A stretch of 64,000 bases of DNA. Source: Pseudonocardia sp. SCN 73-27 (lineage in GTDB: Bacteria; Actinomycetota; Actinomycetes; Mycobacteriales; Pseudonocardiaceae). Below are positions 1 to 64,000 of the stretch, piece after piece; the stretch's first letter is position 1, and every line of letters begins with the position of its first letter. The notes beneath the pieces were generated by a model. The model saw only the letters and a program-made list of their open reading frames with translations. It did not search any database and was not told where the DNA came from. The stretch lies in contig MEGH01000013.1 of NCBI GenBank assembly GCA_001725415.1, forward strand, positions 62,001 to 126,000, written 5' to 3'. The translations under genes and the position numbers were made by a program.

Positions 1-100
1 GCGGATCGAGGTCCTGACAGGCGGAGAGGAACGTCGTGGCCAGGCCGATCACGAGCGCCGCCGCCACGGCCCGTCCCGACACCCGTCGCCTGCTGCTCAC
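1..100 (-). CDS. Lipoprotein precursor, N-terminal fragment cut by the window edge
   Basis: Reading the minus strand from a GTG at 100-98 gives MSSRRRVSGRAVAAA followed by a hydrophobic stretch and the lipobox LSAC near residues 25-28, then QDLDP before the window ends. An Arg-rich n-region, a hydrophobic h-region and a lipobox Cys are the marks of a signal peptidase II (Lgt/LspA) substrate, so the mature protein should be anchored to the outer face of the membrane. It is transcribed away from ndk. Nothing of the mature domain is visible, so the function cannot be assigned. Confidence 0.55.
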   Translation of the reverse strand, partial: MSSRRRVSGRAVAAALVIGLATTFLSACQDLDP

Positions 101-184
101 AACCCTGTCCAACGAGCGGGCCCGCGGGCGGTGGTGGGGCCGAACAGGTGACGGGGTCGTACCGGGCGTGCCCGGGCGCGTCGA

Positions 185-190
185 TACCCT
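185..190 (+). promoter_or_regulatory. Leaderless -10 box of ndk (TACCCT)
   Basis: TACCCT fits the actinobacterial -10 pattern TAnnnT and lies 6 nt before the GTG of ndk at 197, so the transcript should start at or next to the start codon. No Shine-Dalgarno sequence is present. No clear -35 was seen. Confidence 0.5.
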
Positions 191-196
191 GACGCG

Positions 197-607
197 GTGA
201 CTGAACGCACCCTGGTCCTCGTCAAGCCCGACGGCGTCGAGCGCCGCCTCATCGGCGAGGTCGTCTCGCGCATCGAGCGCAAGGGCCTCACGCTCGTGGC
301 GCTCGACCTGCGCACGGTCGATCGTGAGCTCGCCTCCCAGCACTACGCCGAGCACGACGGCAAGCCCTTCTTCGAGTCGCTGCTCGAGTTCATCACCTCC
401 GGTCCGGTCCTCGCGGCCGTCGCCGAAGGCCCCCGTGCCATCTCCGCCTGGCGCCAGCTCGCCGGCGGCACCGACCCTGTCGACAAGGCCGCCCCCGGCA
501 GCATCCGCGGCGACTTCGGCCTCGAGGTGCAGTACAACCTCGTCCACGGCTCGGACTCGCCCGAGTCCGCCGCGCGCGAGATCAAGCTGTGGTTCCCGAA
601 CCTCTGA
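197..607 (+). CDS. ndk: Nucleoside diphosphate kinase
   Basis: Transfers the terminal phosphate of ATP to nucleoside diphosphates through a phosphohistidine. The 136-residue product has the normal length for actinobacterial Ndk. It begins [20 protein letters not shown], the conserved beta-1 and nucleotide-site segment, and carries the active-site motif NLVHGSD near residues 115-121, whose His is the phospho-acceptor. The GTG at 197 is fixed by the family N-terminus and by a TACCCT box 6 nt upstream, which implies a leaderless mRNA. The next gene begins within its last 19 bases, so the two are probably co-transcribed. Cytosolic housekeeping enzyme. Confidence 0.97.
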
Positions 608-1119
608 GCCTGACAGCGCACGTCGTCGCCGACCCGGGTGCCGAGCTCGCCGAGGCCTTCGCCTCGCTGTGGGTCGAGGTCACCCGGGTCGGCGGCGCCG
701 TCGGCTTCCCCGCCGACGCCCGCGAGGGCGACATCCGCGCCCTCGCCGCCCGCACCGTCGGCGACGTCCGTGCCGGCAGCCTGAAGATGGTCGTGGCGGG
801 GGAGCCCTCGCAGCTGCTCGGCGTCGTCTTCCTGCGGCCCGGCACCGGCCCCGTCGTCTCGCACCGCGCCGAGATGATCAGGCTGATGGTCGACCCCGAC
901 GCCCAGGGCTCCGGCCTGGGCACGATGCTGATCGACGCCGCCATCCGTCTCGCCGGCGACCTCGGCCTCGACCAGCTCCTCGCCTCCGCCCGCGGCGGCA
1001 CCGGCCTGCCCGGCTTCTACGTCGCCAGGGGCTGGACGGAGGTCGGCTGCTTCCCCGCCGCGCTGCGCGTCGGCGACGAGCTCCGCGACGAGCACTGGCT
1101 CCAGTTCCGCATCCGCTGA
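589..1119 (+). CDS. GNAT-family N-acetyltransferase
   Basis: A 176-residue single-domain acetyltransferase. The acetyl-CoA-binding motif A is visible as [21 protein letters not shown] around residues 100-120 (the Q-x-x-G-x-G pattern), followed by a [11 protein letters not shown] segment typical of the C-terminal half of the fold. The start GTG at 589 overlaps the end of ndk by 19 nt in another frame; no good alternative start lies before residue 28. The acceptor substrate cannot be read from sequence. Overlap with ndk suggests translational coupling. Confidence 0.85.
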
Positions 1120-1426
1120 CGCCCGGCCGAGGACGTTCGTCGCCGACGGGCCCTGACTCGGCCCTGGCCGCCGCGCGCGTTTCTGGACGCCGCGGGGTCT
1201 GTGCGGGGCGTCGGCACCCGCGCGGCAAGTCGGGGGTCGGGCAGGAACCGCCGGCGGCACGGCCGGCGCCTCGCCTGCGCGCCGGACGGCGACCCGAGAA
1301 CCCGCACGGCAGGCCGGAGAACGCGGTGCGGCTGCGCAACCGGGCGACGGCGCCGGTACCGGCGCCGGCCTGGCCGGCTCGCCCCGGCGGGTGGTGATCG
1401 CTGCGCGTCCTGTCGGTGTGTCGGGT
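1120..1426. other. Intergenic stretch without a recognisable gene
   Basis: About 300 bases between the GNAT gene and the ABC exporter promoter. Open frames here show the Arg/Pro/Ala-rich composition of random GC-rich sequence and no family motif. It contains a perfect 18-bp palindrome, GGCGCCGGTACCGGCGCC, at 1349-1366. No terminator with a T-tract was seen. Confidence 0.5.
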
Positions 1427-1432
1427 TACGGT
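1427..1432 (+). promoter_or_regulatory. Leaderless -10 box of the ABC exporter (TACGGT)
   Basis: TACGGT matches TAnnnT and ends 6 nt before the GTG at 1439. This favours 1439 over the upstream GTG at 1391 as the start, because a promoter at this place would leave the longer frame without its first codons. Confidence 0.5.
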
Positions 1433-1438
1433 CTGGTC

Positions 1439-2362
1439 GTGTCCGACGCGCTCGTCCAGGCCCGAGGCCTGCGCAAGAGTTTCGGCGCGTTCGAGGCGGT
1501 CCGGGGGATCGATGTCGATGTCGCGCCCGGTGAGGTCTTCGGCTTCCTCGGCCCCAACGGGGCGGGGAAGTCGTCGACGATGCGGATGATCGCGTGCGTC
1601 TCGCCGCGCTCGGCGGGGACGTTGTCGGTGCTGGGCATGGACCCGGGGTCCGACGGGCCCCGCATCCGCGCCCGGATCGGTGTGGTCCCGCAGCTCGACA
1701 ACCTGGACGCCGAGCTGTCGGTGCGGGAGAACCTGGAGATCTACGGCCGCTACTTCGGGCTGCCGCGTCGGCACGTGCGGGAGAAGGCGACGGAGCTGCT
1801 GGAGTTCGCGCAGCTCACCGAGCGGGCAGGCGACACGGTCGAGGAGCTGTCGGGCGGGATGAAGCGCCGGCTCACGATCGCGCGGTCGTTGGTGAACGAC
1901 CCGGAGCTGCTGCTGCTCGACGAGCCGACCACGGGGCTCGATCCACAGGCCCGGCACCTGTTGTGGGACAGGCTGTACCGGCTCAAGCGCGAGGGTGTCA
2001 CGCAGATCGTGACGACGCACTACATGGACGAGGCGGAGCAGCTGTGCGACCGGCTCGTCGTCATGGACGGCGGGGTGATCGCGGCGGAGGGGGCGCCGGC
2101 GGAGCTGATCGGCCGGTACTCCACGCGGGAGGTGCTGGAGCTGCGGTTCGACCCGGAGCACCGGCCCTCGGCGGCGGCGTTGGAGCGCCATGCCGACCGG
2201 GTGGAGGAGCTGCCCGACCGGTTCCTGCTCTACACCTCGGACGGTGAGCGCACCCAGGGCGATGTCGTCGGCGCGGGATTCGTGCCGCTCTCGTCGCTGG
2301 TGCGGCGCTCGTCGCTGGAGGACGTGTTCCTGCGGCTCACGGGCCGGACGTTGGTCGACTGA
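1439..2362 (+). CDS. ABC transporter ATP-binding protein (DrrA-like)
   Basis: Nucleotide-binding subunit that powers a two-permease ABC-2 exporter. The 307-residue protein has Walker A GPNGAGKS (about 38-45), a Q-loop around VVPQLDN, the signature ELSGGMKRR (about 137), Walker B with LLLLDEPTTGLD (about 155-165) and the switch His in TTHYMDEAE. A C-terminal extension of about 90 residues follows, as in drug exporters of the DrrA type. GTG at 1439 is chosen because homology begins there and a -10 box sits 6 nt upstream; a longer frame opens at 1391. The stop overlaps the next gene's start by one base, so the three genes form an operon. The exported substrate is unknown. Confidence 0.93.
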   Translation: MSDALVQARGLRKSFGAFEAVRGIDVDVAPGEVFGFLGPNGAGKSSTMRMIACVSPRSAGTLSVLGMDPGSDGPRIRARIGVVPQLDNLDAELSVRENLEIYGRYFGLPRRHVREKATELLEFAQLTERAGDTVEELSGGMKRRLTIARSLVNDPELLLLDEPTTGLDPQARHLLWDRLYRLKREGVTQIVTTHYMDEAEQLCDRLVVMDGGVIAAEGAPAELIGRYSTREVLELRFDPEHRPSAAALERHADRVEELPDRFLLYTSDGERTQGDVVGAGFVPLSSLVRRSSLEDVFLRLTGRTLVD

Positions 2363-3195
2363 TGGCGGCTCCCACGGTGACCGTCGCACGATCGACGGGC
2401 CGCGCCCCGACCGCGCTGGGCGGGGTGGGGCGCGTCGTCGAACATCATTGGCGGTGGTACCGGCGCAACTGGCGGGCGACGGCGGTGTCGTCGATCCTGC
2501 AGCCGCTGCTGTTCCTGCTGGCGTTCGGTGTGGGGTTCGGCGCCCTGGTGGGCAGCGGGCCGCAGGCGGCGGCCGCGACGGGTGGGGTGCCGTACCTGGT
2601 GTGGCTGGCGCCGGCGTTGCTGGCGATGTCGGCGGCGCAGAGCGCGGCGTTCGACTCGACGTACCCGATCCTGTCGGGCTTCAAGTGGCAGCGCATCTAC
2701 CTGGCGATGTCGGCGGGCCCGATCACGGGCGCGCAGGTGGGGCTCGGTGTGCTGGCGTGGACCGGGATGAAGATGTTCTGGTCCGGCGCGGTGTACGTGG
2801 TCGTCATCGCCATCTTCGGCGGGGTGCAGGGCCCGGGGATCATCGTGTCGTTGCTGGCGGCGCTGCTCACGGGGCTTGCGGTGGCGTCGTTGATCACGGC
2901 GTTCGCGGCCACGGTGGAGAACGAGGGCAACGCGTTCAGCGCGCTGTTCCGGTTCGTCGTCATCCCGATGACGTTGTTCTCCGGCACGTTCTTCCCGGTC
3001 GATCGGCTGCCCGAGTGGGTGCAGCCGGTCGTGTGGATCTCGCCGCTGTGGCACGGCACGGAGGTCGCGCGGGGCGCAGCGCTGGGCACGTGGCAGCTGC
3101 TGCCCACGCTGGGGCATCTCGCGGTGCTGGTGGGGCTGCTCGTCGTCGGCAGCGTGCTGGTGGCGCGGCTGTTCACCCGGAGGCTGGCCACGTGA
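2362..3195 (+). CDS. ABC-2 type permease, first subunit
   Basis: Integral membrane half of the exporter, 277 residues. About six hydrophobic segments are visible: one near residue 45 (SILQPLLFLLAFGVGFGALV), then others near 75, 130, 160, 195 and a last one near 245-265. It shows the ABC-2 family pattern, with an AQSAAFDST segment after the second helix and the LFSGTFFPVDRLPEW loop. ATG at 2362 overlaps the ATPase stop by one base. It is a paralogue of the next gene (both share the FDSTY motif), so a heterodimeric channel is likely. Confidence 0.9.
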   Translation: MAAPTVTVARSTGRAPTALGGVGRVVEHHWRWYRRNWRATAVSSILQPLLFLLAFGVGFGALVGSGPQAAAATGGVPYLVWLAPALLAMSAAQSAAFDSTYPILSGFKWQRIYLAMSAGPITGAQVGLGVLAWTGMKMFWSGAVYVVVIAIFGGVQGPGIIVSLLAALLTGLAVASLITAFAATVENEGNAFSALFRFVVIPMTLFSGTFFPVDRLPEWVQPVVWISPLWHGTEVARGAALGTWQLLPTLGHLAVLVGLLVVGSVLVARLFTRRLAT

Positions 3196-4016
3196 GCGCG
3201 CCGACGGTCCCGGCCGTGCCGTCGGTGTGGCGGCTGCTGCCCGCGGGCAGCTACGCCGGCCGCGCCCGGATGATGATGGTGCGCTCGGCCACGGCGTCGC
3301 GGCGGACGTGGCCGGCGTTCGTGTCGGGCTTCTTCGAGCCGGTTTTCTACCTGCTCGCGATGGGGACGGGGCTGGGCTCGCTGGTCGGCGACCTGCCGGG
3401 CCCGGACGGGCAGCCGATCTCGTACGCGGCGTTCATCGCGCCGGGGCTGCTGGCGGCGTCGGCGATGAACGGCGCGGTGTTCGACTCGACGTACAACGTG
3501 TTCTTCAAGCTGCACTACGCCCGGTTGTACGACTCGATGCTCGCGACGCCGCTGGGCCCGGTCGACGTCGCGCTGGGCGAGATCGGCTGGGCACTGCTGC
3601 GCGGCGGCTTGTACGCGACGGCGTTCCTGTCGGTGATGGCGGGCTTCGGGTTGATCGCGTCGCCCTGGGCGTTGCTCGCGTTGCCGGCGGCCTTGTCGGT
3701 GGCGTTCGCGTTCGCGGCGGTCGGGATGGCGGCGACGTCGTTCATGCGGTCGTGGCAGGACTTCGACCTGGTCACGCTCGCGGTGTTGCCGATGTTCCTG
3801 TTCTCGACGACGTTCTACCCGCTCTCGGTGTACCCGCGGTGGCTGCAGGTCGTCGTCGAGTGCCTGCCGCTCTACCACGCTGTCGAGCTGATGCGGGGCC
3901 TGACGACGGGCGTCGTCGGCCTCGGGCTGCTCGGGCACCTGGGCTACTTCGTGGTCATGGTCGTCGTCGGGGTGGTCGTCGCGTCGCGGCGCCTCGAGAC
4001 TCTGCTCCTGCGCTGA
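3192..4016 (+). CDS. ABC-2 type permease, second subunit
   Basis: Second membrane subunit, 274 residues, starting at a GTG (3192) that overlaps the previous stop in a GTGA tetranucleotide. The N-terminal cytoplasmic part MSAPTVPAVPSVWRLLPAG leads into a first membrane segment at FVSGFFEPVFYLLAMGTGLG. The MNGAVFDSTYNVFFKL segment and the late LFSTTFYPLSVYPRWLQ loop match the first permease, so the pair arose by duplication. Translational coupling across all three genes keeps the ATPase and permeases in step. The same frame is open far upstream (to 2190), but that part overlaps real genes and is rejected. Confidence 0.9.
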   Translation: MSAPTVPAVPSVWRLLPAGSYAGRARMMMVRSATASRRTWPAFVSGFFEPVFYLLAMGTGLGSLVGDLPGPDGQPISYAAFIAPGLLAASAMNGAVFDSTYNVFFKLHYARLYDSMLATPLGPVDVALGEIGWALLRGGLYATAFLSVMAGFGLIASPWALLALPAALSVAFAFAAVGMAATSFMRSWQDFDLVTLAVLPMFLFSTTFYPLSVYPRWLQVVVECLPLYHAVELMRGLTTGVVGLGLLGHLGYFVVMVVVGVVVASRRLETLLLR

Positions 4017-4034
4017 AAGACCTGGTCCGACCCC

Positions 4035-4483
4035 ATGTGGATCACCGACGGGCTCACTGGCACGCGCGTGGTGCCGGCAGCGCGTCGCGAAACGGCTCCG
4101 GGCCGACGGCCACGAGCTGTCCACGCCCGACCTCGCGGGCCACGGCGACAACCACCACCGCAACGCGGCCGACATCGGCCTGAGCACCCACATCGAGGCT
4201 GTCGTCAACCTGCTGCGCAGTCACGCCTCGCCGACGTCGTCCTCGCGGGACATTCCCGAGGCGGCAACGTCATCTCCGGTGCCGCGGATGCGGAGCCGGG
4301 GCGGGCGCGGGGATTCCGCGGACGTTCGTCTGGACCAGCGGCTGAGACCCGAACCCGTTCCTGCAGTTCCGCGACCGGAACGCCGACGATCCGCTGTGGA
4401 CGATCGTCGAGGCCCCGACCGGCCACGACGTCGTGGTCGACGCCCCCGACCTGACAGCGAGGTTGCTCACGTCCCCGGGCTGA
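4035..4483 (+). pseudogene. Decayed alpha/beta-hydrolase (esterase-like) pseudogene
   Basis: Pieces of one alpha/beta-hydrolase are spread over different frames. A first piece reads HWHA, then after a shift WCRQRVAKRLRADGHELS and TPDLAGHGDNHH up to EAVVNLLR (about 4060-4215). Another shift gives ADVVLAGHSRGGNVISGAAD, the nucleophile elbow G-H-S-R-G-G (about 4225-4290). The central cap region is missing. The end reads RTFVWTSG, an in-frame TGA near 4344, then NPFLQFRDRNADDPLWTIVE and the catalytic-His block APTGHDVVVDAP, ending at the stop 4481-4483. The N-terminus, elbow and His block all remain in order, so this is an inactivated gene and not chance similarity. Confidence 0.75.
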
Positions 4484-4488
4484 CCGAG

Positions 4489-4551
4489 CGCCGAGTTCGA
4501 CACCGGACTGGACCGGACCATGATCACCGCAGTCTGATGTCGAACTCGGCG
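4489..4551. repeat. 14-bp perfect inverted repeat, possible convergent terminator
   Basis: CGCCGAGTTCGACA at 4489-4502 and its exact reverse complement TGTCGAACTCGGCG at 4538-4551 flank a 35-nt loop between the pseudogene end and the convergent tetR stop. There is no T-tract, and the long loop is unusual for an intrinsic terminator, so a binding site or relic of an insertion is also possible. Confidence 0.35.
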
Positions 4552-4566
4552 GCGTCGGTCGGGGCG

Positions 4567-5217
4567 TCAGGCGCTGCGGGCCTTCAGCGCGGCGTCGGTG
4601 GCGATGCCGCGGATGGCCATTTCGGCCATCTCGGCGCCGATCTGCTCCGGGGTGAAGGTCCCGCCGGGGCGGAACCAGCGGTAGACCCAGTTCGTCGAGC
4701 CCAGGATCGACAGTGCGGCGAGGCGGGGGTCGAGGTCGGCGCGGACCTCGCCCGCGGCCTGGCCCCGCTCGACGAGGTCGCGGAAGACGCCCTGGTAGGC
4801 GTGCTCGGTGCCGAGGATCTCCTGGCGCCGTTCGGTGGGCAGCGCCGACAGCTCGTGCAGGAACACCGCGGTGGGGACGAGATTGCGGCAGGTGTGCTCG
4901 ACGTGGCCGAGGATCACGCTCTCCAGTTTGTCGAGCGGCCCGCCGGGGACGTCGGCCTTGCCACGCACGACCTCGAGGCCCTGCTTGTGGACGGAGCTGA
5001 TGACGTCGAAGAGCAGGTCCTCCTTGGACTGGATGTAGTAGTAGAGGCTGCCCTTGAGCATGCCGAGGCGGTCGGCGATGTCCTGCAGGGAGGCGCCGTC
5101 GTAGCCTTTCTCGTAGAAGACCTGGGTGGCGACCTCGATGAGCTCGGCCCAGCGTTCCTCCCGAGGCTTGCGTTCACCCCCGGAGCGCCGCGCACTCCGC
5201 CCTGCCGGCTGTCGCAC
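4567..5217 (-). CDS. TetR-family transcriptional repressor of the accessory island
   Basis: A 216-residue TetR protein. After a basic N-terminal tail, the helix-turn-helix lies at about residues 25-70: ELIEVATQVFYEKGYDGAS, then LQDIADRLGMLKGSLYYYI and QSKEDLLFDV. The C-terminal ligand domain, with the WVYRWFRPGGTFTPEQIG segment, resembles TetR proteins that sense acyl-CoA or steroid-type CoA esters such as KstR2 (similarity of pattern only). The GTG at 5217 follows a purine-rich AAGGGGGATCC. The element CTACC-GTTT-GGTAG at 5251-5264 overlaps its own likely -10 (TAGAGT), implying autorepression; related elements stand before the other operons of the island. Confidence 0.9.
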   Translation of the reverse strand: MRQPAGRSARRSGGERKPREERWAELIEVATQVFYEKGYDGASLQDIADRLGMLKGSLYYYIQSKEDLLFDVISSVHKQGLEVVRGKADVPGGPLDKLESVILGHVEHTCRNLVPTAVFLHELSALPTERRQEILGTEHAYQGVFRDLVERGQAAGEVRADLDPRLAALSILGSTNWVYRWFRPGGTFTPEQIGAEMAEMAIRGIATDAALKARSA

Positions 5218-5248
5218 CCGGATCCCCCTTCACGTGAGAATCCTGCCA

Positions 5249-5264
5249 CTCTACCGTTTGGTAG
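5249..5264 (-). promoter_or_regulatory. tetR promoter with operator-like palindrome (site A)
   Basis: CTACC (5251-5255), spacer GTTT, GGTAG (5260-5264). On the minus strand TAGAGT at 5254-5249 is a plausible -10 for tetR, about 35 nt from its GTG, and lies inside the palindrome. Shortest member of a four-site family (see 9466, 12419, 20225). Confidence 0.6.
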
Positions 5265-5392
5265 GTAGGTCGCCGATCACAGCCGGGTGGCCGCGCCGAG
5301 CCGGACACCTCGCCGCCCCGCAGCTCGTTCTCCGAGGCCCGACGCCCCGCCGGTGACGAGCCCGACCCCGCCCTCGATCCGCTCCGTCGCTC

Positions 5393-6226
5393 CTATCGGA
5401 TGTTCGCGCCGGCGTCGACGGGCAGCGTGACGCCGGTGATGTAGCGGGCCTCGTCGCTGGCGAGGAACAGCACGGCGTTGCTGATGTCGATCGGCTCCAC
5501 CCACGGGACGTCCATCGCGTTGAGCGACGTGAACCCCGCCATCGCCTTCTCCTGCGTCGGCTCGGGGTCGCCGGGCGCGAACATGCCCCACGTCCCAGGG
5601 TTCTGGATCATGTGGGTGTCGACGTTGGTCGGGTGCACGGTGTTGACGCGGATGCGTTCGCCGGCGAGCTCGTTGGCCATCGTGCGCATCAGCCCGACCA
5701 TGCCGTGCTTCGCCGCGACGTAGTGCGCGACCTGCATGATCCCCTTGAGTCCACCGATCGAGCTGGTGAAGACCATCGACCCGCCGCCGCGGGCGCGCAG
5801 ATGCGGCAGGGCCGCGGTGGCGGTGTGCCAGACGCCGGTGAGGTTGACGTCCAGCATCTGCTGCCACATCTCCTCGGTGATCTCCCACGACATCCCGTAG
5901 GTCGCGATCCCGGCGTTGGCGACGACGATGTCGATCCCGCCCAGTTCGGCGGCACCGTCGTCGATCGCGGCTCTGAGGTCGTCCGTATTGCGGACGTCGG
6001 CGATCCGCGCCACCGCCCGCCGGCCGGTCTTCTCGACCGACGCGACCGTCTCGTCGAGGTCGTCCGGTGTGGCCAGCGGATACATGTCGACGGTCGAGAG
6101 CGGCGCGCAGGCGTCGACAAGAATGACGTCGGCACCCTCCTCGGCCAGGCGCACCGCGTGGCTGCGGCCCTGCCCGCGCGCGGCACCCGTGATGAGAGCG
6201 ATCTTGTCCCGGACACGTCCTGTCAT
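5393..6226 (-). CDS. Mycofactocin-coupled short-chain dehydrogenase/reductase
   Basis: A 277-residue classical-fold SDR. The cofactor loop TGAARGQGRSHAVRLAEEGA (about 13-32), an insertion with YPLATPDDLDETVASV (about 48-65) and ADVRNTDDL are the pattern of the mycofactocin-associated SDR group, in which NAD(P) is held tightly and electrons leave through the peptide cofactor mycofactocin. The catalytic Ser is in FTSSIGG and the Tyr/Lys pair in HYVAAKHGM. The ATG at 6226 overlaps the ligase stop (TGATG), and the gene ends a four-gene operon starting at the P450 at 9434. Probable role: alcohol-to-ketone oxidation of a pathway intermediate. The alternative is a free-NAD SDR. Confidence 0.85.
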   Translation of the reverse strand: MTGRVRDKIALITGAARGQGRSHAVRLAEEGADVILVDACAPLSTVDMYPLATPDDLDETVASVEKTGRRAVARIADVRNTDDLRAAIDDGAAELGGIDIVVANAGIATYGMSWEITEEMWQQMLDVNLTGVWHTATAALPHLRARGGGSMVFTSSIGGLKGIMQVAHYVAAKHGMVGLMRTMANELAGERIRVNTVHPTNVDTHMIQNPGTWGMFAPGDPEPTQEKAMAGFTSLNAMDVPWVEPIDISNAVLFLASDEARYITGVTLPVDAGANIR

Positions 6227-7797
6227 CAGACCGACCGATCCCGCTCGGCCCAGAAAGGCCGGCGTAGTTCGCGTTTGAGGATCTTCCCGGTGGGGGCTTT
6301 GGGGAGGGCGTCGACGAACTCCACCGACTTCGGCTTCTGGTAGGACGCCAGGTGGTTGCGGGCGGTGTCGATGATCTCGGCCTCGGTCGCGGAGGTCTCG
6401 GGCTTGAGCACGACGAACGCCTTGACCGACTCGCCCCACTCCTCGTCGGGGACACCGATGACCGCGCACTCCAGCACCGCGGGGTGCTGGTTGACGGCCT
6501 CCTCGACCTGGATCGAGTAGATGTTCTCGCCACCGGAGATGATCATGTCCTTCGCTCGGTCGACGATGAACACATAGGAGTCGGAGTCCCAGGTGGCGAC
6601 GTCCCCGGTCCACATCCAGCCGTTGCGCAGGGTCTTCGCGGTGAGGTCGGGCCGGTTGAGGTAGCCGAGCATGTTGGCCTCGGAGCGGACGACGATCTCG
6701 CCCGCGGTTCGACCGTCGCGCGGGACCTCGTTGCCGTCCGGGTCGACCACCCGTACCTCGGTGACGAACCCTTCCCGCCCACACGACATGAGGCGTTCCG
6801 GGTGCACGCCGCGGACCGCGTCGAGGTGGTCCTCCTGGGACAGGAAGCACATCGTCGTGCCCTCGGTCTGGCCGTAGCCCTGGATGAGGGTGCACGGGAA
6901 GTTGTCGAGCGCCGCCTTCACCACCGCCGACGGCATCGGGCCGCCGCCGTACTGGATGTTGCGCAGCGACGAGATGTCGTAGGACGAGAAGCCGGGGACG
7001 GCCATCATCCAGTTGAGCATCGTCGTGATCCCGAGGAAGGCGGAGACCTTCTCCTCCTGGATCAGCTCCAGGGCGGTCTTGGCCTCGAAGTTCATGAGCA
7101 CGAGCGGGCAGCCGTGGCGCATGTAGTTCATCGAGAGCACGACCGGGATGTGGTACATCTGCCCGGTCAGCATGTAGACGTCGGTGGCGACGATCCGTTC
7201 CGCGACGGTCTGGTTGAGCATTCCGAACGACGCGCTGGTGTGCGAGTGCAACGCGCCCTTCGACTCACCCGTGGTTCCGCCGGTGTAGAGGATGAAGAAC
7301 GGGTCGGCGTCGCCGGTCGTCGCGGAGCGCTCGGGCTCGTCGTCGGAGGAGCGGGCGATCAGGTCCTCGTAGCTGCCGTCGCCGCCGGCGCCGTACTGCA
7401 GCCAGGTCGGGACGTCGACGGCGCTCTGCAGCTCCTTGGCGGTGTCGAGCCATTCGTCGGAGACGACGATGGCCTTCGGCGCGGCGTCGGCGATGATCTT
7501 CGTGAGCTCGCCGGGGCCGAGTCGCCAGCTCAACGGTTGCGCGACGAGGCCCGCGCGGCCGGCCGCGTAGTACAGCTCCTGGTACTCGATCGAGTTCTTG
7601 GCCAGGATCGCGACGCGGTCGCCCTTGGCCAGGCCCAACCCGCCGTCACCGGTGCCGGCCAGGCCGTTGGCGAGGCGGCGGACCCGGTCGTCGAGCGTCT
7701 TCCAGCCCATCCGGCGCCCGCTCGGGGCGTCGACGATCGCGTCGCGACCCGGGGTGAGCGCCGCCCACTTCTGGGGAATGCGTCCGATGTTGACCAT
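6226..7797 (-). CDS. AMP-dependent acyl-CoA synthetase (FadD-like)
   Basis: Activates a carboxylic acid with ATP and CoA through an acyl-adenylate. The 523-residue ANL enzyme has the phosphate-binding motif YTGGTTGESKG (about 170-180), the A5 motif GYGQTEGTTM (about 316), the A7 segment MWTGDVATWD (about 395), the hinge DRAKDMIISGGENIYS (about 408-423) and the catalytic Lys in PKAPTGKILKREL near residue 508. Length and motifs are those of medium/long-chain or ring-acid CoA ligases; the acid itself cannot be read. The ATG at 7797 lies 1 nt after the stop of the NTF2-like gene and its own stop overlaps the SDR start, so all are co-translated. Confidence 0.93.
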   Translation of the reverse strand: MVNIGRIPQKWAALTPGRDAIVDAPSGRRMGWKTLDDRVRRLANGLAGTGDGGLGLAKGDRVAILAKNSIEYQELYYAAGRAGLVAQPLSWRLGPGELTKIIADAAPKAIVVSDEWLDTAKELQSAVDVPTWLQYGAGGDGSYEDLIARSSDDEPERSATTGDADPFFILYTGGTTGESKGALHSHTSASFGMLNQTVAERIVATDVYMLTGQMYHIPVVLSMNYMRHGCPLVLMNFEAKTALELIQEEKVSAFLGITTMLNWMMAVPGFSSYDISSLRNIQYGGGPMPSAVVKAALDNFPCTLIQGYGQTEGTTMCFLSQEDHLDAVRGVHPERLMSCGREGFVTEVRVVDPDGNEVPRDGRTAGEIVVRSEANMLGYLNRPDLTAKTLRNGWMWTGDVATWDSDSYVFIVDRAKDMIISGGENIYSIQVEEAVNQHPAVLECAVIGVPDEEWGESVKAFVVLKPETSATEAEIIDTARNHLASYQKPKSVEFVDALPKAPTGKILKRELRRPFWAERDRSV

Positions 7798-7798
7798 G

Positions 7799-8209
7799 TC
7801 AGTAGGGGAGGTCGAGGTAGATGTGCCGGGAGGCGATCAACCACACGTCCCCGGAGCGTACGAGGTCGTCGCGGTACCAGCCGCTCGACAGCACCTGAAC
7901 CGCACCGTTCTCGATCGACAGCAACGTGAGGTTCGCGGTGGTCGACGCGCTGTCGGCGGTCTCGGCGGTGATCACCAGGTTGGAGAGGTTGTGGCGGCGC
8001 TGGTCGGTCTGCGCGACGAGCGAGTCGGCGTGCAGCTTCCGGATCGCGTCGCGGCCCTCGAACGGGCCGATCGTGTCCCCGTCGCGACCGATCTGCATGG
8101 TCATCGTCGCGGTCTCGGTGAACTGTGCCGCGATCAGGTCGACGTCGTCCTCGTCGTAGCCCCACGAGGCCCGCCCCAGGGTGTTCTCGATCTCCGCACG
8201 TGCGCTCAT
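7799..8209 (-). CDS. SnoaL/NTF2-like protein (first of three in the island)
   Basis: A 136-residue cone-shaped NTF2-fold protein. It opens with the long N-terminal helices (EIENTLGRASWGYDEDDVDLIAAQF), has the GPFEGRDAIRKLHADSL turn, then the sheet strands TANLTLLSIENG, LSSGWYRDDLVR and WLIASRHIYLDLPY. Relatives include polyketide cyclases, ketosteroid isomerases and dehydratases, and many with no known reaction. Its ATG at 8209 follows GAGGACCGCC, 10 nt after the P450 stop, and its stop nearly touches the ligase ATG. Given the company it may be an isomerase, hydratase or hydrolase acting on the P450 product. Confidence 0.85.
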   Translation of the reverse strand: MSARAEIENTLGRASWGYDEDDVDLIAAQFTETATMTMQIGRDGDTIGPFEGRDAIRKLHADSLVAQTDQRRHNLSNLVITAETADSASTTANLTLLSIENGAVQVLSSGWYRDDLVRSGDVWLIASRHIYLDLPY

Positions 8210-8219
8210 GGCGGTCCTC

Positions 8220-9434
8220 TCAGGAGGTGGGGGTGAAGGTCAGGCGCAGGGACTGCGGTGCCCGGGTGAAGACGCCGTGCTCGGGTGGTGCGGCGCCGTC
8301 GGTGAACCGGATGTCGTCCATCGCGTCGAGCAGCTGTGAGATGCCGATCTCGAGCTCGGTGCGGGCGAGCAGCGCGCCGACGCAGAAGTGCCGACCCAGG
8401 GCGAAGGCCGTGTGGTTGGCGCCGGCGGTGTAGGCGCGGGACATGTCGAGGTCGGGGCGGTGGAGGTCGAACGTGTCCGGGTCGGCGTACTGCTCGGGAT
8501 CGCGGTTCGCCGCACCGATCAGGCAGGTGACCGTCCTCCCCGCTTCGACGGTTCCGCCGGAGAGCTCCACGTCCTCGGCAGGTTGTCGCATGATCATGTG
8601 CACCGGCGGGGTGAGCCGTAGGGTCTCGGCGAACGCCGCCGGGATCAGGCTGCGGTCGTCACGCACGGCGCGCAGCTGCTCGGGGTGGGCGACGAGGTTG
8701 CGCATGACGCTGGTGATCGCCTTGTCGGTCGTCTCGCCCCCGGCGACCAGCAGCAGGCTGCAGAACGCCTTGATCTCCTGTTCGGTCATGACGACGCCGT
8801 CGATCTCCGCGGTGCACAGCACCGACAGCAGATCCTCGCCCGGGTGCTGTCTGCGCTCGGCGACGATCGGCAGCAGGTAGTCCTCGAACTCGGCCTTGGT
8901 CGCGAGGCCGGCCCGGGTGACCTCCTCGTCGCCCGAGAGGTTCGCGAGGAACGCCATGATCGTGGTGTACCAGCGGTGGAACAGGTCGTGGTCGCTCGTC
9001 GGCAGACCGAGCATGTCGACGATGACGTCGATCGGGAAGCGCGTCGCGTACTCGGCGACGAGGTCGACGCTGCCGGTCGCGCGGAACCCGTCGATGAGGC
9101 CGGCCGAGTTGCGCTCGATGACGGGGACGAACTTCTCGGCGAGGTCCTTGCCGCGGAACGCCGACGCCACGAGGTTCCGTTTCGTCGAGTGCTCGCGGCC
9201 GTCCATCTGCAGGATGGTTCGGCCGTGCACGGGCTCCAGCTGCCAGTCGTAGTTGCGGCTGGTGAAGACCGGTTCCTTGAATGCGCGGACGACGTCGCGG
9301 TATCGGCTGATCACATAGGACGCGGTCGGCTCGTGCCAGATCAGCGGGTGCGACTCACGCATCACGCGGTACGCGGAGTACGGGTCCTCGGCGAACTCCG
9401 GGGAGAGGATGTCCGGCGCTGTTGCTGCGTTCAC
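8220..9434 (-). CDS. Cytochrome P450 (A)
   Basis: A 404-residue soluble bacterial P450. The I-helix oxygen-activation motif is VAGGETTDKAI (about 243-253), the K-helix E-x-x-R is ETLR in AFAETLRLTPP, and the heme loop FALGRHFCVGALLAR places the thiolate Cys near residue 350. The GTG at 9434 has GGGAG 6-9 nt upstream. It is the first gene of a four-gene minus-strand operon (P450, NTF2-like, CoA ligase, SDR) behind operator site B. No ferredoxin is encoded beside it, so the ferredoxin at 15722 or another may supply electrons. Substrate unknown; likely a hydrophobic ring or chain. Confidence 0.95.
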   Translation of the reverse strand: MNAATAPDILSPEFAEDPYSAYRVMRESHPLIWHEPTASYVISRYRDVVRAFKEPVFTSRNYDWQLEPVHGRTILQMDGREHSTKRNLVASAFRGKDLAEKFVPVIERNSAGLIDGFRATGSVDLVAEYATRFPIDVIVDMLGLPTSDHDLFHRWYTTIMAFLANLSGDEEVTRAGLATKAEFEDYLLPIVAERRQHPGEDLLSVLCTAEIDGVVMTEQEIKAFCSLLLVAGGETTDKAITSVMRNLVAHPEQLRAVRDDRSLIPAAFAETLRLTPPVHMIMRQPAEDVELSGGTVEAGRTVTCLIGAANRDPEQYADPDTFDLHRPDLDMSRAYTAGANHTAFALGRHFCVGALLARTELEIGISQLLDAMDDIRFTDGAAPPEHGVFTRAPQSLRLTFTPTS

Positions 9435-9465
9435 GGCGAGCTCCCAAGACCTTCGGCGTCATTGT

Positions 9466-9483
9466 CTACCGGTCGTTTGGTGG
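9466..9483. promoter_or_regulatory. Operator-like element (site B) before the P450-A operon
   Basis: CTACC, spacer GGTCGTTT, GGTGG. It lies between the P450-A start (9434) and the SnoaL stop (9530), where the operon promoter must be, and shares its CGTTTGGT core with the element at 5251. Confidence 0.55.
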
Positions 9484-9529
9484 AAGTGACGCTAGCATCG
9501 CCCACACACCGTGACAACACCCTCGTCGG

Positions 9530-9913
9530 CTACCGAACGCGCAGCTGTCGTCGCAGGTCGTAGGTGTCGAACCAGGTGGCGACGCGGACGATCCGGTCGC
9601 CGGCCAGATCGAAGACGTCGAGCGCGTCGAAGGCGACCGGGCGGCCGTCGTTCAGCCGGCCGCGGAAGGCGATCTCGCAGACGATCGCGGCGGTGTCCGA
9701 GCGAGGCGCCTCGATCCAGCGGGTCACCCGGTCGTCGTGCTCCGCGTAGTTCGCCAGCAGCGCCGGGAAGTGGGCGAGCGCGGCGTCCCGGCCCACGACG
9801 GGCGCGGAGCCGACGGTGTGGATCTCCACGCCGGGCGCCAGGACGTCGGCGAGCTCGGTGAAGCGGTCGGCGTTGATCGCCGCGAAGTAGCCCTCGACGA
9901 CCGCGCGGCTCAC
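9530..9913 (-). CDS. SnoaL-like (NTF2-fold) protein (second of three)
   Basis: A 127-residue NTF2-fold protein: SRAVVEGYFAAINADRF at the N-terminus, ELADVLAPGVEIHTVGSAPV, GRDAALAHFPALLANY, then paired strands ending AFDALDVFDLAGDRIVRVAT and WFDTYDLRRQLRVR. This pattern (a pair of strands ending in D-x-F followed by W-x-D) is that of SnoaL-like isomerases/cyclases and limonene-epoxide-hydrolase relatives. The GTG at 9913 overlaps the LLM stop as GTGA, which sets the start well inside a longer open frame. Last gene of the three-gene operon from 12407. Activity not predictable. Confidence 0.82.
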   Translation of the reverse strand: MSRAVVEGYFAAINADRFTELADVLAPGVEIHTVGSAPVVGRDAALAHFPALLANYAEHDDRVTRWIEAPRSDTAAIVCEIAFRGRLNDGRPVAFDALDVFDLAGDRIVRVATWFDTYDLRRQLRVR

Positions 9914-11022
9914 GAGCCCAGCAGCTGCTTCAGCTCGGCCATCGCCGTGAACGACCACCGTGCCAGCGACGGGTCGCCGAACGCGGTGATGTTCCACATG
10001 GCGAGGTGCTCCAGCCCGGCCTCGCGGTACTCGAACAGCTGCTCGGCGACCTCGGCCGGGGTGCCGCAGAAGGCGTAGTGCCGTACCACCTCCGGCGGGA
10101 TGGCGTCGATGATCCGCAACGACTCGGCGCGGGGGATCGTCGTCGGGATGAAGTCGTGGAAGCCCGAGCCACCCTCCAGCGGGGGCTCGACGCCGAGGTC
10201 GCGGAACACCTGCGACGGCAAGAGCACGCACAGGGCCCGGACCAGTGGCGCCTCGGTGAGCCGGCGGACCGCCTCGGCGTCCGGACCCATCAGGACGTAG
10301 CCGAGCATGCCGGGGGTGAAGCGCGCCGGGTCGCGTCCGGCGTCCTGCGCGGCCTGGCGGATCGTCGTCAACGACTTCGCGTAGTCCGGCGCGGTCATCT
10401 TGGTCGGAAGCCAGCCGTCGGCCTTCTCGCCGGTGAGCCGCAGCATGCGGGGGCCGTGCGCGGCCGTCCAGATCTCGGGGGGCGTGTCGCCGTAGGGGGA
10501 CAGGCCCAGGACCGCCTGGTGAAGCGTATGGAAGGTGCCGTGGTAATCCACCGGGCCGTCGGAGGACCAGAGCAGGCGCATGACGTCGATGCCCTCGGAG
10601 AGCTTCGCGACCGGCTTCTCGAACGACATCCCGTACGGCGTGACGTTGAGCCTCTCGCCGGTGCCCAGGCCGATGATCGCGCGGCCCTTCGTGACGTGGT
10701 CGAGCGTCAGGGCGGTCGCGGCGGCCATCGACGGGTCACGCCGGATCAGGTCCGTGACGGCCACGCCGACCTTGATCCGCTCGGTCTGCGCGCCGACGAC
10801 GCCCATCATGATCATCGGGTCGAAGTAGGTGTGCGGGTTGGCCTGGACCTTCGCCAGCGGCGTCAGATCCTCGGTCCACATCGTGTCCGGGTGCCAGCCC
10901 ATGAGGTGGTCGGGCCACCACACGGCGTCGTAGCCGTCGGCCTCGCTGCGCTGCGCGAACCGCACCGCCGCGTCGGCGGGCGGCATTATCTGCCCGGGGA
11001 CGCCCAGCTGCAGCCGGTTCAT
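9910..11022 (-). CDS. LLM-class (luciferase-like) F420-type oxidoreductase
   Basis: A 370-residue TIM-barrel enzyme of the luciferase-like monooxygenase family. It starts MNRLQLGVPGQIMPPADAA, has the barrel motif GYDAVWWPDHLMGWHPDTMW (about 32-51), the VGAQTERIKVGVAVTDLIRR strand, GRAIIGLGTGERLN (about 117-130), and PPEIWTAAHGPRMLRLTGE with ADGWLP. These features favour an F420-dependent dehydrogenase or reductase of the Mer/Fgd type over an FMN monooxygenase, but cofactor choice is inferred. The ATG at 11022 overlaps the upstream stop by one base. It is translationally coupled to the FAD enzyme and to the SnoaL-like gene. Confidence 0.88.
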   Translation of the reverse strand: MNRLQLGVPGQIMPPADAAVRFAQRSEADGYDAVWWPDHLMGWHPDTMWTEDLTPLAKVQANPHTYFDPMIMMGVVGAQTERIKVGVAVTDLIRRDPSMAAATALTLDHVTKGRAIIGLGTGERLNVTPYGMSFEKPVAKLSEGIDVMRLLWSSDGPVDYHGTFHTLHQAVLGLSPYGDTPPEIWTAAHGPRMLRLTGEKADGWLPTKMTAPDYAKSLTTIRQAAQDAGRDPARFTPGMLGYVLMGPDAEAVRRLTEAPLVRALCVLLPSQVFRDLGVEPPLEGGSGFHDFIPTTIPRAESLRIIDAIPPEVVRHYAFCGTPAEVAEQLFEYREAGLEHLAMWNITAFGDPSLARWSFTAMAELKQLLGS

Positions 11023-12407
11023 CAGTAGCGCCACCCGTCGCCGAAGGTCGGAATCCGTCCACCCAGGTAGTCCTCCACACAGGTCAGCGCCGCGCGGGCC
11101 GCCCGGTCGGTGCCGATGCCGCGGCTGCGGAACGTCTCGCTCGCGAACCACAGTCCCTCGACGTTCGGCGCCCGCCAGTGCGGCCGGTACCTGCCCACGA
11201 GCCCCGGCATCTGGATCACCCCGAAGCTCGGCTCGAACACCAGGTGCCGACGACGCCAGATCGGCTCCGCCATCCCCGGCCACATGGTCTCGACGTCGCG
11301 CTCGAACGCGTCCATCGTCGCCCGGCACCACTCCCGGTCGCGGCCCTTCGCGCCGGGGATGATCGCGCCCATCACGTGCAGGTGCGTCCCGGGCGGGGAG
11401 CACGACGGGTCCATCGCGGACTGGTCGAACATGAACCCGGAGCAGTCCGTCGACGGCGTCGCGGTCCACGTCGCGAGCTCACGCGGGTCGAACTGCGTGA
11501 CCGGCTCCTCCGTCGCGATGTACAGGCCCAGCCACGCTATGCGGAACTTGTCCTGCGCCAGGAACTCGATCTGGGAGGCGTACCACTCCGGCAACGCGTT
11601 GCGCGGCACCACGTTCAGCACGTTCCACACCGGCAGCGTCGAGATCACGGCCGGCGCCTCGAGGATCTCCTCCTCGTAGAACTCGTTGGGCAGGATGCGC
11701 GGCTCGCGCCCGACCGCGACACCCTTCACCGCGCCGTTCTCGATGACGACGCGCTCCACGTTGGTCCCCAGCCGCAGCTCTCCGCCGTGCTCGGTGATCG
11801 CGTCGGCCAGATCGCGCCAGATGCCGTCCCAGCCCTGGCCGGGCCAGCACGAGTAGGCGGCGGTGTTGCGCTCCTCGAAATGCATCTTGCGCACGTACAG
11901 GTTGTCGCTCGCGGAGTGGTCGTACCAGTTCTCGGTCATGCACTCGAGCACCGAGATGAACTCGAACAGATCGACGACACCCTGGTCGTCGGTGTACTGA
12001 TGGATCCACTCGCGCAACGACCGGTCGTCCCACTCGTCGAGCGCCTCGTACGGCGTCTCGACCAGCGCCTTGATGACCTTCTTCAGCTCCGTGCGGTCGG
12101 TGTAACGGTCGCGGATCGAGCCCCAGCCCTTGCCGTTCTCCCAGATCGGCATGTCGTTGCTGACCTCGCCGTGGATCAGCTCCTTGCCGACGTGGGAGAA
12201 GACCTTGGTGATGCCCGACCCGCCGTCCTCGATCAGGTGGCCGCCCAGGTTGACGGTGAAGCCCTCGTCGGGGACGGCCATCGCGCGTCCGCCGAGGTGG
12301 GGGCTGCGGTCGAGGACGACGACCCGCTTGCCCTCCTTCGCCAGCAGCGCCCCCGCGGAGAGGCCGGCGGCCCCGGCTCCGATGACCACGACGTCGTAGC
12401 TCGGCAT
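11022..12407 (-). CDS. FAD-dependent oxidoreductase, CrtI/amine-oxidase-like
   Basis: A 461-residue flavoprotein with an N-terminal dinucleotide fold, DVVVIGAGAAGLSAGALLAK (about 5-24), then VVVLDRSPHLGGRA, the E/D-x-G-G-R-A pattern of phytoene-desaturase-like and monoamine-oxidase-like enzymes. GGHLIEDGGSGITKVF and the C-terminal LWFASETFRSRGIGTDRAAR, the second FAD contact, complete the family signature. Such enzymes desaturate or oxidise hydrophobic substrates. ATG 12407 is preferred to the upstream in-frame codons because it is preceded by AGAGAGAGG and homology starts there; the longer frame would run through operator site C. First gene of a three-gene operon. Confidence 0.88.
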   Translation of the reverse strand: MPSYDVVVIGAGAAGLSAGALLAKEGKRVVVLDRSPHLGGRAMAVPDEGFTVNLGGHLIEDGGSGITKVFSHVGKELIHGEVSNDMPIWENGKGWGSIRDRYTDRTELKKVIKALVETPYEALDEWDDRSLREWIHQYTDDQGVVDLFEFISVLECMTENWYDHSASDNLYVRKMHFEERNTAAYSCWPGQGWDGIWRDLADAITEHGGELRLGTNVERVVIENGAVKGVAVGREPRILPNEFYEEEILEAPAVISTLPVWNVLNVVPRNALPEWYASQIEFLAQDKFRIAWLGLYIATEEPVTQFDPRELATWTATPSTDCSGFMFDQSAMDPSCSPPGTHLHVMGAIIPGAKGRDREWCRATMDAFERDVETMWPGMAEPIWRRRHLVFEPSFGVIQMPGLVGRYRPHWRAPNVEGLWFASETFRSRGIGTDRAARAALTCVEDYLGGRIPTFGDGWRY

Positions 12408-12418
12408 GACACCTCTCT

Positions 12419-12440
12419 CTACCAACCGACCGTTTGACGG
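12419..12440. promoter_or_regulatory. Operator-like element (site C) between divergent FAD and epimerase genes
   Basis: CTACCA, then AACCGACCGT region, then TTGACGG: a 22-bp element with the CTACCA-nn-CG-nn-CG-nn-TG layout of site D. It sits in the 68-bp gap between ATG 12407 (minus) and ATG 12476 (plus), so it can control both directions. Confidence 0.55.
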
Positions 12441-12475
12441 TCTCACAGGGCGACGGCTAGCGTCAATCCTGACGA

Positions 12476-13591
12476 ATGGGGGCTCGCGTGGGGACCGTTC
12501 TGGTTGTGGGTGGCACCGGGCCGACGGGGCCGCCGATCGTCTCCGGGCTGGTCACGCGCGGGCACGACGTCACCGTCTTCCACACCGGGCGGCACGAGAT
12601 CGCGGGCGCTCCGGACGTCCCGCACCTGCACGGCAGTCCGTTCGATGCCGACGGGATCGCCGAGACGTTGGGGGAGCGGACCTTCGACACCGTCGTCGCC
12701 ACCTACGGACGCGTGCGCCTACTCGCCTCGCACCTGGCCGGTCGGTGCGGGCACTTCGTGGCCGTCGGTGGGGTGCCGGTGTACGCGGGCTATGTCGACC
12801 CGTCTGCGGTGTTCCCCTCCGGTGTCGCGCTGCCGGTGCGCGAGGACGCGCCGCTCGTCGCGCCCGACGCCCCGCGCTCCGCCGGATACGACGTCGCCCC
12901 CATCCGCCGCACCGAGGACCACGTCTTCACCCTCGGCGAGCAGGGCGCGTTCGGAGCCACCTACCTGCGGTACCCGACGATCTACGGTCCCCGCAACCCC
13001 TACGCCTGGGAGTGGAACGTCGTCCGCCGCGTCCTCGACGGCCGCCGCACCGTGATCCTCGCCGACGGCGGCCACGGCATCCACTCCCGCATGGCCGTCC
13101 GCAACGCCGCCGAGGCCGTCCTGCTCGCCGTCGACAAGCCCGAGGTGGCGAGCGGGAAGGCCTACAACGTCGCCGACGACGCGCTGCTGACCCTCCGACA
13201 GTGGGTGCAACTGGTCGCCGAGGTGGCCGGGGGAGAGCTGGAGATCCGGTCGCTGCCCTGGGAAATTGCGGGTCCGGGGCGGGCGATGTCCGCGTTCGGC
13301 GGGGCCGAGTCGGCCTGCTGCGTCCTCGACACCACCCGGCTGCGCGAGGACCTGGGCTATCGCGACGTCGTCGGGCTGCGTGAGGGCCTGGCCGAGACGG
13401 TCGACTGGATGCGCGCCAACGAGGACCTGCTGCGCAGCAACGGCACCACCGACCCCTTCGACTACGCCGCCGAGGACGCCCTGCTGGCGGCCTACGACGA
13501 GGCCCTCGCGGGCCTGTCCGGCGTGGCCGAACCCTTCCGCACAGGCATCGGCCGCATGAAGGTCCCCCAGACGGCCAAAGGCTCCCTGTGA
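12476..13591 (+). CDS. Atypical NAD-dependent epimerase/dehydratase-family protein
   Basis: A 371-residue extended SDR. The N-terminal nucleotide motif VLVVGGTGPTGPPIVSGLV (about 7-25) is a G-x-x-G-x-x-G variant. GRHEIAG, the VAVGGVPVYAGYV strand and YLRYPTIYGPRNPYAWEW (about 163-180) are epimerase-like, while the usual Y-x-x-x-K catalytic pair is not obvious, so it may be a reductase or isomerase of the atypical group. ATG 12476 is used; GTG 12488, four codons later, is equally good. Divergent from the FAD gene and sharing operator site C. Its product may act on the same intermediate as the other redox enzymes. Confidence 0.8.
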   Translation: MGARVGTVLVVGGTGPTGPPIVSGLVTRGHDVTVFHTGRHEIAGAPDVPHLHGSPFDADGIAETLGERTFDTVVATYGRVRLLASHLAGRCGHFVAVGGVPVYAGYVDPSAVFPSGVALPVREDAPLVAPDAPRSAGYDVAPIRRTEDHVFTLGEQGAFGATYLRYPTIYGPRNPYAWEWNVVRRVLDGRRTVILADGGHGIHSRMAVRNAAEAVLLAVDKPEVASGKAYNVADDALLTLRQWVQLVAEVAGGELEIRSLPWEIAGPGRAMSAFGGAESACCVLDTTRLREDLGYRDVVGLREGLAETVDWMRANEDLLRSNGTTDPFDYAAEDALLAAYDEALAGLSGVAEPFRTGIGRMKVPQTAKGSL

Positions 13592-13714
13592 GCAAGGTCT
13601 GGGGTCGGCGGCAGCGGTAGGGGTCGCGCCGGCCCCGCGGTGTGGCCTCTCCGCGTGGTGATCACCGGACGTGGTGCCAGGGCGACGTACACGTCGCTCG
13701 AGCGCCACGAATGA

Positions 13715-13733
13715 CGATCAAGGAGATTGATCG
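13715..13733. terminator. Small hairpin in the convergent gap after the epimerase gene
   Basis: CGATCAA (13715-13721), loop GGAGA, TTGATCG (13727-13733). The 244-bp gap 13592-13835 separates convergent genes and has no other recognisable content. The stem is weak (7 bp, AT-rich) and lacks a T-tract, so terminator function is only suggested by position. Confidence 0.3.
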
Positions 13734-13835
13734 CCCCGGGACATCGGCGTCACCAGCGACGCTTCCGCAGTCGACGATCGCCCTGGAGCCCGGACAGGTT
13801 CTCAGCGGGGTACGCCGCACCTGGTCAGGGGTCGC

Positions 13836-15725
13836 TCACAGCGAGAGGGCTGCGTCGGCGCCGGAGTTGATCGCGCGGACGAAGTCGGCGGGGGTGTCGG
13901 CGTCGCCCAGGACCCTGACCTCGATGTCGTCGAGCGCCAGGTCGGCGGTGCCCGTCGGGCGCCAGCCGATCGCCAGGGCGACGACGTCGGCGGGGACGCG
14001 GTGCCGGGCGCCGTCAGGGGACTCCCAGTCGATCCCCAGAGGATCGATTCCCACGACAGTCGCCTTGGTCAGGACCTCGACGCCGTCGCGCTTCAGAGCG
14101 CGGACCAGCTGGCGGCGGGTGATCGCCTCGATGCCGCGGCCGATGCTGCCGCGCATCTCGACGATCGCCACCTCGGCGCCCTGGGCGCGGGCGAGCTCGG
14201 CGGTCTCGCAGCCGGTGGCACTGCCCCCGACCACGACGACGCGCGTCCCTGGTCCGACCGGTATCTCGCCGCGCAGGATGGCCTGGGCGTCGTGGACGAT
14301 GGGGCCGTCGATGCCCGGGATCGGGGGGAGGAGGGGGTCGGCGCCGGTCGCGATCACGACGACGTCGGGGCGCTCGCTGCGGATCGTCGCTGCCGACACC
14401 GGCGACGCCGTGTGGATGTCCACGCCCAGCGCCGCCAACCGAGCGGCCTGGAAGGCCTTGAACCGCAACACCTCGCGCTTGCTCGGCGCCAGCCCCGCGA
14501 CCTCGAGCTTCCCGCCGAGGGAGGTGTCGCGCTCCCAGATCGAGACGTCGTGGCCGCGGAGCCGGGCGATCCGGGCCGCTTCCAGCCCGGCCGGTCCGGA
14601 CCCGACGACCATCACCCGCCGCGGGCGCGCGGCCGGGGCGACCGACCAGGTCAGCTCCCGCCCGACCTCCGGGTTCACCGCGCAGCGGGCCCGTTCGCCG
14701 CGGCCGACGAGGTCGACGCAGGCGTTGCAGGCGATGCAGGGGCGGATCTCGTCGAGACGGTCCTGCTGGACGAGCAGCGGCCAGTCGGGTTCGGCGATCA
14801 GCCCGCGCCCCAACAGGATCAGGTCGGCCTCGCCGTTCTCGACCAGCTCCGCGGCGAGCGCAGGGTCGTCGAGACGCCCGACCGCCATGACCGGCACGTC
14901 GACGGCCTTGCGGACGGCCGCGGCCAGCTCGCGCATGTGCCCGCGCGGCACGGACATCGGGGCGAGGGTCTCCTGCAGCGTCAGCCACGTCCCGGAAGTG
15001 ACGCTGATCGAGGCGACCCCGGCGTCGGCCAGCACGCGGGCGACGGCGACCGCATCGTCGATCACGAGTCCGCCCGGTTCGGCGTCCGTACCGTTGAGTC
15101 GCCACACCAGCGGCAGGTCGACCTCTGCGACGATCGCCCGCGCCACCTCGACCGCGAACCGGGCGCGGTTGACGAGCGATCCGCCGTAGTCGTCGGTGCG
15201 GTGGTTGTGCTGCGGGGACAGGAAGTTCGACGGCAGGTAACCGTGCGCGCCGTGGACCTCGAGGAAGTCGAACCCGGCGTCGCGCGCGAACACCGCGGCG
15301 CGGGCGTAGTCGGCGACGATCGTCGCGATCTCGGGGACGGTCAGCTCGTGGGGGACGGGCGAGAACGAGTTGAGCGGCACCGGCGACGGCGCGACGGACG
15401 GCCCGTCGACGACCTGCCGGCCGGGGTGCATGAGCTGGACACCGACGGTGACGTCGTGGGGACGCAGGGCGTCGACGACGCGGCGCAGCCCGGGCAGGTA
15501 CTCGGGCCCGCTGATCCGCGGCTCGGGCCCGACGGTGTCGGCCGAGACGAGGCAGCCCTCGACGGTGATCGCGCCGACGCCGCCGCGGGCGCGTCGCTCG
15601 TAGTAGGCGACGGTGTCGTCGGTGATGTGGCCGCCGTTGTCGAGGCAGGTGCCCATGGGGGCCATGACCAGGCGGTTCTTGAGTGCCAGCGGTCCGAGCC
15701 GGACGGGCTCGAACAGCACACTCAC
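13836..15725 (-). CDS. NADH:flavin oxidoreductase, 2,4-dienoyl-CoA-reductase-like (OYE plus FAD domain)
   Basis: A 629-residue multidomain flavoenzyme. Residues 1-330 form an Old-Yellow-Enzyme FMN barrel (PVRLGPLALKNRLVMAPMGT, then FLEVHGAHGYLPSNFLSP with the H-x-x-H-like pair region, and YGGSLVNRARF). Next comes a 4Fe-4S cluster site, RPCIACNACVD plus a Cys about 11 residues later (near 335-355). Residues 375-629 are an NAD(P)/FAD module with VVGSGPAGLEAARIARLRG and VVVVGGSATGCETAELA. This is the architecture of FadH and of bile-acid and trimethylamine enzymes; it should reduce an activated C=C bond. GTG 15725 overlaps the ferredoxin stop as GTGA. Last gene of a six-gene operon from 20178. 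Confidence 0.92.
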   Translation of the reverse strand: MSVLFEPVRLGPLALKNRLVMAPMGTCLDNGGHITDDTVAYYERRARGGVGAITVEGCLVSADTVGPEPRISGPEYLPGLRRVVDALRPHDVTVGVQLMHPGRQVVDGPSVAPSPVPLNSFSPVPHELTVPEIATIVADYARAAVFARDAGFDFLEVHGAHGYLPSNFLSPQHNHRTDDYGGSLVNRARFAVEVARAIVAEVDLPLVWRLNGTDAEPGGLVIDDAVAVARVLADAGVASISVTSGTWLTLQETLAPMSVPRGHMRELAAAVRKAVDVPVMAVGRLDDPALAAELVENGEADLILLGRGLIAEPDWPLLVQQDRLDEIRPCIACNACVDLVGRGERARCAVNPEVGRELTWSVAPAARPRRVMVVGSGPAGLEAARIARLRGHDVSIWERDTSLGGKLEVAGLAPSKREVLRFKAFQAARLAALGVDIHTASPVSAATIRSERPDVVVIATGADPLLPPIPGIDGPIVHDAQAILRGEIPVGPGTRVVVVGGSATGCETAELARAQGAEVAIVEMRGSIGRGIEAITRRQLVRALKRDGVEVLTKATVVGIDPLGIDWESPDGARHRVPADVVALAIGWRPTGTADLALDDIEVRVLGDADTPADFVRAINSGADAALSL

Positions 15726-15916
15726 GGTAGGACCCGAAGCGCCCGCGCCGGGCACGACGCGACACCGAGCTCCGCGGTTGCCTCGTCGCCGTCGGGCACC
15801 TCTCGGGACGGTCCGACGGCGGAGAAGCCGTCGTCGTCGAGGGGGAAGAGCTCGTAGTCGACGACGCCGCACTGTCCGTGGGCCTCGCACAGCGAGCTGT
15901 CGACGGCGATCCTCAC
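15722..15916 (-). CDS. P450-type 3Fe-4S ferredoxin
   Basis: A 64-residue ferredoxin, the common partner of actinobacterial P450s. MRIAVDSSLCEAHGQCGVVD contains the C-x2-H-G-x-C pattern in which the second usual Cys is replaced (CEAHGQC), and VASCPARALRV carries the last ligand, so a 3Fe-4S cluster is expected. It lies directly after P450-B, overlapping it as GTGA, and overlaps the OYE gene likewise. It should relay electrons from a ferredoxin reductase to P450-B, and may also serve P450-A. No ferredoxin reductase gene is in the island. The short frame is hidden in a longer open frame. Confidence 0.93.
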   Translation of the reverse strand: MRIAVDSSLCEAHGQCGVVDYELFPLDDDGFSAVGPSREVPDGDEATAELGVASCPARALRVLP

Positions 15917-17112
15917 AAGTGCCGCACCACCAGCCGGTCCATCGCCCGGGAGGCGAGCACGTCCTTCCAGACGGGCTCCTCCGCGAGCTGCAACGACGGC
16001 ATCCGCTCGACGATCCGCGCGACCGCGATCCGCGTCTCCATCCGCGCCAGCTGCGCCCCGATGCAGGCGTGGATGCCCTTGCCGAAGGCGATGTGCGGGT
16101 TGGGGTTGCGGCCGAGATCGAGGGTGTCGGGGTCGTCGAATCGCTCGGGGTCGCGGTTGGCCGACGCCAGCACGAGGTGGACGCGTTCGCCGGGGGAGAT
16201 GCGCTTGCCGCGGACCTCGGTCTCGGCGACGACCCAGCGGTTGAGGACCTTGATCGGCCCGTCGAACCGCAGGAGTTCCTCGACGGCGGGGCCGATGAGG
16301 TCGGGATCGGCTCGGAGCCGGTCGAGCTGGCCGGGGTGGCGGAGCAGGGCGAGCGTCGCGTTGGCGATCGAGTTCGTCGTGGTCTCGTGGCCGGCGAACA
16401 GCAGCAACGCGCACATGGCGACGAGCTCGTCGTCGGACAGCAGGTCGTCGCCGTCGCGAGCCATGAGTGCCGACAGCATGTCGTCGCCGGGGTCCCGGCG
16501 GCGGTGGTCGACGAGCGTGTGGAAGTAGGTGTCCATCTCGCGCAGCCCGCGCAGGGCCCGCTCGTGGCGGTCGGCCCGGGCCGCGCCGCCGGTGCCGAAC
16601 GCGACGAGGGCCAGCTCGTCGGACCATTCGCGGAAGCGGTCGCGGTCGGCGGGGGGTGCGCCGAGCATCGTCGCGATCACGGTGGCGGGCAACGGGTACG
16701 CGACCTCCGAGATGAGGTCCTGCTCCCCGGAACCTGCCAGGAAGCCGTCGATGTGCGAGTCGACGATCGCCGTGATCTGCTCGCCCATGACCGCGATGCG
16801 CTGGCCCTTGAACGCGCCGGCGGCGAGCCTGCGCAGCCGGGTGTGGTCGGGCGGGTCGGTGACGACCATCCAGCCCGCCAGCAGCCCGAGCACGTCGGAG
16901 GCGGCGCTCGGTTCCCTGCGACGGGCCAGCACCGGGCGGACACGATCGTTGGAGAAGGCCTTGTTGCGGAAGGCGTCGGAGACGTCGTCGTAGCGGGTGA
17001 TCAGCCAGGCGCGGTGGGCCTCGCTCCAGTGCACCGGATCGGTCGAGCGCAACTCCTCGAACACCGCGTAGGGGTCGGCGCTGGCGGCGGGCGCGGTGAG
17101 GTCGACGGTCAC
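15913..17112 (-). CDS. Cytochrome P450 (B)
   Basis: A 399-residue P450. The I-helix motif is LLFAGHETTTNSIA (about 240), the K-helix E-x-x-R is VEELLRFDGP, and the heme loop FGKGIHACIGAQLARME holds the thiolate Cys near residue 347. GTG 17112 overlaps the upstream NTF2 stop as GTGA, and its own stop overlaps the ferredoxin GTG. It differs clearly from P450-A in sequence, so the two probably attack different positions or intermediates. The tight coupling to the ferredoxin points to a natural redox pair. Confidence 0.95.
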   Translation of the reverse strand: MTVDLTAPAASADPYAVFEELRSTDPVHWSEAHRAWLITRYDDVSDAFRNKAFSNDRVRPVLARRREPSAASDVLGLLAGWMVVTDPPDHTRLRRLAAGAFKGQRIAVMGEQITAIVDSHIDGFLAGSGEQDLISEVAYPLPATVIATMLGAPPADRDRFREWSDELALVAFGTGGAARADRHERALRGLREMDTYFHTLVDHRRRDPGDDMLSALMARDGDDLLSDDELVAMCALLLFAGHETTTNSIANATLALLRHPGQLDRLRADPDLIGPAVEELLRFDGPIKVLNRWVVAETEVRGKRISPGERVHLVLASANRDPERFDDPDTLDLGRNPNPHIAFGKGIHACIGAQLARMETRIAVARIVERMPSLQLAEEPVWKDVLASRAMDRLVVRHL

Positions 17113-17882
17113 GATGCGCTCCCGACTGACGTCAGCGAGCGGGTGAGCCCGAGCCGGTCGCGCACCACGTTCCCGCCCACGACCCGGCCGTCGGTGACGT
17201 GCACGAGCCCGACCATGTGCAGGGTGGCGGGGCGGCCGACCATGGCCGGGTCGACGTCGAGTCCGCCGCTGTAGGTGCCGGTGCGGGTGACCCGGAACGC
17301 GACGTTCGGTCCGGCGGAGAAGAGGTCGTCGACCTGCGACGACGCGTCCACGAGCAGCGACGGGGAGTCGTCGACGGTGACGTTGTCGTCGTCACGACCG
17401 ATCCACGCGCGCACGACGGCCTCGGCCTCAGGTGAAGGCGCTGCGGCGACCGTGTCCCACGGTGCGGTCGCCGGCGCCTCGACGACCGCGGTCGGTCCGC
17501 CGGCGAGTTGCCGTCGGCGGGACAGGTAGTCCTGCTCCACGAAGTTGTCGACGAGCTTGCGCCCGTTCCAGCGGTAGAGCCCGAGGCCCGTCCACACCGC
17601 GGCGGCGCCGTCGTGGCGGACCGAGCGGCCGTGCTCGGAGAACCGCATCGCGAGCCGCTCGCCGTTGGTGACGATCTCGTGGACCGTCAGGCACAGGCCC
17701 GGGAACTCGGTGAACTGCTTCTGAGCTGCAGGGATGTAGAGCTCGTCGCGGCCCGCGACCTCGTGTGGGCCCATCCGCAGCGTGTAGTCGGGCTCCATGA
17801 TCTCGGCGCAGACGCTCGTGTCGTGACGGTTGGTGTAGTCGTTGACGTAGCGGCGCATGAGCGCCACGAACGGCTCGGCCAT
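17109..17882 (-). CDS. Double-domain SnoaL/NTF2-like protein (third of three)
   Basis: A 257-residue protein, about twice the length of a single NTF2 fold. Residues 1-125 read as one SnoaL-like domain (FVALMRRYVNDYTNRHDTSV, AGRDELYIPAAQKQFTEFPG, TGLGLYRWNGRKLVDNFVEQ). After a Pro/Ala linker near 130-145, residues 150-250 look like a second, diverged copy (VVRAWIGRDDDN, NVAFRVTRTGTYSGG, TLHMVGLVHVTDGRVVGGNV). The ATG at 17882 overlaps the enoyl-CoA hydratase stop (TGATG), and its stop overlaps P450-B. Fused NTF2 pairs can make an intramolecular dimer; the reaction is unknown. Confidence 0.8.
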   Translation of the reverse strand: MAEPFVALMRRYVNDYTNRHDTSVCAEIMEPDYTLRMGPHEVAGRDELYIPAAQKQFTEFPGLCLTVHEIVTNGERLAMRFSEHGRSVRHDGAAAVWTGLGLYRWNGRKLVDNFVEQDYLSRRRQLAGGPTAVVEAPATAPWDTVAAAPSPEAEAVVRAWIGRDDDNVTVDDSPSLLVDASSQVDDLFSAGPNVAFRVTRTGTYSGGLDVDPAMVGRPATLHMVGLVHVTDGRVVGGNVVRDRLGLTRSLTSVGSAS

Positions 17883-18646
17883 CAGCGCCCCTCGAACTTC
17901 GGCGCCCGCTTCCCGACGAACGCCGCGATGCCCTCGGCGGCGTCCTCGGTGGCGTGCAGCGCGGTGAGTGCGGCGGTGGAGTGGTCGAACTCGCCGCGGT
18001 CGACACCCCGGTTGACCAGGCCCTTCCCGGCGGCGACGGCGAGCGGCGCCTTCGACGCGATCTCGGCGGCCAGCTCCCGCGCCGCGTTCATGAGCGACGC
18101 AGCAGGGACCACCTTCTGCGCCAGCCCGATCCGCAGCGCGGTCTCGGCGTCGACACGCTCACCGGTGAACATCAGCAGCTTCGTCCAGTGCCGCCCGATC
18201 ACCGACGGCGCGCGCAGCACCCCGAACCCGGGCACCAGCCCGACGGCGGTCTCGGGCATCCCGAAGGTCGCGGTGTCGGCGGCGACGACGATGTCGCAGG
18301 CCAGGGCAAGTTCGCAGCCGCCGCCCATGGCGTAGCCGTTGACCGCGGCGATCACCGGCAGCGGTGACTCCTCGACGGCGGCGAAGGTGCGCATGCAGTC
18401 GCGTTGGAACTCGCGTTTGGCGGCGGTGTCGGTCAGGGAGGCGAAGCTCGCGATGTCACCGCCCGCGGAGAAGGCCCGGTCCCCGGCGCCGGTGATGATC
18501 AGGACGCGGGTGTGGCCGTCGGACTCCAGGCGCGCCAGCGCATCGCGGACCTCCGGCCAGAAGGTGCGGCCCATGGCGTTGAGCCGGGCGGGGTCGTCGA
18601 TGGTGAGGACGGCGACCGCGTCGTCGTCCTCGACACGGATGTTCAT
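17882..18646 (-). CDS. Enoyl-CoA hydratase/isomerase-family protein
   Basis: A 254-residue crotonase-fold enzyme. The oxyanion-hole strand AFSAGGDIASFA (about 60-71), the second one GYAMGGGCELALACDIVVAA (about 105-124) and TFGMPETAVGLVPGFGVLRA are standard. The position of the first catalytic Glu of hydratases is occupied within CELALACD, and the second region reads PETAVGLVPG, so hydration or a related CoA-ester reaction (isomerisation, retro-Claisen) is possible. The ATG at 18646 overlaps the carboxyltransferase stop as ATGA. In a carboxylase operon it could act like the hydratases of leucine or acyclic-terpene catabolism; this is inference. Confidence 0.9.
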   Translation of the reverse strand: MNIRVEDDDAVAVLTIDDPARLNAMGRTFWPEVRDALARLESDGHTRVLIITGAGDRAFSAGGDIASFASLTDTAAKREFQRDCMRTFAAVEESPLPVIAAVNGYAMGGGCELALACDIVVAADTATFGMPETAVGLVPGFGVLRAPSVIGRHWTKLLMFTGERVDAETALRIGLAQKVVPAASLMNAARELAAEIASKAPLAVAAGKGLVNRGVDRGEFDHSTAALTALHATEDAAEGIAAFVGKRAPKFEGR

Positions 18647-20178
18647 GCCCGGCCTCCGGACGTGATGTCGATGCTCGTCGCGATCACGTGCCGGGTCGCG
18701 GCGGGCTCGATGACGTCGTCGATCGAGAGGTGCGCGGCCGCCTCCCACGGCTCGGCCTCGCTGACCCACTCGGCGGTCAGCTCGGCGACGAGCGCAGCGT
18801 GCGCCTCGGGCCCCTCCTCGGCGAGCACCTTCTCCAACCGTCGACGGTGGATCGTGCGGATGCCGGTCTCCGGCGCCATGAAGCCCAGCTCGGCCGAGGG
18901 CCAGGCGAAGAGGAAGTCGGGCTTCGTCGGGCGCCCGCCCATGGCGAAGTGCCCGCCGCCGTAGGCCTTGCGCAGCACCACGCCCACCTTCGGGACGGTG
19001 GCCTCGGCGATCGCGGACACCAGCACCTCGTAGCCGCGCAGGATGCCGCCGCGCTCGGCCTGGGTGCCGATCATCAGGCCGGGGACGTCGTGCAGGAACA
19101 CCAGTGGGACACCGAACGTGTCGCACAGCCGCACGAACGCGGCCTCCTTGGCCAGCGCGGCGGGGTCGAGCGCACCGGCGCGGACGATGGGTTGATTGCC
19201 GATCAGCCCGACGACCCGTCCCTCGATCCGGGCCAGCGCGCACAGCAGCGACGAGCCCCAGCCGTCGGCCCACGGCAGGATGCTCGCGGAGTCGGCGACG
19301 GCTGAGAAGACGTCGCGCATGTCGTACCCGGCGCGGGCACCGAGCGGGACGATGTCGGCGAGGTCGGCCGGATCCCGTTGCGGCGGAAGGGGTGGCGCGA
19401 CCGGCGGGGGCAGTGTCGAGTTCTGCGGCAGGTAGGACAGGAAGGCGGCGACGGCGTCCATCGCGTCGGCCTCGGTGTCGACGACGAGATGCGCGTTGCC
19501 CGCCTCGGTCGCGGCGGCGGGCCCGCCGAGCTCGTCGTCGCTGACCTTCTCGCCGATCGCCGGTTCGACCACCGACGGCCCGGACAGAGCGATCGACCCG
19601 CTGCGCACCATGACGACGTAGTGCGCCGTCGACGCGTGCAGCGCCGAGTCGCCGTACGACGGTCCGAGCACGGCCGCGACCCGGGGCACGACGGGTTCAC
19701 CCGGTGGGGGTTTGAGGAACGTGGTGAAGTCCAGCGGCAGTCCGGAGAACCGCCAGCCGGAGACGTCGGGCATGCGGCCGCCGTCGGCGTCGCACAGCAG
19801 GACGAGGGGGAAGCCGTGCCGCTGCGCGTGCTCGATCAGCCGGCCCTGTTTGCGCATGCTGATCGGTGCGGTGGTGCCTGCGACGACGCTGGAGTCGATC
19901 CCGATGACGCCGACGCGGCGGCCGTCGAGCAGCCCGAAGCCGGTGACGACGGCGTCACCCGGGATGGGCTTCTCGCGGCGCAGCTCGGGCAGGGCGAGGG
20001 CGCCGATCTCGAACCAGCTGTCGGGGTCGACGAGCATGTCGATCCGCTCGCGGACGGGCAGCCGCCCGGACTCGCGGTGGCGGCGCAGGCCCTCGGGTCC
20101 GCCGCTGGCGTGCGCGGCATCCTGCTTCTCGCGCAACGCGGCGACCCGGTCGGCCATCGTCTCGCTGGATGCGGTCAC
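18643..20178 (-). CDS. Acyl-CoA carboxylase carboxyltransferase (beta) subunit, divergent
   Basis: A 511-residue carboxyltransferase that moves CO2 from carboxybiotin to an acyl-CoA. GPEGLRRHRESGRLPVRERI (about 25-44) is the usual N-terminal motif. The two CoA-carbonyl loops are unusual: the family pattern SGGARIQEG reads DADGGRMPDVSG, and the later MGAEGA-type loop reads GFMAPETGIRTI. AYGGGHFAMGGRPTKPDFLF precedes it. The substrate is therefore probably not acetyl- or propionyl-CoA. GTG 20178 is set by the ideal ribosome site GGAGGTCCC just before it; a longer frame to 20358 lacks one. First gene of the six-gene operon and divergent from its biotin partner. Confidence 0.88.
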   Translation of the reverse strand: MTASSETMADRVAALREKQDAAHASGGPEGLRRHRESGRLPVRERIDMLVDPDSWFEIGALALPELRREKPIPGDAVVTGFGLLDGRRVGVIGIDSSVVAGTTAPISMRKQGRLIEHAQRHGFPLVLLCDADGGRMPDVSGWRFSGLPLDFTTFLKPPPGEPVVPRVAAVLGPSYGDSALHASTAHYVVMVRSGSIALSGPSVVEPAIGEKVSDDELGGPAAATEAGNAHLVVDTEADAMDAVAAFLSYLPQNSTLPPPVAPPLPPQRDPADLADIVPLGARAGYDMRDVFSAVADSASILPWADGWGSSLLCALARIEGRVVGLIGNQPIVRAGALDPAALAKEAAFVRLCDTFGVPLVFLHDVPGLMIGTQAERGGILRGYEVLVSAIAEATVPKVGVVLRKAYGGGHFAMGGRPTKPDFLFAWPSAELGFMAPETGIRTIHRRRLEKVLAEEGPEAHAALVAELTAEWVSEAEPWEAAAHLSIDDVIEPAATRHVIATSIDITSGGRA

Positions 20179-20224
20179 GGGACCTCCGATCGGTCGTGCA
20201 GGGTCCTCGACGACCGACGCTAGA

Positions 20225-20246
20225 CTACCAGACGGTCGATTGGTAG
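20225..20246. promoter_or_regulatory. Operator-like element (site D) in the divergent carboxylase promoter
   Basis: CTACCA (20225-20230), 10-bp spacer with CG-GT-CG at its centre, TGGTAG (20241-20246): the most symmetrical copy of the island element. It lies between the divergent carboxyltransferase and biotin-carboxylase genes, just upstream of the plus-strand -10. Confidence 0.65.
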
Positions 20247-20247
20247 A

Positions 20248-20275
20248 TAGAATGCGACGGTCCCGTACAGGAGGT
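20248..20275 (+). promoter_or_regulatory. -10 box and strong ribosome site of the biotin-carboxylase gene
   Basis: TAGAAT at 20248-20253 is one base from the TATAAT consensus and abuts operator site D, so a bound repressor would block it. AGGAGGT at 20269-20275 is 3 nt from GTG 20279. The sequence GGAGGTCCCGTG around this start recurs as the exact mirror image at 20187-20176 before the divergent gene. Confidence 0.6.
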
Positions 20276-20278
20276 CCC

Positions 20279-22000
20279 GTGCAGACAGTGCTCGTCGCCA
20301 ACCGCGGTGAGATCGCGGTCAGGATCCTGCGTGCCTGCCGGGAGCTGGGCCTGCGCACGGTGGCCGTGTTCAGCGACGCCGACGCCGCCGCACCGCACGT
20401 CGGGATGGCCGACGAGGCGGTCCGGATCGGCCCCGCACCGGCCCGGTCGTCCTACCTGGACATCGACGCCCTGCTCCATGCGGCGAAGAGCACGGGTGCC
20501 GACGCCGTGCACCCCGGGTACGGGCTGCTCAGCGAGGACGCCGCGTTCGCCGCGGCCGTCACCGCAGCCGGGCTGACGTTCGTCGGCCCGTCCGCCCACG
20601 TCGTCGCGCGCATGGGGGACAAGGTCGCCGCCCGCGCGGTGGCCGTCGAGTGCGGGGTTCCGGTCCCTCGGGGGAGTGGCCCGGTCACCGTCGACGGCGC
20701 CGCCGCGGCAGCGGAGAAGATCGGGTTCCCGCTCGTCGTCAAAGCCACCCACGGTGGGGGCGGGCGTGGGATGCGCGTCGTCACCTCGGCCGACGGGCTG
20801 GCCGACGCCGTGACCGCCGCCGGACGGGAGGCCGCCGCGTCGTTCGGCCGGTCCGAGGTGCACCTCGAGCGCTACCTGGAGCGGCCGCGCCACGTCGAGG
20901 TGCAGGTCGTCGGCGACACCCACGGCACGATCCTCCACCTCGGCGACCGCGACTGCTCGGTGCAACGTCGGCACCAGAAGCTGATCGAGGAGGCCCCCGC
21001 CCCGGGCCTCGGCCCGTCGCTGCGGCAGGCGCTCGCCGACGCGGCGGTGACCCTGGCCCGGACGGTCGGGTACGTCGGCGCGGGGACCGTCGAGTTCCTC
21101 GTCCTCCCGGTGACCGGCGAGTTCTTCTTCCTGGAGATGAACACCCGGCTGCAGGTCGAGCACGGGGTGACGGAGCTGGTCACGGGCCTCGACCTCGTCG
21201 CCACCCAGCTGCGCGTCGCGGCGGGGGAGGCGTTGGCGTTCACCCGGGACGACGTCGTGATCCGCGGGCACGCGATCCAGGCCCGGATCGCGGCCGAGGA
21301 CCCGTGGGACGGCTTCCGCCCGGCGCCGGGCCGCGTCGACGCTCTTGTTCTCCCTCACGGGCCTGGAGTCCGCAACGACTTCGGCCTCGCGCACGAGGGG
21401 GTGGTCGCCCCCGAGTACGACTCGATGTTCGGCAAGGTCCTCGCCCACGGCTCCGACCGGGAGTCGGCGCGGCGCCGGCTGATCGGGGCGCTCGACGAGC
21501 TGCACGTCGACGGCATCCCGACCACCGCGCCCTACCTGCGATCGGTGCTGGACTCGGCGTCGTTCACCGCGGCGACCCACGACACCGGGTCCGTTGCCCG
21601 CGAATGGGTGCCGGACCCCACTTCCCGGCCGCGCCCCCCGGCGCCGCAGGACGGCGGGAGAAGAAGACGGGTCCGCATCGCCACCGACCGCGGCGTCGTC
21701 GAGGTCGACGTCCACGGCGGCGGACCGCGAGCGGTCACTCGAGCCGCGCGCGCCACCGGGGTCCCGGCTGCCTCGCGAGCGGCCGCCGGCGGACCGGCCG
21801 TCGCCCCCATGGACGCCACGGTCGTCGAGATCCGGGTCGGCGCAGGTCAACAGGTCGCCGCAGGAGACGTCGTCGCCGTCCTCGAAGCCATGAAGATGGA
21901 GATGGAGATCCGCACGGACGTCGCCGGCGAGGTCACCGCGGTGCTGGTCGAGGCCGGCGCCCCGGTCGCCGCGGGCAGCCCGCTCATCAGCCTCGGCTGA
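20279..22000 (+). CDS. Biotin-dependent acyl-CoA carboxylase alpha subunit (biotin carboxylase plus BCCP)
   Basis: A 573-residue fusion. Residues 1-445 are the biotin carboxylase (VLVANRGEIAVRILRACREL, VKATHGGGGRGMRVV for the ATP-grasp glycine loop, FLEMNTRLQVEHGVTELVTG with the catalytic Glu/Arg/Glu set). Residues 505-573 are the biotinyl domain with EAMKMEME, whose Lys carries biotin. It carboxylates its own biotin using ATP and bicarbonate and passes it to the beta subunit encoded divergently at 18643. GTG 20279 is chosen for the AGGAGGT site; the frame is open upstream to 19712 only as a shadow. Divergent alpha/beta genes with a shared operator imply coordinated control. Confidence 0.95.
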   Translation: MQTVLVANRGEIAVRILRACRELGLRTVAVFSDADAAAPHVGMADEAVRIGPAPARSSYLDIDALLHAAKSTGADAVHPGYGLLSEDAAFAAAVTAAGLTFVGPSAHVVARMGDKVAARAVAVECGVPVPRGSGPVTVDGAAAAAEKIGFPLVVKATHGGGGRGMRVVTSADGLADAVTAAGREAAASFGRSEVHLERYLERPRHVEVQVVGDTHGTILHLGDRDCSVQRRHQKLIEEAPAPGLGPSLRQALADAAVTLARTVGYVGAGTVEFLVLPVTGEFFFLEMNTRLQVEHGVTELVTGLDLVATQLRVAAGEALAFTRDDVVIRGHAIQARIAAEDPWDGFRPAPGRVDALVLPHGPGVRNDFGLAHEGVVAPEYDSMFGKVLAHGSDRESARRRLIGALDELHVDGIPTTAPYLRSVLDSASFTAATHDTGSVAREWVPDPTSRPRPPAPQDGGRRRRVRIATDRGVVEVDVHGGGPRAVTRAARATGVPAASRAAAGGPAVAPMDATVVEIRVGAGQQVAAGDVVAVLEAMKMEMEIRTDVAGEVTAVLVEAGAPVAAGSPLISLG

Positions 22001-22063
22001 CACGCTGCCCGGCGCGCCGTGATCCGACTGGCCGGACGGGCCGCGCGGCGGGAGCATGGCGAC

Positions 22064-22855
22064 ATGACGGTCACGGCCCCCCGCAGCACGCTTCCCGATC
22101 TCGTCCGCGGCGCCGTCGTGCTGGTGCTCGCGGTGGTCCAGACCGTCGTCGCCGGGCTCGGTGGCTCCGGCGCGATCGGCGACGGCGTGGGCGTCGTCGC
22201 CAACGACAACCCCACCCCGCTGCTCGCCGCCGGCTGGGCGTTCTCCATCTGGGGGCTCATCTACCTGGGGTTCCTCGCCTACGCGGTGTTCGCGCTGCTG
22301 CCCTCGCAGCGCTCGCGGGCGATCCACCGGCGTACGGGCTGGTGGCTGGCGGCGTCCGCGGTGCTCAACCCGCTGTGGATCGTCGCATTCGGCACCCGTC
22401 ACATCCTCGCCGCCGAGGTCGTCATCATCGCCCTGCTCGTCTGCCTCGCGACGGTGTTCGGCCGCCTCTCGCACGAGCCCGCGACGAGTCCGGCCGAGCG
22501 CGCCCTGTTCCGCACGCCGATCGCGATCTACACCGGCTGGGTGTCGTTCGCGACGGTGCTCGGCACCGCCGCGACCGGTGTCGCCGAGGGACTCCCGGGC
22601 GACGGGGCGCTCGCCCTCGCCGCCGCGATCACCGTGCTGCTGGTGACGGCCGCGATCATCTGCTGGGTCGTCACCACCGGGACCTCGGTCGTCGGCTACG
22701 CCGCCGCCACCGTGTGGGCGCTCGTCGGCGTCGCGACCAACGACCGCCCACTCGCCGTGACGGTCACCGCGCTGCTCGCCGCCGCACTGATCGTCTGGGT
22801 GACGGCCCGCCGCGTCGGCCGTTCGGTGCAACCGACCCGTCTGGCCTGGGGCTGA
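22064..22855 (+). CDS. TspO/MBR-related membrane protein
   Basis: A 263-residue polytopic protein with about seven hydrophobic segments. The NDNPTPLLAAGWAFSIWGLI segment (about 44-65) with P-x-G-W-x-F-S-I-W-x-x-I-Y is the hallmark of the tryptophan-rich sensory/TspO-related group, here in the longer form also known from plants and bacteria. Two later segments, TGWWLAASAVLNPLWIVAFG and VWALVGVATNDRP, fit as well. ATG 22064 follows GGCGGGAG. It is 63 bp after the carboxylase gene on the same strand and could be read from it. The ligand (porphyrin, sterol or other) is unknown, and it may not belong to the pathway. Confidence 0.75.
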   Translation: MTVTAPRSTLPDLVRGAVVLVLAVVQTVVAGLGGSGAIGDGVGVVANDNPTPLLAAGWAFSIWGLIYLGFLAYAVFALLPSQRSRAIHRRTGWWLAASAVLNPLWIVAFGTRHILAAEVVIIALLVCLATVFGRLSHEPATSPAERALFRTPIAIYTGWVSFATVLGTAATGVAEGLPGDGALALAAAITVLLVTAAIICWVVTTGTSVVGYAAATVWALVGVATNDRPLAVTVTALLAAALIVWVTARRVGRSVQPTRLAWG

Positions 22856-22961
22856 CCGCCGCCTCGGCCGGTAGTGGCCCGCGGCACGGGGGCTCGGCCG
22901 AATCCACCCGGACGGGTAGCGTCGTCGCCCGGCATCCCGGCACGGCGCGAAGGACACAACC

Positions 22962-23840
22962 ATGATCACCGGCAGCATCGTCGCGATCGTCACCCCGATG
23001 CGGGTGGACGGTTCCGTCGACATGGACGCCCTCGCCAAGCTCGTCGACCGCACGATCGAGGCCGGGACCTCGGCCGTCGTGTCGGTCGGCACCACCGGCG
23101 AGTCGGCCACGCTCTCGGTCGAGGAGCACACCGACGTCATCCGGCACACCATCGACGTCTCCGCAGGCCGCGTCCCGATCATCGCCGGGACCGGCGCCAA
23201 CAGCACCACCGAGGCGATCCATCTCACCCAGGCCGCGAAGAACGCCGGTGCCGACGCCGCGCTGCTCGTCACCCCGTACTACAACAAGCCCCCGCAGGAG
23301 GGCCTCTACCGGCACTTCAAGGCCGTCGCCGAGGCCGTCGACCTGCCGCAGTACCTCTACAACGTCCCCGGCCGCACCGCATGCGACATGCTGCCGTCGA
23401 CGGTCGAGCGGCTCGCCGAGGTGCCCAACATCGTCGGGCTCAAGGAGGCGAAGGGCGACCTCGACCGGGTGCGCGACCTCGTCGCACTCGGCCTGACCGA
23501 CTTCGCCCTCTACTCCGGTGACGACGGCACCGCCCGCGCCTCGATGCTCGCCGGGTTCCACGGCGACATCTCGGTGACGGCCAACGTCGCGCCCGAGGCC
23601 ATGGCCAGGATGTGCAACGCCGCCGTCGCCGGGGACGACGAGACCGCCTCGGAGATCGACGCGACCCTCGCGGGCCTGCACCGCGCCCTGTTCTCCGAGC
23701 CCAACCCGATCCCGGTGAAGTGGGCCCTGGCCGAACTGGGCCTGATCGAGGCGGGCATCCGGCTGCCGCTGGTCCCGCTCGACGAGATGCACCACGAGGA
23801 CGTCCGCGCCGCCCTGCGCTCGGCGGGGCTGCTGGAGTGA
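22962..23840 (+). CDS. dapA: 4-hydroxy-tetrahydrodipicolinate synthase, proteobacterial type
   Basis: Condenses pyruvate with aspartate semialdehyde in the lysine/diaminopimelate pathway. The 292-residue TIM-barrel enzyme has VGTTGESATL (Thr-Thr, about 43-46), the tyrosine motif PQYLYNVPGRTACDMLP (about 129-145) and the Schiff-base Lys in GLKEAKGD (about 162). Its wording (MITGSIVAIVTPM start, IAGTGANSTTEAI, FVEPNPIPVK-like SEPNPIPVKWAL, SGDDGTA) follows the E. coli enzyme closely and differs from the usual actinobacterial DapA, so transfer from proteobacteria is suspected. It is a lone gene after TspO. Being a DapA-family aldolase of another pathway cannot be excluded. Confidence 0.85.
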   Translation: MITGSIVAIVTPMRVDGSVDMDALAKLVDRTIEAGTSAVVSVGTTGESATLSVEEHTDVIRHTIDVSAGRVPIIAGTGANSTTEAIHLTQAAKNAGADAALLVTPYYNKPPQEGLYRHFKAVAEAVDLPQYLYNVPGRTACDMLPSTVERLAEVPNIVGLKEAKGDLDRVRDLVALGLTDFALYSGDDGTARASMLAGFHGDISVTANVAPEAMARMCNAAVAGDDETASEIDATLAGLHRALFSEPNPIPVKWALAELGLIEAGIRLPLVPLDEMHHEDVRAALRSAGLLE

Positions 23841-23920
23841 GGCACAGGCCCGTCGACCTGCCCGGATTCGCAGCCGCACAGGGTCCGGGGGCGCCGGCGT
23901 CGCCGCGGTGACGACGCGAC

Positions 23921-23926
23921 TACCCT
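23921..23926 (+). promoter_or_regulatory. Leaderless -10 box of the radical-SAM gene (TACCCT)
   Basis: TACCCT lies 8 nt before the GTG at 23935, with no ribosome-binding site between them, as in the leaderless genes elsewhere in the window. Confidence 0.5.
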
Positions 23927-23934
23927 GACGCTGC

Positions 23935-25890
23935 GTGACCTCCGTGTTCCCCGACCTCGAACCGTTGCTGCCGCGTGTCTCCAAGCCGGTGCAGTACGTC
24001 GGCGGTGAGCTCAATGCCCAGGTGGCCGACGAGGACGAGTGGGACGCGACGCCGGTCCGCTGGGCGCTGATGTACCCCGACGCCTACGAGGTCGGCCTGC
24101 CCAACCAGGGCGTCATGATCCTCTACGAGGTGCTCAACGAGCGCCCCGACGCGCTGGCCGAGCGCTGCTACGCCGTGTGGCCCGACCTCGAGGCCCTGAT
24201 GCGTGAGCACCGGGTCCCGGCGTTCACCGTCGACGGGCACCGGCCCGTCGGCGACTTCGACGTCCTCGGGGTCAGCTTCTCCACCGAGCTCGGCTACACC
24301 AACCTGCTGACGACGCTCGACCTCGCCGGCGTCCCGCTGCACACCGCCGACCGCGACGAGACCCACCCCGTCGTGCTGATGGGCGGCCACGCGGCGTTCA
24401 ACCCGGAGCCGATGGCCGACTTCGTCGACGTCGTGGCGCTGGGCGACGGCGAGGAGGTCGTCGGAGACATCACCGACGTCGTCCGTGAGTGGAAGGCCGA
24501 GGGGCGCCCGGGTGGGCGCGCGGAGCTGCTCGACCGGCTCGCGATCACCGACGGCTGCTACGTCCCCGCCCGCTACGAGGTCTCCTACGGCGACGACGGT
24601 GGCATCGCCGCGGTCGAGCCGGTCGGCGGGGCGCCGCGCAGCGTGCAGAAGCGCACCACCCGCGACCTCGACGAATGGCCCTACCCGAAGGCGCCGCTGG
24701 TCCCGCTGGCCGAGACCGTGCACGAGCGCGCGAGCGTCGAGATCTTCCGTGGGTGCACGCGTGGCTGCCGCTTCTGCCAGGCGGGCATGATCACCCGCCC
24801 GGTGCGGGAGCGGTCGTTGCAGGGCATCGGCGAGATGGTCGACTCGGCCGTGCGGGCCAGCGGATTCGACGAGGTCGGCCTGCTGTCGCTGTCGAGCGCC
24901 GACCACTCCGAGATCGCCGAGATCACCAAGGGCCTGGCCGACCGCTACGAGGGCTCCAACACGTCGCTGTCGCTGCCGTCGACCCGCGTCGACGCGTTCA
25001 ACATCGACCTGGCCAACGAGATCTCGCGCAACGGACGCCGGTCCGGGCTGACGTTCGCCCCGGAGGGCGGGTCGGAGCGGATCCGGCGCGTCATCAACAA
25101 GATGGTGTCCGAGGAGGACCTCATCCGGACCGTCTCGGAGGCGTTCGCGCAGGGCTGGCGGCAGGTGAAGCTCTACTTCATGTGCGGGCTGCCCACCGAG
25201 GAGGACGAGGACGTCCTCGAGATCGCCGGGATGGCGCACCGCGTCATCAAGGCCGGGCGCGCGGCGTCGGGTCACAACGACGTCCGTTGCACCATCTCCA
25301 TCGGCGGATTCGTGCCCAAGCCGCACACCCCGTTCCAGTGGGCGGCGCAGGCCCACCCCGATGTCGTCGACGAGCGGCTGCGCAAGCTGCGTGAGGCCGT
25401 GAACTCCGACCGGCGGCTGGGCCGCAACGTCGGCATGCGCTACCACGACGGCAAGCCGTCCCTGATCGAAGGGCTGCTCGCGCGCGGCGACCGTCGCGTC
25501 GGCCGGGTGGTCGAGCGGGTGTGGCGCGAGGGCGGCCGGTTCGACGGCTGGAGCGAGCACTTCTCCTTCGAGCGCTGGACCGAGTCGGCCGAGGCCGAGC
25601 TGGGCCCGCTCGGGGTGTCGCTCGACTGGTTCACGACGCGTGAGCGCGACCGCGACGAGGTCCTGCCCTGGGACCACCTCGACTCCGGCCTGGAGCGCGA
25701 CTGGCTCTGGGACGACTGGCAGGAGGCCCTCGCCGGTGGCGAGCAGGACGACTGCCGCTGGACACCGTGCTTCGACTGCGGCGTGTGCCCGTCGACGGGT
25801 CAGGACATCCAGGTCGGCCCCAGCGGGACGCAGCTGATCCCGCTGACCGTCGCGAATCCCGTCGGCGGGAACCGGTTCGGGAGTGCCTGA
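23935..25890 (+). CDS. B12-binding-like radical SAM protein (TIGR03960 type)
   Basis: A 651-residue protein. The N-terminal third resembles a cobalamin-binding Rossmann domain (WALMYPDAYEVGLPNQGVMI, GVSFSTELGYTNLLTTLDLA, VLMGGHAAFNPEPMADFVD). The radical-SAM core at about 270-285 has EIFRGCTRGCRFCQAG, the C-x3-C-x2-C site for the 4Fe-4S cluster. The C-terminus carries DDCRWTPCFDCGVC, an extra Cys cluster. This family is almost always next to a DUF2344 gene, as here after one intervening gene, and upstream of RNase E; its role is unknown but a tRNA or RNA modification is often proposed. GTG 23935 is supported by the TACCCT box. Confidence 0.9.
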   Translation: MTSVFPDLEPLLPRVSKPVQYVGGELNAQVADEDEWDATPVRWALMYPDAYEVGLPNQGVMILYEVLNERPDALAERCYAVWPDLEALMREHRVPAFTVDGHRPVGDFDVLGVSFSTELGYTNLLTTLDLAGVPLHTADRDETHPVVLMGGHAAFNPEPMADFVDVVALGDGEEVVGDITDVVREWKAEGRPGGRAELLDRLAITDGCYVPARYEVSYGDDGGIAAVEPVGGAPRSVQKRTTRDLDEWPYPKAPLVPLAETVHERASVEIFRGCTRGCRFCQAGMITRPVRERSLQGIGEMVDSAVRASGFDEVGLLSLSSADHSEIAEITKGLADRYEGSNTSLSLPSTRVDAFNIDLANEISRNGRRSGLTFAPEGGSERIRRVINKMVSEEDLIRTVSEAFAQGWRQVKLYFMCGLPTEEDEDVLEIAGMAHRVIKAGRAASGHNDVRCTISIGGFVPKPHTPFQWAAQAHPDVVDERLRKLREAVNSDRRLGRNVGMRYHDGKPSLIEGLLARGDRRVGRVVERVWREGGRFDGWSEHFSFERWTESAEAELGPLGVSLDWFTTRERDRDEVLPWDHLDSGLERDWLWDDWQEALAGGEQDDCRWTPCFDCGVCPSTGQDIQVGPSGTQLIPLTVANPVGGNRFGSA

Positions 25891-26434
25891 GCCCGCATCC
25901 GTGTCCGCACCCGGCTCGCAGGGGCCGGGCTCGGCGGCGCGACCGGAGTTCGTCGTGCGGGTCGCCGACGAGCGGGACGTGGAGGCGCTCGCCGCGCTGC
26001 GCCGGGCGTGGCTGGAGGAGCGGGCGGGCGCCCGCGTCGACGACCCCGGGTTCGAGGCCGCGTTCGCGCAGTGGTGGCGCACCGAGCAGCCGCGGCGCAC
26101 GTTCTGGCTGGCCGAGGTCGGGTCCGACCGGGCGGGCTGGACGCCGATCGGGTCGATCAACGTCGTCGAGATCGTGTCGATGCCGCGGCCGGGGTCGCGC
26201 GGGGGCCGGGTCGGGCAGGTCGGCAACGCGTTCGTGCTGGCCGGCTTCGCCGACCGGGGGGTGCCGCGCGCACTGCTGGAGGCGGCCGTCGACCACGCGG
26301 GGGAGCGCCGGTACCGGCGGCTGATGCTGGCCCCGACGGCGGGCAGTGCGTCGTTCTACCGCCGCGCCGGGTTCGCTCCGGCGGGGGAGACGCTGCTGGT
26401 CCTCGACCCGTTCGCCGCCCCGGATCCCGGCTGA
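25883..26434 (+). CDS. GNAT-family N-acetyltransferase between the radical-SAM pair
   Basis: A 183-residue GNAT protein after an N-terminal tail of about 20 residues. FVVRVADERDVEALAALRRA (about 21-40) is the typical first strand and helix, and GSASFYRRAGFAPAGETLLV (about 154-173) the last; the acetyl-CoA motif lies around ADRGVPRALLEAAVDHAGER. It overlaps the radical-SAM gene by 8 nt, so the three genes are likely co-transcribed. The insertion of an acetyltransferase between two genes that are usually adjacent may be functional or incidental. Substrate unknown. Confidence 0.83.
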   Translation: MPEPASVSAPGSQGPGSAARPEFVVRVADERDVEALAALRRAWLEERAGARVDDPGFEAAFAQWWRTEQPRRTFWLAEVGSDRAGWTPIGSINVVEIVSMPRPGSRGGRVGQVGNAFVLAGFADRGVPRALLEAAVDHAGERRYRRLMLAPTAGSASFYRRAGFAPAGETLLVLDPFAAPDPG

Positions 26435-26449
26435 CCGGGCCCACCTCCG

Positions 26450-26455
26450 TACCCT
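26450..26455 (+). promoter_or_regulatory. Leaderless -10 box of the DUF2344 gene (TACCCT)
   Basis: TACCCT, 7 nt before ATG 26463, inside the short gap after the GNAT stop. It gives the DUF2344 gene its own promoter in addition to read-through from upstream. Confidence 0.45.
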
Positions 26456-26462
26456 TCGGTCC

Positions 26463-27248
26463 ATGGCGCGCGTACGGCCCGGCGAGGCGGCGAATCCGGC
26501 ACCCCCCACGGTGCAGCGGATTCGTGTGCGCTTCGCCAAGCGGGGCCGGCTGCGCTTCCTGTCGCACCGCGACATCGCCCGGGCGTTCGAACGCGCGGTG
26601 CGCCGCGCGGGCGTCCCGGTGTCGCACTCGCACGGGTTCAGCCCGCACCCACGGCTGTCCTGGATCGGCGCCGCGCCCACCGGCGCGGCCAGCGAGGCCG
26701 AGTACCTGGAGATCGGGCTGACCCGCGAGGTCGACCCTGCAGAGCTCGTCGAGGCGCTCGACCGCGCCCTGCCCTCGGGGCTCGACGTGCTGGAGGCCGT
26801 GGTCGCGACGCCGCCCGCCCTGGCCGACCGGATCGACGCGGTGCGCTGGGCCATCGAGCTGCCCGGGGTGGCCGAGGGCGAGCTCCGCACCGCGGTCGAC
26901 GCGCTGCTGGCGGAGGAGTCCGTCGTCATCGAGCGTGTCACGCCGTCGGGTCGCAAGCAGATCGACGTCCGGAAAGCCCTGGTGAAGGCCACCGTCGTGA
27001 CCGCGAGCAACGGCCCGGGGCTCGCGACAGGCACCGCAGCGGTTGCGGGCTGTGCGATACTGACCGCGGTCGTGCGGCAGACGACACCCGCCGTTCGACC
27101 CGACGATGTGTTGGGTGCGCTCGACGTTGTCGCAGGCCTCACGCCGCCGGTACCCGCGAGGGCGACCCGGATGGCGCAGGGACTGCTCGACGACTCGGGT
27201 GACCTCGCCGATCCGCTCGGCACTGACCGGGTCACCGCCCAGGTCTGA
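26463..27248 (+). CDS. TIGR03936/DUF2344 radical-SAM-associated protein
   Basis: A 261-residue protein. VQRIRVRFAKRGRLRFLSHR followed by DIARAFERAVRRAGVPVSHS and HGFSPHPRLSW is the DUF2344 signature, and the GLTREVDPAELVEALDRALP segment continues it. It is the standard partner of the TIGR03960 radical-SAM protein and may present an RNA or other substrate to it (inference). ATG 26463 is preferred over the longer open frame from 26346 because homology begins there and a -10 box precedes it by 7 nt. About 170 bp later comes RNase E, again the usual order. Confidence 0.88.
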   Translation: MARVRPGEAANPAPPTVQRIRVRFAKRGRLRFLSHRDIARAFERAVRRAGVPVSHSHGFSPHPRLSWIGAAPTGAASEAEYLEIGLTREVDPAELVEALDRALPSGLDVLEAVVATPPALADRIDAVRWAIELPGVAEGELRTAVDALLAEESVVIERVTPSGRKQIDVRKALVKATVVTASNGPGLATGTAAVAGCAILTAVVRQTTPAVRPDDVLGALDVVAGLTPPVPARATRMAQGLLDDSGDLADPLGTDRVTAQV

Positions 27249-27321
27249 GCGGTTCGGTGCGACGAAGGCGCCCCCGCGCCGCGCCGCGGCCACCGTCGAG
27301 ATCCACCGCAGCTGAGGATTG

Positions 27322-27348
27322 CTCCCCGCGCACCGCGCGGGGGGGAGA
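27322..27348 (+). other. GC-rich hairpin in the rne leader
   Basis: CCCCGCGC (27324-27331), loop ACC, GCGCGGGG (27335-27342), with further C/G pairs possible outside. It could end transcription from the DUF2344 operon or act as an RNase E feedback site, as leaders of rne do in other bacteria; the sequence does not decide between these. Confidence 0.35.
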
Positions 27349-27415
27349 ACGAGTGACGTAGGGCCCCTGCGCGGCCGCCCCCTCACCAGGAGGCGCCCGG
27401 GGGCGAAGGAGCTGA

Positions 27416-30400
27416 ATGTCGAACAACGATGCGCCCGCCGGTAGCACCGGCGGGCCGTCCGTGCTGGCCGACCTGCCCGACAAGATGCGGGTGCACGCCC
27501 TGGCCAAGCTGATCGGACGCACCAGTCGCGAGGTGCTCGCGACCCTGTCGGAGCTGGGCGCCGAGGTGCGCAGCCCGCAGTCGAGCGTCGACCGGACGCT
27601 CGCCGAGCGGGTCGTCACGGCCCTGCTGCCAGATGCGGGCGCCGAGGACGAGACCGCCGTCGCCGACGACGCCTACGAGGACGCGACGGAGACGGTCCCC
27701 GCCCCGGCGCTCCCCGACATCCCCGCCGACGTGGCGGCCGCCGCCGCGGCGGGTGAGGCCGCCGTCGCCGCCGATCCCGTCGCCGCCGAGACCGACGAGG
27801 CCGCCGCGCCGCCCCGGCTCTTCGCCGCGCCCGTCTTCCAGGCGCCCGCCGCGGAGCGCCGCCCGACCCGGCGCGCTCGCGCCGTGTCGTCCGCCCCCGA
27901 GGCGGCCGACCCGTTCCGCGTCGTCGAGCCGCCCGCGCCCACCACGGGCCCCGCCGACTCCCCGGCCGACACCGCCGACGACACCGTGGACGAGACCACC
28001 GACGACACGGACACCGACAGCGACGAGGCGACCGACGCCGACGACTCCGACGACGACGCCTCCGGGCGCCGCCGCCGCCGTCGTGGCCGTCGCGGCCGCG
28101 GGCGGGGCAAGGGCTCCGACGCCGACAACGGAGACTCCGAGTCGGGCGACTCCGACAGCGAGTCCGACAGCGACTCCGACTCCGACTCCGACAGTGCTGA
28201 CGCCGCGGCGTCCGGTTCGTCCGACGATGCCGCCGACTCCGCGGCGGACTCCGACGACACCGACTCGGGCGACGACGACGGCGACGAGTCCGACGACGCC
28301 TCCGACGAGGCGGGCGGCTCGCGCCGCCGTCGCCGCCGGCGCCGCCGCCGTGGTGGCGGGGACGACGCCGAGTCCTCCGACGACCCGCCCGGCACCGTCA
28401 CCCGCGTCCGCGCCCCCCGCGACCGCAGCGGCGACGACGAGGCCTCCGACGGCGTCCAGAGCGTCCGCGGCTCGACCCGGCTCGAGGCCAAGCGCCAGCG
28501 CCGCCGCGACGGCCGCGACGCCGGCCGCCGCCGCGTCCCGATCCTCACCGAGGCCGAGTTCCTGGCCCGCCGCGAGTCCGTCGACCGCTCGATGGTCGTG
28601 CGCGAGCACGGCGACCGCGTCGAGATCGCCGTCCTCGAGGACGACGTGCTGGTCGAGCACTTCGTCGCCGGCGGCTCCAACGACGGCAACGGCCCCTCGG
28701 GCTCGTCGATGGTGGGCAACATCCACCTCGGCCGCGTCCAGAACGTGCTACCCAGCATGGAGGCCGCGTTCGTCGACATCGGCCGCGGCCGCAACGCCGT
28801 GCTCTACGCCGGTGAGGTCGACTGGGACGCCGCAGGTCTCAACGGCAAGGCCCGCCGCATCGAGCAGGCCCTGTCCACCGGCGACAGCGTCCTCGTCCAG
28901 GTCACCAAGGACCCCATCGGGCACAAGGGCGCCCGGCTGACCACCCAGATCAGCCTCGCCGGCCGCTTCCTCGTCTACGTGCCGTCCGGCGGCACCGCCG
29001 GCATCAGCCGCAAGCTGCCCGACGTCGAGCGCAAGCGGCTCAAGGACATGCTCAAGGAGATCGTCCCGTCCGAGGCCGGGGTGATCATCCGGACCGCCTC
29101 CGAGGGCGTCACCCAGGAGGCGCTGGAGCGCGACGTCCGCCGCCTCCAGGCGCAGTGGGACGTCGTCAAGAGCAAGGCCGACGCCACCGGCCCGAACAAG
29201 GTCAAGGCCCCGGCGCTGCTCTACGAGGAGCCCGACCTGCTGGTCAAGGTCGTGCGCGACCAGTTCAACGAGGACTTCACCCGCCTCGTCGTCTCCGGCG
29301 ACGACGCGTGGGAGACCGTCTCCAACTACATCGGGCACGTCGCCCCGGAGCTGTCGGAGCGGTTGCACCGCCACGTCGGCCCCGGCGACGTCTTCACCGA
29401 GTACCGCATCGACGAGCAGCTGCTCAAGGCGCTCGACCGCAAGGTCTGGCTGCCCTCGGGCGGCACGCTGGTCATCGACCGCACCGAGGCGATGACGGTC
29501 GTCGACGTCAACACCGGCAAGTTCACCGGGTCCGGCGGCAACCTCGAGGAGACCGTCACCCGCAACAACCTCGAGGCCGCCGAGGAGATCGTCCGCCAGC
29601 TCCGGCTGCGCGACATCGGCGGCATCATCGTCGTCGACTTCATCGACATGGTGCTCGAGGCCAACCGCGACCTCGTGCTGCGCAGGCTCACCGAGTGCCT
29701 GGCCCGCGACCGCACCCGCCACCAGGTCGCCGAGGTGACCTCGCTCGGCCTGGTGCAGATGACGCGCAAGCGCGTCGGCGGCGGGCTGCTGGAGCACTTC
29801 TCCACGCCGTGCGAGCACTGCCGCGGCCGTGGCGTCATCGTCTCGACCGACGGCGATGCCAAGGTCGACAAGGGCGGCGACCACAAGCACGACAAGGGCG
29901 GCGACCGGCAGAACGAGCGGGAGGGCCGTCGCGGCCGCAACCGCAACCGTCGCGACGACGCGCGCCCGGAGCAGACCGAGGAGCGCCACTCGGCGTCGGC
30001 CGACATCGCCGTCGTCGCGGCGTCGATCGCGGCGGAGAACAAACCGGCATCCGACGACAAGGCCTCCGGCGACAGGCCCTCCGGCGACAGGGCCTCCGGG
30101 ACCGGGGCCGAGCCGCCCGCGCTGCGGCTCGCGGGTGCCGACGACCCCGACGGCGCCCCGTCGACGCCCGAGGCTCCTGCGGCTCCCGACGCCCCCGCGG
30201 CGTCCGAGGCCCCTTCGTCGTCCGAGCACGACGATGCGCCGCGCGGCCGGACCCGCCGGGTCCGGTCCCGCCGCGGTGCGACGAGCCCGGACGACGCCAC
30301 TCCGGTCGATGCCGCACCGGTCGATGCCGCACCGGTCGATGCCGCACCGGTCGATGCCGCACCGGTCGATGCCGGGGCGTCGGCCGTGCCGGCGCCCGTC

Positions 30401-30853
30401 GACTCCGCGGTCGCCGGTTCGGCGGCCACCGAGGAGGTGCCCGCCGTGTCCGCACCCGCGACCACCGACGACACCCCGCCCGCGGTTGCCGGCCACGCCG
30501 AGCGCAACGGCGCCCCGGCCACCAACGGCGCCGCGGCCCTCAACGGGCACGACACCTCGGCTCCCGCGCCCGCGGCCGACGCCAACGGTGTCGCGTCGCG
30601 CGACGAGGACGCGGCGGCCGACGCCGAGCGTCCGCGCCGCCGCCGGGGCCGCGTCACACGCACCGCGGGCTCGCCGAGCGGGGCGGCCGCGGCCGTCATC
30701 ACCGCTCCGCTGCCCGCACCCGCGTCCGAGGAGTCGGCGGCCGCGCCGGTGACGGTCGCGCCGCAGCCCGAACCCGTCACAGAGCCACGTCCGCGCAGGC
30801 AGCGGCGTACCGCATCCCGCCCGGCGGGCCCGCCCTCCGGGACCGACGAGTAG
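27416..30853 (+). CDS. rne: Ribonuclease E/G
   Basis: Endoribonuclease of the RNA degradosome, 1145 residues. Residues 20-75 look like an IF2-N-type module (PDKMRVHALAKLIGRTSREV). Residues 190-350 are highly acidic Asp/Ser repeats interrupted by Arg blocks such as [10 protein letters not shown]. The catalytic core spans about 385-815: S1 domain around GNIHLGRVQNVLPSMEAAFV (about 432), catalytic Asp residues in VVDVNTGKF (about 695) and IIVVDFIDM (about 740), Zn-link TPCEHCRGRG (about 799). A 330-residue disordered tail with VDAAP repeats follows. Unlike E. coli, the long disordered parts flank a central core, as in mycobacteria. ATG 27416 follows AAGGAG. Confidence 0.95.
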   Translation: MSNNDAPAGSTGGPSVLADLPDKMRVHALAKLIGRTSREVLATLSELGAEVRSPQSSVDRTLAERVVTALLPDAGAEDETAVADDAYEDATETVPAPALPDIPADVAAAAAAGEAAVAADPVAAETDEAAAPPRLFAAPVFQAPAAERRPTRRARAVSSAPEAADPFRVVEPPAPTTGPADSPADTADDTVDETTDDTDTDSDEATDADDSDDDASGRRRRRRGRRGRGRGKGSDADNGDSESGDSDSESDSDSDSDSDSADAAASGSSDDAADSAADSDDTDSGDDDGDESDDASDEAGGSRRRRRRRRRRGGGDDAESSDDPPGTVTRVRAPRDRSGDDEASDGVQSVRGSTRLEAKRQRRRDGRDAGRRRVPILTEAEFLARRESVDRSMVVREHGDRVEIAVLEDDVLVEHFVAGGSNDGNGPSGSSMVGNIHLGRVQNVLPSMEAAFVDIGRGRNAVLYAGEVDWDAAGLNGKARRIEQALSTGDSVLVQVTKDPIGHKGARLTTQISLAGRFLVYVPSGGTAGISRKLPDVERKRLKDMLKEIVPSEAGVIIRTASEGVTQEALERDVRRLQAQWDVVKSKADATGPNKVKAPALLYEEPDLLVKVVRDQFNEDFTRLVVSGDDAWETVSNYIGHVAPELSERLHRHVGPGDVFTEYRIDEQLLKALDRKVWLPSGGTLVIDRTEAMTVVDVNTGKFTGSGGNLEETVTRNNLEAAEEIVRQLRLRDIGGIIVVDFIDMVLEANRDLVLRRLTECLARDRTRHQVAEVTSLGLVQMTRKRVGGGLLEHFSTPCEHCRGRGVIVSTDGDAKVDKGGDHKHDKGGDRQNEREGRRGRNRNRRDDARPEQTEERHSASADIAVVAASIAAENKPASDDKASGDRPSGDRASGTGAEPPALRLAGADDPDGAPSTPEAPAAPDAPAASEAPSSSEHDDAPRGRTRRVRSRRGATSPDDATPVDAAPVDAAPVDAAPVDAAPVDAGASAVPAPVDSAVAGSAATEEVPAVSAPATTDDTPPAVAGHAERNGAPATNGAAALNGHDTSAPAPAADANGVASRDEDAAADAERPRRRRGRVTRTAGSPSGAAAAVITAPLPAPASEESAAAPVTVAPQPEPVTEPRPRRQRRTASRPAGPPSGTDE
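30302..30374 (+). repeat. 15-bp tandem repeat in the rne tail
   Basis: Four perfect copies of CCGGTCGATGCCGCA and a partial fifth encode repeated PVDAA units in the disordered C-terminal tail. In-frame copy-number changes would lengthen or shorten the tail by five residues, so the site may vary between strains. Confidence 0.8.
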
Positions 30854-30879
30854 GACGGGGAACAGACCGGGGACCCGGT

Positions 30880-30909
30880 TTGACCCTGGAGAAATCAGTT
30901 CCGTACCCT
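30880..30909 (+). promoter_or_regulatory. rplU-rpmA promoter
   Basis: TTGACC (30880-30885), 18-bp spacer, TACCCT (30904-30909). A start near 30916 leaves a leader of about 90 nt before rplU. In it GGGACA (30910-30915) can pair with TGTCCC (30974-30979), so a folded leader is possible. Confidence 0.6.
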
Positions 30910-31006
30910 GGGACATCGGAGCCGCGCCCGCGAAGATCGACGGGATGTGGCGGCGCGTACGCAGCGCGCCTCGTGTCCCCCGATATTCAGGAGTCGTGCG
31001 TCAACG

Positions 31007-31315
31007 ATGTACGCGATCGTCAAGACCGGCGGCAAGCAGTACAAGGTGGCCGTGGACGACGTGCTGACCGTCGAGAAGATCGACGGTGAGCCCGGCGCCG
31101 AGATCAGCCTGCCGGCCCTGCTGCTCGTCGACGGCGACCAGCTCACCACCGACGCGGACGCGTTGGCCAAGGCCTCGGTGACCGCCACGGTCGTCGAGCA
31201 CACCAAGGGCCCGAAGATCCGCATCCACAAGTTCAAGAACAAGACCGGGTACCACAAGCGTCAGGGCCACCGTCAGCCTCTGACCAGGGTCCAGGTCACC
31301 GCGATCAGCAAGTAA
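31007..31315 (+). CDS. rplU: 50S ribosomal protein L21
   Basis: A 102-residue ribosomal protein of normal length. [20 protein letters not shown] at the N-terminus and [20 protein letters not shown], then [10 protein letters not shown], are the L21 signatures. It binds 23S rRNA in the large subunit. ATG 31007 is chosen because the family begins MYAIV; the open frame extends upstream to 30947 without homology. It has its own promoter and a leader of about 90 nt, and is followed after 12 nt by rpmA, the usual pair. Confidence 0.97.
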
Positions 31316-31327
31316 GGAGACCTGGAC

Positions 31328-31585
31328 ATGGCTCACAAGAAGGGTGCGTCCAGCTCGCGCAACGGGCGTGACTCCAACGCCCAGCGGCTCGGCGTCAAGC
31401 GTTTCGGCGGCCAGGCCGTCAACGCGGGCGAGATCCTCGTCCGCCAGCGCGGCACCAAGTTCCACCCGGGCGACGGTGTCGGCCGCGGTGGCGACGACAC
31501 GCTGTTCGCGCTGGTCGAGGGTTCGGTCGAGTTCGGCTTCAAGCGCGGTCGCAAGACCGTGAACGTGGTGCCGGTCCAGGTCTGA
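31328..31585 (+). CDS. rpmA: 50S ribosomal protein L27
   Basis: An 85-residue protein starting [20 protein letters not shown], the conserved N-terminus that reaches the peptidyl-transferase centre, and continuing [20 protein letters not shown] and [19 protein letters not shown]. No cleavable N-terminal extension of the Firmicutes type is present. AAGGAGACC precedes the ATG. It is co-transcribed with rplU and followed by a strong hairpin terminator before obgE. Confidence 0.97.
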
Positions 31586-31610
31586 GGCCTGCACCACCGC
31601 GATCTTCAGC

Positions 31611-31648
31611 AACGGCGGGCTGCCCTGCAGGGTGGCCCGCCGTTTGTG
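31611..31648 (+). terminator. Intrinsic terminator after rpmA
   Basis: AACGGCGGGC (31611-31620) pairs perfectly with GCCCGCCGTT (31635-31644), and the loop itself contains CCCTGCAGGG, followed by TTGTGTG. The long stem and short T-rich tail fit a rho-independent terminator, perhaps partial, between rpmA and obgE. Confidence 0.75.
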
Positions 31649-31672
31649 TGTTCATGACGTAGGAGAAACCTG

Positions 31673-33250
31673 ATGTCTCGGTTCGTCGACCGGGTCGTTG
31701 TCCACGCGACCGCGGGCAGCGGTGGCAACGGCTGCGCGTCGGTCCACCGGGAGAAGTTCAAGCCGCTCGGCGGCCCCGACGGGGGCAACGGCGGCCGGGG
31801 CGGCTCGATCGTCCTGGTCGTCGACCCCGGCGTGCACACGCTGCTCGACTTCCACCACCGCCCGCACGCCAAGGCGCGCAACGGCAAGGAGGGCCAGGGC
31901 AGCTTCCGTGCGGGCGCCAACGCCGACGACCTGGAGCTGGCCGTCCCCGACGGCACCGTCGTCTTCGACGAGCACGGCCAGATCGTCGCCGACCTCGTCG
32001 GTGCCGGCACCCGGTTCGTCGCCGCCGAGGGCGGCCGTGGTGGGCTCGGCAACGCCGCGCTGTCGTCGGCCGCGCGCAAGGCCCCCGGCTTCGCACTGCT
32101 CGGCGAGGAGGGCGAGGCCCGCGAGCTCGTCCTCGAACTGCGGTCCATGGCCGACGTCGGACTCGTCGGGTTCCCGTCGGCGGGCAAGTCGTCCCTGGTC
32201 GCGGCCTTGTCGCAGGCGCGCCCCAAGATCGCCGACTATCCCTTCACGACGCTCGTCCCGCAGCTCGGCGTCGTCAGCGCAGGCGACTCCGTGTTCACGG
32301 TCGCCGACGTACCCGGCCTCATCCCCGGCGCCTCCGAGGGCCGCGGCCTCGGGCTCGACTTCCTGCGCCACATCGAACGCTGCTCCGTGCTCGTCCACGT
32401 CGTCGACTGCGCGACGTTCGAACCCGGCCGCGACCCCGTCGCCGACGTCCGCGCCCTCGAGGAGGAGCTGGCCCGCTACACCCCCGCCCTCGGCGGGGAC
32501 CTCGCGGAGCGGCCCCGGCTCATCGCGCTCAACAAGATCGACGTCCCCGACGCGGCCGACCTCGTCGAGATCGTCACCGCCGACCTGACCGCCGAGTTCG
32601 GCTGGCCCACCTTCGCGATCTCCACCGCCAGCCACGCCGGCCTGCGCGAGCTGACGTTCGCCATGGCCGAGCAGGTCGCCGCCTACCGGGCGGCGCAGCC
32701 CGTCCCCGAGGCGACCCGTGTCGTCCTCCGGCCCCAGGCGGTCGACGACGCAGGCTTCACCGTCGAGCCCGACCCGGAGGAGGAGGGCGGCTTCATCGTG
32801 CGCGGGCCGCGCCCCGAGCGCTGGATCCGGCAGACCAACTTCGCCAACGACGAGGCCGTCGGCTACCTCGCCGACCGGCTCGCCCGGCTCGGCGTCGAGG
32901 AGGAGCTGGCCAAGGCCGGGGCCGTCCCCGGCTGCCCGGTGACGATCGGCGACTACGTCTTCGAGTGGGAGCCCACCACCCCCGCCGGCGTGGCCACCCT
33001 GATGTCCGGCCGCGGCACCGACCGGCGCCTCGAGCAGAACGACCGCGTCAGCGCCTCCGACCGCAAGGCCGCCCGCGCCGACCGCCGCCGCCACCGCACC
33101 GACGAGGAGCTCGCCGCCGAGGCCGAGGCCGACCTCGGCGACGACCCCGACGACCTGCCCCTCGACGACGACTCCGAGAACCCCTGGGACGAGGGCGTCT
33201 GGGCCGACGAGCCCGGTCCGGACGACGCAGAGCAGACGAGCCGGCGATGA
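31673..33250 (+). CDS. obgE: GTPase Obg (ribosome-assembly and stress GTPase)
   Basis: A 525-residue protein, longer than E. coli ObgE (390) because of the OCT domain and acidic tail usual in actinobacteria. The glycine-rich Obg fold opens with [20 protein letters not shown]. The G domain has [10 protein letters not shown] (G1, about 164), TTLVPQLG (G2), DVPGL (G3, about 208) and NKID (G4, about 285). The C-terminal OCT domain lies around [20 protein letters not shown], followed by a D/E-rich end. It binds 50S subunits and couples GTP level to ribosome assembly. Its stop overlaps the proB ATG (ATGA). Confidence 0.97.
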
Positions 33251-34353
33251 CCCCACGCGCCGTCCCCACGCCACGCGAGCACCTCGCCGCGGCGCGGCGG
33301 ATCGTCGTCAAGGGCGGTATCGACCCCACCCGGCTCGACCGGCTCGTCGAGGCCCTCGCCGGGCGCCGCGCGGCCGGGACCCAGGTCGTCCTCGTCTCCT
33401 CCGGCGCCATCGCCGCCGGGCTCGCCCCGCTGCGGCTCACCCGACGCCCACGCGACCTCGCCACCCAGCAGGCCGCCGCGTCCGTCGGACAGCTGCTGCT
33501 CGCGCACGCCTACTCGGCGTCGTTCGCGCGATTCGACCTCGCCATCGGCCAGGTCCTGCTCACCGCCGACGACATGATCCGCCGCTCGCACTACCGCAAC
33601 GCCCAGCGCACCCTCGAACGGCTGCTGGGCCTCGACGTGCTGCCCGTCGTCAACGAGAACGACACCGTCGCCACCGACGAGATCCGCGTCGGCGACAACG
33701 ATCGGCTCGCCGCCCTCGTCGCCCACATCGTCGGCGCCGACGGGCTGATCCTGCTCTCCGACGTCGACGGCCTCTACGACGGCGACCCCCGCGAACCCGG
33801 GTCGTCGCTGGTCGCAGAGGTCGACCACCCCGCCGACCTCCAGGCCGTCCAGATCGCCGAGCCCGGCCAGGGCAGCCTCGGCCGCGGCGGCATGGCCACC
33901 AAGATCACCGCCGCCGCAATGGCCTCGGCCGCCGGCATCCCCGTGCTGCTCACCTCGGCCGAAGAGGTCACCGCCGCCCTCGACACCTCCGCCGACGGCC
34001 CCAAGACCGGCACCGCCTTCCGGCCCTCGGGGCGGCGGATGTCGGCCCGCCGGTTCTGGCTGCGCCACGCCGCCGACGTCCACGGCCGCCTCGACCTCGA
34101 CGCCGGTGCCGTCGCCGCCGTCATCGGCCGCAGACGCTCGCTGCTGGCCGCGGGCATCCACGGCATCTCGGGCGACTTCGTCTCCGGCGACGTCGTCGAC
34201 CTCGTCGACCCCGGCGGCGTCGTCGTCGCGCGGGGAGTCGTGGGCTACGACGCGAGCGAGCTCCCCGAGATCATCGGCCGCCGCACCTCCCAGCTGCCCC
34301 CCGAGCAGCGCCGCGAGGTCGTCCATGCCGACGACCTCGTCCCCCTGACCTGA
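33247..34353 (+). CDS. proB: Glutamate 5-kinase with the N-terminal phosphate-binding motif deleted
   Basis: First step of proline synthesis: phosphorylates glutamate with ATP. The 368-residue protein has the amino-acid-kinase body ([65 protein letters not shown]) and a C-terminal PUA domain ([20 protein letters not shown]). However, where the family has K-V-G-S-S followed by about seven residues, this protein reads [17 protein letters not shown]: about 11 residues including the G-S-S part are missing in frame. The Lys remains. Activity may be lost or altered, unless the deletion is an assembly error. ATG overlaps the obgE stop. Confidence 0.9.
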
Positions 34354-34372
34354 CACACGCCCGGAGCACAAC

Positions 34373-34408
34373 CTCACTGTCGTGAATCCGGTCCAGGACG
34401 ACCGTGAG
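34373..34408 (+). terminator. Hairpin after proB
   Basis: CTCACTGTCGT (34373-34383) pairs with ACGACCGTGAG (34398-34408) with one mismatch around a 14-nt loop, followed by ATTG. Position at the end of the obgE-proB unit suggests a terminator. The 11-base sequence CGTGAATCCGG in its loop is repeated at 34433-34443. The rest of the 181-bp gap holds no gene. Confidence 0.4.
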
Positions 34409-34534
34409 ATTGCGCGCAGGTTGGTGGGCCGGCCTCGTGAATCCGGCCCGGGGCGACAGGGAAAGTAGGTGCGGATCGCCCGCCCGTGATCGTCCAGGCT
34501 GCCCGGGGGCGCGGGCGGTGGCAGACTTCCGCGG

Positions 34535-35755
34535 ATGGCTTCCGCGCAGGAGGCGCGGGCGCGGATGGTCGACGCGCTGCGCCGCGACGGTCGGGTGCGC
34601 TCCGACGCCGTCGCGCGGGCGATGGGCGCCATCCCGCGGCACGTCTTCCTGCCGGGGTCGACCGTCGAGACCGCGTACGCCGACACCGCGGTCGTCACGA
34701 AGGTCGTGGACGGGGTGGCGCTGAGCTCGGCGTCGCAGCCGTCGATGGTGGCGATCATGCTCGAGCAGCTCGACCTGCATCCCGGGCAGCGGGTGCTGGA
34801 GATCGGCGCCGGGACCGGGTACAACGCCGCGCTGATGGCGCAGCTGGTCGGGGCGGCGGGAGAGGTGACGTCGGTCGACATCGACGAGGACATCGTCGTC
34901 GCCGCGGCGGAGCACCTGGTCGCGGCCGGATGTCCCGACGTGGTGCTGGTGACCGGGGACGGCGCGCTGGGGTATCCGGCGGGGGCGCCGTACGACCGGG
35001 TCGTGCTGACGGTCGGTGCGGCGGACCTGCGGCCGGAGTGGGTCGCCCAGCTCGCGACGGGGGGCCGGTTGCTGCTGCCGCTGCGGGTACGGGGTAGCCA
35101 GCTGTCGGTGGCGCTCGACCTGGGCGCGGACGGGGTGTTGCGCAGTGCGTCGGTGCGGTCGTGCGCGTTCATCCGATTGCGCGGCGCGGGGGCGGGGGAG
35201 GAACAGGTCGTCGCGATCGACGGCCGGGGCTGGTGGGCCGAGCCCGCCGAACCCGGGGCGCCGTTGCCGAACGCGACCTCCATGAGGGCGGCGCTCGACC
35301 GGCCGGGTGCGGAGATGCAGCTGGGTGTGCGGCTGTCGGTGGCCGACGTCTGGGACGGGTTGGGGTTGTGGATCGCCCTGGCCGAGCCGACGGCGTTCCG
35401 GCTGTTGGCCCGCGACGCCGCCGCCGGGTCGGCCGTGGCGGCCGAGCTGGTGGAGATCGGGGGCGCCCGGGCGACGATCGCGGTCCCCGGCGTGGGCGGG
35501 TTCGTCGCGCTCGTGCAGGACGAGCACGGTGGCCCGGCCCGGATCCGCTGTCACGGTGACGTGGCGCCGGGCGTCGGCGCGCGGGTCGCGGCGCTCGTCG
35601 AGGCCTGGGTGACCGCGGAGCGGCCGCACTCGGCCGACCTGCAGCTCACGGCCTTCCCGCGCGAGCAGTCGACGTCGGCGGCGGCGGGAGGCAGGGTCGT
35701 GGGGCTGGCGTCGGCGACCCTGCTCGTCGAGTATCCGAGGGCCCGGGTGGGCTGA
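34535..35755 (+). CDS. Protein-L-isoaspartate O-methyltransferase-like protein with a long C-terminal domain
   Basis: A 406-residue SAM-dependent methyltransferase. Residues 1-190 match PCMT: IPRHVFLP, the SSASQPSMVAIMLEQLDL segment (the S-x-S-x-P loop), motif I VLEIGAGTGYNAAL (about 90-103) and LVTGDGALGYPAGAPYDRVV. The remaining 210 residues are an extra domain seen in actinobacterial PCMT relatives, some of which modify peptides and not damaged proteins. So either repair of isoaspartate or a dedicated substrate is possible. ATG 34535 lies 7 nt after a CAGACT box. The gene converges on recQ with 7 bp between the stops. Confidence 0.85.
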   Translation: MASAQEARARMVDALRRDGRVRSDAVARAMGAIPRHVFLPGSTVETAYADTAVVTKVVDGVALSSASQPSMVAIMLEQLDLHPGQRVLEIGAGTGYNAALMAQLVGAAGEVTSVDIDEDIVVAAAEHLVAAGCPDVVLVTGDGALGYPAGAPYDRVVLTVGAADLRPEWVAQLATGGRLLLPLRVRGSQLSVALDLGADGVLRSASVRSCAFIRLRGAGAGEEQVVAIDGRGWWAEPAEPGAPLPNATSMRAALDRPGAEMQLGVRLSVADVWDGLGLWIALAEPTAFRLLARDAAAGSAVAAELVEIGGARATIAVPGVGGFVALVQDEHGGPARIRCHGDVAPGVGARVAALVEAWVTAERPHSADLQLTAFPREQSTSAAAGGRVVGLASATLLVEYPRARVG

Positions 35756-35762
35756 GCCCGGG

Positions 35763-37868
35763 TCAGCCCGCCTGAGCCAGCGCGAACGGCAGCACCGCGG
35801 GGGCTCCGGCGAGGCGGACCGCGCGGGCGGCGACGGTCATCGTCCAGCCGCTGTCGATGACATCGTCGACGAGCAGGACCGGCCCGTCGAGCCCGTCGAG
35901 CGGGGGCAACGACGAGGCGTCGAACGCGTCGGCGACCGCGGCGAGCCGTTGTGCGGAGTTGTCGCGAGACGGCGGGCGTTCCCCTTGCGGCGCAAGGGTT
36001 CCCAGCAGCGGGAGCCGCCCGATGTCGGCGATCCGCCGTGCGAGGTGGTCGAGCTGGTGGGGGCGGGTGCGCGACCCGATACCGACGACCCCCACCGGGC
36101 GCGCCGCCCAGTCCCATCCCTTGAGGACGGTGACGACGGCGTCGAGCACGTCCTCGGGGACGGGCTGGTCGTCGCCGGAGACGAGCTCGCGCAGCCGGGT
36201 GCCCCACCCGATGTCGGAGAGCCGGCCGATGACGCGGCCCTCCTCGGCGACCTCGCCGGCGGAGATGCGCCCGGCGAGCGGGACGCCGACGTCCTTCATG
36301 CCGCTCGGCCACTGCTTGCGCGGGGCCACGACGACGCCCGGCCGGGCGATCCGGGCGGCGGCGGCCGTGGCCGCGGCGGTGTCGACCTCGGGGGAGAACA
36401 CCTGCCCGGAGCAGACGTCGCAGCGGCCGCAGCGCGGGTCGTCGTCGGCACCGGGGTCGTCGAGCTGGGCGCGCAGGAACGCGAGCCGGCATTGGTCGGT
36501 GGCGATGTAGTCGAGCATGGCCTGCTGCTCGATCTTGCGCGCCGCGGCGATGCGCTGGTGGCGTTCGGCGTCGTAGAACCAGGGCTCGCCGGTGGAGATC
36601 CAGCCGCCCTTGACGCGCTTGGCCGCGCCGTCGCTGTCGAGGACCTTGAGCAGCATCTCCAGCCGGGTCCGCGAGAGGTCGACGCGGGTCTCGATGGACG
36701 CCGTGGACAGCGGGGAGTCGGACAGCACGTCGAGCGTCTGGCGCACCAGCGGTTCGGGCGGGAAGGCCAGCGAGGCGAAGTAGTTCCAGATGTCGCGGTC
36801 CTCGCGGCCGGGCAGCAGCACGACCTCGGCGTGGTCGAGCGCGCGGCCCGCACGCCCGATCTGCTGGTAGTACGCCACAGGCGAGGCCGGCGCCCCGAGG
36901 TGGACCACGAATCCCAGGTCGGGTTTGTCGAAGCCCATGCCGAGCGCGCTCGTCGCCACCAGTGCCTTGACGCGGTTGCCCAGCAGGTCGGCCTCGGCGG
37001 CGAGGCGGGCGTCCGGGTCGGTCTTGCCCGTGTAGGAGGCGACGGCGTAGCCGCGTTCGCGCAGGAACCGGGCGACCTCCTCGGCCGCCTGGATCGTGAG
37101 CGTGTAGACGATGCCCGCGCCCGGCAGGTCGTCGAGACGTGATGCGAGCCAGCCCATCCGCTGCGCGGGCGTGGCCAGCGGGACGACCGAGAGACGCAGG
37201 CTGTCGCGGTCGAGGGTGCCGCGCAGCACCAGCGGCTCGCCCGAGGCCAGCCCCAGCTGCTCGGTGACGTCGACGACCACGCGGTCGTTCGCCGTGGCGG
37301 TGGTGGCGAGGACGGGGATGCCGTCGGGCAGGTCGGCGATCAGGTTGCGCAGGCGGCGGTAGTCGGGCCGGAAGTCGTGCCCCCAGTCGGACACGCAGTG
37401 CGCCTCGTCGACCACCAGCATCCCCGCGGACGCGGTGAGCCTCGGCAGCACCCGGTCGCGGAAGTCGGGGTTGTTGAGCCGCTCGGGGCTGACCAGCAGG
37501 ACGTCGACCTCGCCCGCGTCGATCGCCGCGTAGGTGGCGTCCCAGTCGTCGACGTTCGCGCTGTTCACCGTGACCGCGTTGATCCCCGCGCGGGCCGCGG
37601 CCTCGATCTGGTTGCGCATCAGCGCCAGCAGCGGCGACACGATGACCGTGGGACCGGAGCCCTGCTCGCGCAGCAGCCCCGTCGACACGAAGTAGACCGC
37701 CGACTTCCCCCATCCCGTGCGCTGCACCACGAGCGCGCGGCGGCGTTCGGCGACGAGGGCGTGGATCGCGGTCCACTGGTCCTCGCGCAGCCGCGCCCCG
37801 GGCCCGGCGAGGCCGGCGAGCAGCTCCTCGGCGCGGTCGCGCAGAGCGGGGGCGGTGAGGGGAGCCAT
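35763..37868 (-). CDS. RecQ-family DNA helicase with C-terminal phosphoribosyltransferase-like domain
   Basis: A 701-residue fusion. Helicase motifs: QRTGWGKSAVYF (motif I, about 46-57), VVDEAHCVSDWGHDFRPDYR (DEAH plus the aromatic loop, about 148-167), TATAN (III), YYQQIGRAGR (VI, about 330). A zinc-binding RecQ-C module has CRLAFLRAQL and CGRCDVC (about 470-495). Residues 560-701 resemble a type-I phosphoribosyltransferase: GPVLLVDDVIDSGWTMTVAA is the PRPP-loop pattern. ATG 37868 is chosen where homology begins; the frame is open to 39389. It is divergent from the MoxR gene. Function: unwinding during repair; the role of the fused domain is unknown. Confidence 0.9.
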   Translation of the reverse strand: MAPLTAPALRDRAEELLAGLAGPGARLREDQWTAIHALVAERRRALVVQRTGWGKSAVYFVSTGLLREQGSGPTVIVSPLLALMRNQIEAAARAGINAVTVNSANVDDWDATYAAIDAGEVDVLLVSPERLNNPDFRDRVLPRLTASAGMLVVDEAHCVSDWGHDFRPDYRRLRNLIADLPDGIPVLATTATANDRVVVDVTEQLGLASGEPLVLRGTLDRDSLRLSVVPLATPAQRMGWLASRLDDLPGAGIVYTLTIQAAEEVARFLRERGYAVASYTGKTDPDARLAAEADLLGNRVKALVATSALGMGFDKPDLGFVVHLGAPASPVAYYQQIGRAGRALDHAEVVLLPGREDRDIWNYFASLAFPPEPLVRQTLDVLSDSPLSTASIETRVDLSRTRLEMLLKVLDSDGAAKRVKGGWISTGEPWFYDAERHQRIAAARKIEQQAMLDYIATDQCRLAFLRAQLDDPGADDDPRCGRCDVCSGQVFSPEVDTAAATAAAARIARPGVVVAPRKQWPSGMKDVGVPLAGRISAGEVAEEGRVIGRLSDIGWGTRLRELVSGDDQPVPEDVLDAVVTVLKGWDWAARPVGVVGIGSRTRPHQLDHLARRIADIGRLPLLGTLAPQGERPPSRDNSAQRLAAVADAFDASSLPPLDGLDGPVLLVDDVIDSGWTMTVAARAVRLAGAPAVLPFALAQAG

Positions 37869-38006
37869 GCCCCCATGGTGCCCGTACCCACCGACGTTTC
37901 CGCACCGGTCTCCCGCCGGAGCGCGTGAGACACCGGTGACGCCGGCCCTGTGACTCGTGGCACCCGGTGAGACACCCCTGGGCGGATCGGGCGTCCGGAA
38001 GGCAGG

Positions 38007-38890
<884 letters not shown>

Positions 38891-38891
<1 letters not shown>

Positions 38892-40309
38892 TGGCCCTCC
38901 TCGCCCCGCACGGCCTGCCCGGGCACCTCGTCGACTTCGTCGCGGCGTTGCGCAGCCACGGGGTGGCCGTCGGGCCGGGGGAGACGATCGACGCGGCGAC
39001 GGTGCTGACCGCGCTCGACCTGCTGCACCGCGACCAGCTCCGCGAGGGCCTCGCCGCCGCCGTGCTGCGCCGGTCGGGGCAGCGCAAAGTGTTCGACACC
39101 CTGTTCGACCTCTACTTCCCCGCCGCGCTCGGTGCCGGGTCCGGCGAGGTGGAGGTACCCCGGGTCGGTGATGCCGACGACGGTGACGTCGACGTCGACG
39201 CCCTGCGCGACATCCTCGCCGACCTCCTGCGCGACGGCGACGACGCCGCGCTGGCCGAGCTGGCCCGCGCGGTCGTCGACGCGCTGGCCCGCACCGGTTC
39301 CGGCGCCCAGGGTGACCGGCCGGGCGCGCAGCCGAGCTGGTCGGCCTACCAGGCGCTGCGGGTGCTGTCGCCGGAGACGTTGCTGGCACGGATAGTCGAC
39401 GCCCTGCGCGACCCCGACATCGAACCGGGCTCGTTCGCCGACGAGGTGCTGCGCCGCGAGATCCGCGACCGCATCGCCCGGTTCCGCGACATGATCACCG
39501 ACGAGGTCCGCAGACGTACCGCCGAGACCCGCGGCCGCGAACAGGTCGCCCGGACCGCGGTGCCCAAGCAGGCCGAGCAGGTCGAGTTCCTGTCCGCCTA
39601 CGCCGGTCAGCTCGCCGAGCTGCGCCGCACCGTGCACCCGTTGGCGCGTAGGCTCGCCGCCCGGCTCGCGGTGCGCCGCAAGCACGCCAAGCGCGGCGAG
39701 CTCGACATGCGCCGCACCCTGCGCCGCTCGATGTCGACGGGCGGGGTGCCGATGAACCCCGCCTTCAAGGCACGCAGGCCGGGCCGCCCCGACCTCGTCG
39801 TGCTCTGCGACGTGTCCGGCTCGGTCGCCGGGTTCAGCCACTTCACGTTGCTGCTGGTCCAGGCGTTGCGCGAGCAGTTCAGCAAGGTCCGGGTGTTCGC
39901 GTTCGTCGAACGTGCCGACGAGGTCACGCATCTCTTCGAGCCGGGCGCGGAGCTCTCCGGCGTCATGAACCGGGTGCTGCGCGAGGCCTCCCTCGTCGCG
40001 TTCGACGGGCACTCCGACTACGGTGGCTCCTTCGGCAGCTTCGCCGAGTACTGGTCCGACGCGCTCACCCCGCGCAGCTCGCTGCTGATCCTCGGCGACG
40101 CCCGCACCAACTACCGCGACCCCAACCTGACGGTGCTGCGCCGCCTCGCCGGGCAGGCCCGGCACACGCACTGGCTCAACCCGGAACCGCGCCGGCAGTG
40201 GGGGACGGGCGACTCCGCGGCGCTGCGCTACGCCGACGTCGTCCCCATGCACGAGTGCCGCACGGCCGCGCAGCTGGCCGACGTCGTGGAGTCGCTGCTC
40301 CCGATCTGA
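38891..40309 (+). CDS. VWA domain-containing CoxE-like protein
   Basis: A 472-residue partner of the MoxR ATPase. The first 260 residues are helical and charged; the C-terminal von Willebrand A domain begins at DLVVLCDVSGSVAGFSHFTL, with the metal-ion site D-x-S-x-S (about 302-306), then ERADEVTHLFEPG, the HSDYGGSFGSF segment and LLILGDARTNYRDPNL. CoxE proteins help build molybdenum CO dehydrogenase, but no cox structural genes are in the window, so this is probably a general MoxR-VWA pair acting on another client. Start fixed by the TGATG overlap. Confidence 0.9.
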
Positions 40310-40348
40310 GCCCGCTGCCCGGAGAACTCCCGAACAGACGACACCAGC

Positions 40349-40387
40349 GCATATGCCGCTTGACGTATATGCCTGAGGCGGTATGTT
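40349..40387 (+). promoter_or_regulatory. arsR-like promoter with overlapping palindrome, leaderless
   Basis: -35 TTGACG (40360-40365), 16-bp spacer, -10 TATGTT (40382-40387), 6 nt before GTG 40394. GCATAT (40349-40354) and ATATGC (40367-40372) form an imperfect palindrome that brackets the -35, and ATATGCC occurs twice 16 bp apart. This is a good site for autorepression by the ArsR-type product. Confidence 0.7.
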
Positions 40388-40393
40388 CGACGC

Positions 40394-40714
40394 GTGTCCG
40401 AGCCGTTCGCCGTCGTCGCCGACCCGACGCGACGACGCGTTCTCGACCTGCTGCGCACCGGCCCGCGGACCGTCACCGACCTGGTCGGTGCCCTCGGCGT
40501 CAGCCAGCCGACCGTCTCCAAACACCTGCGGGTGCTGCGGGAGGCCGGGATCGTGACGGTTCGCGCCGAGGCGCAGCGCCGCTGGTACGAGATCGATCCG
40601 GCACCCCTCGCCGCGATCGACGACTGGCTCGCGCCCTACCGCTGGATGTGGGCCGACCGCCTCGACACGCTCGGCCACCACCTCGACCGGATGGAGGACG
40701 ACCCCGATGCCTGA
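40394..40714 (+). CDS. ArsR/SmtB-family winged-helix regulator
   Basis: A 106-residue winged-helix protein: SEPFAVVADPTRRRVLDLLR at the start, recognition helix VSQPTVSKHLRVLREAGIVT (about 36-55), wing VRAEAQRRWYEIDPAPL. No Cys metal site of the ArsR or SmtB type is present, so it senses something other than a thiophilic metal or acts through a partner. It overlaps the following SRPBCC gene by 8 nt, a standard ArsR-AHSA1 pair in which the regulator controls the operon. The GTG is only 6 nt from the -10, so the mRNA is leaderless. Confidence 0.93.
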   Translation: MSEPFAVVADPTRRRVLDLLRTGPRTVTDLVGALGVSQPTVSKHLRVLREAGIVTVRAEAQRRWYEIDPAPLAAIDDWLAPYRWMWADRLDTLGHHLDRMEDDPDA

Positions 40715-41576
40715 CGCCGTTGCCGAGTTCGGCCCCGACGCCGACCGCTGGGCCCTGCGCCTGGAACGCCGCTACGCCCACCCCGTCGACAAGGTGTGGC
40801 GGGCGGTCACGCAGCCCGCGCACCTGGCGCAGTGGTTCCCGTCGACGGTCGAGGTCGACCTGCGGGTCGGCGGCGCGATGACGTTCGGGTTCGGCGACGA
40901 CCCCGTCGTCACCGGTGAGGTCACCGAGTGCGACCCGCCGAGGGTGTTCGCGTTCACCTGGGGCACCGACGCGCTGCGCTTCGAGCTCGAACCCGACGGC
41001 GACGGAACCCGGTTCGTGCTGTCCACGACGTTCGACGACCGCTACGGCGCCCCGAGCTTCGCGGCGGGCTGGGACATGTGCCTGGCCGCGCTGGGGCCGT
41101 TCCTGGCGGGGGAGCCGGTGCCGCCGTCGGGGCGGGCGGTGGCCCGGCACGAGGAGCTCGTCGTCCGGTTCGGGTTGGACCGCCCGGAGCTCACCGGTGG
41201 CCCGGCCGGCTGGTCGGCGCGCTGGGAGCGGCAGCTGACGTGCCCGGCCGAGGTGGCGTGGGACCTGTGCCTGGGTGGCCTCCCGGCGCCGGCGATGGGG
41301 GAGCAGTTCCGGGCGCCGGCCGCGCACGAGGTCGTGCTCGGCACGGTCACGGCGGCCGAGCGGCCGCGGGTCCTCGCGTTCGACGTCGCGCCGGCCGAAC
41401 CGGGCGACACCGTTCGTCTCGAGCTGGGCGACGGCACCGGCCACGGCGTCCGGCTGGTCCTCACGGTGACCGGCGTGGACGCGGCCGAGCGCGACGCGGC
41501 CGTCGACCAGTGGGGTGCCGGTGTGGTCGCACACGTCGCCGAGCAGGCCGCGACCTGGACGCCTTCGCACGCCTGA
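40707..41576 (+). CDS. SRPBCC (AHSA1-like) protein with two domains
   Basis: A 289-residue protein with two START/Bet-v1-type halves. The first (about 1-145) reads RWALRLERRYAHPVDKVWRA, HLAQWFPSTVEVDLRVGGAM and ECDPPRVFAFTWG, the AHSA1 pattern. The second (about 160-289) begins GWSARWERQLTCPAEVAWDL and shows a weaker match ending in MVAHVAEQAATW-like text (VVAHVAEQAATWTPSHA). Such proteins bind hydrophobic ligands in a central cavity. Translationally coupled to the ArsR gene (8-nt overlap); the ligand is probably the signal or its target, but this is inference. Confidence 0.88.
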   Translation: MPDAVAEFGPDADRWALRLERRYAHPVDKVWRAVTQPAHLAQWFPSTVEVDLRVGGAMTFGFGDDPVVTGEVTECDPPRVFAFTWGTDALRFELEPDGDGTRFVLSTTFDDRYGAPSFAAGWDMCLAALGPFLAGEPVPPSGRAVARHEELVVRFGLDRPELTGGPAGWSARWERQLTCPAEVAWDLCLGGLPAPAMGEQFRAPAAHEVVLGTVTAAERPRVLAFDVAPAEPGDTVRLELGDGTGHGVRLVLTVTGVDAAERDAAVDQWGAGVVAHVAEQAATWTPSHA

Positions 41577-41585
41577 GCGGCCGGG

Positions 41586-41591
41586 TACCCT
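41586..41591 (+). promoter_or_regulatory. Leaderless -10 box before a small upstream ORF (TACCCT)
   Basis: TACCCT, 6 nt before the GTG at 41598 that opens a 10-codon reading frame overlapping the next gene's start. The spacing equals that of ndk and other leaderless genes here. Confidence 0.5.
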
Positions 41592-41597
41592 CGTGGG

Positions 41598-41630
41598 GTG
41601 AAGATCGTCCCCGTCCGACGTGCCCGGTGA
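41598..41630 (+). CDS. 10-residue upstream ORF coupled to the 2Fe-2S protein gene
   Basis: GTG AAG ATC and on to TGA encodes MKIVPVRRAR. It starts 6 nt after a TACCCT -10 box, so it would be translated from the 5' end of a leaderless mRNA, and its TGA overlaps the GTG of the next gene as GTGA. Two consecutive Arg codons and a third follow near its end. It may deliver ribosomes to the main gene by re-initiation. Too short for homology; reality of the peptide is inferred from the layout. Confidence 0.45.
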   Translation: MKIVPVRRAR

Positions 41631-42046
41631 GCTTCCGTCGGCCCAGCCGTGACGCCGCCGCGAAACCCGGCCGCTCCGGTGCTCCCTGCCGTGTGACCGT
41701 CTGCCGGGGCTGCTGCTGCGGCACCGAGCGCAAGCACCCCGGTGTCGACCACCTCGGGCAGTTCGACCGGATCGTCGACGGCGTCGGCGACAGCGGCAAG
41801 GTCCGTGCGAGCGACTGTCTCGACGTGTGCGACCGGTCCAATGTGGTCGTGGTGTCGCCGTCGTCGGCGGGCCGGGCGGCGGGGGCACGTCCGGTGTGGT
41901 TGCGCGACGTGCTCGACGAGGACGTCACCGAAGGCATCGTGGAGTGGGTGCGGGCGGGTGGGCCGGGTGTCGTCGACGCCCCGGACCTGGTGAGCCTGTT
42001 CATGTTCTCGCCGTCGCGCAGGGTCCGCTCGCAGCTGCCCGGCTGA
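41627..42046 (+). CDS. 2Fe-2S thioredoxin-like ferredoxin domain protein
   Basis: A 139-residue protein. After a basic tail, CRVTVCRGCCCGTERKHPGV (about 21-40) and SDCLDVCDRSNVVVVSPSSA (about 64-83) give the four-Cys pattern of thioredoxin-fold 2Fe-2S proteins, followed by VWLRDVLDEDVTEGIVEWVR. An extra CCC run occurs at the first site. The protein likely carries electrons or senses redox state in the cytosol. GTG 41627 is the first start that keeps the Cys motif and is coupled to the small upstream ORF. It lies between the SRPBCC gene and the SARP regulator. Confidence 0.8.
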   Translation: MSFRRPSRDAAAKPGRSGAPCRVTVCRGCCCGTERKHPGVDHLGQFDRIVDGVGDSGKVRASDCLDVCDRSNVVVVSPSSAGRAAGARPVWLRDVLDEDVTEGIVEWVRAGGPGVVDAPDLVSLFMFSPSRRVRSQLPG

Positions 42047-42071
42047 TCACGCCGGTCGTCCGGCAGGACCG

Positions 42072-42077
42072 TATCGT
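42072..42077 (+). promoter_or_regulatory. Leaderless -10 box of the SARP gene (TATCGT)
   Basis: TATCGT, 7 nt before GTG 42085, with no ribosome site. Supports 42085 over the in-frame GTG at 42076. Confidence 0.45.
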
Positions 42078-42084
42078 GACGCCC

Positions 42085-45000
42085 GTGGTCACGGTGTCGG
42101 TCCTCGGTCCGCTGCGCGCGGACGTCGACGGCCGTCCCGCCGACCTGGGTGGGCCCCGCCAGCGTGCGGTGCTCGCGCGGCTCGCCGTCGCCGGCGGACA
42201 GCCCGTGTCGGCCGACCTTCTCGTCGACGACATCTGGTCCGGCGAGCCACCACCCCGCGCGCTGGCGGCGCTGCAGGTCCACGTGTCGCACCTGCGGCGC
42301 ATCCTCGAACCGAACCGGCCGCCGCGCGCGCCCGCGACGGTACTGGTGAGCGTCGCGCCCGGCTACGCGCTGGCGCTGGAGCCCGACGCGCTCGACTCCC
42401 GACGGGCCGCGCGCCTGCTCGACGAGGCCGCCGCGCTGCCCCCGGTCGCCGCGATCGCGCCGCTGCGCGCGGCGCTGGAGTGCTGGGCGGGCGCCGCCTA
42501 CGCGGAGTTCGCCGACGAGCCATGGGCCGCACCGGAGGCGGCGCGGCTGGCGGAGCTGCGGTTGCAGGCCGTCGAGCGGCTGGCGGAGGCCCGGTTGGCG
42601 ACGGGGGAGGCGGCGGCGGTCGTCCCGGATCTCGACCGGCACGTCCGCGGCCATCCGCTGCGCGAGGAGGCCGTCCGGCTGCTGGCGCTCGCCCTGTACC
42701 GGGCGGGGCGGCAGGCCGACGCGCTGGCAGCGCTCGCGGGGGCCAGGGCTCGGCTGGCCGACGAGCTGGGCGTCGATCCCGGCCCCGCGCTGCGGGAGCT
42801 GGAACGCGACGTCCTGGCCCAGGCCCCGCACCTCGCAGCGACCCCCTCAGCCCCCGTGAAGGCGGCGGCCGCCGCGCCGGCGCCGCCCGTCGCGGAACCG
42901 CCCGTGCTGCTCGGTCGCGAGGCCGAGCTCGACCGCCTCCGGGCCGCCGCCGTGCGGGCCGGGGCGCCGGGACCGCAGGTCGTGCTCGTGTCGGCCGACG
43001 CCGGTGTCGGCAAGTCGACGCTGGTGGAGGGCTTCCGCGCCGAGCTCGCCGCGAGCGGATGGGACACCGTCGTCGGACGCTGCCCGGAGGCCGAGGGTGC
43101 CCCGCCCGGCTGGCCGTGGCGCGAGATCGTCACCGCCCTGACCGCCGCGCGGCCGCCCGCACCCGAGCTGGCCGAGCGCCTCGCCCCGCTGCTCGACGCC
43201 GGGCCCGTCACTCCCGACCGCACGTTCTGGCTGGCGACGGCGGTCGCCGAGCTCTTGGCCTCGCACACCGCCGCGGCGCCCGTGCTCGTCGTGCTGGAGG
43301 ATCTCCACCGTGCCGACGGCGAGTCGTTGCAGCTGCTGCGCACCGTCGCGGGAGGCCTTGCGGGGCACCGGCTCCTGGTCGTCACGACGCTGCGGCCCGC
43401 TGAGGCCGGCGACGAGCTCGCGGCGACGTTCGCCGCGCTGGCCGGGCCCATCGGCGACCGGATCGAGCTCGCCGGGCTCGACCGCGAGTCCATCGTGGAG
43501 CTGCTGCGCCGCAACGGTTCCGGCGAACTGACCGCCGAGCAGGTCACCCGCGTCGCCGAACGTACCGACGGCAACCCGCTGTTCGTCCGGGAGACCGCGC
43601 GGCTGGCCGCCGCCGAGGGCTGGTCGACCGCCGCGACCGCCGTTCCGGCCGGGGTCGGCGACGTGCTGCGCCGCCGGCTCGCCCGGCTGCCCGCACAGGC
43701 CCGCACGGTGCTGCGGCAGGCGGCGGTGCTGGGGCGCGACGTCGACGTCGACACCCTGCTGGCGCTCGTGGGCGACGCGGGCGAGGACGAGGCGCTCGAC
43801 GCGCTGGAGCTGGGCGTCATGTCGGGGCTGCTCACCGAGCCCGACCCGGCCAGCGTGCGGTTCGCCCACGTCCTGGTCCGCGACACGCTCTACGAGGACA
43901 TGCCGCGGCTGCGCCGGACCCGGGCCCACGCGGCGGCCCTGGAGGCCGTCTCGGCCGTGCGGCCGGGGGACCGGAGCGCGCTGGCGCACCACGCGCTGGC
44001 CGCCGGTGCGGCCGTCGACGCCGGGCGTGCCGTCGTGCTCGCCTCCGACGCCGCCCGCGCCGCCGCCGCCGCGGGTGCGCACCGGCAGGCCGCCGGGCTG
44101 TGGGCCGCCGTCGCCGACCGCTTCGACGCCGCCGCACTCGGCCGCGAGGCCCGGCTCGACGTGCTGTGCGCCCACGTCTCCGCGCTCGCCCACTCGGGTG
44201 CGACGGCCCCCGCGGTGCGCCGTCGAGCCGAGGCGCTCGACCTGGCGCTGGCCGGCAGCCCGGTCGCCGACTCCACGCTGACACAGGTCGTGACCTGCTA
44301 CGACGCCCCCGTGTCGTGGACGTTGCGGGCGGACAACGCCGTCGACACCCGGCTCGTCGGGGTCCTCGAGGGCCTGCTCGACCGCACCGACTCCATCCCC
44401 GACCGGGTCCGGCTGCTCACGTCGCTGGTGTTCGAGATCGAGGGGGAGCAGGAAGCGCGGGTCCGGGACCTGACCGCGGAGGCGCTCGCGCTGACCGAGG
44501 GCGAGGGCACCGATCCGGCGCTGCGCTGCCTCGCGCTCAACGCCCGCTTCTACGCGATCTTCGGGCCGGACCTGTGGCACGAGATGAAGGGCGTCGGCAC
44601 CGAGCTGGTCGAGCTCGCCGACCGTGCGGGCCTGCCCGGCTACCGCGCCCAGGGCCTGCACCTGTTGTTCATGGACGCCGCGTCGGAGCAGGATCTCGAT
44701 GCGGCACAACGCCACGTCGACGCCGCAGTCGCCGCCGCGCCGGGCGGCCAGCTCGGGTTCACCCTCGGCTGGTCGGCGATCTTCGCGGCGCTGCGGGCGC
44801 TCGTCGTCGGCGAGTTCGACGCCTCCGAGGCCGCGTACGCCGAGATCGGCGCGCGGCTCGAGGCGGGCGGGGTCACCAACGCGGGGCTGATCGCGATCCT
44901 CGGCGGGCTCGCCGTCGCGCACGCGCGCGGTCGCGTCGACGAGCGGTTGCTGGCCGTGTTCGCGATGGTCCACGAGCGGGCCCCGGTGGAGGCCGCGGAG

Positions 45001-45366
45001 TCGTATGCGCTCGCGCTGGCGATGGCCGGTGACCTCGAGCGGTCCCGGCAGGTGTGGCGGCCCGACATTCCGCAGCGCCGCACCTACTACTGGCAGCTCG
45101 GGATGGCGATGCGGTCGGAGACGGCCGTCGCGCTCGGCGACCGGGAGGTCGCCGCCGAGTGCTACGAGGCGTTGCGCCCCTGGGCCGGCACTCTGGCCGG
45201 GCTCTCCAGTGGCACCGTCACCCTCGGCCCCGTCGACGAGACCCTCGGCCGGCTGGCGCGCTTGCTGGACCTCCCGGCCGACGAGCACTTCCGCGGTGCG
45301 GTCGCCCTCGCCGACCGGCTCGGCGCGCGCCACTGGTCGGCGCGCGCGGCGGCCCAACTGGGCTGA
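42085..45366 (+). CDS. Large SARP-family transcriptional activator (wHTH-BTAD-AAA-TPR)
   Basis: A 1093-residue regulator. Residues 1-95 are an OmpR-type winged helix (VTVSVLGPLRADVDGRPADL, QPVSADLLVDDIWSGEPPPR, LQVHVSHLRRILE). Residues 100-250 are the bacterial transcriptional activator domain (LLALALYRAGRQADALAALA, ARLADELGVDPGPALRELER). An AAA/NACHT-like ATPase follows (LVSADAGVGKSTLVEGF, about 308-324; LVVLEDLHRAD). The last 450 residues are helical repeats. This is the layout of large SARPs such as AfsR. It converges on the hemerythrin gene, whose promoter carries SARP-like direct repeats. No antibiotic cluster is visible around it. Confidence 0.92.
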   Translation: MVTVSVLGPLRADVDGRPADLGGPRQRAVLARLAVAGGQPVSADLLVDDIWSGEPPPRALAALQVHVSHLRRILEPNRPPRAPATVLVSVAPGYALALEPDALDSRRAARLLDEAAALPPVAAIAPLRAALECWAGAAYAEFADEPWAAPEAARLAELRLQAVERLAEARLATGEAAAVVPDLDRHVRGHPLREEAVRLLALALYRAGRQADALAALAGARARLADELGVDPGPALRELERDVLAQAPHLAATPSAPVKAAAAAPAPPVAEPPVLLGREAELDRLRAAAVRAGAPGPQVVLVSADAGVGKSTLVEGFRAELAASGWDTVVGRCPEAEGAPPGWPWREIVTALTAARPPAPELAERLAPLLDAGPVTPDRTFWLATAVAELLASHTAAAPVLVVLEDLHRADGESLQLLRTVAGGLAGHRLLVVTTLRPAEAGDELAATFAALAGPIGDRIELAGLDRESIVELLRRNGSGELTAEQVTRVAERTDGNPLFVRETARLAAAEGWSTAATAVPAGVGDVLRRRLARLPAQARTVLRQAAVLGRDVDVDTLLALVGDAGEDEALDALELGVMSGLLTEPDPASVRFAHVLVRDTLYEDMPRLRRTRAHAAALEAVSAVRPGDRSALAHHALAAGAAVDAGRAVVLASDAARAAAAAGAHRQAAGLWAAVADRFDAAALGREARLDVLCAHVSALAHSGATAPAVRRRAEALDLALAGSPVADSTLTQVVTCYDAPVSWTLRADNAVDTRLVGVLEGLLDRTDSIPDRVRLLTSLVFEIEGEQEARVRDLTAEALALTEGEGTDPALRCLALNARFYAIFGPDLWHEMKGVGTELVELADRAGLPGYRAQGLHLLFMDAASEQDLDAAQRHVDAAVAAAPGGQLGFTLGWSAIFAALRALVVGEFDASEAAYAEIGARLEAGGVTNAGLIAILGGLAVAHARGRVDERLLAVFAMVHERAPVEAAESYALALAMAGDLERSRQVWRPDIPQRRTYYWQLGMAMRSETAVALGDREVAAECYEALRPWAGTLAGLSSGTVTLGPVDETLGRLARLLDLPADEHFRGAVALADRLGARHWSARAAAQLG

Positions 45367-45370
45367 GAGG

Positions 45371-46042
45371 TCACCCGAACACCAGGCGGACCCGGCGGTT
45401 GTGGGCCGGCGTGATCACCTTCAGCAGGGCGATGAGCACCGGCCCGGCGACCTTGCGCATCGCCGCCAGCTCCTGCGGCGTCGTGACGGCCACGATCCGC
45501 GGGACCTGGAACGCGACACCCGGGCCACCCTTGCGCTTCTGGACGGCCGCCTCGACGGCCTTCCACTCCGCGGCCGGCACGTACTGCTCGACGATCGGGA
45601 AGACGTCGCGCTCCTCGGCCTCGATGTGCTCGTCGAGCTCGTCGCGGATGACGCGCAGCGCCGCAGCCAGCTCCGACGCCAGCGCCGGCTGCTCCTCGGG
45701 GCGGCCGTTCGCGAGGGCCTGCGACGCGGCGCGCAGCCGGTCGAGCAGCGGGTCGAGGGCGGCGTGGTCGTCGGAGAGCTCGGTGAGGTCGACGGCCGCG
45801 CCGGCTCGCGCGGCGATGACCGGCCATGCGTCGAGGTCCTCGGCGGTGTGGTGGTGGTGGATCTCGTCGCAGAGGTCGCGCACCCACTTGTCGATGGCCT
45901 TGGCGCGCTTGGGCGAGCACCCGGTGCGGACATCGGCGAGCCGCTCGGCCATCGCGGTGGTGCGGTGCAGCTCGGTGCGCATCGCACGGTGCAGCAGGCG
46001 CAGTCCGAGCAGGTCGGCGGTGGCGGTGGTGGCGGCGGTCAT
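45371..46042 (-). CDS. Hemerythrin-like di-iron protein
   Basis: A 223-residue four-helix protein. The iron ligands are seen as ELHRT/LLGLRLLHRAMRTELH in helix 1, EIHHHHTAED in helix 2 (about 60-69), DDHAALDPLL in helix 3 (about 88-97) and DEHIEAEERDVFP in helix 4 (about 137-149), the H/E pattern of HHE domains. A C-terminal stretch of about 65 residues (VAFQVPRIVAVTTPQELAAM) is extra. Such proteins bind O2 or NO or sense them. ATG 46042 follows GGAGAG; a longer frame to 46156 runs through the promoter. Its promoter has a SARP-box layout and the SARP gene lies just beyond its stop (4 bp between stops). Confidence 0.88.
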   Translation of the reverse strand: MTAATTATADLLGLRLLHRAMRTELHRTTAMAERLADVRTGCSPKRAKAIDKWVRDLCDEIHHHHTAEDLDAWPVIAARAGAAVDLTELSDDHAALDPLLDRLRAASQALANGRPEEQPALASELAAALRVIRDELDEHIEAEERDVFPIVEQYVPAAEWKAVEAAVQKRKGGPGVAFQVPRIVAVTTPQELAAMRKVAGPVLIALLKVITPAHNRRVRLVFG

Positions 46043-46089
46043 CGGTCTCTCCGGTCCTTCGTGGCTCACTCGTCGTGCTGACGGTGACC

Positions 46090-46132
46090 ACTCTGCGGCG
46101 GCCCACTTGCGGCCGACTTGTCGTCGACTTGC
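46090..46132 (-). promoter_or_regulatory. SARP-box direct repeats and -10 of the hemerythrin gene
   Basis: On the minus strand: GCAAGTC, 4 bp, ACAAGTC, 4 bp, GCAAGTG, then 8 bp, then CAGAGT (46095-46090) as -10. Heptamers with 4-bp spacers (11-bp period) ending 8 bp before the -10 are the arrangement known for SARP binding sites. The repeat block is also flanked by GGTCACC on both sides. Confidence 0.6.
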
Positions 46133-46159
46133 GGGTGACCCAGGAGACAGCCTCAAACA

Positions 46160-46189
46160 TTGACCGGCCGGTCAGTCAAGGCGCAGACT
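46160..46189 (+). promoter_or_regulatory. SPW-protein promoter with TetR-type palindrome
   Basis: -35 TTGACC (46160-46165), 18-bp spacer, -10 CAGACT (46184-46189). The perfect palindrome TGACCGGCCGGTCA covers 46161-46174, on top of the -35, and is followed by GTCAA. TetR repressors often use such sites; a TetR gene lies at 46698. Confidence 0.6.
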
Positions 46190-46220
46190 CGGGGCATCGT
46201 CAGGAAAGAAGGTGATCGCT

Positions 46221-46583
46221 ATGACCACCAGGTCATGGCAACGCTGGCAGGACTGGGCGGCAGTGGTGATCGGCGTGCTGGCGGCACTCTCGCCGTTGGT
46301 ACTCACCGTCGACGCCGCAGCCGTGTGGGCACTCGTCGTCCTCGGGGTCCTCCTCGCCGCGACCGGTCTCTGGTCGCTCGGCGCGCCCCGGTCCGTCGCG
46401 AGCGAGTACGTCCATGCGGTACTGGGCGTGCTGCTGTTCATCTCGCCGTGGGTGCTCGGGTACGGCGACCTCCTCGCGGCGTCGTGGACGTCCTGGGTGG
46501 CCGGCGTCCTCGCGGTCGTCGTCGGGCTCACCGCCGTCCCGGCGGCGCAGCACGGCCACTCCGGCCTCACCGCACAGCACTGA
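46221..46583 (+). CDS. SPW-repeat membrane protein
   Basis: A 120-residue protein with four membrane segments. Two SPW-type repeats are seen: DWAAVVIGVLAALSPLVLTV with the L-S-P motif, and LGVLLFISPWVLGYGD with I-S-P-W. The short C-terminal tail is His-rich. Proteins of this family are small inner-membrane proteins of unknown function, common in actinobacteria. ATG 46221 is preferred to GTG 46212 because AGAAGG stands 8 nt before it. Its promoter has a TetR-type palindrome, and the TetR gene two positions on is the likely controller. Confidence 0.85.
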   Translation: MTTRSWQRWQDWAAVVIGVLAALSPLVLTVDAAAVWALVVLGVLLAATGLWSLGAPRSVASEYVHAVLGVLLFISPWVLGYGDLLAASWTSWVAGVLAVVVGLTAVPAAQHGHSGLTAQH

Positions 46584-46697
46584 GCACCTCGGATCAGCAC
46601 TGACCGCTCCGAAAGAGCGACGGCCGCGGCCCATCGGGTCGCGGCCGCTGCGTGCGCTGATGGCCCGCGCGGTTGCCCCGCGCGCGAGAATGACCCG

Positions 46698-47261
46698 ATG
46701 ACCGAGGACGAGCGGCCCGCCCGCGAGCGGATCCTCGACGCCGCCGAGACGCTGTTCGCCGAGTCCGGCTTCGACGCCACGCCGACCTCCAGGATCGCCG
46801 ACCGCGCCGGCGTGCCCAAGGGGCTCGTGCACTACTACTTCGCCCGCAAGCCCGACCTCCTCGAAGCACTCGTCGAACGCCTTCCCGACGAGCGCGTCGA
46901 CCTCGCCGACGTGGTCGTCCCGGGCGACGTCACCGAGAGCCTGCACCGGCTCGTCGCCGGCCTCGACGCCTCGCTCGGCTCGTCCGCGCTCCTGTCGCAC
47001 CTACTGTGGCGTGAGGCCGACACCCATCCCGCGGTGCTCGACGCGCTGCACGCCCGCTTCGACCTCCTCGTCGACCAGATCCGCGACGTCATCGCCGCCG
47101 CCCTCCCGCGCTGCGACGCCGATGTCGACAGTGCCGCGCACCTGCTCGCCTCCGCGGTGAGCTACCGCCACTCCGTCGCCCGCCACGTCGACGACGGCGC
47201 CGCCGCGATCCGTCGCGAACTGGCCTTCCTGGCATCCGCCCTCGAACGACCCTCCCGATGA
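46698..47261 (+). CDS. TetR/AcrR-family regulator
   Basis: A 187-residue TetR protein. The DNA-binding part is RERILDAAETLFAESGFDAT (about 9-28), PTSRIADRAGVPKGLVHYYF and ARKPDLLEAL (about 29-58). The C-terminal half is a helical ligand domain with no recognised ligand class. It lies downstream of the SPW gene, whose promoter carries a palindrome of TetR type; repression of that gene is the simplest model (inference). It ends 6 bp before the LexA box of the alkB-like gene. It is distinct from the TetR protein at 4567. Confidence 0.9.
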   Translation: MTEDERPARERILDAAETLFAESGFDATPTSRIADRAGVPKGLVHYYFARKPDLLEALVERLPDERVDLADVVVPGDVTESLHRLVAGLDASLGSSALLSHLLWREADTHPAVLDALHARFDLLVDQIRDVIAAALPRCDADVDSAAHLLASAVSYRHSVARHVDDGAAAIRRELAFLASALERPSR

Positions 47262-47266
47262 ATCGT

Positions 47267-47282
47267 TCGAACTGATGTTCGA
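47267..47282 (+). promoter_or_regulatory. Perfect LexA (SOS) box before the alkB-like gene
   Basis: TCGAAC-TGAT-GTTCGA matches the actinobacterial LexA consensus TCGAAC-N4-GTTCGA at all twelve fixed positions. It ends 7 bp before the -10 TAGCGT (47290-47295), where bound LexA would block RNA polymerase. Confidence 0.85.
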
Positions 47283-47289
47283 ATCGGTG

Positions 47290-47295
47290 TAGCGT
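47290..47295 (+). promoter_or_regulatory. Leaderless -10 box of the alkB-like gene (TAGCGT)
   Basis: TAGCGT lies 7 nt before ATG 47303 with no ribosome site between. Combined with the LexA box it forms a compact damage-inducible promoter. Confidence 0.55.
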
Positions 47296-47302
47296 CTCCG
47301 GC

Positions 47303-47914
47303 ATGGCCATCGATCTCGCGTGGCAGCCGTCGCTGCTCGACGCCGGGCCCGACCCCGCGCCCGCGGCCGACTTCGCCGGCGTCGTCCGGCACGACCTCGG
47401 CGACGGCGCCTGGGTCGACCACGGGCCCGGCTGGCTGCACGGCGCCGACCGGCTCTTCGCCGACCTGCTCGACCGGACCCCCTGGTCGGGGCGGAGCGTC
47501 CGCATGTACGAGCGCACGGTCGTCGAACCCCGGCTCACCCACCGCTGGACCCTCGACGACGCGCCTGCCCCGCTCACCGGCCTCGCCCACCTGCTCAGCG
47601 AGCGCTACGGCGTCGAGTTCAGCCAGGTCGGGGCCAACCTCTACCGCGACGGAGCCGACAGCGTCGCGTGGCACGGCGACCGCGTCGCCCGGGAGCTCCC
47701 GTCGGCCGTCGTCGCGCTGGTGTCGCTGGGGGCGGTGCGGCCCTTCCGGCTGCGGCCCACCGGCGGCGGACCGAGCGTGTCGTTCCAGCCCGGCCCGGGC
47801 GACCTGCTCGTCATGGGAGGCACCTGCCAGCGCACCCGCCAGCACAGCGTCCCCAAGGTCCGGTCCTGCGCGCCCCGGATCAGCGTCCAGTTCAGGCACG
47901 CCTACCCGCGATGA
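47303..47914 (+). CDS. alkB: AlkB-like Fe(II)/2-oxoglutarate dioxygenase, SOS-regulated
   Basis: A 203-residue dioxygenase that removes alkyl groups from DNA bases by oxidation. The iron-binding H-x-D is in VAWHGDRVAREL (about 123-134), the distal His in RTRQHSVPKV (about 186), and the 2-oxoglutarate Arg pair in RISVQFRHAY at the C-terminus. The nucleotide-recognition lid lies around residues 55-100. Length equals the AlkB/ALKBH2-like group. The LexA box and leaderless -10 immediately upstream show damage control. The gene symbol is by family; an RNA or other substrate is possible. It is followed 35 bp later by nadD with its own promoter. Confidence 0.9.
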   Translation: MAIDLAWQPSLLDAGPDPAPAADFAGVVRHDLGDGAWVDHGPGWLHGADRLFADLLDRTPWSGRSVRMYERTVVEPRLTHRWTLDDAPAPLTGLAHLLSERYGVEFSQVGANLYRDGADSVAWHGDRVARELPSAVVALVSLGAVRPFRLRPTGGGPSVSFQPGPGDLLVMGGTCQRTRQHSVPKVRSCAPRISVQFRHAYPR

Positions 47915-47937
47915 TCGGCCCGGGTGCGGCCGCCCCT

Positions 47938-47943
47938 TAAGCT
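47938..47943 (+). promoter_or_regulatory. Leaderless -10 box of nadD (TAAGCT)
   Basis: TAAGCT lies 6 nt before ATG 47950; no ribosome-binding site is present. Confidence 0.45.
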
Positions 47944-47949
47944 GCGGCG

Positions 47950-48552
47950 ATGACGCGCAGGATCGGTGTGATGGGTGGGACGTTCGACCCGATCCACCAC
48001 GGCCACCTCGTCGCGGCCAGCGAGGTCGCCGACCGCTTCGACCTCGACGAGGTCGTCTTCGTGCCCACGGGCCAGCCCTGGCAGAAGACCGCCACCGAGG
48101 TCAGCCCCGCGGAGGACCGCTACCTCATGACGGTCGTCGCCACCGCCTCGAACCCCCGCTTCTCGGTCAGCCGCGTCGACATCGACCGCGGCGGCCCCAC
48201 CTACACCGCCGACACCCTCGCCGATCTGCGCAAGACCAACCCCGACGCGCAGCTGTTCTTCATCACCGGCGCCGACGCCCTCGAACAGATCCTGTCCTGG
48301 CGCAAGCTCGACGAGCTGTTCGAGAACGCCCACTTCATCGGCGTCACGAGACCCGGCTACGAGCTCGACGGTGACCATCTCCCCGACGGCGCGGTGTCCC
48401 TCGTCGAGGTCCCGGCCATGGCGATCTCGTCCACCGACTGCCGTCGGCGCGTCGCCGAGGGCCGCCCCGTCTGGTACCTCGTCCCCGACGGTGTCGTCCA
48501 GTACATCTCGAAGCGCTCGCTCTACCGGAAGGCGACCGACGAGCCCAGCTGA
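47950..48552 (+). CDS. nadD: Nicotinate-nucleotide adenylyltransferase
   Basis: Makes deamido-NAD from nicotinate mononucleotide and ATP. The 200-residue protein has the nucleotidyltransferase motif [20 protein letters not shown] (about 6-25, with H-x-G-H), [10 protein letters not shown], the [16 protein letters not shown] segment and [16 protein letters not shown] (about 157-172, the I-S-S-T-x-x-R motif). Normal length. It heads the conserved block nadD-rsfS-gpgP-octT known from mycobacteria. ATG 47950 is fixed by homology and by the -10 box 6 nt upstream. Confidence 0.97.
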
Positions 48553-48627
48553 GGGCGTCCCGCCCGTCCTGGGACAATCGTCGACGTCGCGTGGTCCCGA
48601 TCCCCGGGTCGCGCGGGAAGGGGAACC

Positions 48628-49029
48628 GTGACGGCGACCGATCAGGCGATCGAGATGGCCCGCGTGGCAGTGGCCGCGGCCGCGGACAAGAAGGCCGTGG
48701 ACATCCTCGTGCTCGACGTCTCCGAGCAGCTCGTCATCACCGACTGCTTCGTGCTGGCGTCCGCGCCCAACGAGCGGCAGGTCTCGGCGATCGTCGACGG
48801 CATCGAGGAGAAGCTGCGCGAGCACGGCGTCAAGCCGACGCGGCGCGAGGGCACCCGTGAGGGTCGCTGGGTGCTGCTCGATTTCACCGACATCGTCGTG
48901 CACGTCCAGCACACCGAGGAGCGCGGCTTCTACGGCCTCGACCGACTGTGGAAGGACTGCCCAGTGCTCGACTTCCCGGAGGCCCGGGTCGAGCCCGACG
49001 ATCCCGAGTCCACCGGCGCGGCCGGGTGA
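48628..49029 (+). CDS. rsfS: Ribosomal silencing factor RsfS
   Basis: A 133-residue protein that binds L14 on the 50S subunit and blocks subunit joining during starvation. AVDILVLDVSEQLVITDCFV followed by LASAPNERQVSAIVDGIEEK, then REGTREGRWVLLDFTDIVVH and VQHTEERGFYGLDRLWKDC, are the DUF143/RsfS motifs. GTG 48628 has AAGGGGAACC upstream, so this gene, unlike its neighbours, uses a normal leader. Its stop overlaps the next start as GTGA. Position after nadD is conserved in bacteria. Confidence 0.96.
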   Translation: MTATDQAIEMARVAVAAAADKKAVDILVLDVSEQLVITDCFVLASAPNERQVSAIVDGIEEKLREHGVKPTRREGTREGRWVLLDFTDIVVHVQHTEERGFYGLDRLWKDCPVLDFPEARVEPDDPESTGAAG

Positions 49030-49652
49030 GCCTGCGCCGGGTCGTCCTGCTGCGGCACGGACAGACCGACCACAACGTCGAAGGCCGCATGCAAGGGCAC
49101 ATCGACTCCACGCTCACCGAGACAGGCCTGCGGCAGGCCCGTGACGCGGCGCCGCAGCTCGCCCGGTTCGAGCCCACGCGTCTGATCAGCTCCGACCTCA
49201 GCCGCGCCGCCCGCACCGCCGACGAGGTCGCCGCCGTCACCGGGCTCACCGTCGAACACGATCGGCGCCTGCGCGAGACCGATCTCGGCGACTGGGGCGG
49301 GCAGTCGATCGTCGAGATCGAGAAGAACACACCCGGCGCGATCGACACCTGGCGTTCCGACCCCTCGTGGCGCCCGCCCGGCGGGGAGACCCGCGTCGAG
49401 GTCGTCGCCCGGTCGGTGCCGCTGGTCGAGGAGCTCGACGCCGAGTACGCCGAGGCCGACGCCGATGTCACGGTGCTGCTCGTCGCCCACAGCGGCGTCA
49501 TCGCCGGCATGGTGTCCGGCCTGCTCGACCTGCCGCAGACCGTGTGGCCTGCCGTCGGCGGCATGGGCAACGCGCACTGGGCGGTGCTCGGCCGCAGGCC
49601 CGGCAAGTCGATGTGGCGGCTCACCGCCTACAACATGGGCGTCGCCAGGTGA
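49026..49652 (+). CDS. gpgP: Histidine-phosphatase family protein, glucosyl-3-phosphoglycerate phosphatase-like
   Basis: A 208-residue phosphoglycerate-mutase-fold phosphatase. VVLLRHGQTDHNVEGRMQGH contains the R-H-G motif whose His is phosphorylated; RETDLGDWGGQS and LLVAHSGVIAGMVSGLLDL supply the Glu and second His. In mycobacteria the gene at this exact place (after rsfS) is glucosyl-3-phosphoglycerate phosphatase of methylglucose-lipopolysaccharide synthesis, and the following gene is an octanoyltransferase of the same pathway, as here. The symbol rests on this context. GTG 49026 overlaps the rsfS stop. Confidence 0.85.
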   Translation: MSLRRVVLLRHGQTDHNVEGRMQGHIDSTLTETGLRQARDAAPQLARFEPTRLISSDLSRAARTADEVAAVTGLTVEHDRRLRETDLGDWGGQSIVEIEKNTPGAIDTWRSDPSWRPPGGETRVEVVARSVPLVEELDAEYAEADADVTVLLVAHSGVIAGMVSGLLDLPQTVWPAVGGMGNAHWAVLGRRPGKSMWRLTAYNMGVAR

Positions 49653-50398
49653 CCGAGGGCGGGTCGGCCCGCACGTCGACGGCGCTGCTCGTCCTCGCCG
49701 ACTCGCTCGCCTTCCACGGCCCCGAACGCGCCGAACCCGCCGACGATCCGCGGCTCTGGCCCAACATCGCCGCCGCCGCGCTCGGCACACGCACCGAGCT
49801 CGTCGCCGGGGCCGGGTGGACCGCCCGCCACGCCTGGCACGCGCTGATCCACGACCCCCGAGTCTGGGCCGCCGTGCCGCACGCCCGGGCCCTGGTCCTC
49901 GGTGTCGGCGGGATGGATGCGCTCCCGTCGCCGCTCCCCACGGCACTGCGTGAGCTGATCCCGGTGCTGCGGCCCCCTCGTCTGCGGTCGTTCGTGCGCT
50001 CGGGGTACCTGCGCGCCCAACCGAACCTCGCGCGTTCGTTCGCCCGGCTGCCCGGTGGTGGGCCCGTCGCCCTGCCCCCACGCCTCACCGTCTCCCACCT
50101 CGAACGCTGCCGTGCTGCAGTGACCGCGCTGCGGCCGGGCCTCCCCGTCGTCGCCGCGCTGCCCGCGCCGCACCGGGCCGCGGTCTACGGCGGCGTCCAC
50201 CCCGGCCGCGACGCCGCCGACCGCGCCACCCGCCGCTGGGCCGCCGAGACCGGAGTCCGGGTTCTCGACGTCCCCGCCCTCGTCGGCAACCACGTCCTCG
50301 GCGGCCACGGCAACCCCGACGGCATGCACTGGGGCTGGTCCGCACACGCCGCCGTCGGCGCGGCGCTGGCCGACCTGATCGACGCGAGCCGCGCCTGA
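49649..50398 (+). CDS. octT: SGNH-type diglucosylglycerate octanoyltransferase-like protein
   Basis: A 249-residue SGNH-hydrolase-like protein. ALLVLADSLAFHGPERAEPA holds the D-S nucleophile block (about 16-18), LVLGVGGMDALP the G-x-D block and HGNPDGMHWGWSAHAAVGAA the catalytic D-x-x-H (about 224-231). Mycobacterial genes in this position transfer octanoate to diglucosylglycerate in methylglucose-lipopolysaccharide synthesis. GTG 49649 overlaps the gpgP stop as GTGA, supporting a joint pathway. Assignment relies on synteny plus motif pattern, so a different acyl acceptor remains possible. Confidence 0.78.
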   Translation: MTEGGSARTSTALLVLADSLAFHGPERAEPADDPRLWPNIAAAALGTRTELVAGAGWTARHAWHALIHDPRVWAAVPHARALVLGVGGMDALPSPLPTALRELIPVLRPPRLRSFVRSGYLRAQPNLARSFARLPGGGPVALPPRLTVSHLERCRAAVTALRPGLPVVAALPAPHRAAVYGGVHPGRDAADRATRRWAAETGVRVLDVPALVGNHVLGGHGNPDGMHWGWSAHAAVGAALADLIDASRA

Positions 50399-50424
50399 TG
50401 TGTCCGGATACACCGTCGAGGCAC

Positions 50425-50430
50425 TAGGGT
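50425..50430 (+). promoter_or_regulatory. Leaderless -10 box of the degV gene (TAGGGT)
   Basis: TAGGGT, 8 nt before GTG 50439. Favours 50439 over the ATG at 50400. Confidence 0.45.
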
Positions 50431-50438
50431 CCGTCGTC

Positions 50439-51317
50439 GTGCCCGTCGCCGTCGTCACCGACTCGACCGCCTACCTCCCCGCCGGACTCGCCGCCGAACG
50501 CGGCATCCGCGTCGTCCCCCTCGAAGTCCGGCTCGGCGACCGCAGCGGTCGCGACGGCACCGACATCGGTCCCGCCGAGCTCGTCACCGCCCTCGCCGAC
50601 AAGACCCTTGCCGTCCACACCTCCCGGCCCACCCCGGCCGCGTTCGAGGCCGTCTACCGCGAGGCCCTCGCCGCCGGTGCCACCGGCGTCGTCTCGGTCC
50701 ACCTGTCCCGCGAGCTCTCCGGCACGTGGGACGCCGCACGGCTGGCCGCCGAGGAGGTCGGGCCCGACCGGGTCCGGATCGTCGACTCCCGCGCCGTCGC
50801 GATGGGCCTCGGCTACGCCGTCCTCGCCGCCTGCGACGCCGCCGACGCCGGAGCCGACGGGGCCGACGTCGAGGAAGCCGCCGCCGACGTCGCCTCCCGC
50901 TGCCGTGTCTTCTTCTCCGTCGACAACCTGGAACGGCTGCGCCGCGGCGGGCGGATCGGCGCGGCCGCCGCGCTGTTCGGGACAGCGCTCGCCGTCAAGC
51001 CGCTGCTGCACCTGGCCGAGGGCCGGATCATGCCGCTGGAGAAGGTGCGCACCAGCGCCCGTGCGGCGCAACGACTTCTCGACCTCGCGGTCGCCGCCGC
51101 GGGGGAGGGGGCCGACCTGGCCGTCCACCATCTCGGCGCCGCCGCCCGCGCAGAGGAGCTGGCCGCGAAGCTGCGGGAACGACTGCCCTCGGCGGCCCGG
51201 CTGCTGGTGTCGGAGGTCGGTGCGGTGATCGGAGCACACGCCGGGCAGGGGCTGCTGGGGATCGTGGTGGTGCCACGGCGCGCGGAAGGCTCGTCGGACT
51301 CCGCGGCCGGGGACTGA
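50439..51317 (+). CDS. DegV-family fatty-acid-binding protein
   Basis: A 292-residue DegV protein. PVAVVTDSTAYLPAGLAAER (about 2-21) with T-D-S-T, VHTSRPTPAAFEAVYREALA, VSVHLSRELSGTWDAARLAA and VFFSVDNLERLRRGGRIGAA are the family motifs. Such proteins hold a fatty acid in a cleft between two domains and in some bacteria pass it to a fatty-acid kinase; no kinase gene is in view. GTG 50439 is used because homology starts there and the -10 lies just upstream; the frame opens at 50400. Same position as the DegV gene in the mycobacterial block. Confidence 0.92.
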   Translation: MPVAVVTDSTAYLPAGLAAERGIRVVPLEVRLGDRSGRDGTDIGPAELVTALADKTLAVHTSRPTPAAFEAVYREALAAGATGVVSVHLSRELSGTWDAARLAAEEVGPDRVRIVDSRAVAMGLGYAVLAACDAADAGADGADVEEAAADVASRCRVFFSVDNLERLRRGGRIGAAAALFGTALAVKPLLHLAEGRIMPLEKVRTSARAAQRLLDLAVAAAGEGADLAVHHLGAAARAEELAAKLRERLPSAARLLVSEVGAVIGAHAGQGLLGIVVVPRRAEGSSDSAAGD

Positions 51318-51337
51318 GCACTGCGCCGGATCGGCGC

Positions 51338-51351
51338 GCCACCGCGGTGGC
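51338..51351. other. 14-bp palindrome after degV
   Basis: GCCACCGCGGTGGC, perfect, in the 185-bp gap between degV and comEA. It is too short in loop to be a normal terminator and could be a binding site. The rest of the gap shows only the comEA promoter. Confidence 0.3.
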
Positions 51352-51489
51352 CGACGCGCCCCTTCCGAGCGTTGCACAGGGGTCCGACACGAACTGCGCC
51401 GTCGGGCCGCGTGGGCGCTGATCTGTCCACATGGCCTCCGACCATCCACAGGGCGCGGCCGGCGACGCCGTGAGCAGGTGATCGACTTC

Positions 51490-51495
51490 TACGGT
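51490..51495 (+). promoter_or_regulatory. Leaderless -10 box of comEA (TACGGT)
   Basis: TACGGT, 7 nt before GTG 51503, the same hexamer as before the ABC exporter and the hydrolase gene. Confidence 0.5.
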
Positions 51496-51502
51496 CGATC
51501 CC

Positions 51503-52363
51503 GTGGCAGGTGCGGTGGATCCCCGGCGGCGGCTCGCCGTTGCGCTGGGCAGTTCGCCGCAGGAGTACTGGGACGACCGTCCTGAGTGGATCGTCGAGCC
51601 CGACACCGTCGAGCTCGCGCCCCCGGCGTCGGAGCCGCCGGCGCGCGGTCGTGCCGGGCGGCTCGGGGATCGGCTGCGGCGTCGGCGGGGCGCCGCGGTC
51701 CGGCGCTGGGTTCCCGAGCCGCTGCAGCGCGCACGTCTTGATCCCGGGCGTCCCGGAGCGGTCGCGCTGACGGTCGTCACCCTGCTCGCGGCGCTCGCCG
51801 CAGCGGTCGGGGTGTGGCTCGACCGGCCGCGCGCGGACCCGCTGCCGCCCGGGCCGGTGGCGGGTCTGTCGCCGATCGCCGAGGTGCCGGCCGGCTCCCG
51901 GCCCTCGGCAGCCCCGGGCGGGGAGCTCGTCGTGAGCGTCGTCGGCACGGTGGCGCGGCCCGGTGTGGTGAAGGTGCCCGACGGGGCCCGGGTTGCCGAC
52001 GTCGTCGAGGCGGCGGGTGGTGTCCTGCCCGGCACCGAGGTCGCGGGGCTCAACCTCGCACGGCGGGTGTCCGACGGCGAGCAGGTCGTCGTGGGCGCAC
52101 CGGCTCCGCCTGTCGAGGCGCCCGCTGCGGGGGCGGGGGAGCCGGCGGCCGGGCGTACGACCGCGGGCGGCAAGGTCGATCTCAACTCCGCGACCGTCGC
52201 CCAGCTCGACGGGCTGCCCGGCGTCGGCCCGGTCACGGCGCAACGCATCGTCGACTGGCGCACCCGCAACGGCCGCTTCAGCCGCGTCGACCAGCTCCGC
52301 GAGATCGACGGCATCGGCGAGCGCAAGTACGCCCAGCTGCGTGAACTGGTGGTGGCGGCATAA
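51503..52363 (+). CDS. comEA: ComEA-like DNA-binding protein (SLBB plus helix-hairpin-helix)
   Basis: A 286-residue protein. The cytoplasmic N-terminus (about 1-80) is Arg/Pro-rich; one membrane segment follows at ALTVVTLLAALAAAVGVWLD (about 92-111). Outside lie an SLBB-like domain (VSVVGTVARPGVVKVPDGAR, about 147-166) and a C-terminal helix-hairpin-helix pair (VDLNSATVAQLDGLPGVGPV and FSRVDQLREIDGIGERKYAQ, about 225-275) that binds double-stranded DNA. It is the receptor for DNA uptake and stands next to comEC as usual. GTG 51503 is fixed by the -10 box. Confidence 0.92.
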   Translation: MAGAVDPRRRLAVALGSSPQEYWDDRPEWIVEPDTVELAPPASEPPARGRAGRLGDRLRRRRGAAVRRWVPEPLQRARLDPGRPGAVALTVVTLLAALAAAVGVWLDRPRADPLPPGPVAGLSPIAEVPAGSRPSAAPGGELVVSVVGTVARPGVVKVPDGARVADVVEAAGGVLPGTEVAGLNLARRVSDGEQVVVGAPAPPVEAPAAGAGEPAAGRTTAGGKVDLNSATVAQLDGLPGVGPVTAQRIVDWRTRNGRFSRVDQLREIDGIGERKYAQLRELVVAA

Positions 52364-52449
52364 CGTCCGCGGTCAGGGACAACGCCGAGGACCAGACTGC
52401 CGCCCCGCCCGACCTGCGGCTCGTCCCGGCCGCGCTCGCGGTCTGGGCG

Positions 52450-54783
52450 GTGACCCTCGCCGGGCTGCTCGCCGGAGTGACGGGCGTGGCCGTCGTCGGG
52501 GGCCTGCTGCTCGCCGGTGGGGTGGTGCTCGCGCGGCGCGCCCGCGGCCTCGGCTGGGCCGCCGGCGCCGCGGCCGCGCTCGGATGTGCTGCGGCGGCCG
52601 CGGTCGTCGTCGGCACCAACGTCGCGATCGTCGCCGGGCACCCGCTCGCAGAGGCCGCGTCGACCGGCGCCTCGGCGACGGTGCGGGTCACGCTCACCGA
52701 CGACCCACGACCCGTCCGACCGGCCACCGGCCTGCCGATCGCGGCCGGCGGCCAGCTCACGATCGCCGCCGACCTGATCGAGGCCGCCGCTGGAGCCGGC
52801 CGTTGGACGACCGGCGGGCGAGTGCTCCTGATCGCCCCCGCCGACGGCTGGTCCGGGCTGCTGCCGGGCCAGTCGGTGCGCGCCGAGGGACTGCTCGCCC
52901 CGCCTTCGCGCAGCGACCTCACCGTTGCGGTGCTGCGGGTCCGCGGCGCACCCGTGGAGATCACCGCGCCGCCGTGGTGGCAGCGCGCGGCCGGGACCCT
53001 GCGCGACGGCCTGCGGACGGCGTCGGGGGTGTTACCGGAACGCTCGGCGGGGCTGCTGCCCGGGCTCACCGTCGGCGACACCCGTGACCAGACCCCGGAG
53101 GTCGCCGACGACTTCCGCGCCGCCGGGCTGACCCACCTGACCGCGGTGTCCGGCGCGAATCTCGCCGTCGTGGCCGGTGCGGTGCTGTTCCTGCTGCGGC
53201 TGCTGCGGGCCGGGCCGCGGGTGTGCGCGGCGGGGGCCGGGCTGGCGCTCGTCGGGTTCGTCGTCCTGGCACGGCCGTCGCCGAGCGTGCTGCGCGCCGC
53301 TGTCATGGGCGGCGTCGTTCTGCTCGCACTCGCCATGGGGCGCAAGAGGTCCGCGGTGCCGGCGCTGGCGGTCACCGTCGTCGGGCTGCTGCTGTGGGTG
53401 CCGCGGCTCGCGGTCGACCCGGGGTTCGCACTGTCGGCCGCGGCCACTGCCGCCCTTGTCCTGATCGCCCCGGGATGGGCGCGGCGGCTGCGCGAGCGCG
53501 GGGTCCCGCCCGGCGTCGCGGAGGCGCTGGTCATCCCCGCGGCGGCCGGGATCGCCACCGCGCCGTTGATCGCGGGGCTGAGCGGGACCGTGAGCCTGGT
53601 CTCGTTGCTCGCCAACCTCCTCGCCGCGCCGGTCGTCCCACCGGCGACGGTCCTCGGGGTCCTGGCCGCCGTGCTGTCGGTCGTGAGCCCCGCCGCGGCG
53701 GAGGTGTGCGCGTGGCTGGCGGGGCCGGAGGTCGGCTGGCTGGTACTCGTCGCCGACCGGGCCGCGGCGGTCCAGGGCGGGGTGGTGCCGTGGCCGTCGG
53801 GATGGGCCGGCGCGCTGCTGCTCGTCGCCGTGACCGTGGTGCTCGCGGTACTGGTCCGGTCGCGGCGGCTGCGGGCGTTGCTGGTCGCCGTGCTGGTCGG
53901 CCTGCTGCTGGTCCTGGTGCCGACGCGGGTCGTCACCCCCGGCTGGCCGCCCGCCGGGTGGTCGGTCGTCGCGTGCGACGTCGGGCAGGGCGACGCACTC
54001 GTGCTCGCCACCGGCTCACCGGGGCACGCGGTGCTCGTCGACGCCGGACCCGACGACGGCCCCGTCGACGCCTGCCTCGCCCGCCTGGGCGTGCACACGC
54101 TCGACCTCGTCGTGGTCAGCCACCTGCACGCCGACCACGTCGGCGGCATGTCGGGCGCGCTGCGAGACAGGGCCGTCGGCGGGATCGCGGTCGGGCCGTC
54201 ACGCCAGCCCGGCACCGCACTGCGGCGCCTCGGGGTGCAGGCCAGGGAGGCAGGGACGCGCGTGGTGGCGCTGGGGCCGGGGCAGCGGCTGACCTGGCCG
54301 GGTCTGGTGCTCGACGTGCTCGGGCCCGTCCACCCGGCCACCGACGTCGATCCCGGCGACGGGACCGCCGTCAACGACGGGTCGCTCGTGGTGCGGGCCC
54401 AGACGCGGGCAGGGTCGGCGCTGCTGACCGGTGACGTCGAGATCGCGGCACAGGCCGACCTGCTCGCCGCCGGGGTGCCGCTGCGCGCCGACGTGCTGAA
54501 GATGCCCCACCACGGCTCGCGCTACAGCCTGCGCGAGTTCCTCGCCGCGGTGGCGCCGCGGGTCGTGCTCGTCTCGGTCGGGGCCGGCAACAGCTACCGT
54601 CACCCCGACCCGCAGCTGCTCGCTGTCCTCGGCTCGGCCGGGGTCGCGGTGCGCCGCACCGACCACGACGGGGACACCGCCGTCGTCGCGGGTGCCTCGA
54701 CGGGCCAGGGCGGCCCGTCGGTCGTGTCGCGCGGTGATCCGCTCCCGGGCCGCCGACGACGTGCGCGGCCCGGGCGGGCGAGG
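52450..54783 (+). CDS. comEC: ComEC/Rec2 DNA-uptake channel, reading frame abnormal at both ends
   Basis: Membrane channel for single-stranded DNA. The competence domain has about eleven membrane helices with FRAAGLTHLTAVSGANLAVV (about 222-241) as the family motif. The C-terminal metallo-beta-lactamase-like domain has VVACDVGQGDALVLATGSPG and VVSHLHADHVGGMSG (about 555-569). The conserved N-terminal text DLRLVPAALAVWAVTLAGLL begins before the first usable start (GTG 52450); upstream in this frame no ATG, GTG or TTG precedes it back to a stop at 52342. At the other end no stop occurs before the opposite-strand gene at 54784; the frame stays open to 57306. The end given here is therefore only the edge of homology. 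Confidence 0.72.
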
Positions 54784-56049
54784 TCAGTCGCGGGCGGCCA
54801 GGGCCTCGCGCACGGCCTTGCTCGTGGCCGCGACGGTCGCGCTCGGGGCGACGCGGTCGGCGACGGCGTCGAGCGTCTTCAGGCCGTCACCGGTGATGAG
54901 CAGGACGGTCTCGGCGTCGGGGTCGATCTGCCCGGCCTCGATCAGCTTCTTCGCGGTCGCGACCGTGACCCCACCCGCCGTCTCGGCGAACACGCCCTCG
55001 GTGCGGGCCAGCAGCTGGATGGCGTCGCGCACCTCGTCGTCGGAGACGTGGCCGATCGCGCCGCCGGTGCGGCGCACCGAGTCCAGCACGTACGGGCCGT
55101 CGGCCGGGTTGCCGATCGCCAGCGAGCGGGCGATCGTGTCCGGCTTGACCGGCCGGATGACGTCGTGGCCCTCGGCGAACGCAGTCGCGACCGGGGAGCA
55201 GCCGGTGGCCTGCGCGCCGAACATCTTGTACGGGGTGGGCTCGACGAGCCCGAGCTTGCCGAACTCCTGGAAGCCCTTGTCGATCTTCGTCAGCTGCGAG
55301 CCGGACGCGATCGGGACGACGATCTGCTCGGGCAACCGCCAGCCGAGCTGCTCGGCGACCTCGTAGCCCAGCGTCTTCGAACCCTCGGCGTAGTAGGGGC
55401 GGACGTTGACGTTGACGAACGCCCACTCCTCGTGCTCGGCCGCGAGCTCGGTGGCGAGCCGGTTGACGTCGTCGTAGTTGCCGTCGACGGCCAGCAGGGT
55501 GCCGCCGTAGACGGCGGTGGTGAGGACCTTGGCCTTCTCCAGCGACGACGGGATCAGCACGACCGAGTCCCACCCGGCGCGCGACGCGGCGGCGGCGACG
55601 GCGTTGGCGAGGTTGCCCGTCGAGGGGCAGCACAGGACGGTGAAGCCGAGCTCACGGGCGGCGGCGAGGGCGACGGCGACGACGCGGTCCTTGAAGGAGT
55701 GCGTCGGGTTGCCCGTGTCGTCCTTGACCCACAGGGAGCGCAGGCCCAGGGCGGCGGCGAGGCGGTCGGCCTTGATCAGCCGCGTCATGCCCGGCTCGGT
55801 GTTGGGGTGCGACTGCACGCTCGCGGGCACGGGCAGGAGGTCGCGGTAGCGCCAGATCGACTGCGGGCCTGCCTCGATCGACTCGCGCGTGACGGCCGGG
55901 AAGTCGTAGGCCACCTCGAGGGGGCCGAAACACTGCGGACAGGCGAACTCCGCCGCGAGGGGCGTCTCGTGGCCGCACTCGCGGCAGGAGAGGGCGCGGG
56001 CCGAGCCGAGGTCGAAGCCGGTGGCGCGCGCGGGCGCAACAGAAGTCAT
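54784..56049 (-). CDS. Threonine-synthase-like PLP enzyme under SAM-I riboswitch control
   Basis: A 421-residue fold-II PLP enzyme. A zinc-ribbon-like N-terminus has CRECGHE and CPQCFG (about 22-42). The PLP Lys is in NPTHSFKDRVVAVALAAARE (about 113-132), the phosphate loop in CCPSTGNLANAVAAAASRAG, and GSQLTKIDKGF and LLITGDGLKTLDA follow. By family it is threonine synthase (O-phosphohomoserine to threonine). The S-box in its leader, however, ties it to methionine supply, so it may instead use O-phosphohomoserine for homocysteine synthesis, as reported for a threonine-synthase homologue in Streptomyces. It stands alone, opposite to and between comEC and holA, apart from any hom-thrB genes. 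Confidence 0.85.
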   Translation of the reverse strand: MTSVAPARATGFDLGSARALSCRECGHETPLAAEFACPQCFGPLEVAYDFPAVTRESIEAGPQSIWRYRDLLPVPASVQSHPNTEPGMTRLIKADRLAAALGLRSLWVKDDTGNPTHSFKDRVVAVALAAARELGFTVLCCPSTGNLANAVAAAASRAGWDSVVLIPSSLEKAKVLTTAVYGGTLLAVDGNYDDVNRLATELAAEHEEWAFVNVNVRPYYAEGSKTLGYEVAEQLGWRLPEQIVVPIASGSQLTKIDKGFQEFGKLGLVEPTPYKMFGAQATGCSPVATAFAEGHDVIRPVKPDTIARSLAIGNPADGPYVLDSVRRTGGAIGHVSDDEVRDAIQLLARTEGVFAETAGGVTVATAKKLIEAGQIDPDAETVLLITGDGLKTLDAVADRVAPSATVAATSKAVREALAARD

Positions 56050-56060
56050 CGGAGAATCTC

Positions 56061-56178
56061 CTCATCTTCCCCGCACGAAGCGGGTCGGAATTGGCACCGT
56101 GATCGTCACACGCGATGGTCGTGTGCCGCCGGTTGCCGGGGTGTCAACGGGCCGTTCCCTCTACCCCTCTGGATGAGC
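56061..56178 (-). ncRNA. SAM-I (S-box) riboswitch in the leader of the threonine-synthase-like gene
   Basis: On the minus strand the S-box consensus blocks occur in order: CTCATCCAGAG, GTAGAGGGAACGGCCC, TTGACACCCCGGCAACC, a variable CACACG/CGTGTG hairpin, CGGTGCCAATTCCGACC, CCCGC/GCGGG hairpin, and GATGAG, which closes helix P1 with the first CTCATC. Only 11 bases separate it from the start codon. The 3' strand of P1 (GATGAG, 56066-56061) runs straight into the Shine-Dalgarno GAGGAG, so SAM binding should hide the ribosome site: translational OFF control. A GGAG/CTCC mini-stem lies just before the ATG. Confidence 0.93.
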
Positions 56179-56325
56179 CATATTCGATTGTGTGAGCCCT
56201 GGACGTCGCAGAGCACGCCTGTCCTCGTGACAACCGTACGACACCTGTCTCCCGGACGTGAAGCCGCGGTCCGGCATCTGGGAGGCGGGTCACGTCCTCG
56301 ACGGGTGCTGGGCCACGATGAAGGC

Positions 56326-57306
56326 GTGACCCCACCGGCTGCCGACGCGACGCCTCCGCATCCCGTCCACCTCGTCGTGGGCGAGGAGGAGCTGCTCGCC
56401 GAGCGGGCGGTGCAGGACATCGTGACCAGGGCGCGGGCAGCCGATCCCGAGACCGACGTGCGCCGGATGCGCATCGGTGAGATCGCTCCGGAGGACCTTG
56501 CCGAGCACCTGAGCCCGTCGCTGTTCGCCGAGGGCCGGGTCGTCGTCCTCACGTCGGCCCAGGAGGCGGCCAAGGGCATGGCCACCGCCGTGCTGCGCTA
56601 CGCCGCCGAGCCGGCCGACGGGATCGTCGTCGTCCTCGTCCACCAGGGCGGGGCCCGCGGCAAGTCGTTCGCCGACGACCTGCGCAAGGCGGGCGCGGAG
56701 GTCGTCCGCTGCGACCGGTTGACCCGCCCGGCCGAGCGTGCCGACTTCGTCCGAGCCGAGGTACGCCGGCTCGGCGGGAAGATCACCGGCGACGCGCTCG
56801 AGGTGCTGATGGAGGCCGTGGGGTCCGACCTGCGGGAACTCGCGTCGGCGGCGGGGCAGCTGGTGGCCGACACCGGCGGCGCGGTCGACGAGAAGTCGGT
56901 GCGGCGCTACCACCGGGGCAAGGCCGAGTCGTCGGGGTTCACGGTCGCCGACAAGGTCGTCGCCGGCGACCGGGCGGGTGCGCTCGAGGCGCTGCGCTGG
57001 GCGCTGGTGCTGGGGGTGGCGCCGGTGCTCGTCGCCGACGCGCTGGCCGACGCTGTGCGGACGCTCGCCAAGGTGGGCGCGGCGGGGCGGGGCGACCCCA
57101 ACCGGCTCGCGAGCTCGCTCGGCATGCCGCCGTGGAAGATCCGCAAGGCGCAGGGGCAGGTCCGTTCGTGGCGGCCCGAGGGGCTGGCGGTCGCGTTCGC
57201 GGCGGCCGCGGAGGCGAACGCCGACGTCAAGGGCGCGGCCGCCGACCCGGAGTTCGCGTTGGAACGTGCGGTCCGCCGCATCATCGACGCCCGCGAGATG
57301 CGCTGA
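56326..57306 (+). CDS. holA: DNA polymerase III delta subunit
   Basis: Clamp-loader subunit that opens the beta clamp. The 326-residue protein begins VHLVVGEEELLAERAVQDIV (about 14-33), the start of the degenerate AAA domain, and continues DPETDVRRMRIGEIAPEDLA, LSPSLFAEGRVVVLTSAQEA and SGFTVADKVVAGDRAGALEA. The C-terminal collar has RLASSLGMPPWKIRKAQGQV and AVRRIIDA. GTG 56326 lies 6 nt after CACGAT, a possible leaderless -10. Curiously it is in the same frame as comEC with no stop between. A strong terminator follows at 57378. Confidence 0.93.
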   Translation: MTPPAADATPPHPVHLVVGEEELLAERAVQDIVTRARAADPETDVRRMRIGEIAPEDLAEHLSPSLFAEGRVVVLTSAQEAAKGMATAVLRYAAEPADGIVVVLVHQGGARGKSFADDLRKAGAEVVRCDRLTRPAERADFVRAEVRRLGGKITGDALEVLMEAVGSDLRELASAAGQLVADTGGAVDEKSVRRYHRGKAESSGFTVADKVVAGDRAGALEALRWALVLGVAPVLVADALADAVRTLAKVGAAGRGDPNRLASSLGMPPWKIRKAQGQVRSWRPEGLAVAFAAAAEANADVKGAAADPEFALERAVRRIIDAREMR

Positions 57307-57377
57307 CCCACCCGCTCGACCACACCGGGTCCTGCGGGACACGAGGGGTCGTATGCGGGTGCGTCCCGTCGGACACG

Positions 57378-57416
57378 ACGACGGCGCCGCCCGCGGGGTG
57401 CGGGCGGCGCCGTCGT
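57378..57416. terminator. Bidirectional terminator between holA and rpsT
   Basis: A perfect 17-bp stem: ACGACGGCGCCGCCCGC (57378-57394), loop GGGGT, GCGGGCGGCGCCGTCGT (57400-57416). It stands between convergent genes holA and rpsT and can serve both. No T-tract follows, as is common in actinobacteria. Confidence 0.85.
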
Positions 57417-57450
57417 GGAGAACAGATCCGGCGCTGGGCGCCGGCGGTGT

Positions 57451-57726
57451 TCAGCTCTTGGACGCGGTGAGCGCGTCGGCGCGCTTGGCGATGGCCGACT
57501 TGCGGTTGGCCGCCTGGTTGCGGTGGATGACGCCCTTGCTGGCGGCCTTGTCGAGGGCCTTGGCGGCGGCGCGCTGCAGCTCCACGGCCTTCTCGGTCTC
57601 GCCGGCCGCCTCGGCCTCACGGAACCGGCGGATGGCGGTGCGGACCGACGACTTGACCGCCTTGTTGCGCTGGCGGCGCTTCTCGTTGGTCTTGACCCGC
57701 TTGATCTGGGACTTGATGTTGGCCAC
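57451..57726 (-). CDS. rpsT: 30S ribosomal protein S20
   Basis: A 91-residue basic, helical protein. [20 protein letters not shown] and [20 protein letters not shown], then [20 protein letters not shown], are the S20 signatures; it binds 16S rRNA near the decoding region. GTG 57726 is fixed by the family N-terminus [10 protein letters not shown], with GAGGCAGACGC upstream. A TAGCAT hexamer at 57843-57838 (minus) would start a leader of about 105 nt. Position opposite to and after holA is the same as in mycobacteria. Confidence 0.97.
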
Positions 57727-57918
57727 GCGTCTGCCTCGAGTCTTCCTGCCTGGAACGTGTACTGGGGCCGGCGTTACGACCCGTACCGCAGGCCGTGTGA
57801 CCCGGATCGGACGAGCACGCCGTGCGCTCGGTCATTCATGCTAACAGCGGCCCCGTCGACCCCTCACTCGCCCCCGTCGGGTGACGCCGTGAGCCGGGAG
57901 AACGGCGCCTGTGCTGGC

Positions 57919-57924
57919 TACGGT
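57919..57924 (+). promoter_or_regulatory. Leaderless -10 box of the hydrolase gene (TACGGT)
   Basis: TACGGT, 6 nt before ATG 57931. It fixes 57931 as start against a longer open frame that reaches back to 57415 through rpsT. Confidence 0.5.
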
Positions 57925-57930
57925 TCGTCC

Positions 57931-58686
57931 ATGACCGTAGTCCTCGTGCACGGCAACCCGGAGACGGCGGCGATCTGGGGCCCGTTGGTGGATCATCTGG
58001 GCGACGAGCAGCCGACGGTGCGGTTGTCGCCACCGGGCTTCGGCGCTCCGGTGCCCGACGGGTTCCCGGCGACGTGGGAGTCCTACCGGGACTGGTTGGT
58101 CACCGAGCTGGAGGAGCTCACGGCGGGTGGCGGGCAGGTCGATCTCGTGGGGCACGACTGGGGCGGCGGGCACGTCGTCAACGCGGTGATGGTCCGGCCG
58201 GATCTGGTGCGCAGCTGGGCGTGCGACGTCGTCGGCATCTACGACCCCGACTACGTGTGGCACGACCTGGCGCAGCAGTGGCAGACGCCGCAGGTGGGGG
58301 AGCAGCTCGTCGCGCGGATGGGGGCGGCTCCGGTCGCGCGTCGCGGGGAGGGGCTCGCGGCGCAAGGGATGGACGCGGCTGTGGCCGACAAGGTGGCTGC
58401 GGCGTTCGACACGGCGATGGGCGAGTGCATCCTGTGGCTGTACCGCTCGGCGGCGCAGCCGGCGATGGCCGATCTCGGTGCCGGGCTGGAGGCTGCGGCG
58501 CGGGTGCCGGGCCTGGCACTGGTCCCGACCGACGACCCGTACGTCGGCACGCGGGAGCAGAAGCTGCGTGCCGCCGAGCGGGCCGGTGCGCACGTCGAGG
58601 AGCTCGACGGGCTGGGTCACTGGTGGATGATGCAGGACCCGGCCCGCGGCGCCGCGGCACTCACCCGGTTCTGGTCGGGCATCTGA
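57931..58686 (+). CDS. Alpha/beta-hydrolase, epoxide-hydrolase or dehalogenase-like
   Basis: A 251-residue alpha/beta-hydrolase. TVVLVHGNPETAAIWGPLVD (about 2-21) carries the H-G-N-P oxyanion motif, and VDLVGHDWGGGHVVNAVMVR (about 70-89) has Asp as nucleophile in G-H-D-W-G-G, the epoxide-hydrolase/haloalkane-dehalogenase form. The catalytic His is in ELDGLGHWWMMQDP near residue 229. A short cap lies between. Substrate unknown. It is leaderless and its stop is 1 bp from the stop of the convergent thioredoxin-NHL gene. Confidence 0.87.
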   Translation: MTVVLVHGNPETAAIWGPLVDHLGDEQPTVRLSPPGFGAPVPDGFPATWESYRDWLVTELEELTAGGGQVDLVGHDWGGGHVVNAVMVRPDLVRSWACDVVGIYDPDYVWHDLAQQWQTPQVGEQLVARMGAAPVARRGEGLAAQGMDAAVADKVAAAFDTAMGECILWLYRSAAQPAMADLGAGLEAAARVPGLALVPTDDPYVGTREQKLRAAERAGAHVEELDGLGHWWMMQDPARGAAALTRFWSGI

Positions 58687-58687
58687 G

Positions 58688-60484
58688 TCAGAGGGCTCGC
58701 AGGTCCAGGGTCAGCTCCGACGGCGCGTCGGCGATCAGCCTGACCGGGATGCCCCAGTCCTGCTGGTAGCGGTGGCAGGCGGCGTAGATGCTGTCGCCCT
58801 CGTCGCAGGCCGCGGCGGCGACGCTGATCGAGAGCACCCCCTCGGTGACGTCGCCGGAGAGCTCGATCGTCCTCACGAGGCCCGCGGCGGTCCCGGCCCC
58901 GCTGACCAGCAGCGACGGCGGCGACGCCGTCACGGTCAGGGAGGTCGGGTCGCCGAAGCGGTCGTCGAGGTGCTGCCCGGTGGGTGGGGTGAAGTCGATC
59001 GTGAGTTGCAGCGGGCCGGGCGCGAGGTCGGTACGCGGGCGGCGGACCTTGTGGGCGCCGGCGTCGACGCGGGCCCCGGCCGGGATGGGCAGCCGAACGA
59101 GCCGGTGTGCGGCCGACTCGACGACGACGAGGGTGTCGCCGTCGACGATCACGTCCGACGGCTCGGCGAGGTCTCGCGCCAGGGTCGTGACGGTGCGGGT
59201 GCCGGGGTCGTAGCGGCGGACGGCGCCGTTGTAGGTGTCGGCCACGGCGACGGACCCGTCGGGCAGGGTGCCGACGCCGAGCGGGTGCTGCAGCAGCGCC
59301 TCGTCGGGGGCGGGGCCGTCGCGGAACCCGAAGTCGAAGAGTCCCAGCCCGACGGCGGTGGTGACGGCGGCGCCGACGGCGGGCGCGGCGACGACGGAGC
59401 GCAGCGCGGAGGTCTCGGCGTCGGCGACCCACAGCGTGCCGTCGGGGCCGGTGGCCAGCCCGGAGGGCTGGGCGAAGAAGGCGTCGGTGGGCGGGCCGTC
59501 GCGCAGGCCTTCGTTGGTGGTGCCGGCGAGCACGGTCACCGCGCCGGTGCGCGGGTCGAACGACCACAGCTGGTGCGACCCGGCCATGGCGACGACGACG
59601 CGGCCTTCCCACCAGGCGACGTCCCACGGCGTGGAGAGCTCCTCGGCGGTACCGCCGACGTCGACGCGTTCCCGCAGCTGCCCGCCGGTCCCGGCGACCC
59701 TCCGCAGCTCGCCGGAGGCCAGCGAGAGTCCTTGCAGCGCATGGTTGACCGAGTCGGCGACGACCACGTCGTAGCCGACCTCGGCGGCGACGTCGGCGGG
59801 CAGCACGACGAGACCCTGCGGCTCCGACAGCGGGCCGCGGCGGCCGGTGCCGAACCGGCGGCGTTCGGTGACGAGGTCGGCGTCCAGCTCGACGAGCTGG
59901 TGATGGGCGGTGTCGGAGACGAGGAACGTGCCGAACGGCAGGGCGACGACCTTGCCGGGGAAGCGCAGCGCCGTCTGCGGCTCCGGGGGTGCGACGCAGG
60001 GGCCGTCGCCGCGGTGCAGGGTGCCGGCGGCCTCGTGCTCGGCGACGAGCTCGCCGATGAGGACGTCGAGGCCGTGGGCGTGACCTTCACCGGACATCTG
60101 CGCGACGACGTAGCCGGTCGGGTCGACGACGACGAGGGTCGGCCAGGCGCGGGCGGCGTAGGCGTCCCAGGTCTGGAGGGTGGGGTCGTCGAGCACCGGG
60201 TGCCCGACGCCGTAGCGCTCGACGGCGGCATCGACCGCGGCGGGCTCGCCCTCGTGTGCGAACTTCGGCGAGTGCACGCCGACGACGACGAGCACGTCGG
60301 ACCAGCGCTCCTCGAGCGGACGCAGTTCGTCGAGGACGCGCAGGCAGTTGACGCAGCAGAACGTCCAGAAGTCGAGCAGGACGATCTTGCCGCGCAGGTC
60401 GGCGAGGGAGAGCTCGCGCCCGCCCGTGCTCAGCCATCGACGGCCGTGCAGCTCGGGGGCACGCACACGCATCCGGGTCGTCAC
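58688..60484 (-). CDS. Thioredoxin-like and NHL-repeat protein
   Basis: A 598-residue fusion. Residues 10-165 are an AhpC/TlpA-type thioredoxin domain: KIVLLDFWTFCCVNCLRVLD (about 35-54) contains W-T-F-C-C-V-N-C, where the redox pair is C-x-x-C within CCVNC, and RAWPTLVVVDPTGYVVAQMS has the cis-Pro. Residues 200-480 are NHL beta-propeller repeats (FLVSDTAHHQLVELDAD, VVVADSVNHALQGLSL, LWVADAETSALRSVV, VAVADTYNGAVRRYD). The last 110 residues form an extra beta domain. Found in bacteria and in NHLRC2 of animals, with unknown role. GTG 60484 or ATG 60472 is the start; no signal peptide is seen. Confidence 0.9.
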   Translation of the reverse strand: MTTRMRVRAPELHGRRWLSTGGRELSLADLRGKIVLLDFWTFCCVNCLRVLDELRPLEERWSDVLVVVGVHSPKFAHEGEPAAVDAAVERYGVGHPVLDDPTLQTWDAYAARAWPTLVVVDPTGYVVAQMSGEGHAHGLDVLIGELVAEHEAAGTLHRGDGPCVAPPEPQTALRFPGKVVALPFGTFLVSDTAHHQLVELDADLVTERRRFGTGRRGPLSEPQGLVVLPADVAAEVGYDVVVADSVNHALQGLSLASGELRRVAGTGGQLRERVDVGGTAEELSTPWDVAWWEGRVVVAMAGSHQLWSFDPRTGAVTVLAGTTNEGLRDGPPTDAFFAQPSGLATGPDGTLWVADAETSALRSVVAAPAVGAAVTTAVGLGLFDFGFRDGPAPDEALLQHPLGVGTLPDGSVAVADTYNGAVRRYDPGTRTVTTLARDLAEPSDVIVDGDTLVVVESAAHRLVRLPIPAGARVDAGAHKVRRPRTDLAPGPLQLTIDFTPPTGQHLDDRFGDPTSLTVTASPPSLLVSGAGTAAGLVRTIELSGDVTEGVLSISVAAAACDEGDSIYAACHRYQQDWGIPVRLIADAPSELTLDLRAL

Positions 60485-60530
60485 GCCGTGATCAACGGGG
60501 GTCGGCCCGCCCGTGTTCCACGACGAGGTC

Positions 60531-60570
60531 GTGAGTGGCAACGGTCGCTGCAGCGACTGTTGCCGCTCAC
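60531..60570. repeat. 40-bp near-perfect palindrome
   Basis: Left half GTGAGTGGCAACGGTCGCTG (60531-60550), right half CAGCGACTGTTGCCGCTCAC (60551-60570). The halves are reverse complements except at two base-pair positions (18 of 20 pairs match), with no loop. It lies in the 179-bp gap between the divergent NHL and fpg genes. It may be a cruciform-forming site, an operator or a mobile palindromic element; no flanking duplication was recognised. Confidence 0.75.
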
Positions 60571-60663
60571 AGGCGCAGGGCGTCGCGGCGCCGCTGTGCC
60601 CGGTCCGCACGCTGATCGTGCGTACGCCGCGCGATCCCGGCGCCGCGGCGCGACACTGATCAC

Positions 60664-61578
60664 GTGCCCGAGCTCCCCGAGGTCGAAGCAGCCAGACGCG
60701 TCCTGGAGGAGGCGCTGGACCGTCGCATCGTCACCGTCGACGACACCGACGACTGGGTGTGCCGCCCGCATGCACCGGGGGAGATCGCGTCGGTGCTGGT
60801 CGGGGGCATGTTGACGGCGGCGCACCGGCGCGGCAAGACGATGTGGTGCGAGACCCGCGACTCGCACGGCGACGAGGGCCCGACACTCGGGGTGCACCTG
60901 GGGATGGGCGGGCGGATCGTCGTCGCCGGGTCCGGGGACGAACGGGTGAGCCGCAAGCCCGAGTGGAACCGCTTCACCGTCCGGTTCGAGGACGGCGGCG
61001 AGTTCCGGCTGTTCGACAAGCGCCGGCTGGGCCGGGTGCGCCTGGATCCGGACATCGACGCGCTCGGCCCGGACGCCGAGGACATCACGGCGGCGCAGCT
61101 GCGGGAACGGCTGGGGCGCAGCCACGCCCCGCTCAAGGCGCGGCTGCTCGACCAGAAGGTGCTGTCGGGGGTGGGCAACCTGTTGGCCGACGAGACGTTG
61201 TGGCAGGCCAAGCTGTCGCCGTCGCGACCGTCCGACGAGCTCGACCGCACCGAGGTGAACCGCCTGCATCGCAACCTGGAACGGGCTCTGCAGGCGGCGA
61301 TCGCGAACGGCGGCGTCCACACCGGACGGATCATCGAGCACCGGCATGCCGACGCGTCGTGCCCGCGGTGCGGGGCGCCGATGGTCCACGGCACCGTCGG
61401 CGGCCGGTCGACGTGGTGGTGCGGGAAGGAGCAGGGTCAGCCGGTCGCGGAGTCGACCGGTGCCGGCTCACCCGGCCGGCTGCCCCAGGACCGGCGTGCG
61501 ACCACGCACACCGCGAGCCAGGTCGCGCCGACGAACCAGCCGGCGACGACGTCGCTGAACCAGTGCACGCCGAGGTAG
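60664..61578 (+). CDS. Formamidopyrimidine-DNA glycosylase / endonuclease VIII family (Fpg/Nei)
   Basis: Base-excision-repair glycosylase/AP lyase, 304 residues. It begins (M)PELPEVEAARRVLEEALDR with the catalytic N-terminal Pro and Glu. LDQKVLSGVGNLLADETLWQ (about 160-179) is the helix-two-turn-helix, and the zinc finger reads CPRCGAPMVHGTVGGRSTWW followed by CGKEQ: three clear Cys, with the fourth usual Cys absent. The conserved part ends near 61440; the last 45 residues lie on top of the opposite-strand PAP2 gene and look like read-through past a lost stop. A GACACT hexamer lies 6 nt before GTG 60664. Confidence 0.9.
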   Translation: MPELPEVEAARRVLEEALDRRIVTVDDTDDWVCRPHAPGEIASVLVGGMLTAAHRRGKTMWCETRDSHGDEGPTLGVHLGMGGRIVVAGSGDERVSRKPEWNRFTVRFEDGGEFRLFDKRRLGRVRLDPDIDALGPDAEDITAAQLRERLGRSHAPLKARLLDQKVLSGVGNLLADETLWQAKLSPSRPSDELDRTEVNRLHRNLERALQAAIANGGVHTGRIIEHRHADASCPRCGAPMVHGTVGGRSTWWCGKEQGQPVAESTGAGSPGRLPQDRRATTHTASQVAPTNQPATTSLNQCTPR

Positions 61579-62114
61579 ATGCGGGTCGCCCCGACGGCCA
61601 CCACCCACACCGTCGCGGTGGCGACGAGCGCGACGCGTGTCGCGGTGCTGCGGCCCGCCCACAGCAGCACGACGAGGGCGCCGATCATCACGACGGACAT
61701 CGTCGCGTGCCCCGACGGCAGCGACTCGTTGGTCTCGTTCACCAGCCGCGTCGCCACCGGCGGGCGGGGCCGGTCGAAGAGCGCCTTGAGCAGCCGGAAC
61801 AACGCGCTCCCACCGATCGCGGCGGCCGCGACGAACACGGCGTCGGCGCGGCGCCCGCGCAGCCAGCTCACGACGCACATGGTCACGGCGAGCAGCGCCA
61901 TCGCGGCGGTGCTGCCGATCGTCGTGACCACCACCGCGGCGGTGGTCAGAGCGGGTTCGCGGACGGCGACGGCGTCGGTGAGCAGCGCGGCATCGGCGTC
62001 GGCGGTGCCGCTGCCGGTGGCCCCGAAGTGCAGGAGCAGCCCGGCGGCAGCGGCGAGCAGGGTCACCACGACGACGCCGAGCACCAGCGGGAGCCGGGCG
62101 GGCGAAGATCGCAT
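61437..62114 (-). CDS. PAP2-family membrane phosphatase
   Basis: A 225-residue lipid-phosphatase-like membrane protein with about six membrane segments. The three acid-phosphatase motifs are present: KALFDRPRPPVATR (about 111-124), SLPSGHATMSVVMI (about 131-144) and TRIYLGVHWFSDVVAG (about 181-196). Likely substrates are undecaprenyl pyrophosphate, phosphatidic acid or phosphatidylglycerophosphate. ATG 62114 lies 6 nt after CAGACT on the minus strand, so it is probably leaderless; the frame is open further but overlaps pgi. Its 3' end overlaps the fpg 3' end by 142 bp. Confidence 0.9.
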   Translation of the reverse strand: MRSSPARLPLVLGVVVVTLLAAAAGLLLHFGATGSGTADADAALLTDAVAVREPALTTAAVVVTTIGSTAAMALLAVTMCVVSWLRGRRADAVFVAAAAIGGSALFRLLKALFDRPRPPVATRLVNETNESLPSGHATMSVVMIGALVVLLWAGRSTATRVALVATATVWVVAVGATRIYLGVHWFSDVVAGWFVGATWLAVCVVARRSWGSRPGEPAPVDSATG

Positions 62115-62120
62115 GCGACC

Positions 62121-62126
62121 AGTCTG
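62121..62126 (-). promoter_or_regulatory. Leaderless -10 box of the PAP2 gene (CAGACT)
   Basis: Minus-strand CAGACT, 6 nt before ATG 62114; the same hexamer serves the SPW and PCMT-like genes. Confidence 0.4.
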
Positions 62127-62173
62127 GCCGGGGCGGCGGTCCGCCGCACCCCGACCGACCGGCCGGTAGTCCT

Positions 62174-63838
62174 TCAGGCGCTGCGCCCGCGCAGCTCCCG
62201 GTAGTGCTTCACCAGTGCCGTCGACGAGGCGTCGAGACCGTCGTAGGACGGGTCGGCGTCCGACAGGACCGGCACCATCTGCTTGGCCATGACCTTGCCC
62301 AGCTCGACGCCCCACTGGTCGAACGAGTCGATGCCCCACACCGAACCCTCGACGAACGTCACGTGCTCGTAGAAGGCGATGAGCTGGCCCAGTACCGACG
62401 GGCTGAGCTCGGGCGCGAGGATCGTCGACGTCGGACGGTTGCCGGGCATGACCTTGTGCGGCACCACGTCGGCCCGGGTGCCCTCGGCGGTGATCTCCTC
62501 GGCGGTCTTGCCGAACGCGAGCGCCGCGGTCTGGGCGAAGAGGTTGGCGGAGAACAGGTCGTGCATGTCGGCCGCGCCCTCGCCGGGCAGGTCGTGGGCA
62601 GGCCGGGCGAAGCCGATGAAGTCGGCAGGCACGAGCCGGGTGCCCTGGTGCAGCAGCTGGTAGAAGGCGTGCTGGCCGTTGGTGCCGGGCTCGCCCCACC
62701 AGATCTCACCGGTCGTGGTGGTGACGGGGACGCCGGTCTGCTGCACCGACTTGCCGTTGCTCTCCATGGTCAGCTGCTGCAGGTAGGCGGGCAGCCGGTG
62801 CAGGTACTGGCTGTAGGGGAGGACGGCGTGGGTCTGGACGCCGAAGAAGTTCGAGTACCAGACGTTGAGCAGCCCGGCGATGAGCGGCACGTTGCGCTCG
62901 GCGGGCGTGGTGCGGAAGTGCTCGTCCATGGCGTGCATGCCGGCGAGGAACTCGCCGAACCGGTCGGGGCCGACGGCGACCATGAGCGAGAGCCCGATCG
63001 CGGAGTCGACGGAGTACCGGCCACCGACCCAGTCCCAGAAGCCGAACATATTGGCCTCGTCGATGCCGAAGTCGCGGACCTTTGCGGCGTTGGTCGACAC
63101 GGCGGCGAAGTGCTTCGCGACGGCCGACTCGTCGCCCAGCGACGCCAGCAGCCAGTCGCGCGCGTTGCGCGCGTTGGTCAGCGTCTCCAGCGTCGTGAAG
63201 GTCTTCGATGAGACGATGAACAGCGTCGACGCCGGGTCGAGGTCGCGGACGGTCTCGGCGAGGTCGGTGGGGTCGATGTTGGACACGAACCGGACGGTGA
63301 GGTCGCGGTCGGAGTACGCCTTCAGCGCCTCGTAGGCCATGACCGGGCCGAGGTCGGAGCCGCCGATGCCGATGTTGACGACGGCGCGGATGCGCTCGCC
63401 GGTGTGGCCGGTCCACTTGCCGGACCGCACGGAGTCGGCGAACGCGCCCATCCGGTCGAGGACCTCGTGGACGTCGGTGACGACGTCCTGGCCGTCGACG
63501 GTGAGCGAGGCGTCGCGGGGCTGCCGCAGCGCGGTGTGCAGGACGGCGCGGTCCTCGCTGGTGTTGATGTGGTCGCCGCGGAACATCGCGGTGATGCGGT
63601 CGGGGATGCCGGCACGCTCGGCCAGCGCGAACAGGAGCGGCAGCGTGTCGCGGGTGATGCGGTGCTTGGAGTGGTCGAGGACGAGGTCGGCCGCGGTGGC
63701 GGTGAAGGCCTCGACCCGGTCGGGGTCGGAGTCGAACAGCTCGCGCAGGTGGAGTGGCTCGACCTCGCGGTGGTGGGCGGCCAGTGCGGCCCACTCGGGC
63801 GTCGACGTGATGTCGGCGGGACGGCTCGATGCGCTCAC
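62174..63838 (-). CDS. pgi: Glucose-6-phosphate isomerase
   Basis: Interconverts glucose-6-phosphate and fructose-6-phosphate. The 554-residue protein has the normal length of the E. coli type. [20 protein letters not shown] (about 153-172), the [15 protein letters not shown] phosphate loop (about 210), [20 protein letters not shown] and [18 protein letters not shown] (about 359-376), then [16 protein letters not shown], are family signatures with the catalytic Glu, His and Lys regions. GTG 63838 is chosen because homology starts there and CATGAT lies 6 nt upstream on the minus strand; the frame extends to 63946 without homology. Followed on the same strand by the PAP2 gene after 59 bp. Confidence 0.96.
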
Positions 63839-63844
63839 GGCCCC

Positions 63845-63850
63845 ATCATG
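63845..63850 (-). promoter_or_regulatory. Possible leaderless -10 box of pgi (CATGAT)
   Basis: Minus-strand CATGAT, 6 nt before GTG 63838. It matches the last five positions of TATGAT-type boxes. Confidence 0.4.
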
Positions 63851-63918
63851 CCGACACCGGCAACCGTTGAGGAGAACGAGATCGGCCGGGCGGCGCTCCC
63901 CAGTGCCGCCCGGCCGGT

Positions 63919-63939
63919 CGGGGGTTCTCGACACCCCCG
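63919..63939. terminator. Hairpin upstream of pgi
   Basis: CGGGGGT (63919-63925), loop TTCTCGA/C, ACCCCCG (63933-63939). It lies in the non-coding end of the window and could terminate a gene beyond the edge. The stretch 63851-64000 shows no coding sequence. Confidence 0.35.
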
Positions 63940-64000
63940 TCGACAACCCCGGCCACCTCGTGTCACGGCCCGCTCCCCAGCGGCGGTGACGTGGTGGACG

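Follow-up and report, generated by a model that had tools for sequence, protein, structure and literature searches.

Background

Why should a gene that reads as a threonine synthase stand directly behind a SAM-I riboswitch? The question is raised by a stretch of 64,000 nucleotides from Pseudonocardia sp. SCN 73-27 (positions 62,001 to 126,000 of contig MEGH01000013.1), which we call the window throughout. An earlier note on this DNA, made from its letters alone, suggested that the gene encodes a MetM-type enzyme or a methionine-linked paralogue rather than a true threonine synthase.

In Streptomyces, MetO reportedly serves as the sulfur donor for MetM, and many strains are said to be without the usual methionine genes. 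The coupling of SAM-I and metM is already known for this genus. As far as the available portion of PMC12172450 goes, Streptomyces MetM is a homocysteine synthase converting O-phosphohomoserine (Hasebe 2024, cited therein), metM of S. albulus has a SAM riboswitch upstream, and in Microcystis a metO-like gene, annotated as a sulfur carrier, adjoins thrC. The available part of PMC1262725 describes methionine operons of Actinobacteria as having no conserved RNA structure upstream. A metM-type gene is not mentioned in the accessible portions of PMC12452182, PMC3766115, PMC4991794 and PMC13257386, and we found no report in open-licence full text of a MetM without MetO or of CysO feeding MetM.

We consider it quite probable, judging from sequence, that the window gene encodes a metM-type homocysteine synthase that uses O-phosphohomoserine, is repressed by SAM through its leader, has no MetO that we could find and works in parallel to metX-metY.

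The enzyme gene

The coding sequence occupies 54784..56049 on the minus strand and specifies a threonine-synthase-like PLP enzyme of 421 amino acids, recognized by its TIGR00260 and PALP matches and assigned to the MetM type from the tree and diagnostic columns described below. It scores 284 bits against the NCBIfam thrC model TIGR00260 (cut-off 167.1) and 235.2 bits against Pfam PALP, and the nearest solved structures (6cgq, 1uim, 2zsj, 2d1f) are threonine synthases. With ThrC (TIGR00260; PDB 2d1f, 1uim, 6cgq) the protein shares the nature of a PLP enzyme and a catalytic core that aligns over about 330 residues; its PLP lysine is presumably K120 in NPTHSFKDR, as assigned from the family. Unlike ThrC, it has 35 conserved columns replaced, is 33-38% identical to the hom-linked proteins and is encoded outside hom-thrC-thrB. 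Because TIGR00260 passes the MetM clade as well as the ThrC clade, this model does not discriminate between the two.

The zinc-ribbon cysteines C22, C25, C37 and C40 are unchanged in all 18 aligned relatives. A MetM of the same family in which these cysteines are replaced was seen at one further locus (L202, G378:C3:302557-303786). A plasmid collection returned 136 matching records, and the single one above 60% identity (65.1%) belongs to Nonomuraea gerenzanensis and is as large as a chromosome.

The leader and the start of translation

A complete SAM-I (S-box) aptamer lies at 56059..56179 on the minus strand. The match to RF00162 covers the model in full (1-108 of 108) at 78.1 bits and E 1.1e-16, compared with an Rfam gathering score of 44.4, which bears out the S-box blocks recognized by eye in the earlier note. 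It is the only Rfam match in the window that reaches its gathering score. On the same strand, RF00162 and the sequence together place the 5´ strand of P1 (CUCAUC) at 56172..56177 and its 3´ strand (GAUGAG) at 56061..56066. The aptamer ends at 56059, 9 nt before the gene, whose ATG is at 56049-56047.

The overlap of P1 with the ribosome binding site, also described in that note, is real: the Shine-Dalgarno sequence GAGGAG (56058..56063, minus strand, 8 nt to the ATG) shares positions with the 3´ strand of P1. Three of its six bases form standard P1 pairs and two more fall in P1 columns with non-standard pairs. The arrangement recurs within the genus. All 24 same-genus loci, the window included, have GATGAGGAG at the end of P1 and a linker of 6-9 nt between aptamer and start codon, and none of them has a site of AAGG, GAGG or AGGA type in that linker; a separate purine-rich linker site is present in 43 of 69 loci from other groups. 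Over all 93 leaders compared, the distance from aptamer end to start codon is 0-18 nt.

A pattern search of 55950-56400 found neither an intrinsic-terminator nor a sigma-70 pattern. The minimum-energy fold of the single leader sequence came out without the aptamer (z 0.12), single-sequence folding being of a kind that says little. The leader thus shares the complete aptamer with other members of RF00162 and looks translational, with no terminator found. Since P1 and the Shine-Dalgarno sequence overlap, the linker is short and holds no second site, and no terminator was detected in that search, control at the level of translation start is the likely mode.

Distribution of leader and gene

Our close sample comprised 41 genomes: this one, 24 of the genus and 16 of the order. 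The window-type gene is present in 37 of them, and 36 of these 37 have a SAM-I site immediately before it on the same contig. In the remaining one (G029), metM is on the end of one contig and a SAM-I site on the end of another. Three of the genomes without metM (G021, G031, G034) have no SAM-I site either. The fourth, an order-mate (G026), carries a SAM-I site that precedes the homologous portion of a gene for cystathionine gamma-synthase (L327 1392-2885, G026:C4, minus strand), whose product scores 564.7 bits against TIGR02080 (cut-off 504.55). This cystathionine gamma-synthase is a functional counterpart of metM.

A class-wide draw gave the gene in 245 of 393 genomes at E 1e-70 or better. 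Among the 148 genomes without it, 20 were listed, and all 20 are members of a single family (f8) in the order to which the window belongs. Every one of the 75 metM loci given to Rfam has a SAM-I leader (20/20, 20/20, 15/15 and 20/20, the first set including the window locus); those submitted were 15 of the 30 loci from the class-wide draw, all 40 further loci and 20 of the 80 Streptomyces loci. A c-di-AMP riboswitch (L187 885-1061, 71.2 bits) was also noted close to a metM locus from a different family.

The genome studied here contains a second SAM-I site of 49 bits (G000:C16:35899-35993; L003 7900-7994, minus strand), which precedes a frame of roughly 100 amino acids and a gene for a permease of LctP type (TIGR00795, 450.4 bits). 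Several such sites per genome were counted in G001 (5), G017 (5) and G023 (6), mostly of the weaker kind.

Phylogenetic position

The protein tree holds 89 rows picked from more than 180 loci and was built by a quick method, with SH-aLRT as its only support measure. Loci L001 and L004 were left out as duplicates of the window gene, as was L137 in the trees. S. albulus MetM is represented by four other Streptomyces rows; their group (f31) was identified as Streptomyces through an f31 protein that matched 80 Streptomyces loci at 90-94% identity.

In this tree, 71 window-type rows including those of Streptomyces form one clade (SH-aLRT 98), 12 hom-linked ThrC rows form a separate one (99), and a third paralogue, represented by six copies, groups on its own (100). 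The window protein is 66.9-69.4% identical to the four Streptomyces rows and 33.0-38.3% to the 12 ThrC rows. We defined diagnostic columns as those where the letter of the clade differs from that of ThrC, each being present in at least 95% of its group. At all 35 such columns the window protein, itself one of the 71 rows, has the letter of its clade. The changes from ThrC include G to H beside the PLP lysine (H117; PTG to PTH), as well as R to Y (Y220) and Q to S (S224), which turn R-x-EGQKT into Y-x-EGSKT. The phylogeny therefore places the protein outside ThrC and in the clade of Streptomyces MetM, and the leader is conserved together with the gene, in line with the enzyme type suggested earlier.

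Within the MetM clade, the window's order is split, with four changes of order label on the 89-row tree, and the window's own family (f1) is separate from the order's remaining families. This scatter may reflect transfer or poor resolution.

The locus resembles the Streptomyces MetM/MetO route in its clade, in 67-69% protein identity, in the N-terminal zinc ribbon and in the SAM-I leader directly upstream. It differs in three respects. Firstly, the Shine-Dalgarno sequence lies partly within P1, behind a 6-9 nt linker. Secondly, metX-metY forms a second route on paper. Thirdly, metO is found neither beside the gene nor elsewhere in the genome.

Sulfur carriers

A metO gene next to the enzyme gene, which we used as a test of membership in MetM, was not found here, the contig having no ThiS-family match at all. 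The whole genome contains three, on contigs C45 and C38, in accordance with the earlier failure to see a ThiS-like gene in the window. They are CysO beside cysM, ThiS beside a thiO-like frame and MoaD beside a moaA-like frame (thiO and moaA judged by eye); the genome-wide search for a ThiS-like partner thus yielded no MetO among them. A relocated MetO was considered and rejected, because, once ThiS and MoaD are set aside, the one carrier left in this genome adjoins cysM and is placed with CysO in the carrier tree. In that tree of 90 rows, CysO and MetO lie on two sides of one branch (SH-aLRT 98); it was computed from few columns, and 47 of its 86 inner branches are open. Its rows were labelled according to the locus from which they came; L130, which lies away from cysM, was labelled CysO. 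The CysO duplicates L009 and L010 were left out, and L117 and L215, which hold the same CysO, were both kept.

All 80 named Streptomyces loci have a metO-type carrier frame whose end lies 200-500 nt past the metM stop. Over the 71 MetM rows of the protein tree, a carrier adjoins metM in 35 and is absent beside it in 36, the four Streptomyces rows having been set as MetO-bearing by a rule that their loci bear out. The MetO-less rows comprise the whole of the window's order (22 rows) together with 14 rows belonging to four further families (f23, f27, f30, f34); for these 14 the statement concerns adjacency, with a genome-wide ThiS search added for G088 and G133. On the tree, MetO adjacency has changed at least four times, by gain or loss. 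No column separates MetO-bearing from MetO-less MetM proteins at the cut used, and thus nothing points to an altered active site. The histidine in the LHRF motif of CysO was tried as a mark of MetO absence and dropped, since it also occurs in a MetO-bearing genome (L214) and lineage could explain it.

CysO was found in 36 of 37 metM-bearing and in one of four metM-less genomes of the close sample (Fisher p 0.0015, uncorrected for kinship); its presence was judged from match length and score, and for 16 of the 36 metM-bearing genomes its position beside cysM was checked as well. The exception, G030, has metM together with a ThiS-like match, a MoaD-like match and a carrier that adjoins a P450-like gene, and neither CysO nor MetO was found in it. 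Conversely, G021 and G066 have CysO without metM, as the cysteine role of CysO predicts. A further type of ThiS-fold carrier, ending in PSVAGG or PSIAGG and adjoining a repeat-protein-like gene, was observed at L325 (G027:C1) and L323 (G133:C2).

Proposed pathway

We infer O-phosphohomoserine as the substrate and homocysteine as the product of the window enzyme, and likewise SAM binding by the leader and repression by SAM. The enzyme would draw O-phosphohomoserine from the threonine branch and add sulfur to it, resulting in homocysteine, from which methionine is made. As the end product, SAM would then bind the leader, upon which P1 would close and cover part of the Shine-Dalgarno sequence. 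As closure of P1 would lower translation, the enzyme would be made when SAM is low.

The sulfur may come from CysO-thiocarboxylate or, alternatively, from sulfide or another thiol. A precedent for the first exists in the CysM-CysO-Mec route, where a PLP enzyme is fed by a thiocarboxylated carrier of ThiS fold; the acceptor of CysM is a serine ester. In this genome, cysO adjoins cysM and not the window gene. Of the candidate donors, we hold thiocarboxylated CysO, shared with the CysM route, to be the likeliest, although we would not call it probable. A slightly bolder version, to which we give a little less credence, is that several lineages have lost their own carrier and that in many Actinomycetes CysO feeds both CysM for cysteine and MetM for methionine, in this strain beside MetX-MetY.

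The most serious alternative leaves the enzyme in the same clade and assumes another donor in place of MetO, either free sulfide or cysteine, the latter giving cystathionine. The repeated change of MetO adjacency on the tree fits it, as does the G030 genome. Further, genes for cystathionine beta-synthase, gamma-synthase and gamma-lyase, each above its curated cut-off, are present in this genome, and plant cystathionine gamma-synthase offers a precedent by joining O-phosphohomoserine and cysteine to cystathionine (as described in the accessible part of PMC13257386). Nevertheless, the proteins with and without MetO are inseparable by column at the cut used, and CysO is nearly always kept alongside metM in the 41 genomes; we hold this alternative to be unlikely, though worth keeping in mind.

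The homocysteine synthase that we propose would run alongside a metX-metY route. Both genes, which the earlier note had wished to see looked for elsewhere in the genome, are present together on contig C23 (metX: NF047917, 538.8 bits, cut-off 475; metY: NF005872, 830.1 bits, cut-off 703), and no SAM-I site occurs at their locus. The window enzyme is therefore not needed to complete the methionine route on paper. The genome would thus hold two routes to homocysteine, one of them with a SAM-I leader.

There are two wider aspects of this reading. Since the thrC model passes this gene and its clade is present in 245 of 393 sampled genomes of the class, many genes annotated as a "second thrC" are probably methionine genes. 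The MetO-less lineages, moreover, pose the question of which carrier, if any, feeds MetM, and whether one pool of carrier-bound sulfur serves cysteine and methionine alike.

Another explanation is a dual enzyme acting as threonine synthase and threonine deaminase, like ThrC of Microcystis, which is 51.6% identical to S. albulus MetM and has both activities in vitro (PMC12172450, as far as its available portion goes). The Microcystis example indicates that side activities are possible for MetM-type enzymes. On the other hand, according to the same portion of that paper, the Microcystis gene has no SAM riboswitch, and SAM control points to methionine; we find such a dual function of the window enzyme improbable.

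Threonine genes of this assembly

The proposal of a methionine enzyme has to account for the threonine genes as well. In the assembly (6.95 Mb, 99 contigs), the window gene is the only one above the thrC cut-off. The gene hom lies apart from it, as the earlier note had supposed, at C66:168-1631 on the edge of its contig; the 168 nucleotides past it (C66:1-168) read by eye like a transposase. No true thrB was found in this genome. The sole thrB-like match, on contig C18 with 58.4 bits, is below the cut-off and reads by eye as IspE.

In the 11 thrC loci of relatives that we examined by eye, hom always adjoins thrC, and seven of them, including that of G023, also show a thrB frame; in L039, L044, L050 and L055 the simple gene caller showed none. 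G023 is a close relative, its MetM being 98% identical to that of the window. Its hom-thrC-thrB stretch of 3,960 nt matches this genome at 95% over hom, and the rest of it gives only short matches, none longer than about 110 nt, at 73-86%.

The earlier note had counted a lack of any other thrC against its own proposal. Formally, the assembly shows this lack, but we attribute the absence of thrC-thrB to a gap in the assembly or to its local loss, because thrB is missing too, hom sits at a contig end and relatives keep hom beside a separate thrC. That the window gene is an ordinary threonine synthase, the strain's only one, and happens to be controlled by SAM would agree with the single gene above the cut-off and with the G023 stretch matching substantially at hom only. 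The tree, the 35 diagnostic columns and the gene order speak against it so strongly that we reject it as scarcely credible, and SAM control of threonine synthesis would make little sense.

Some relatives carry the third thrC-like paralogue (L109-L114), which shares 33-37% identity with the window protein. Separate copies scoring about 169 bits were seen in G004 and G011; these read through one TGA.
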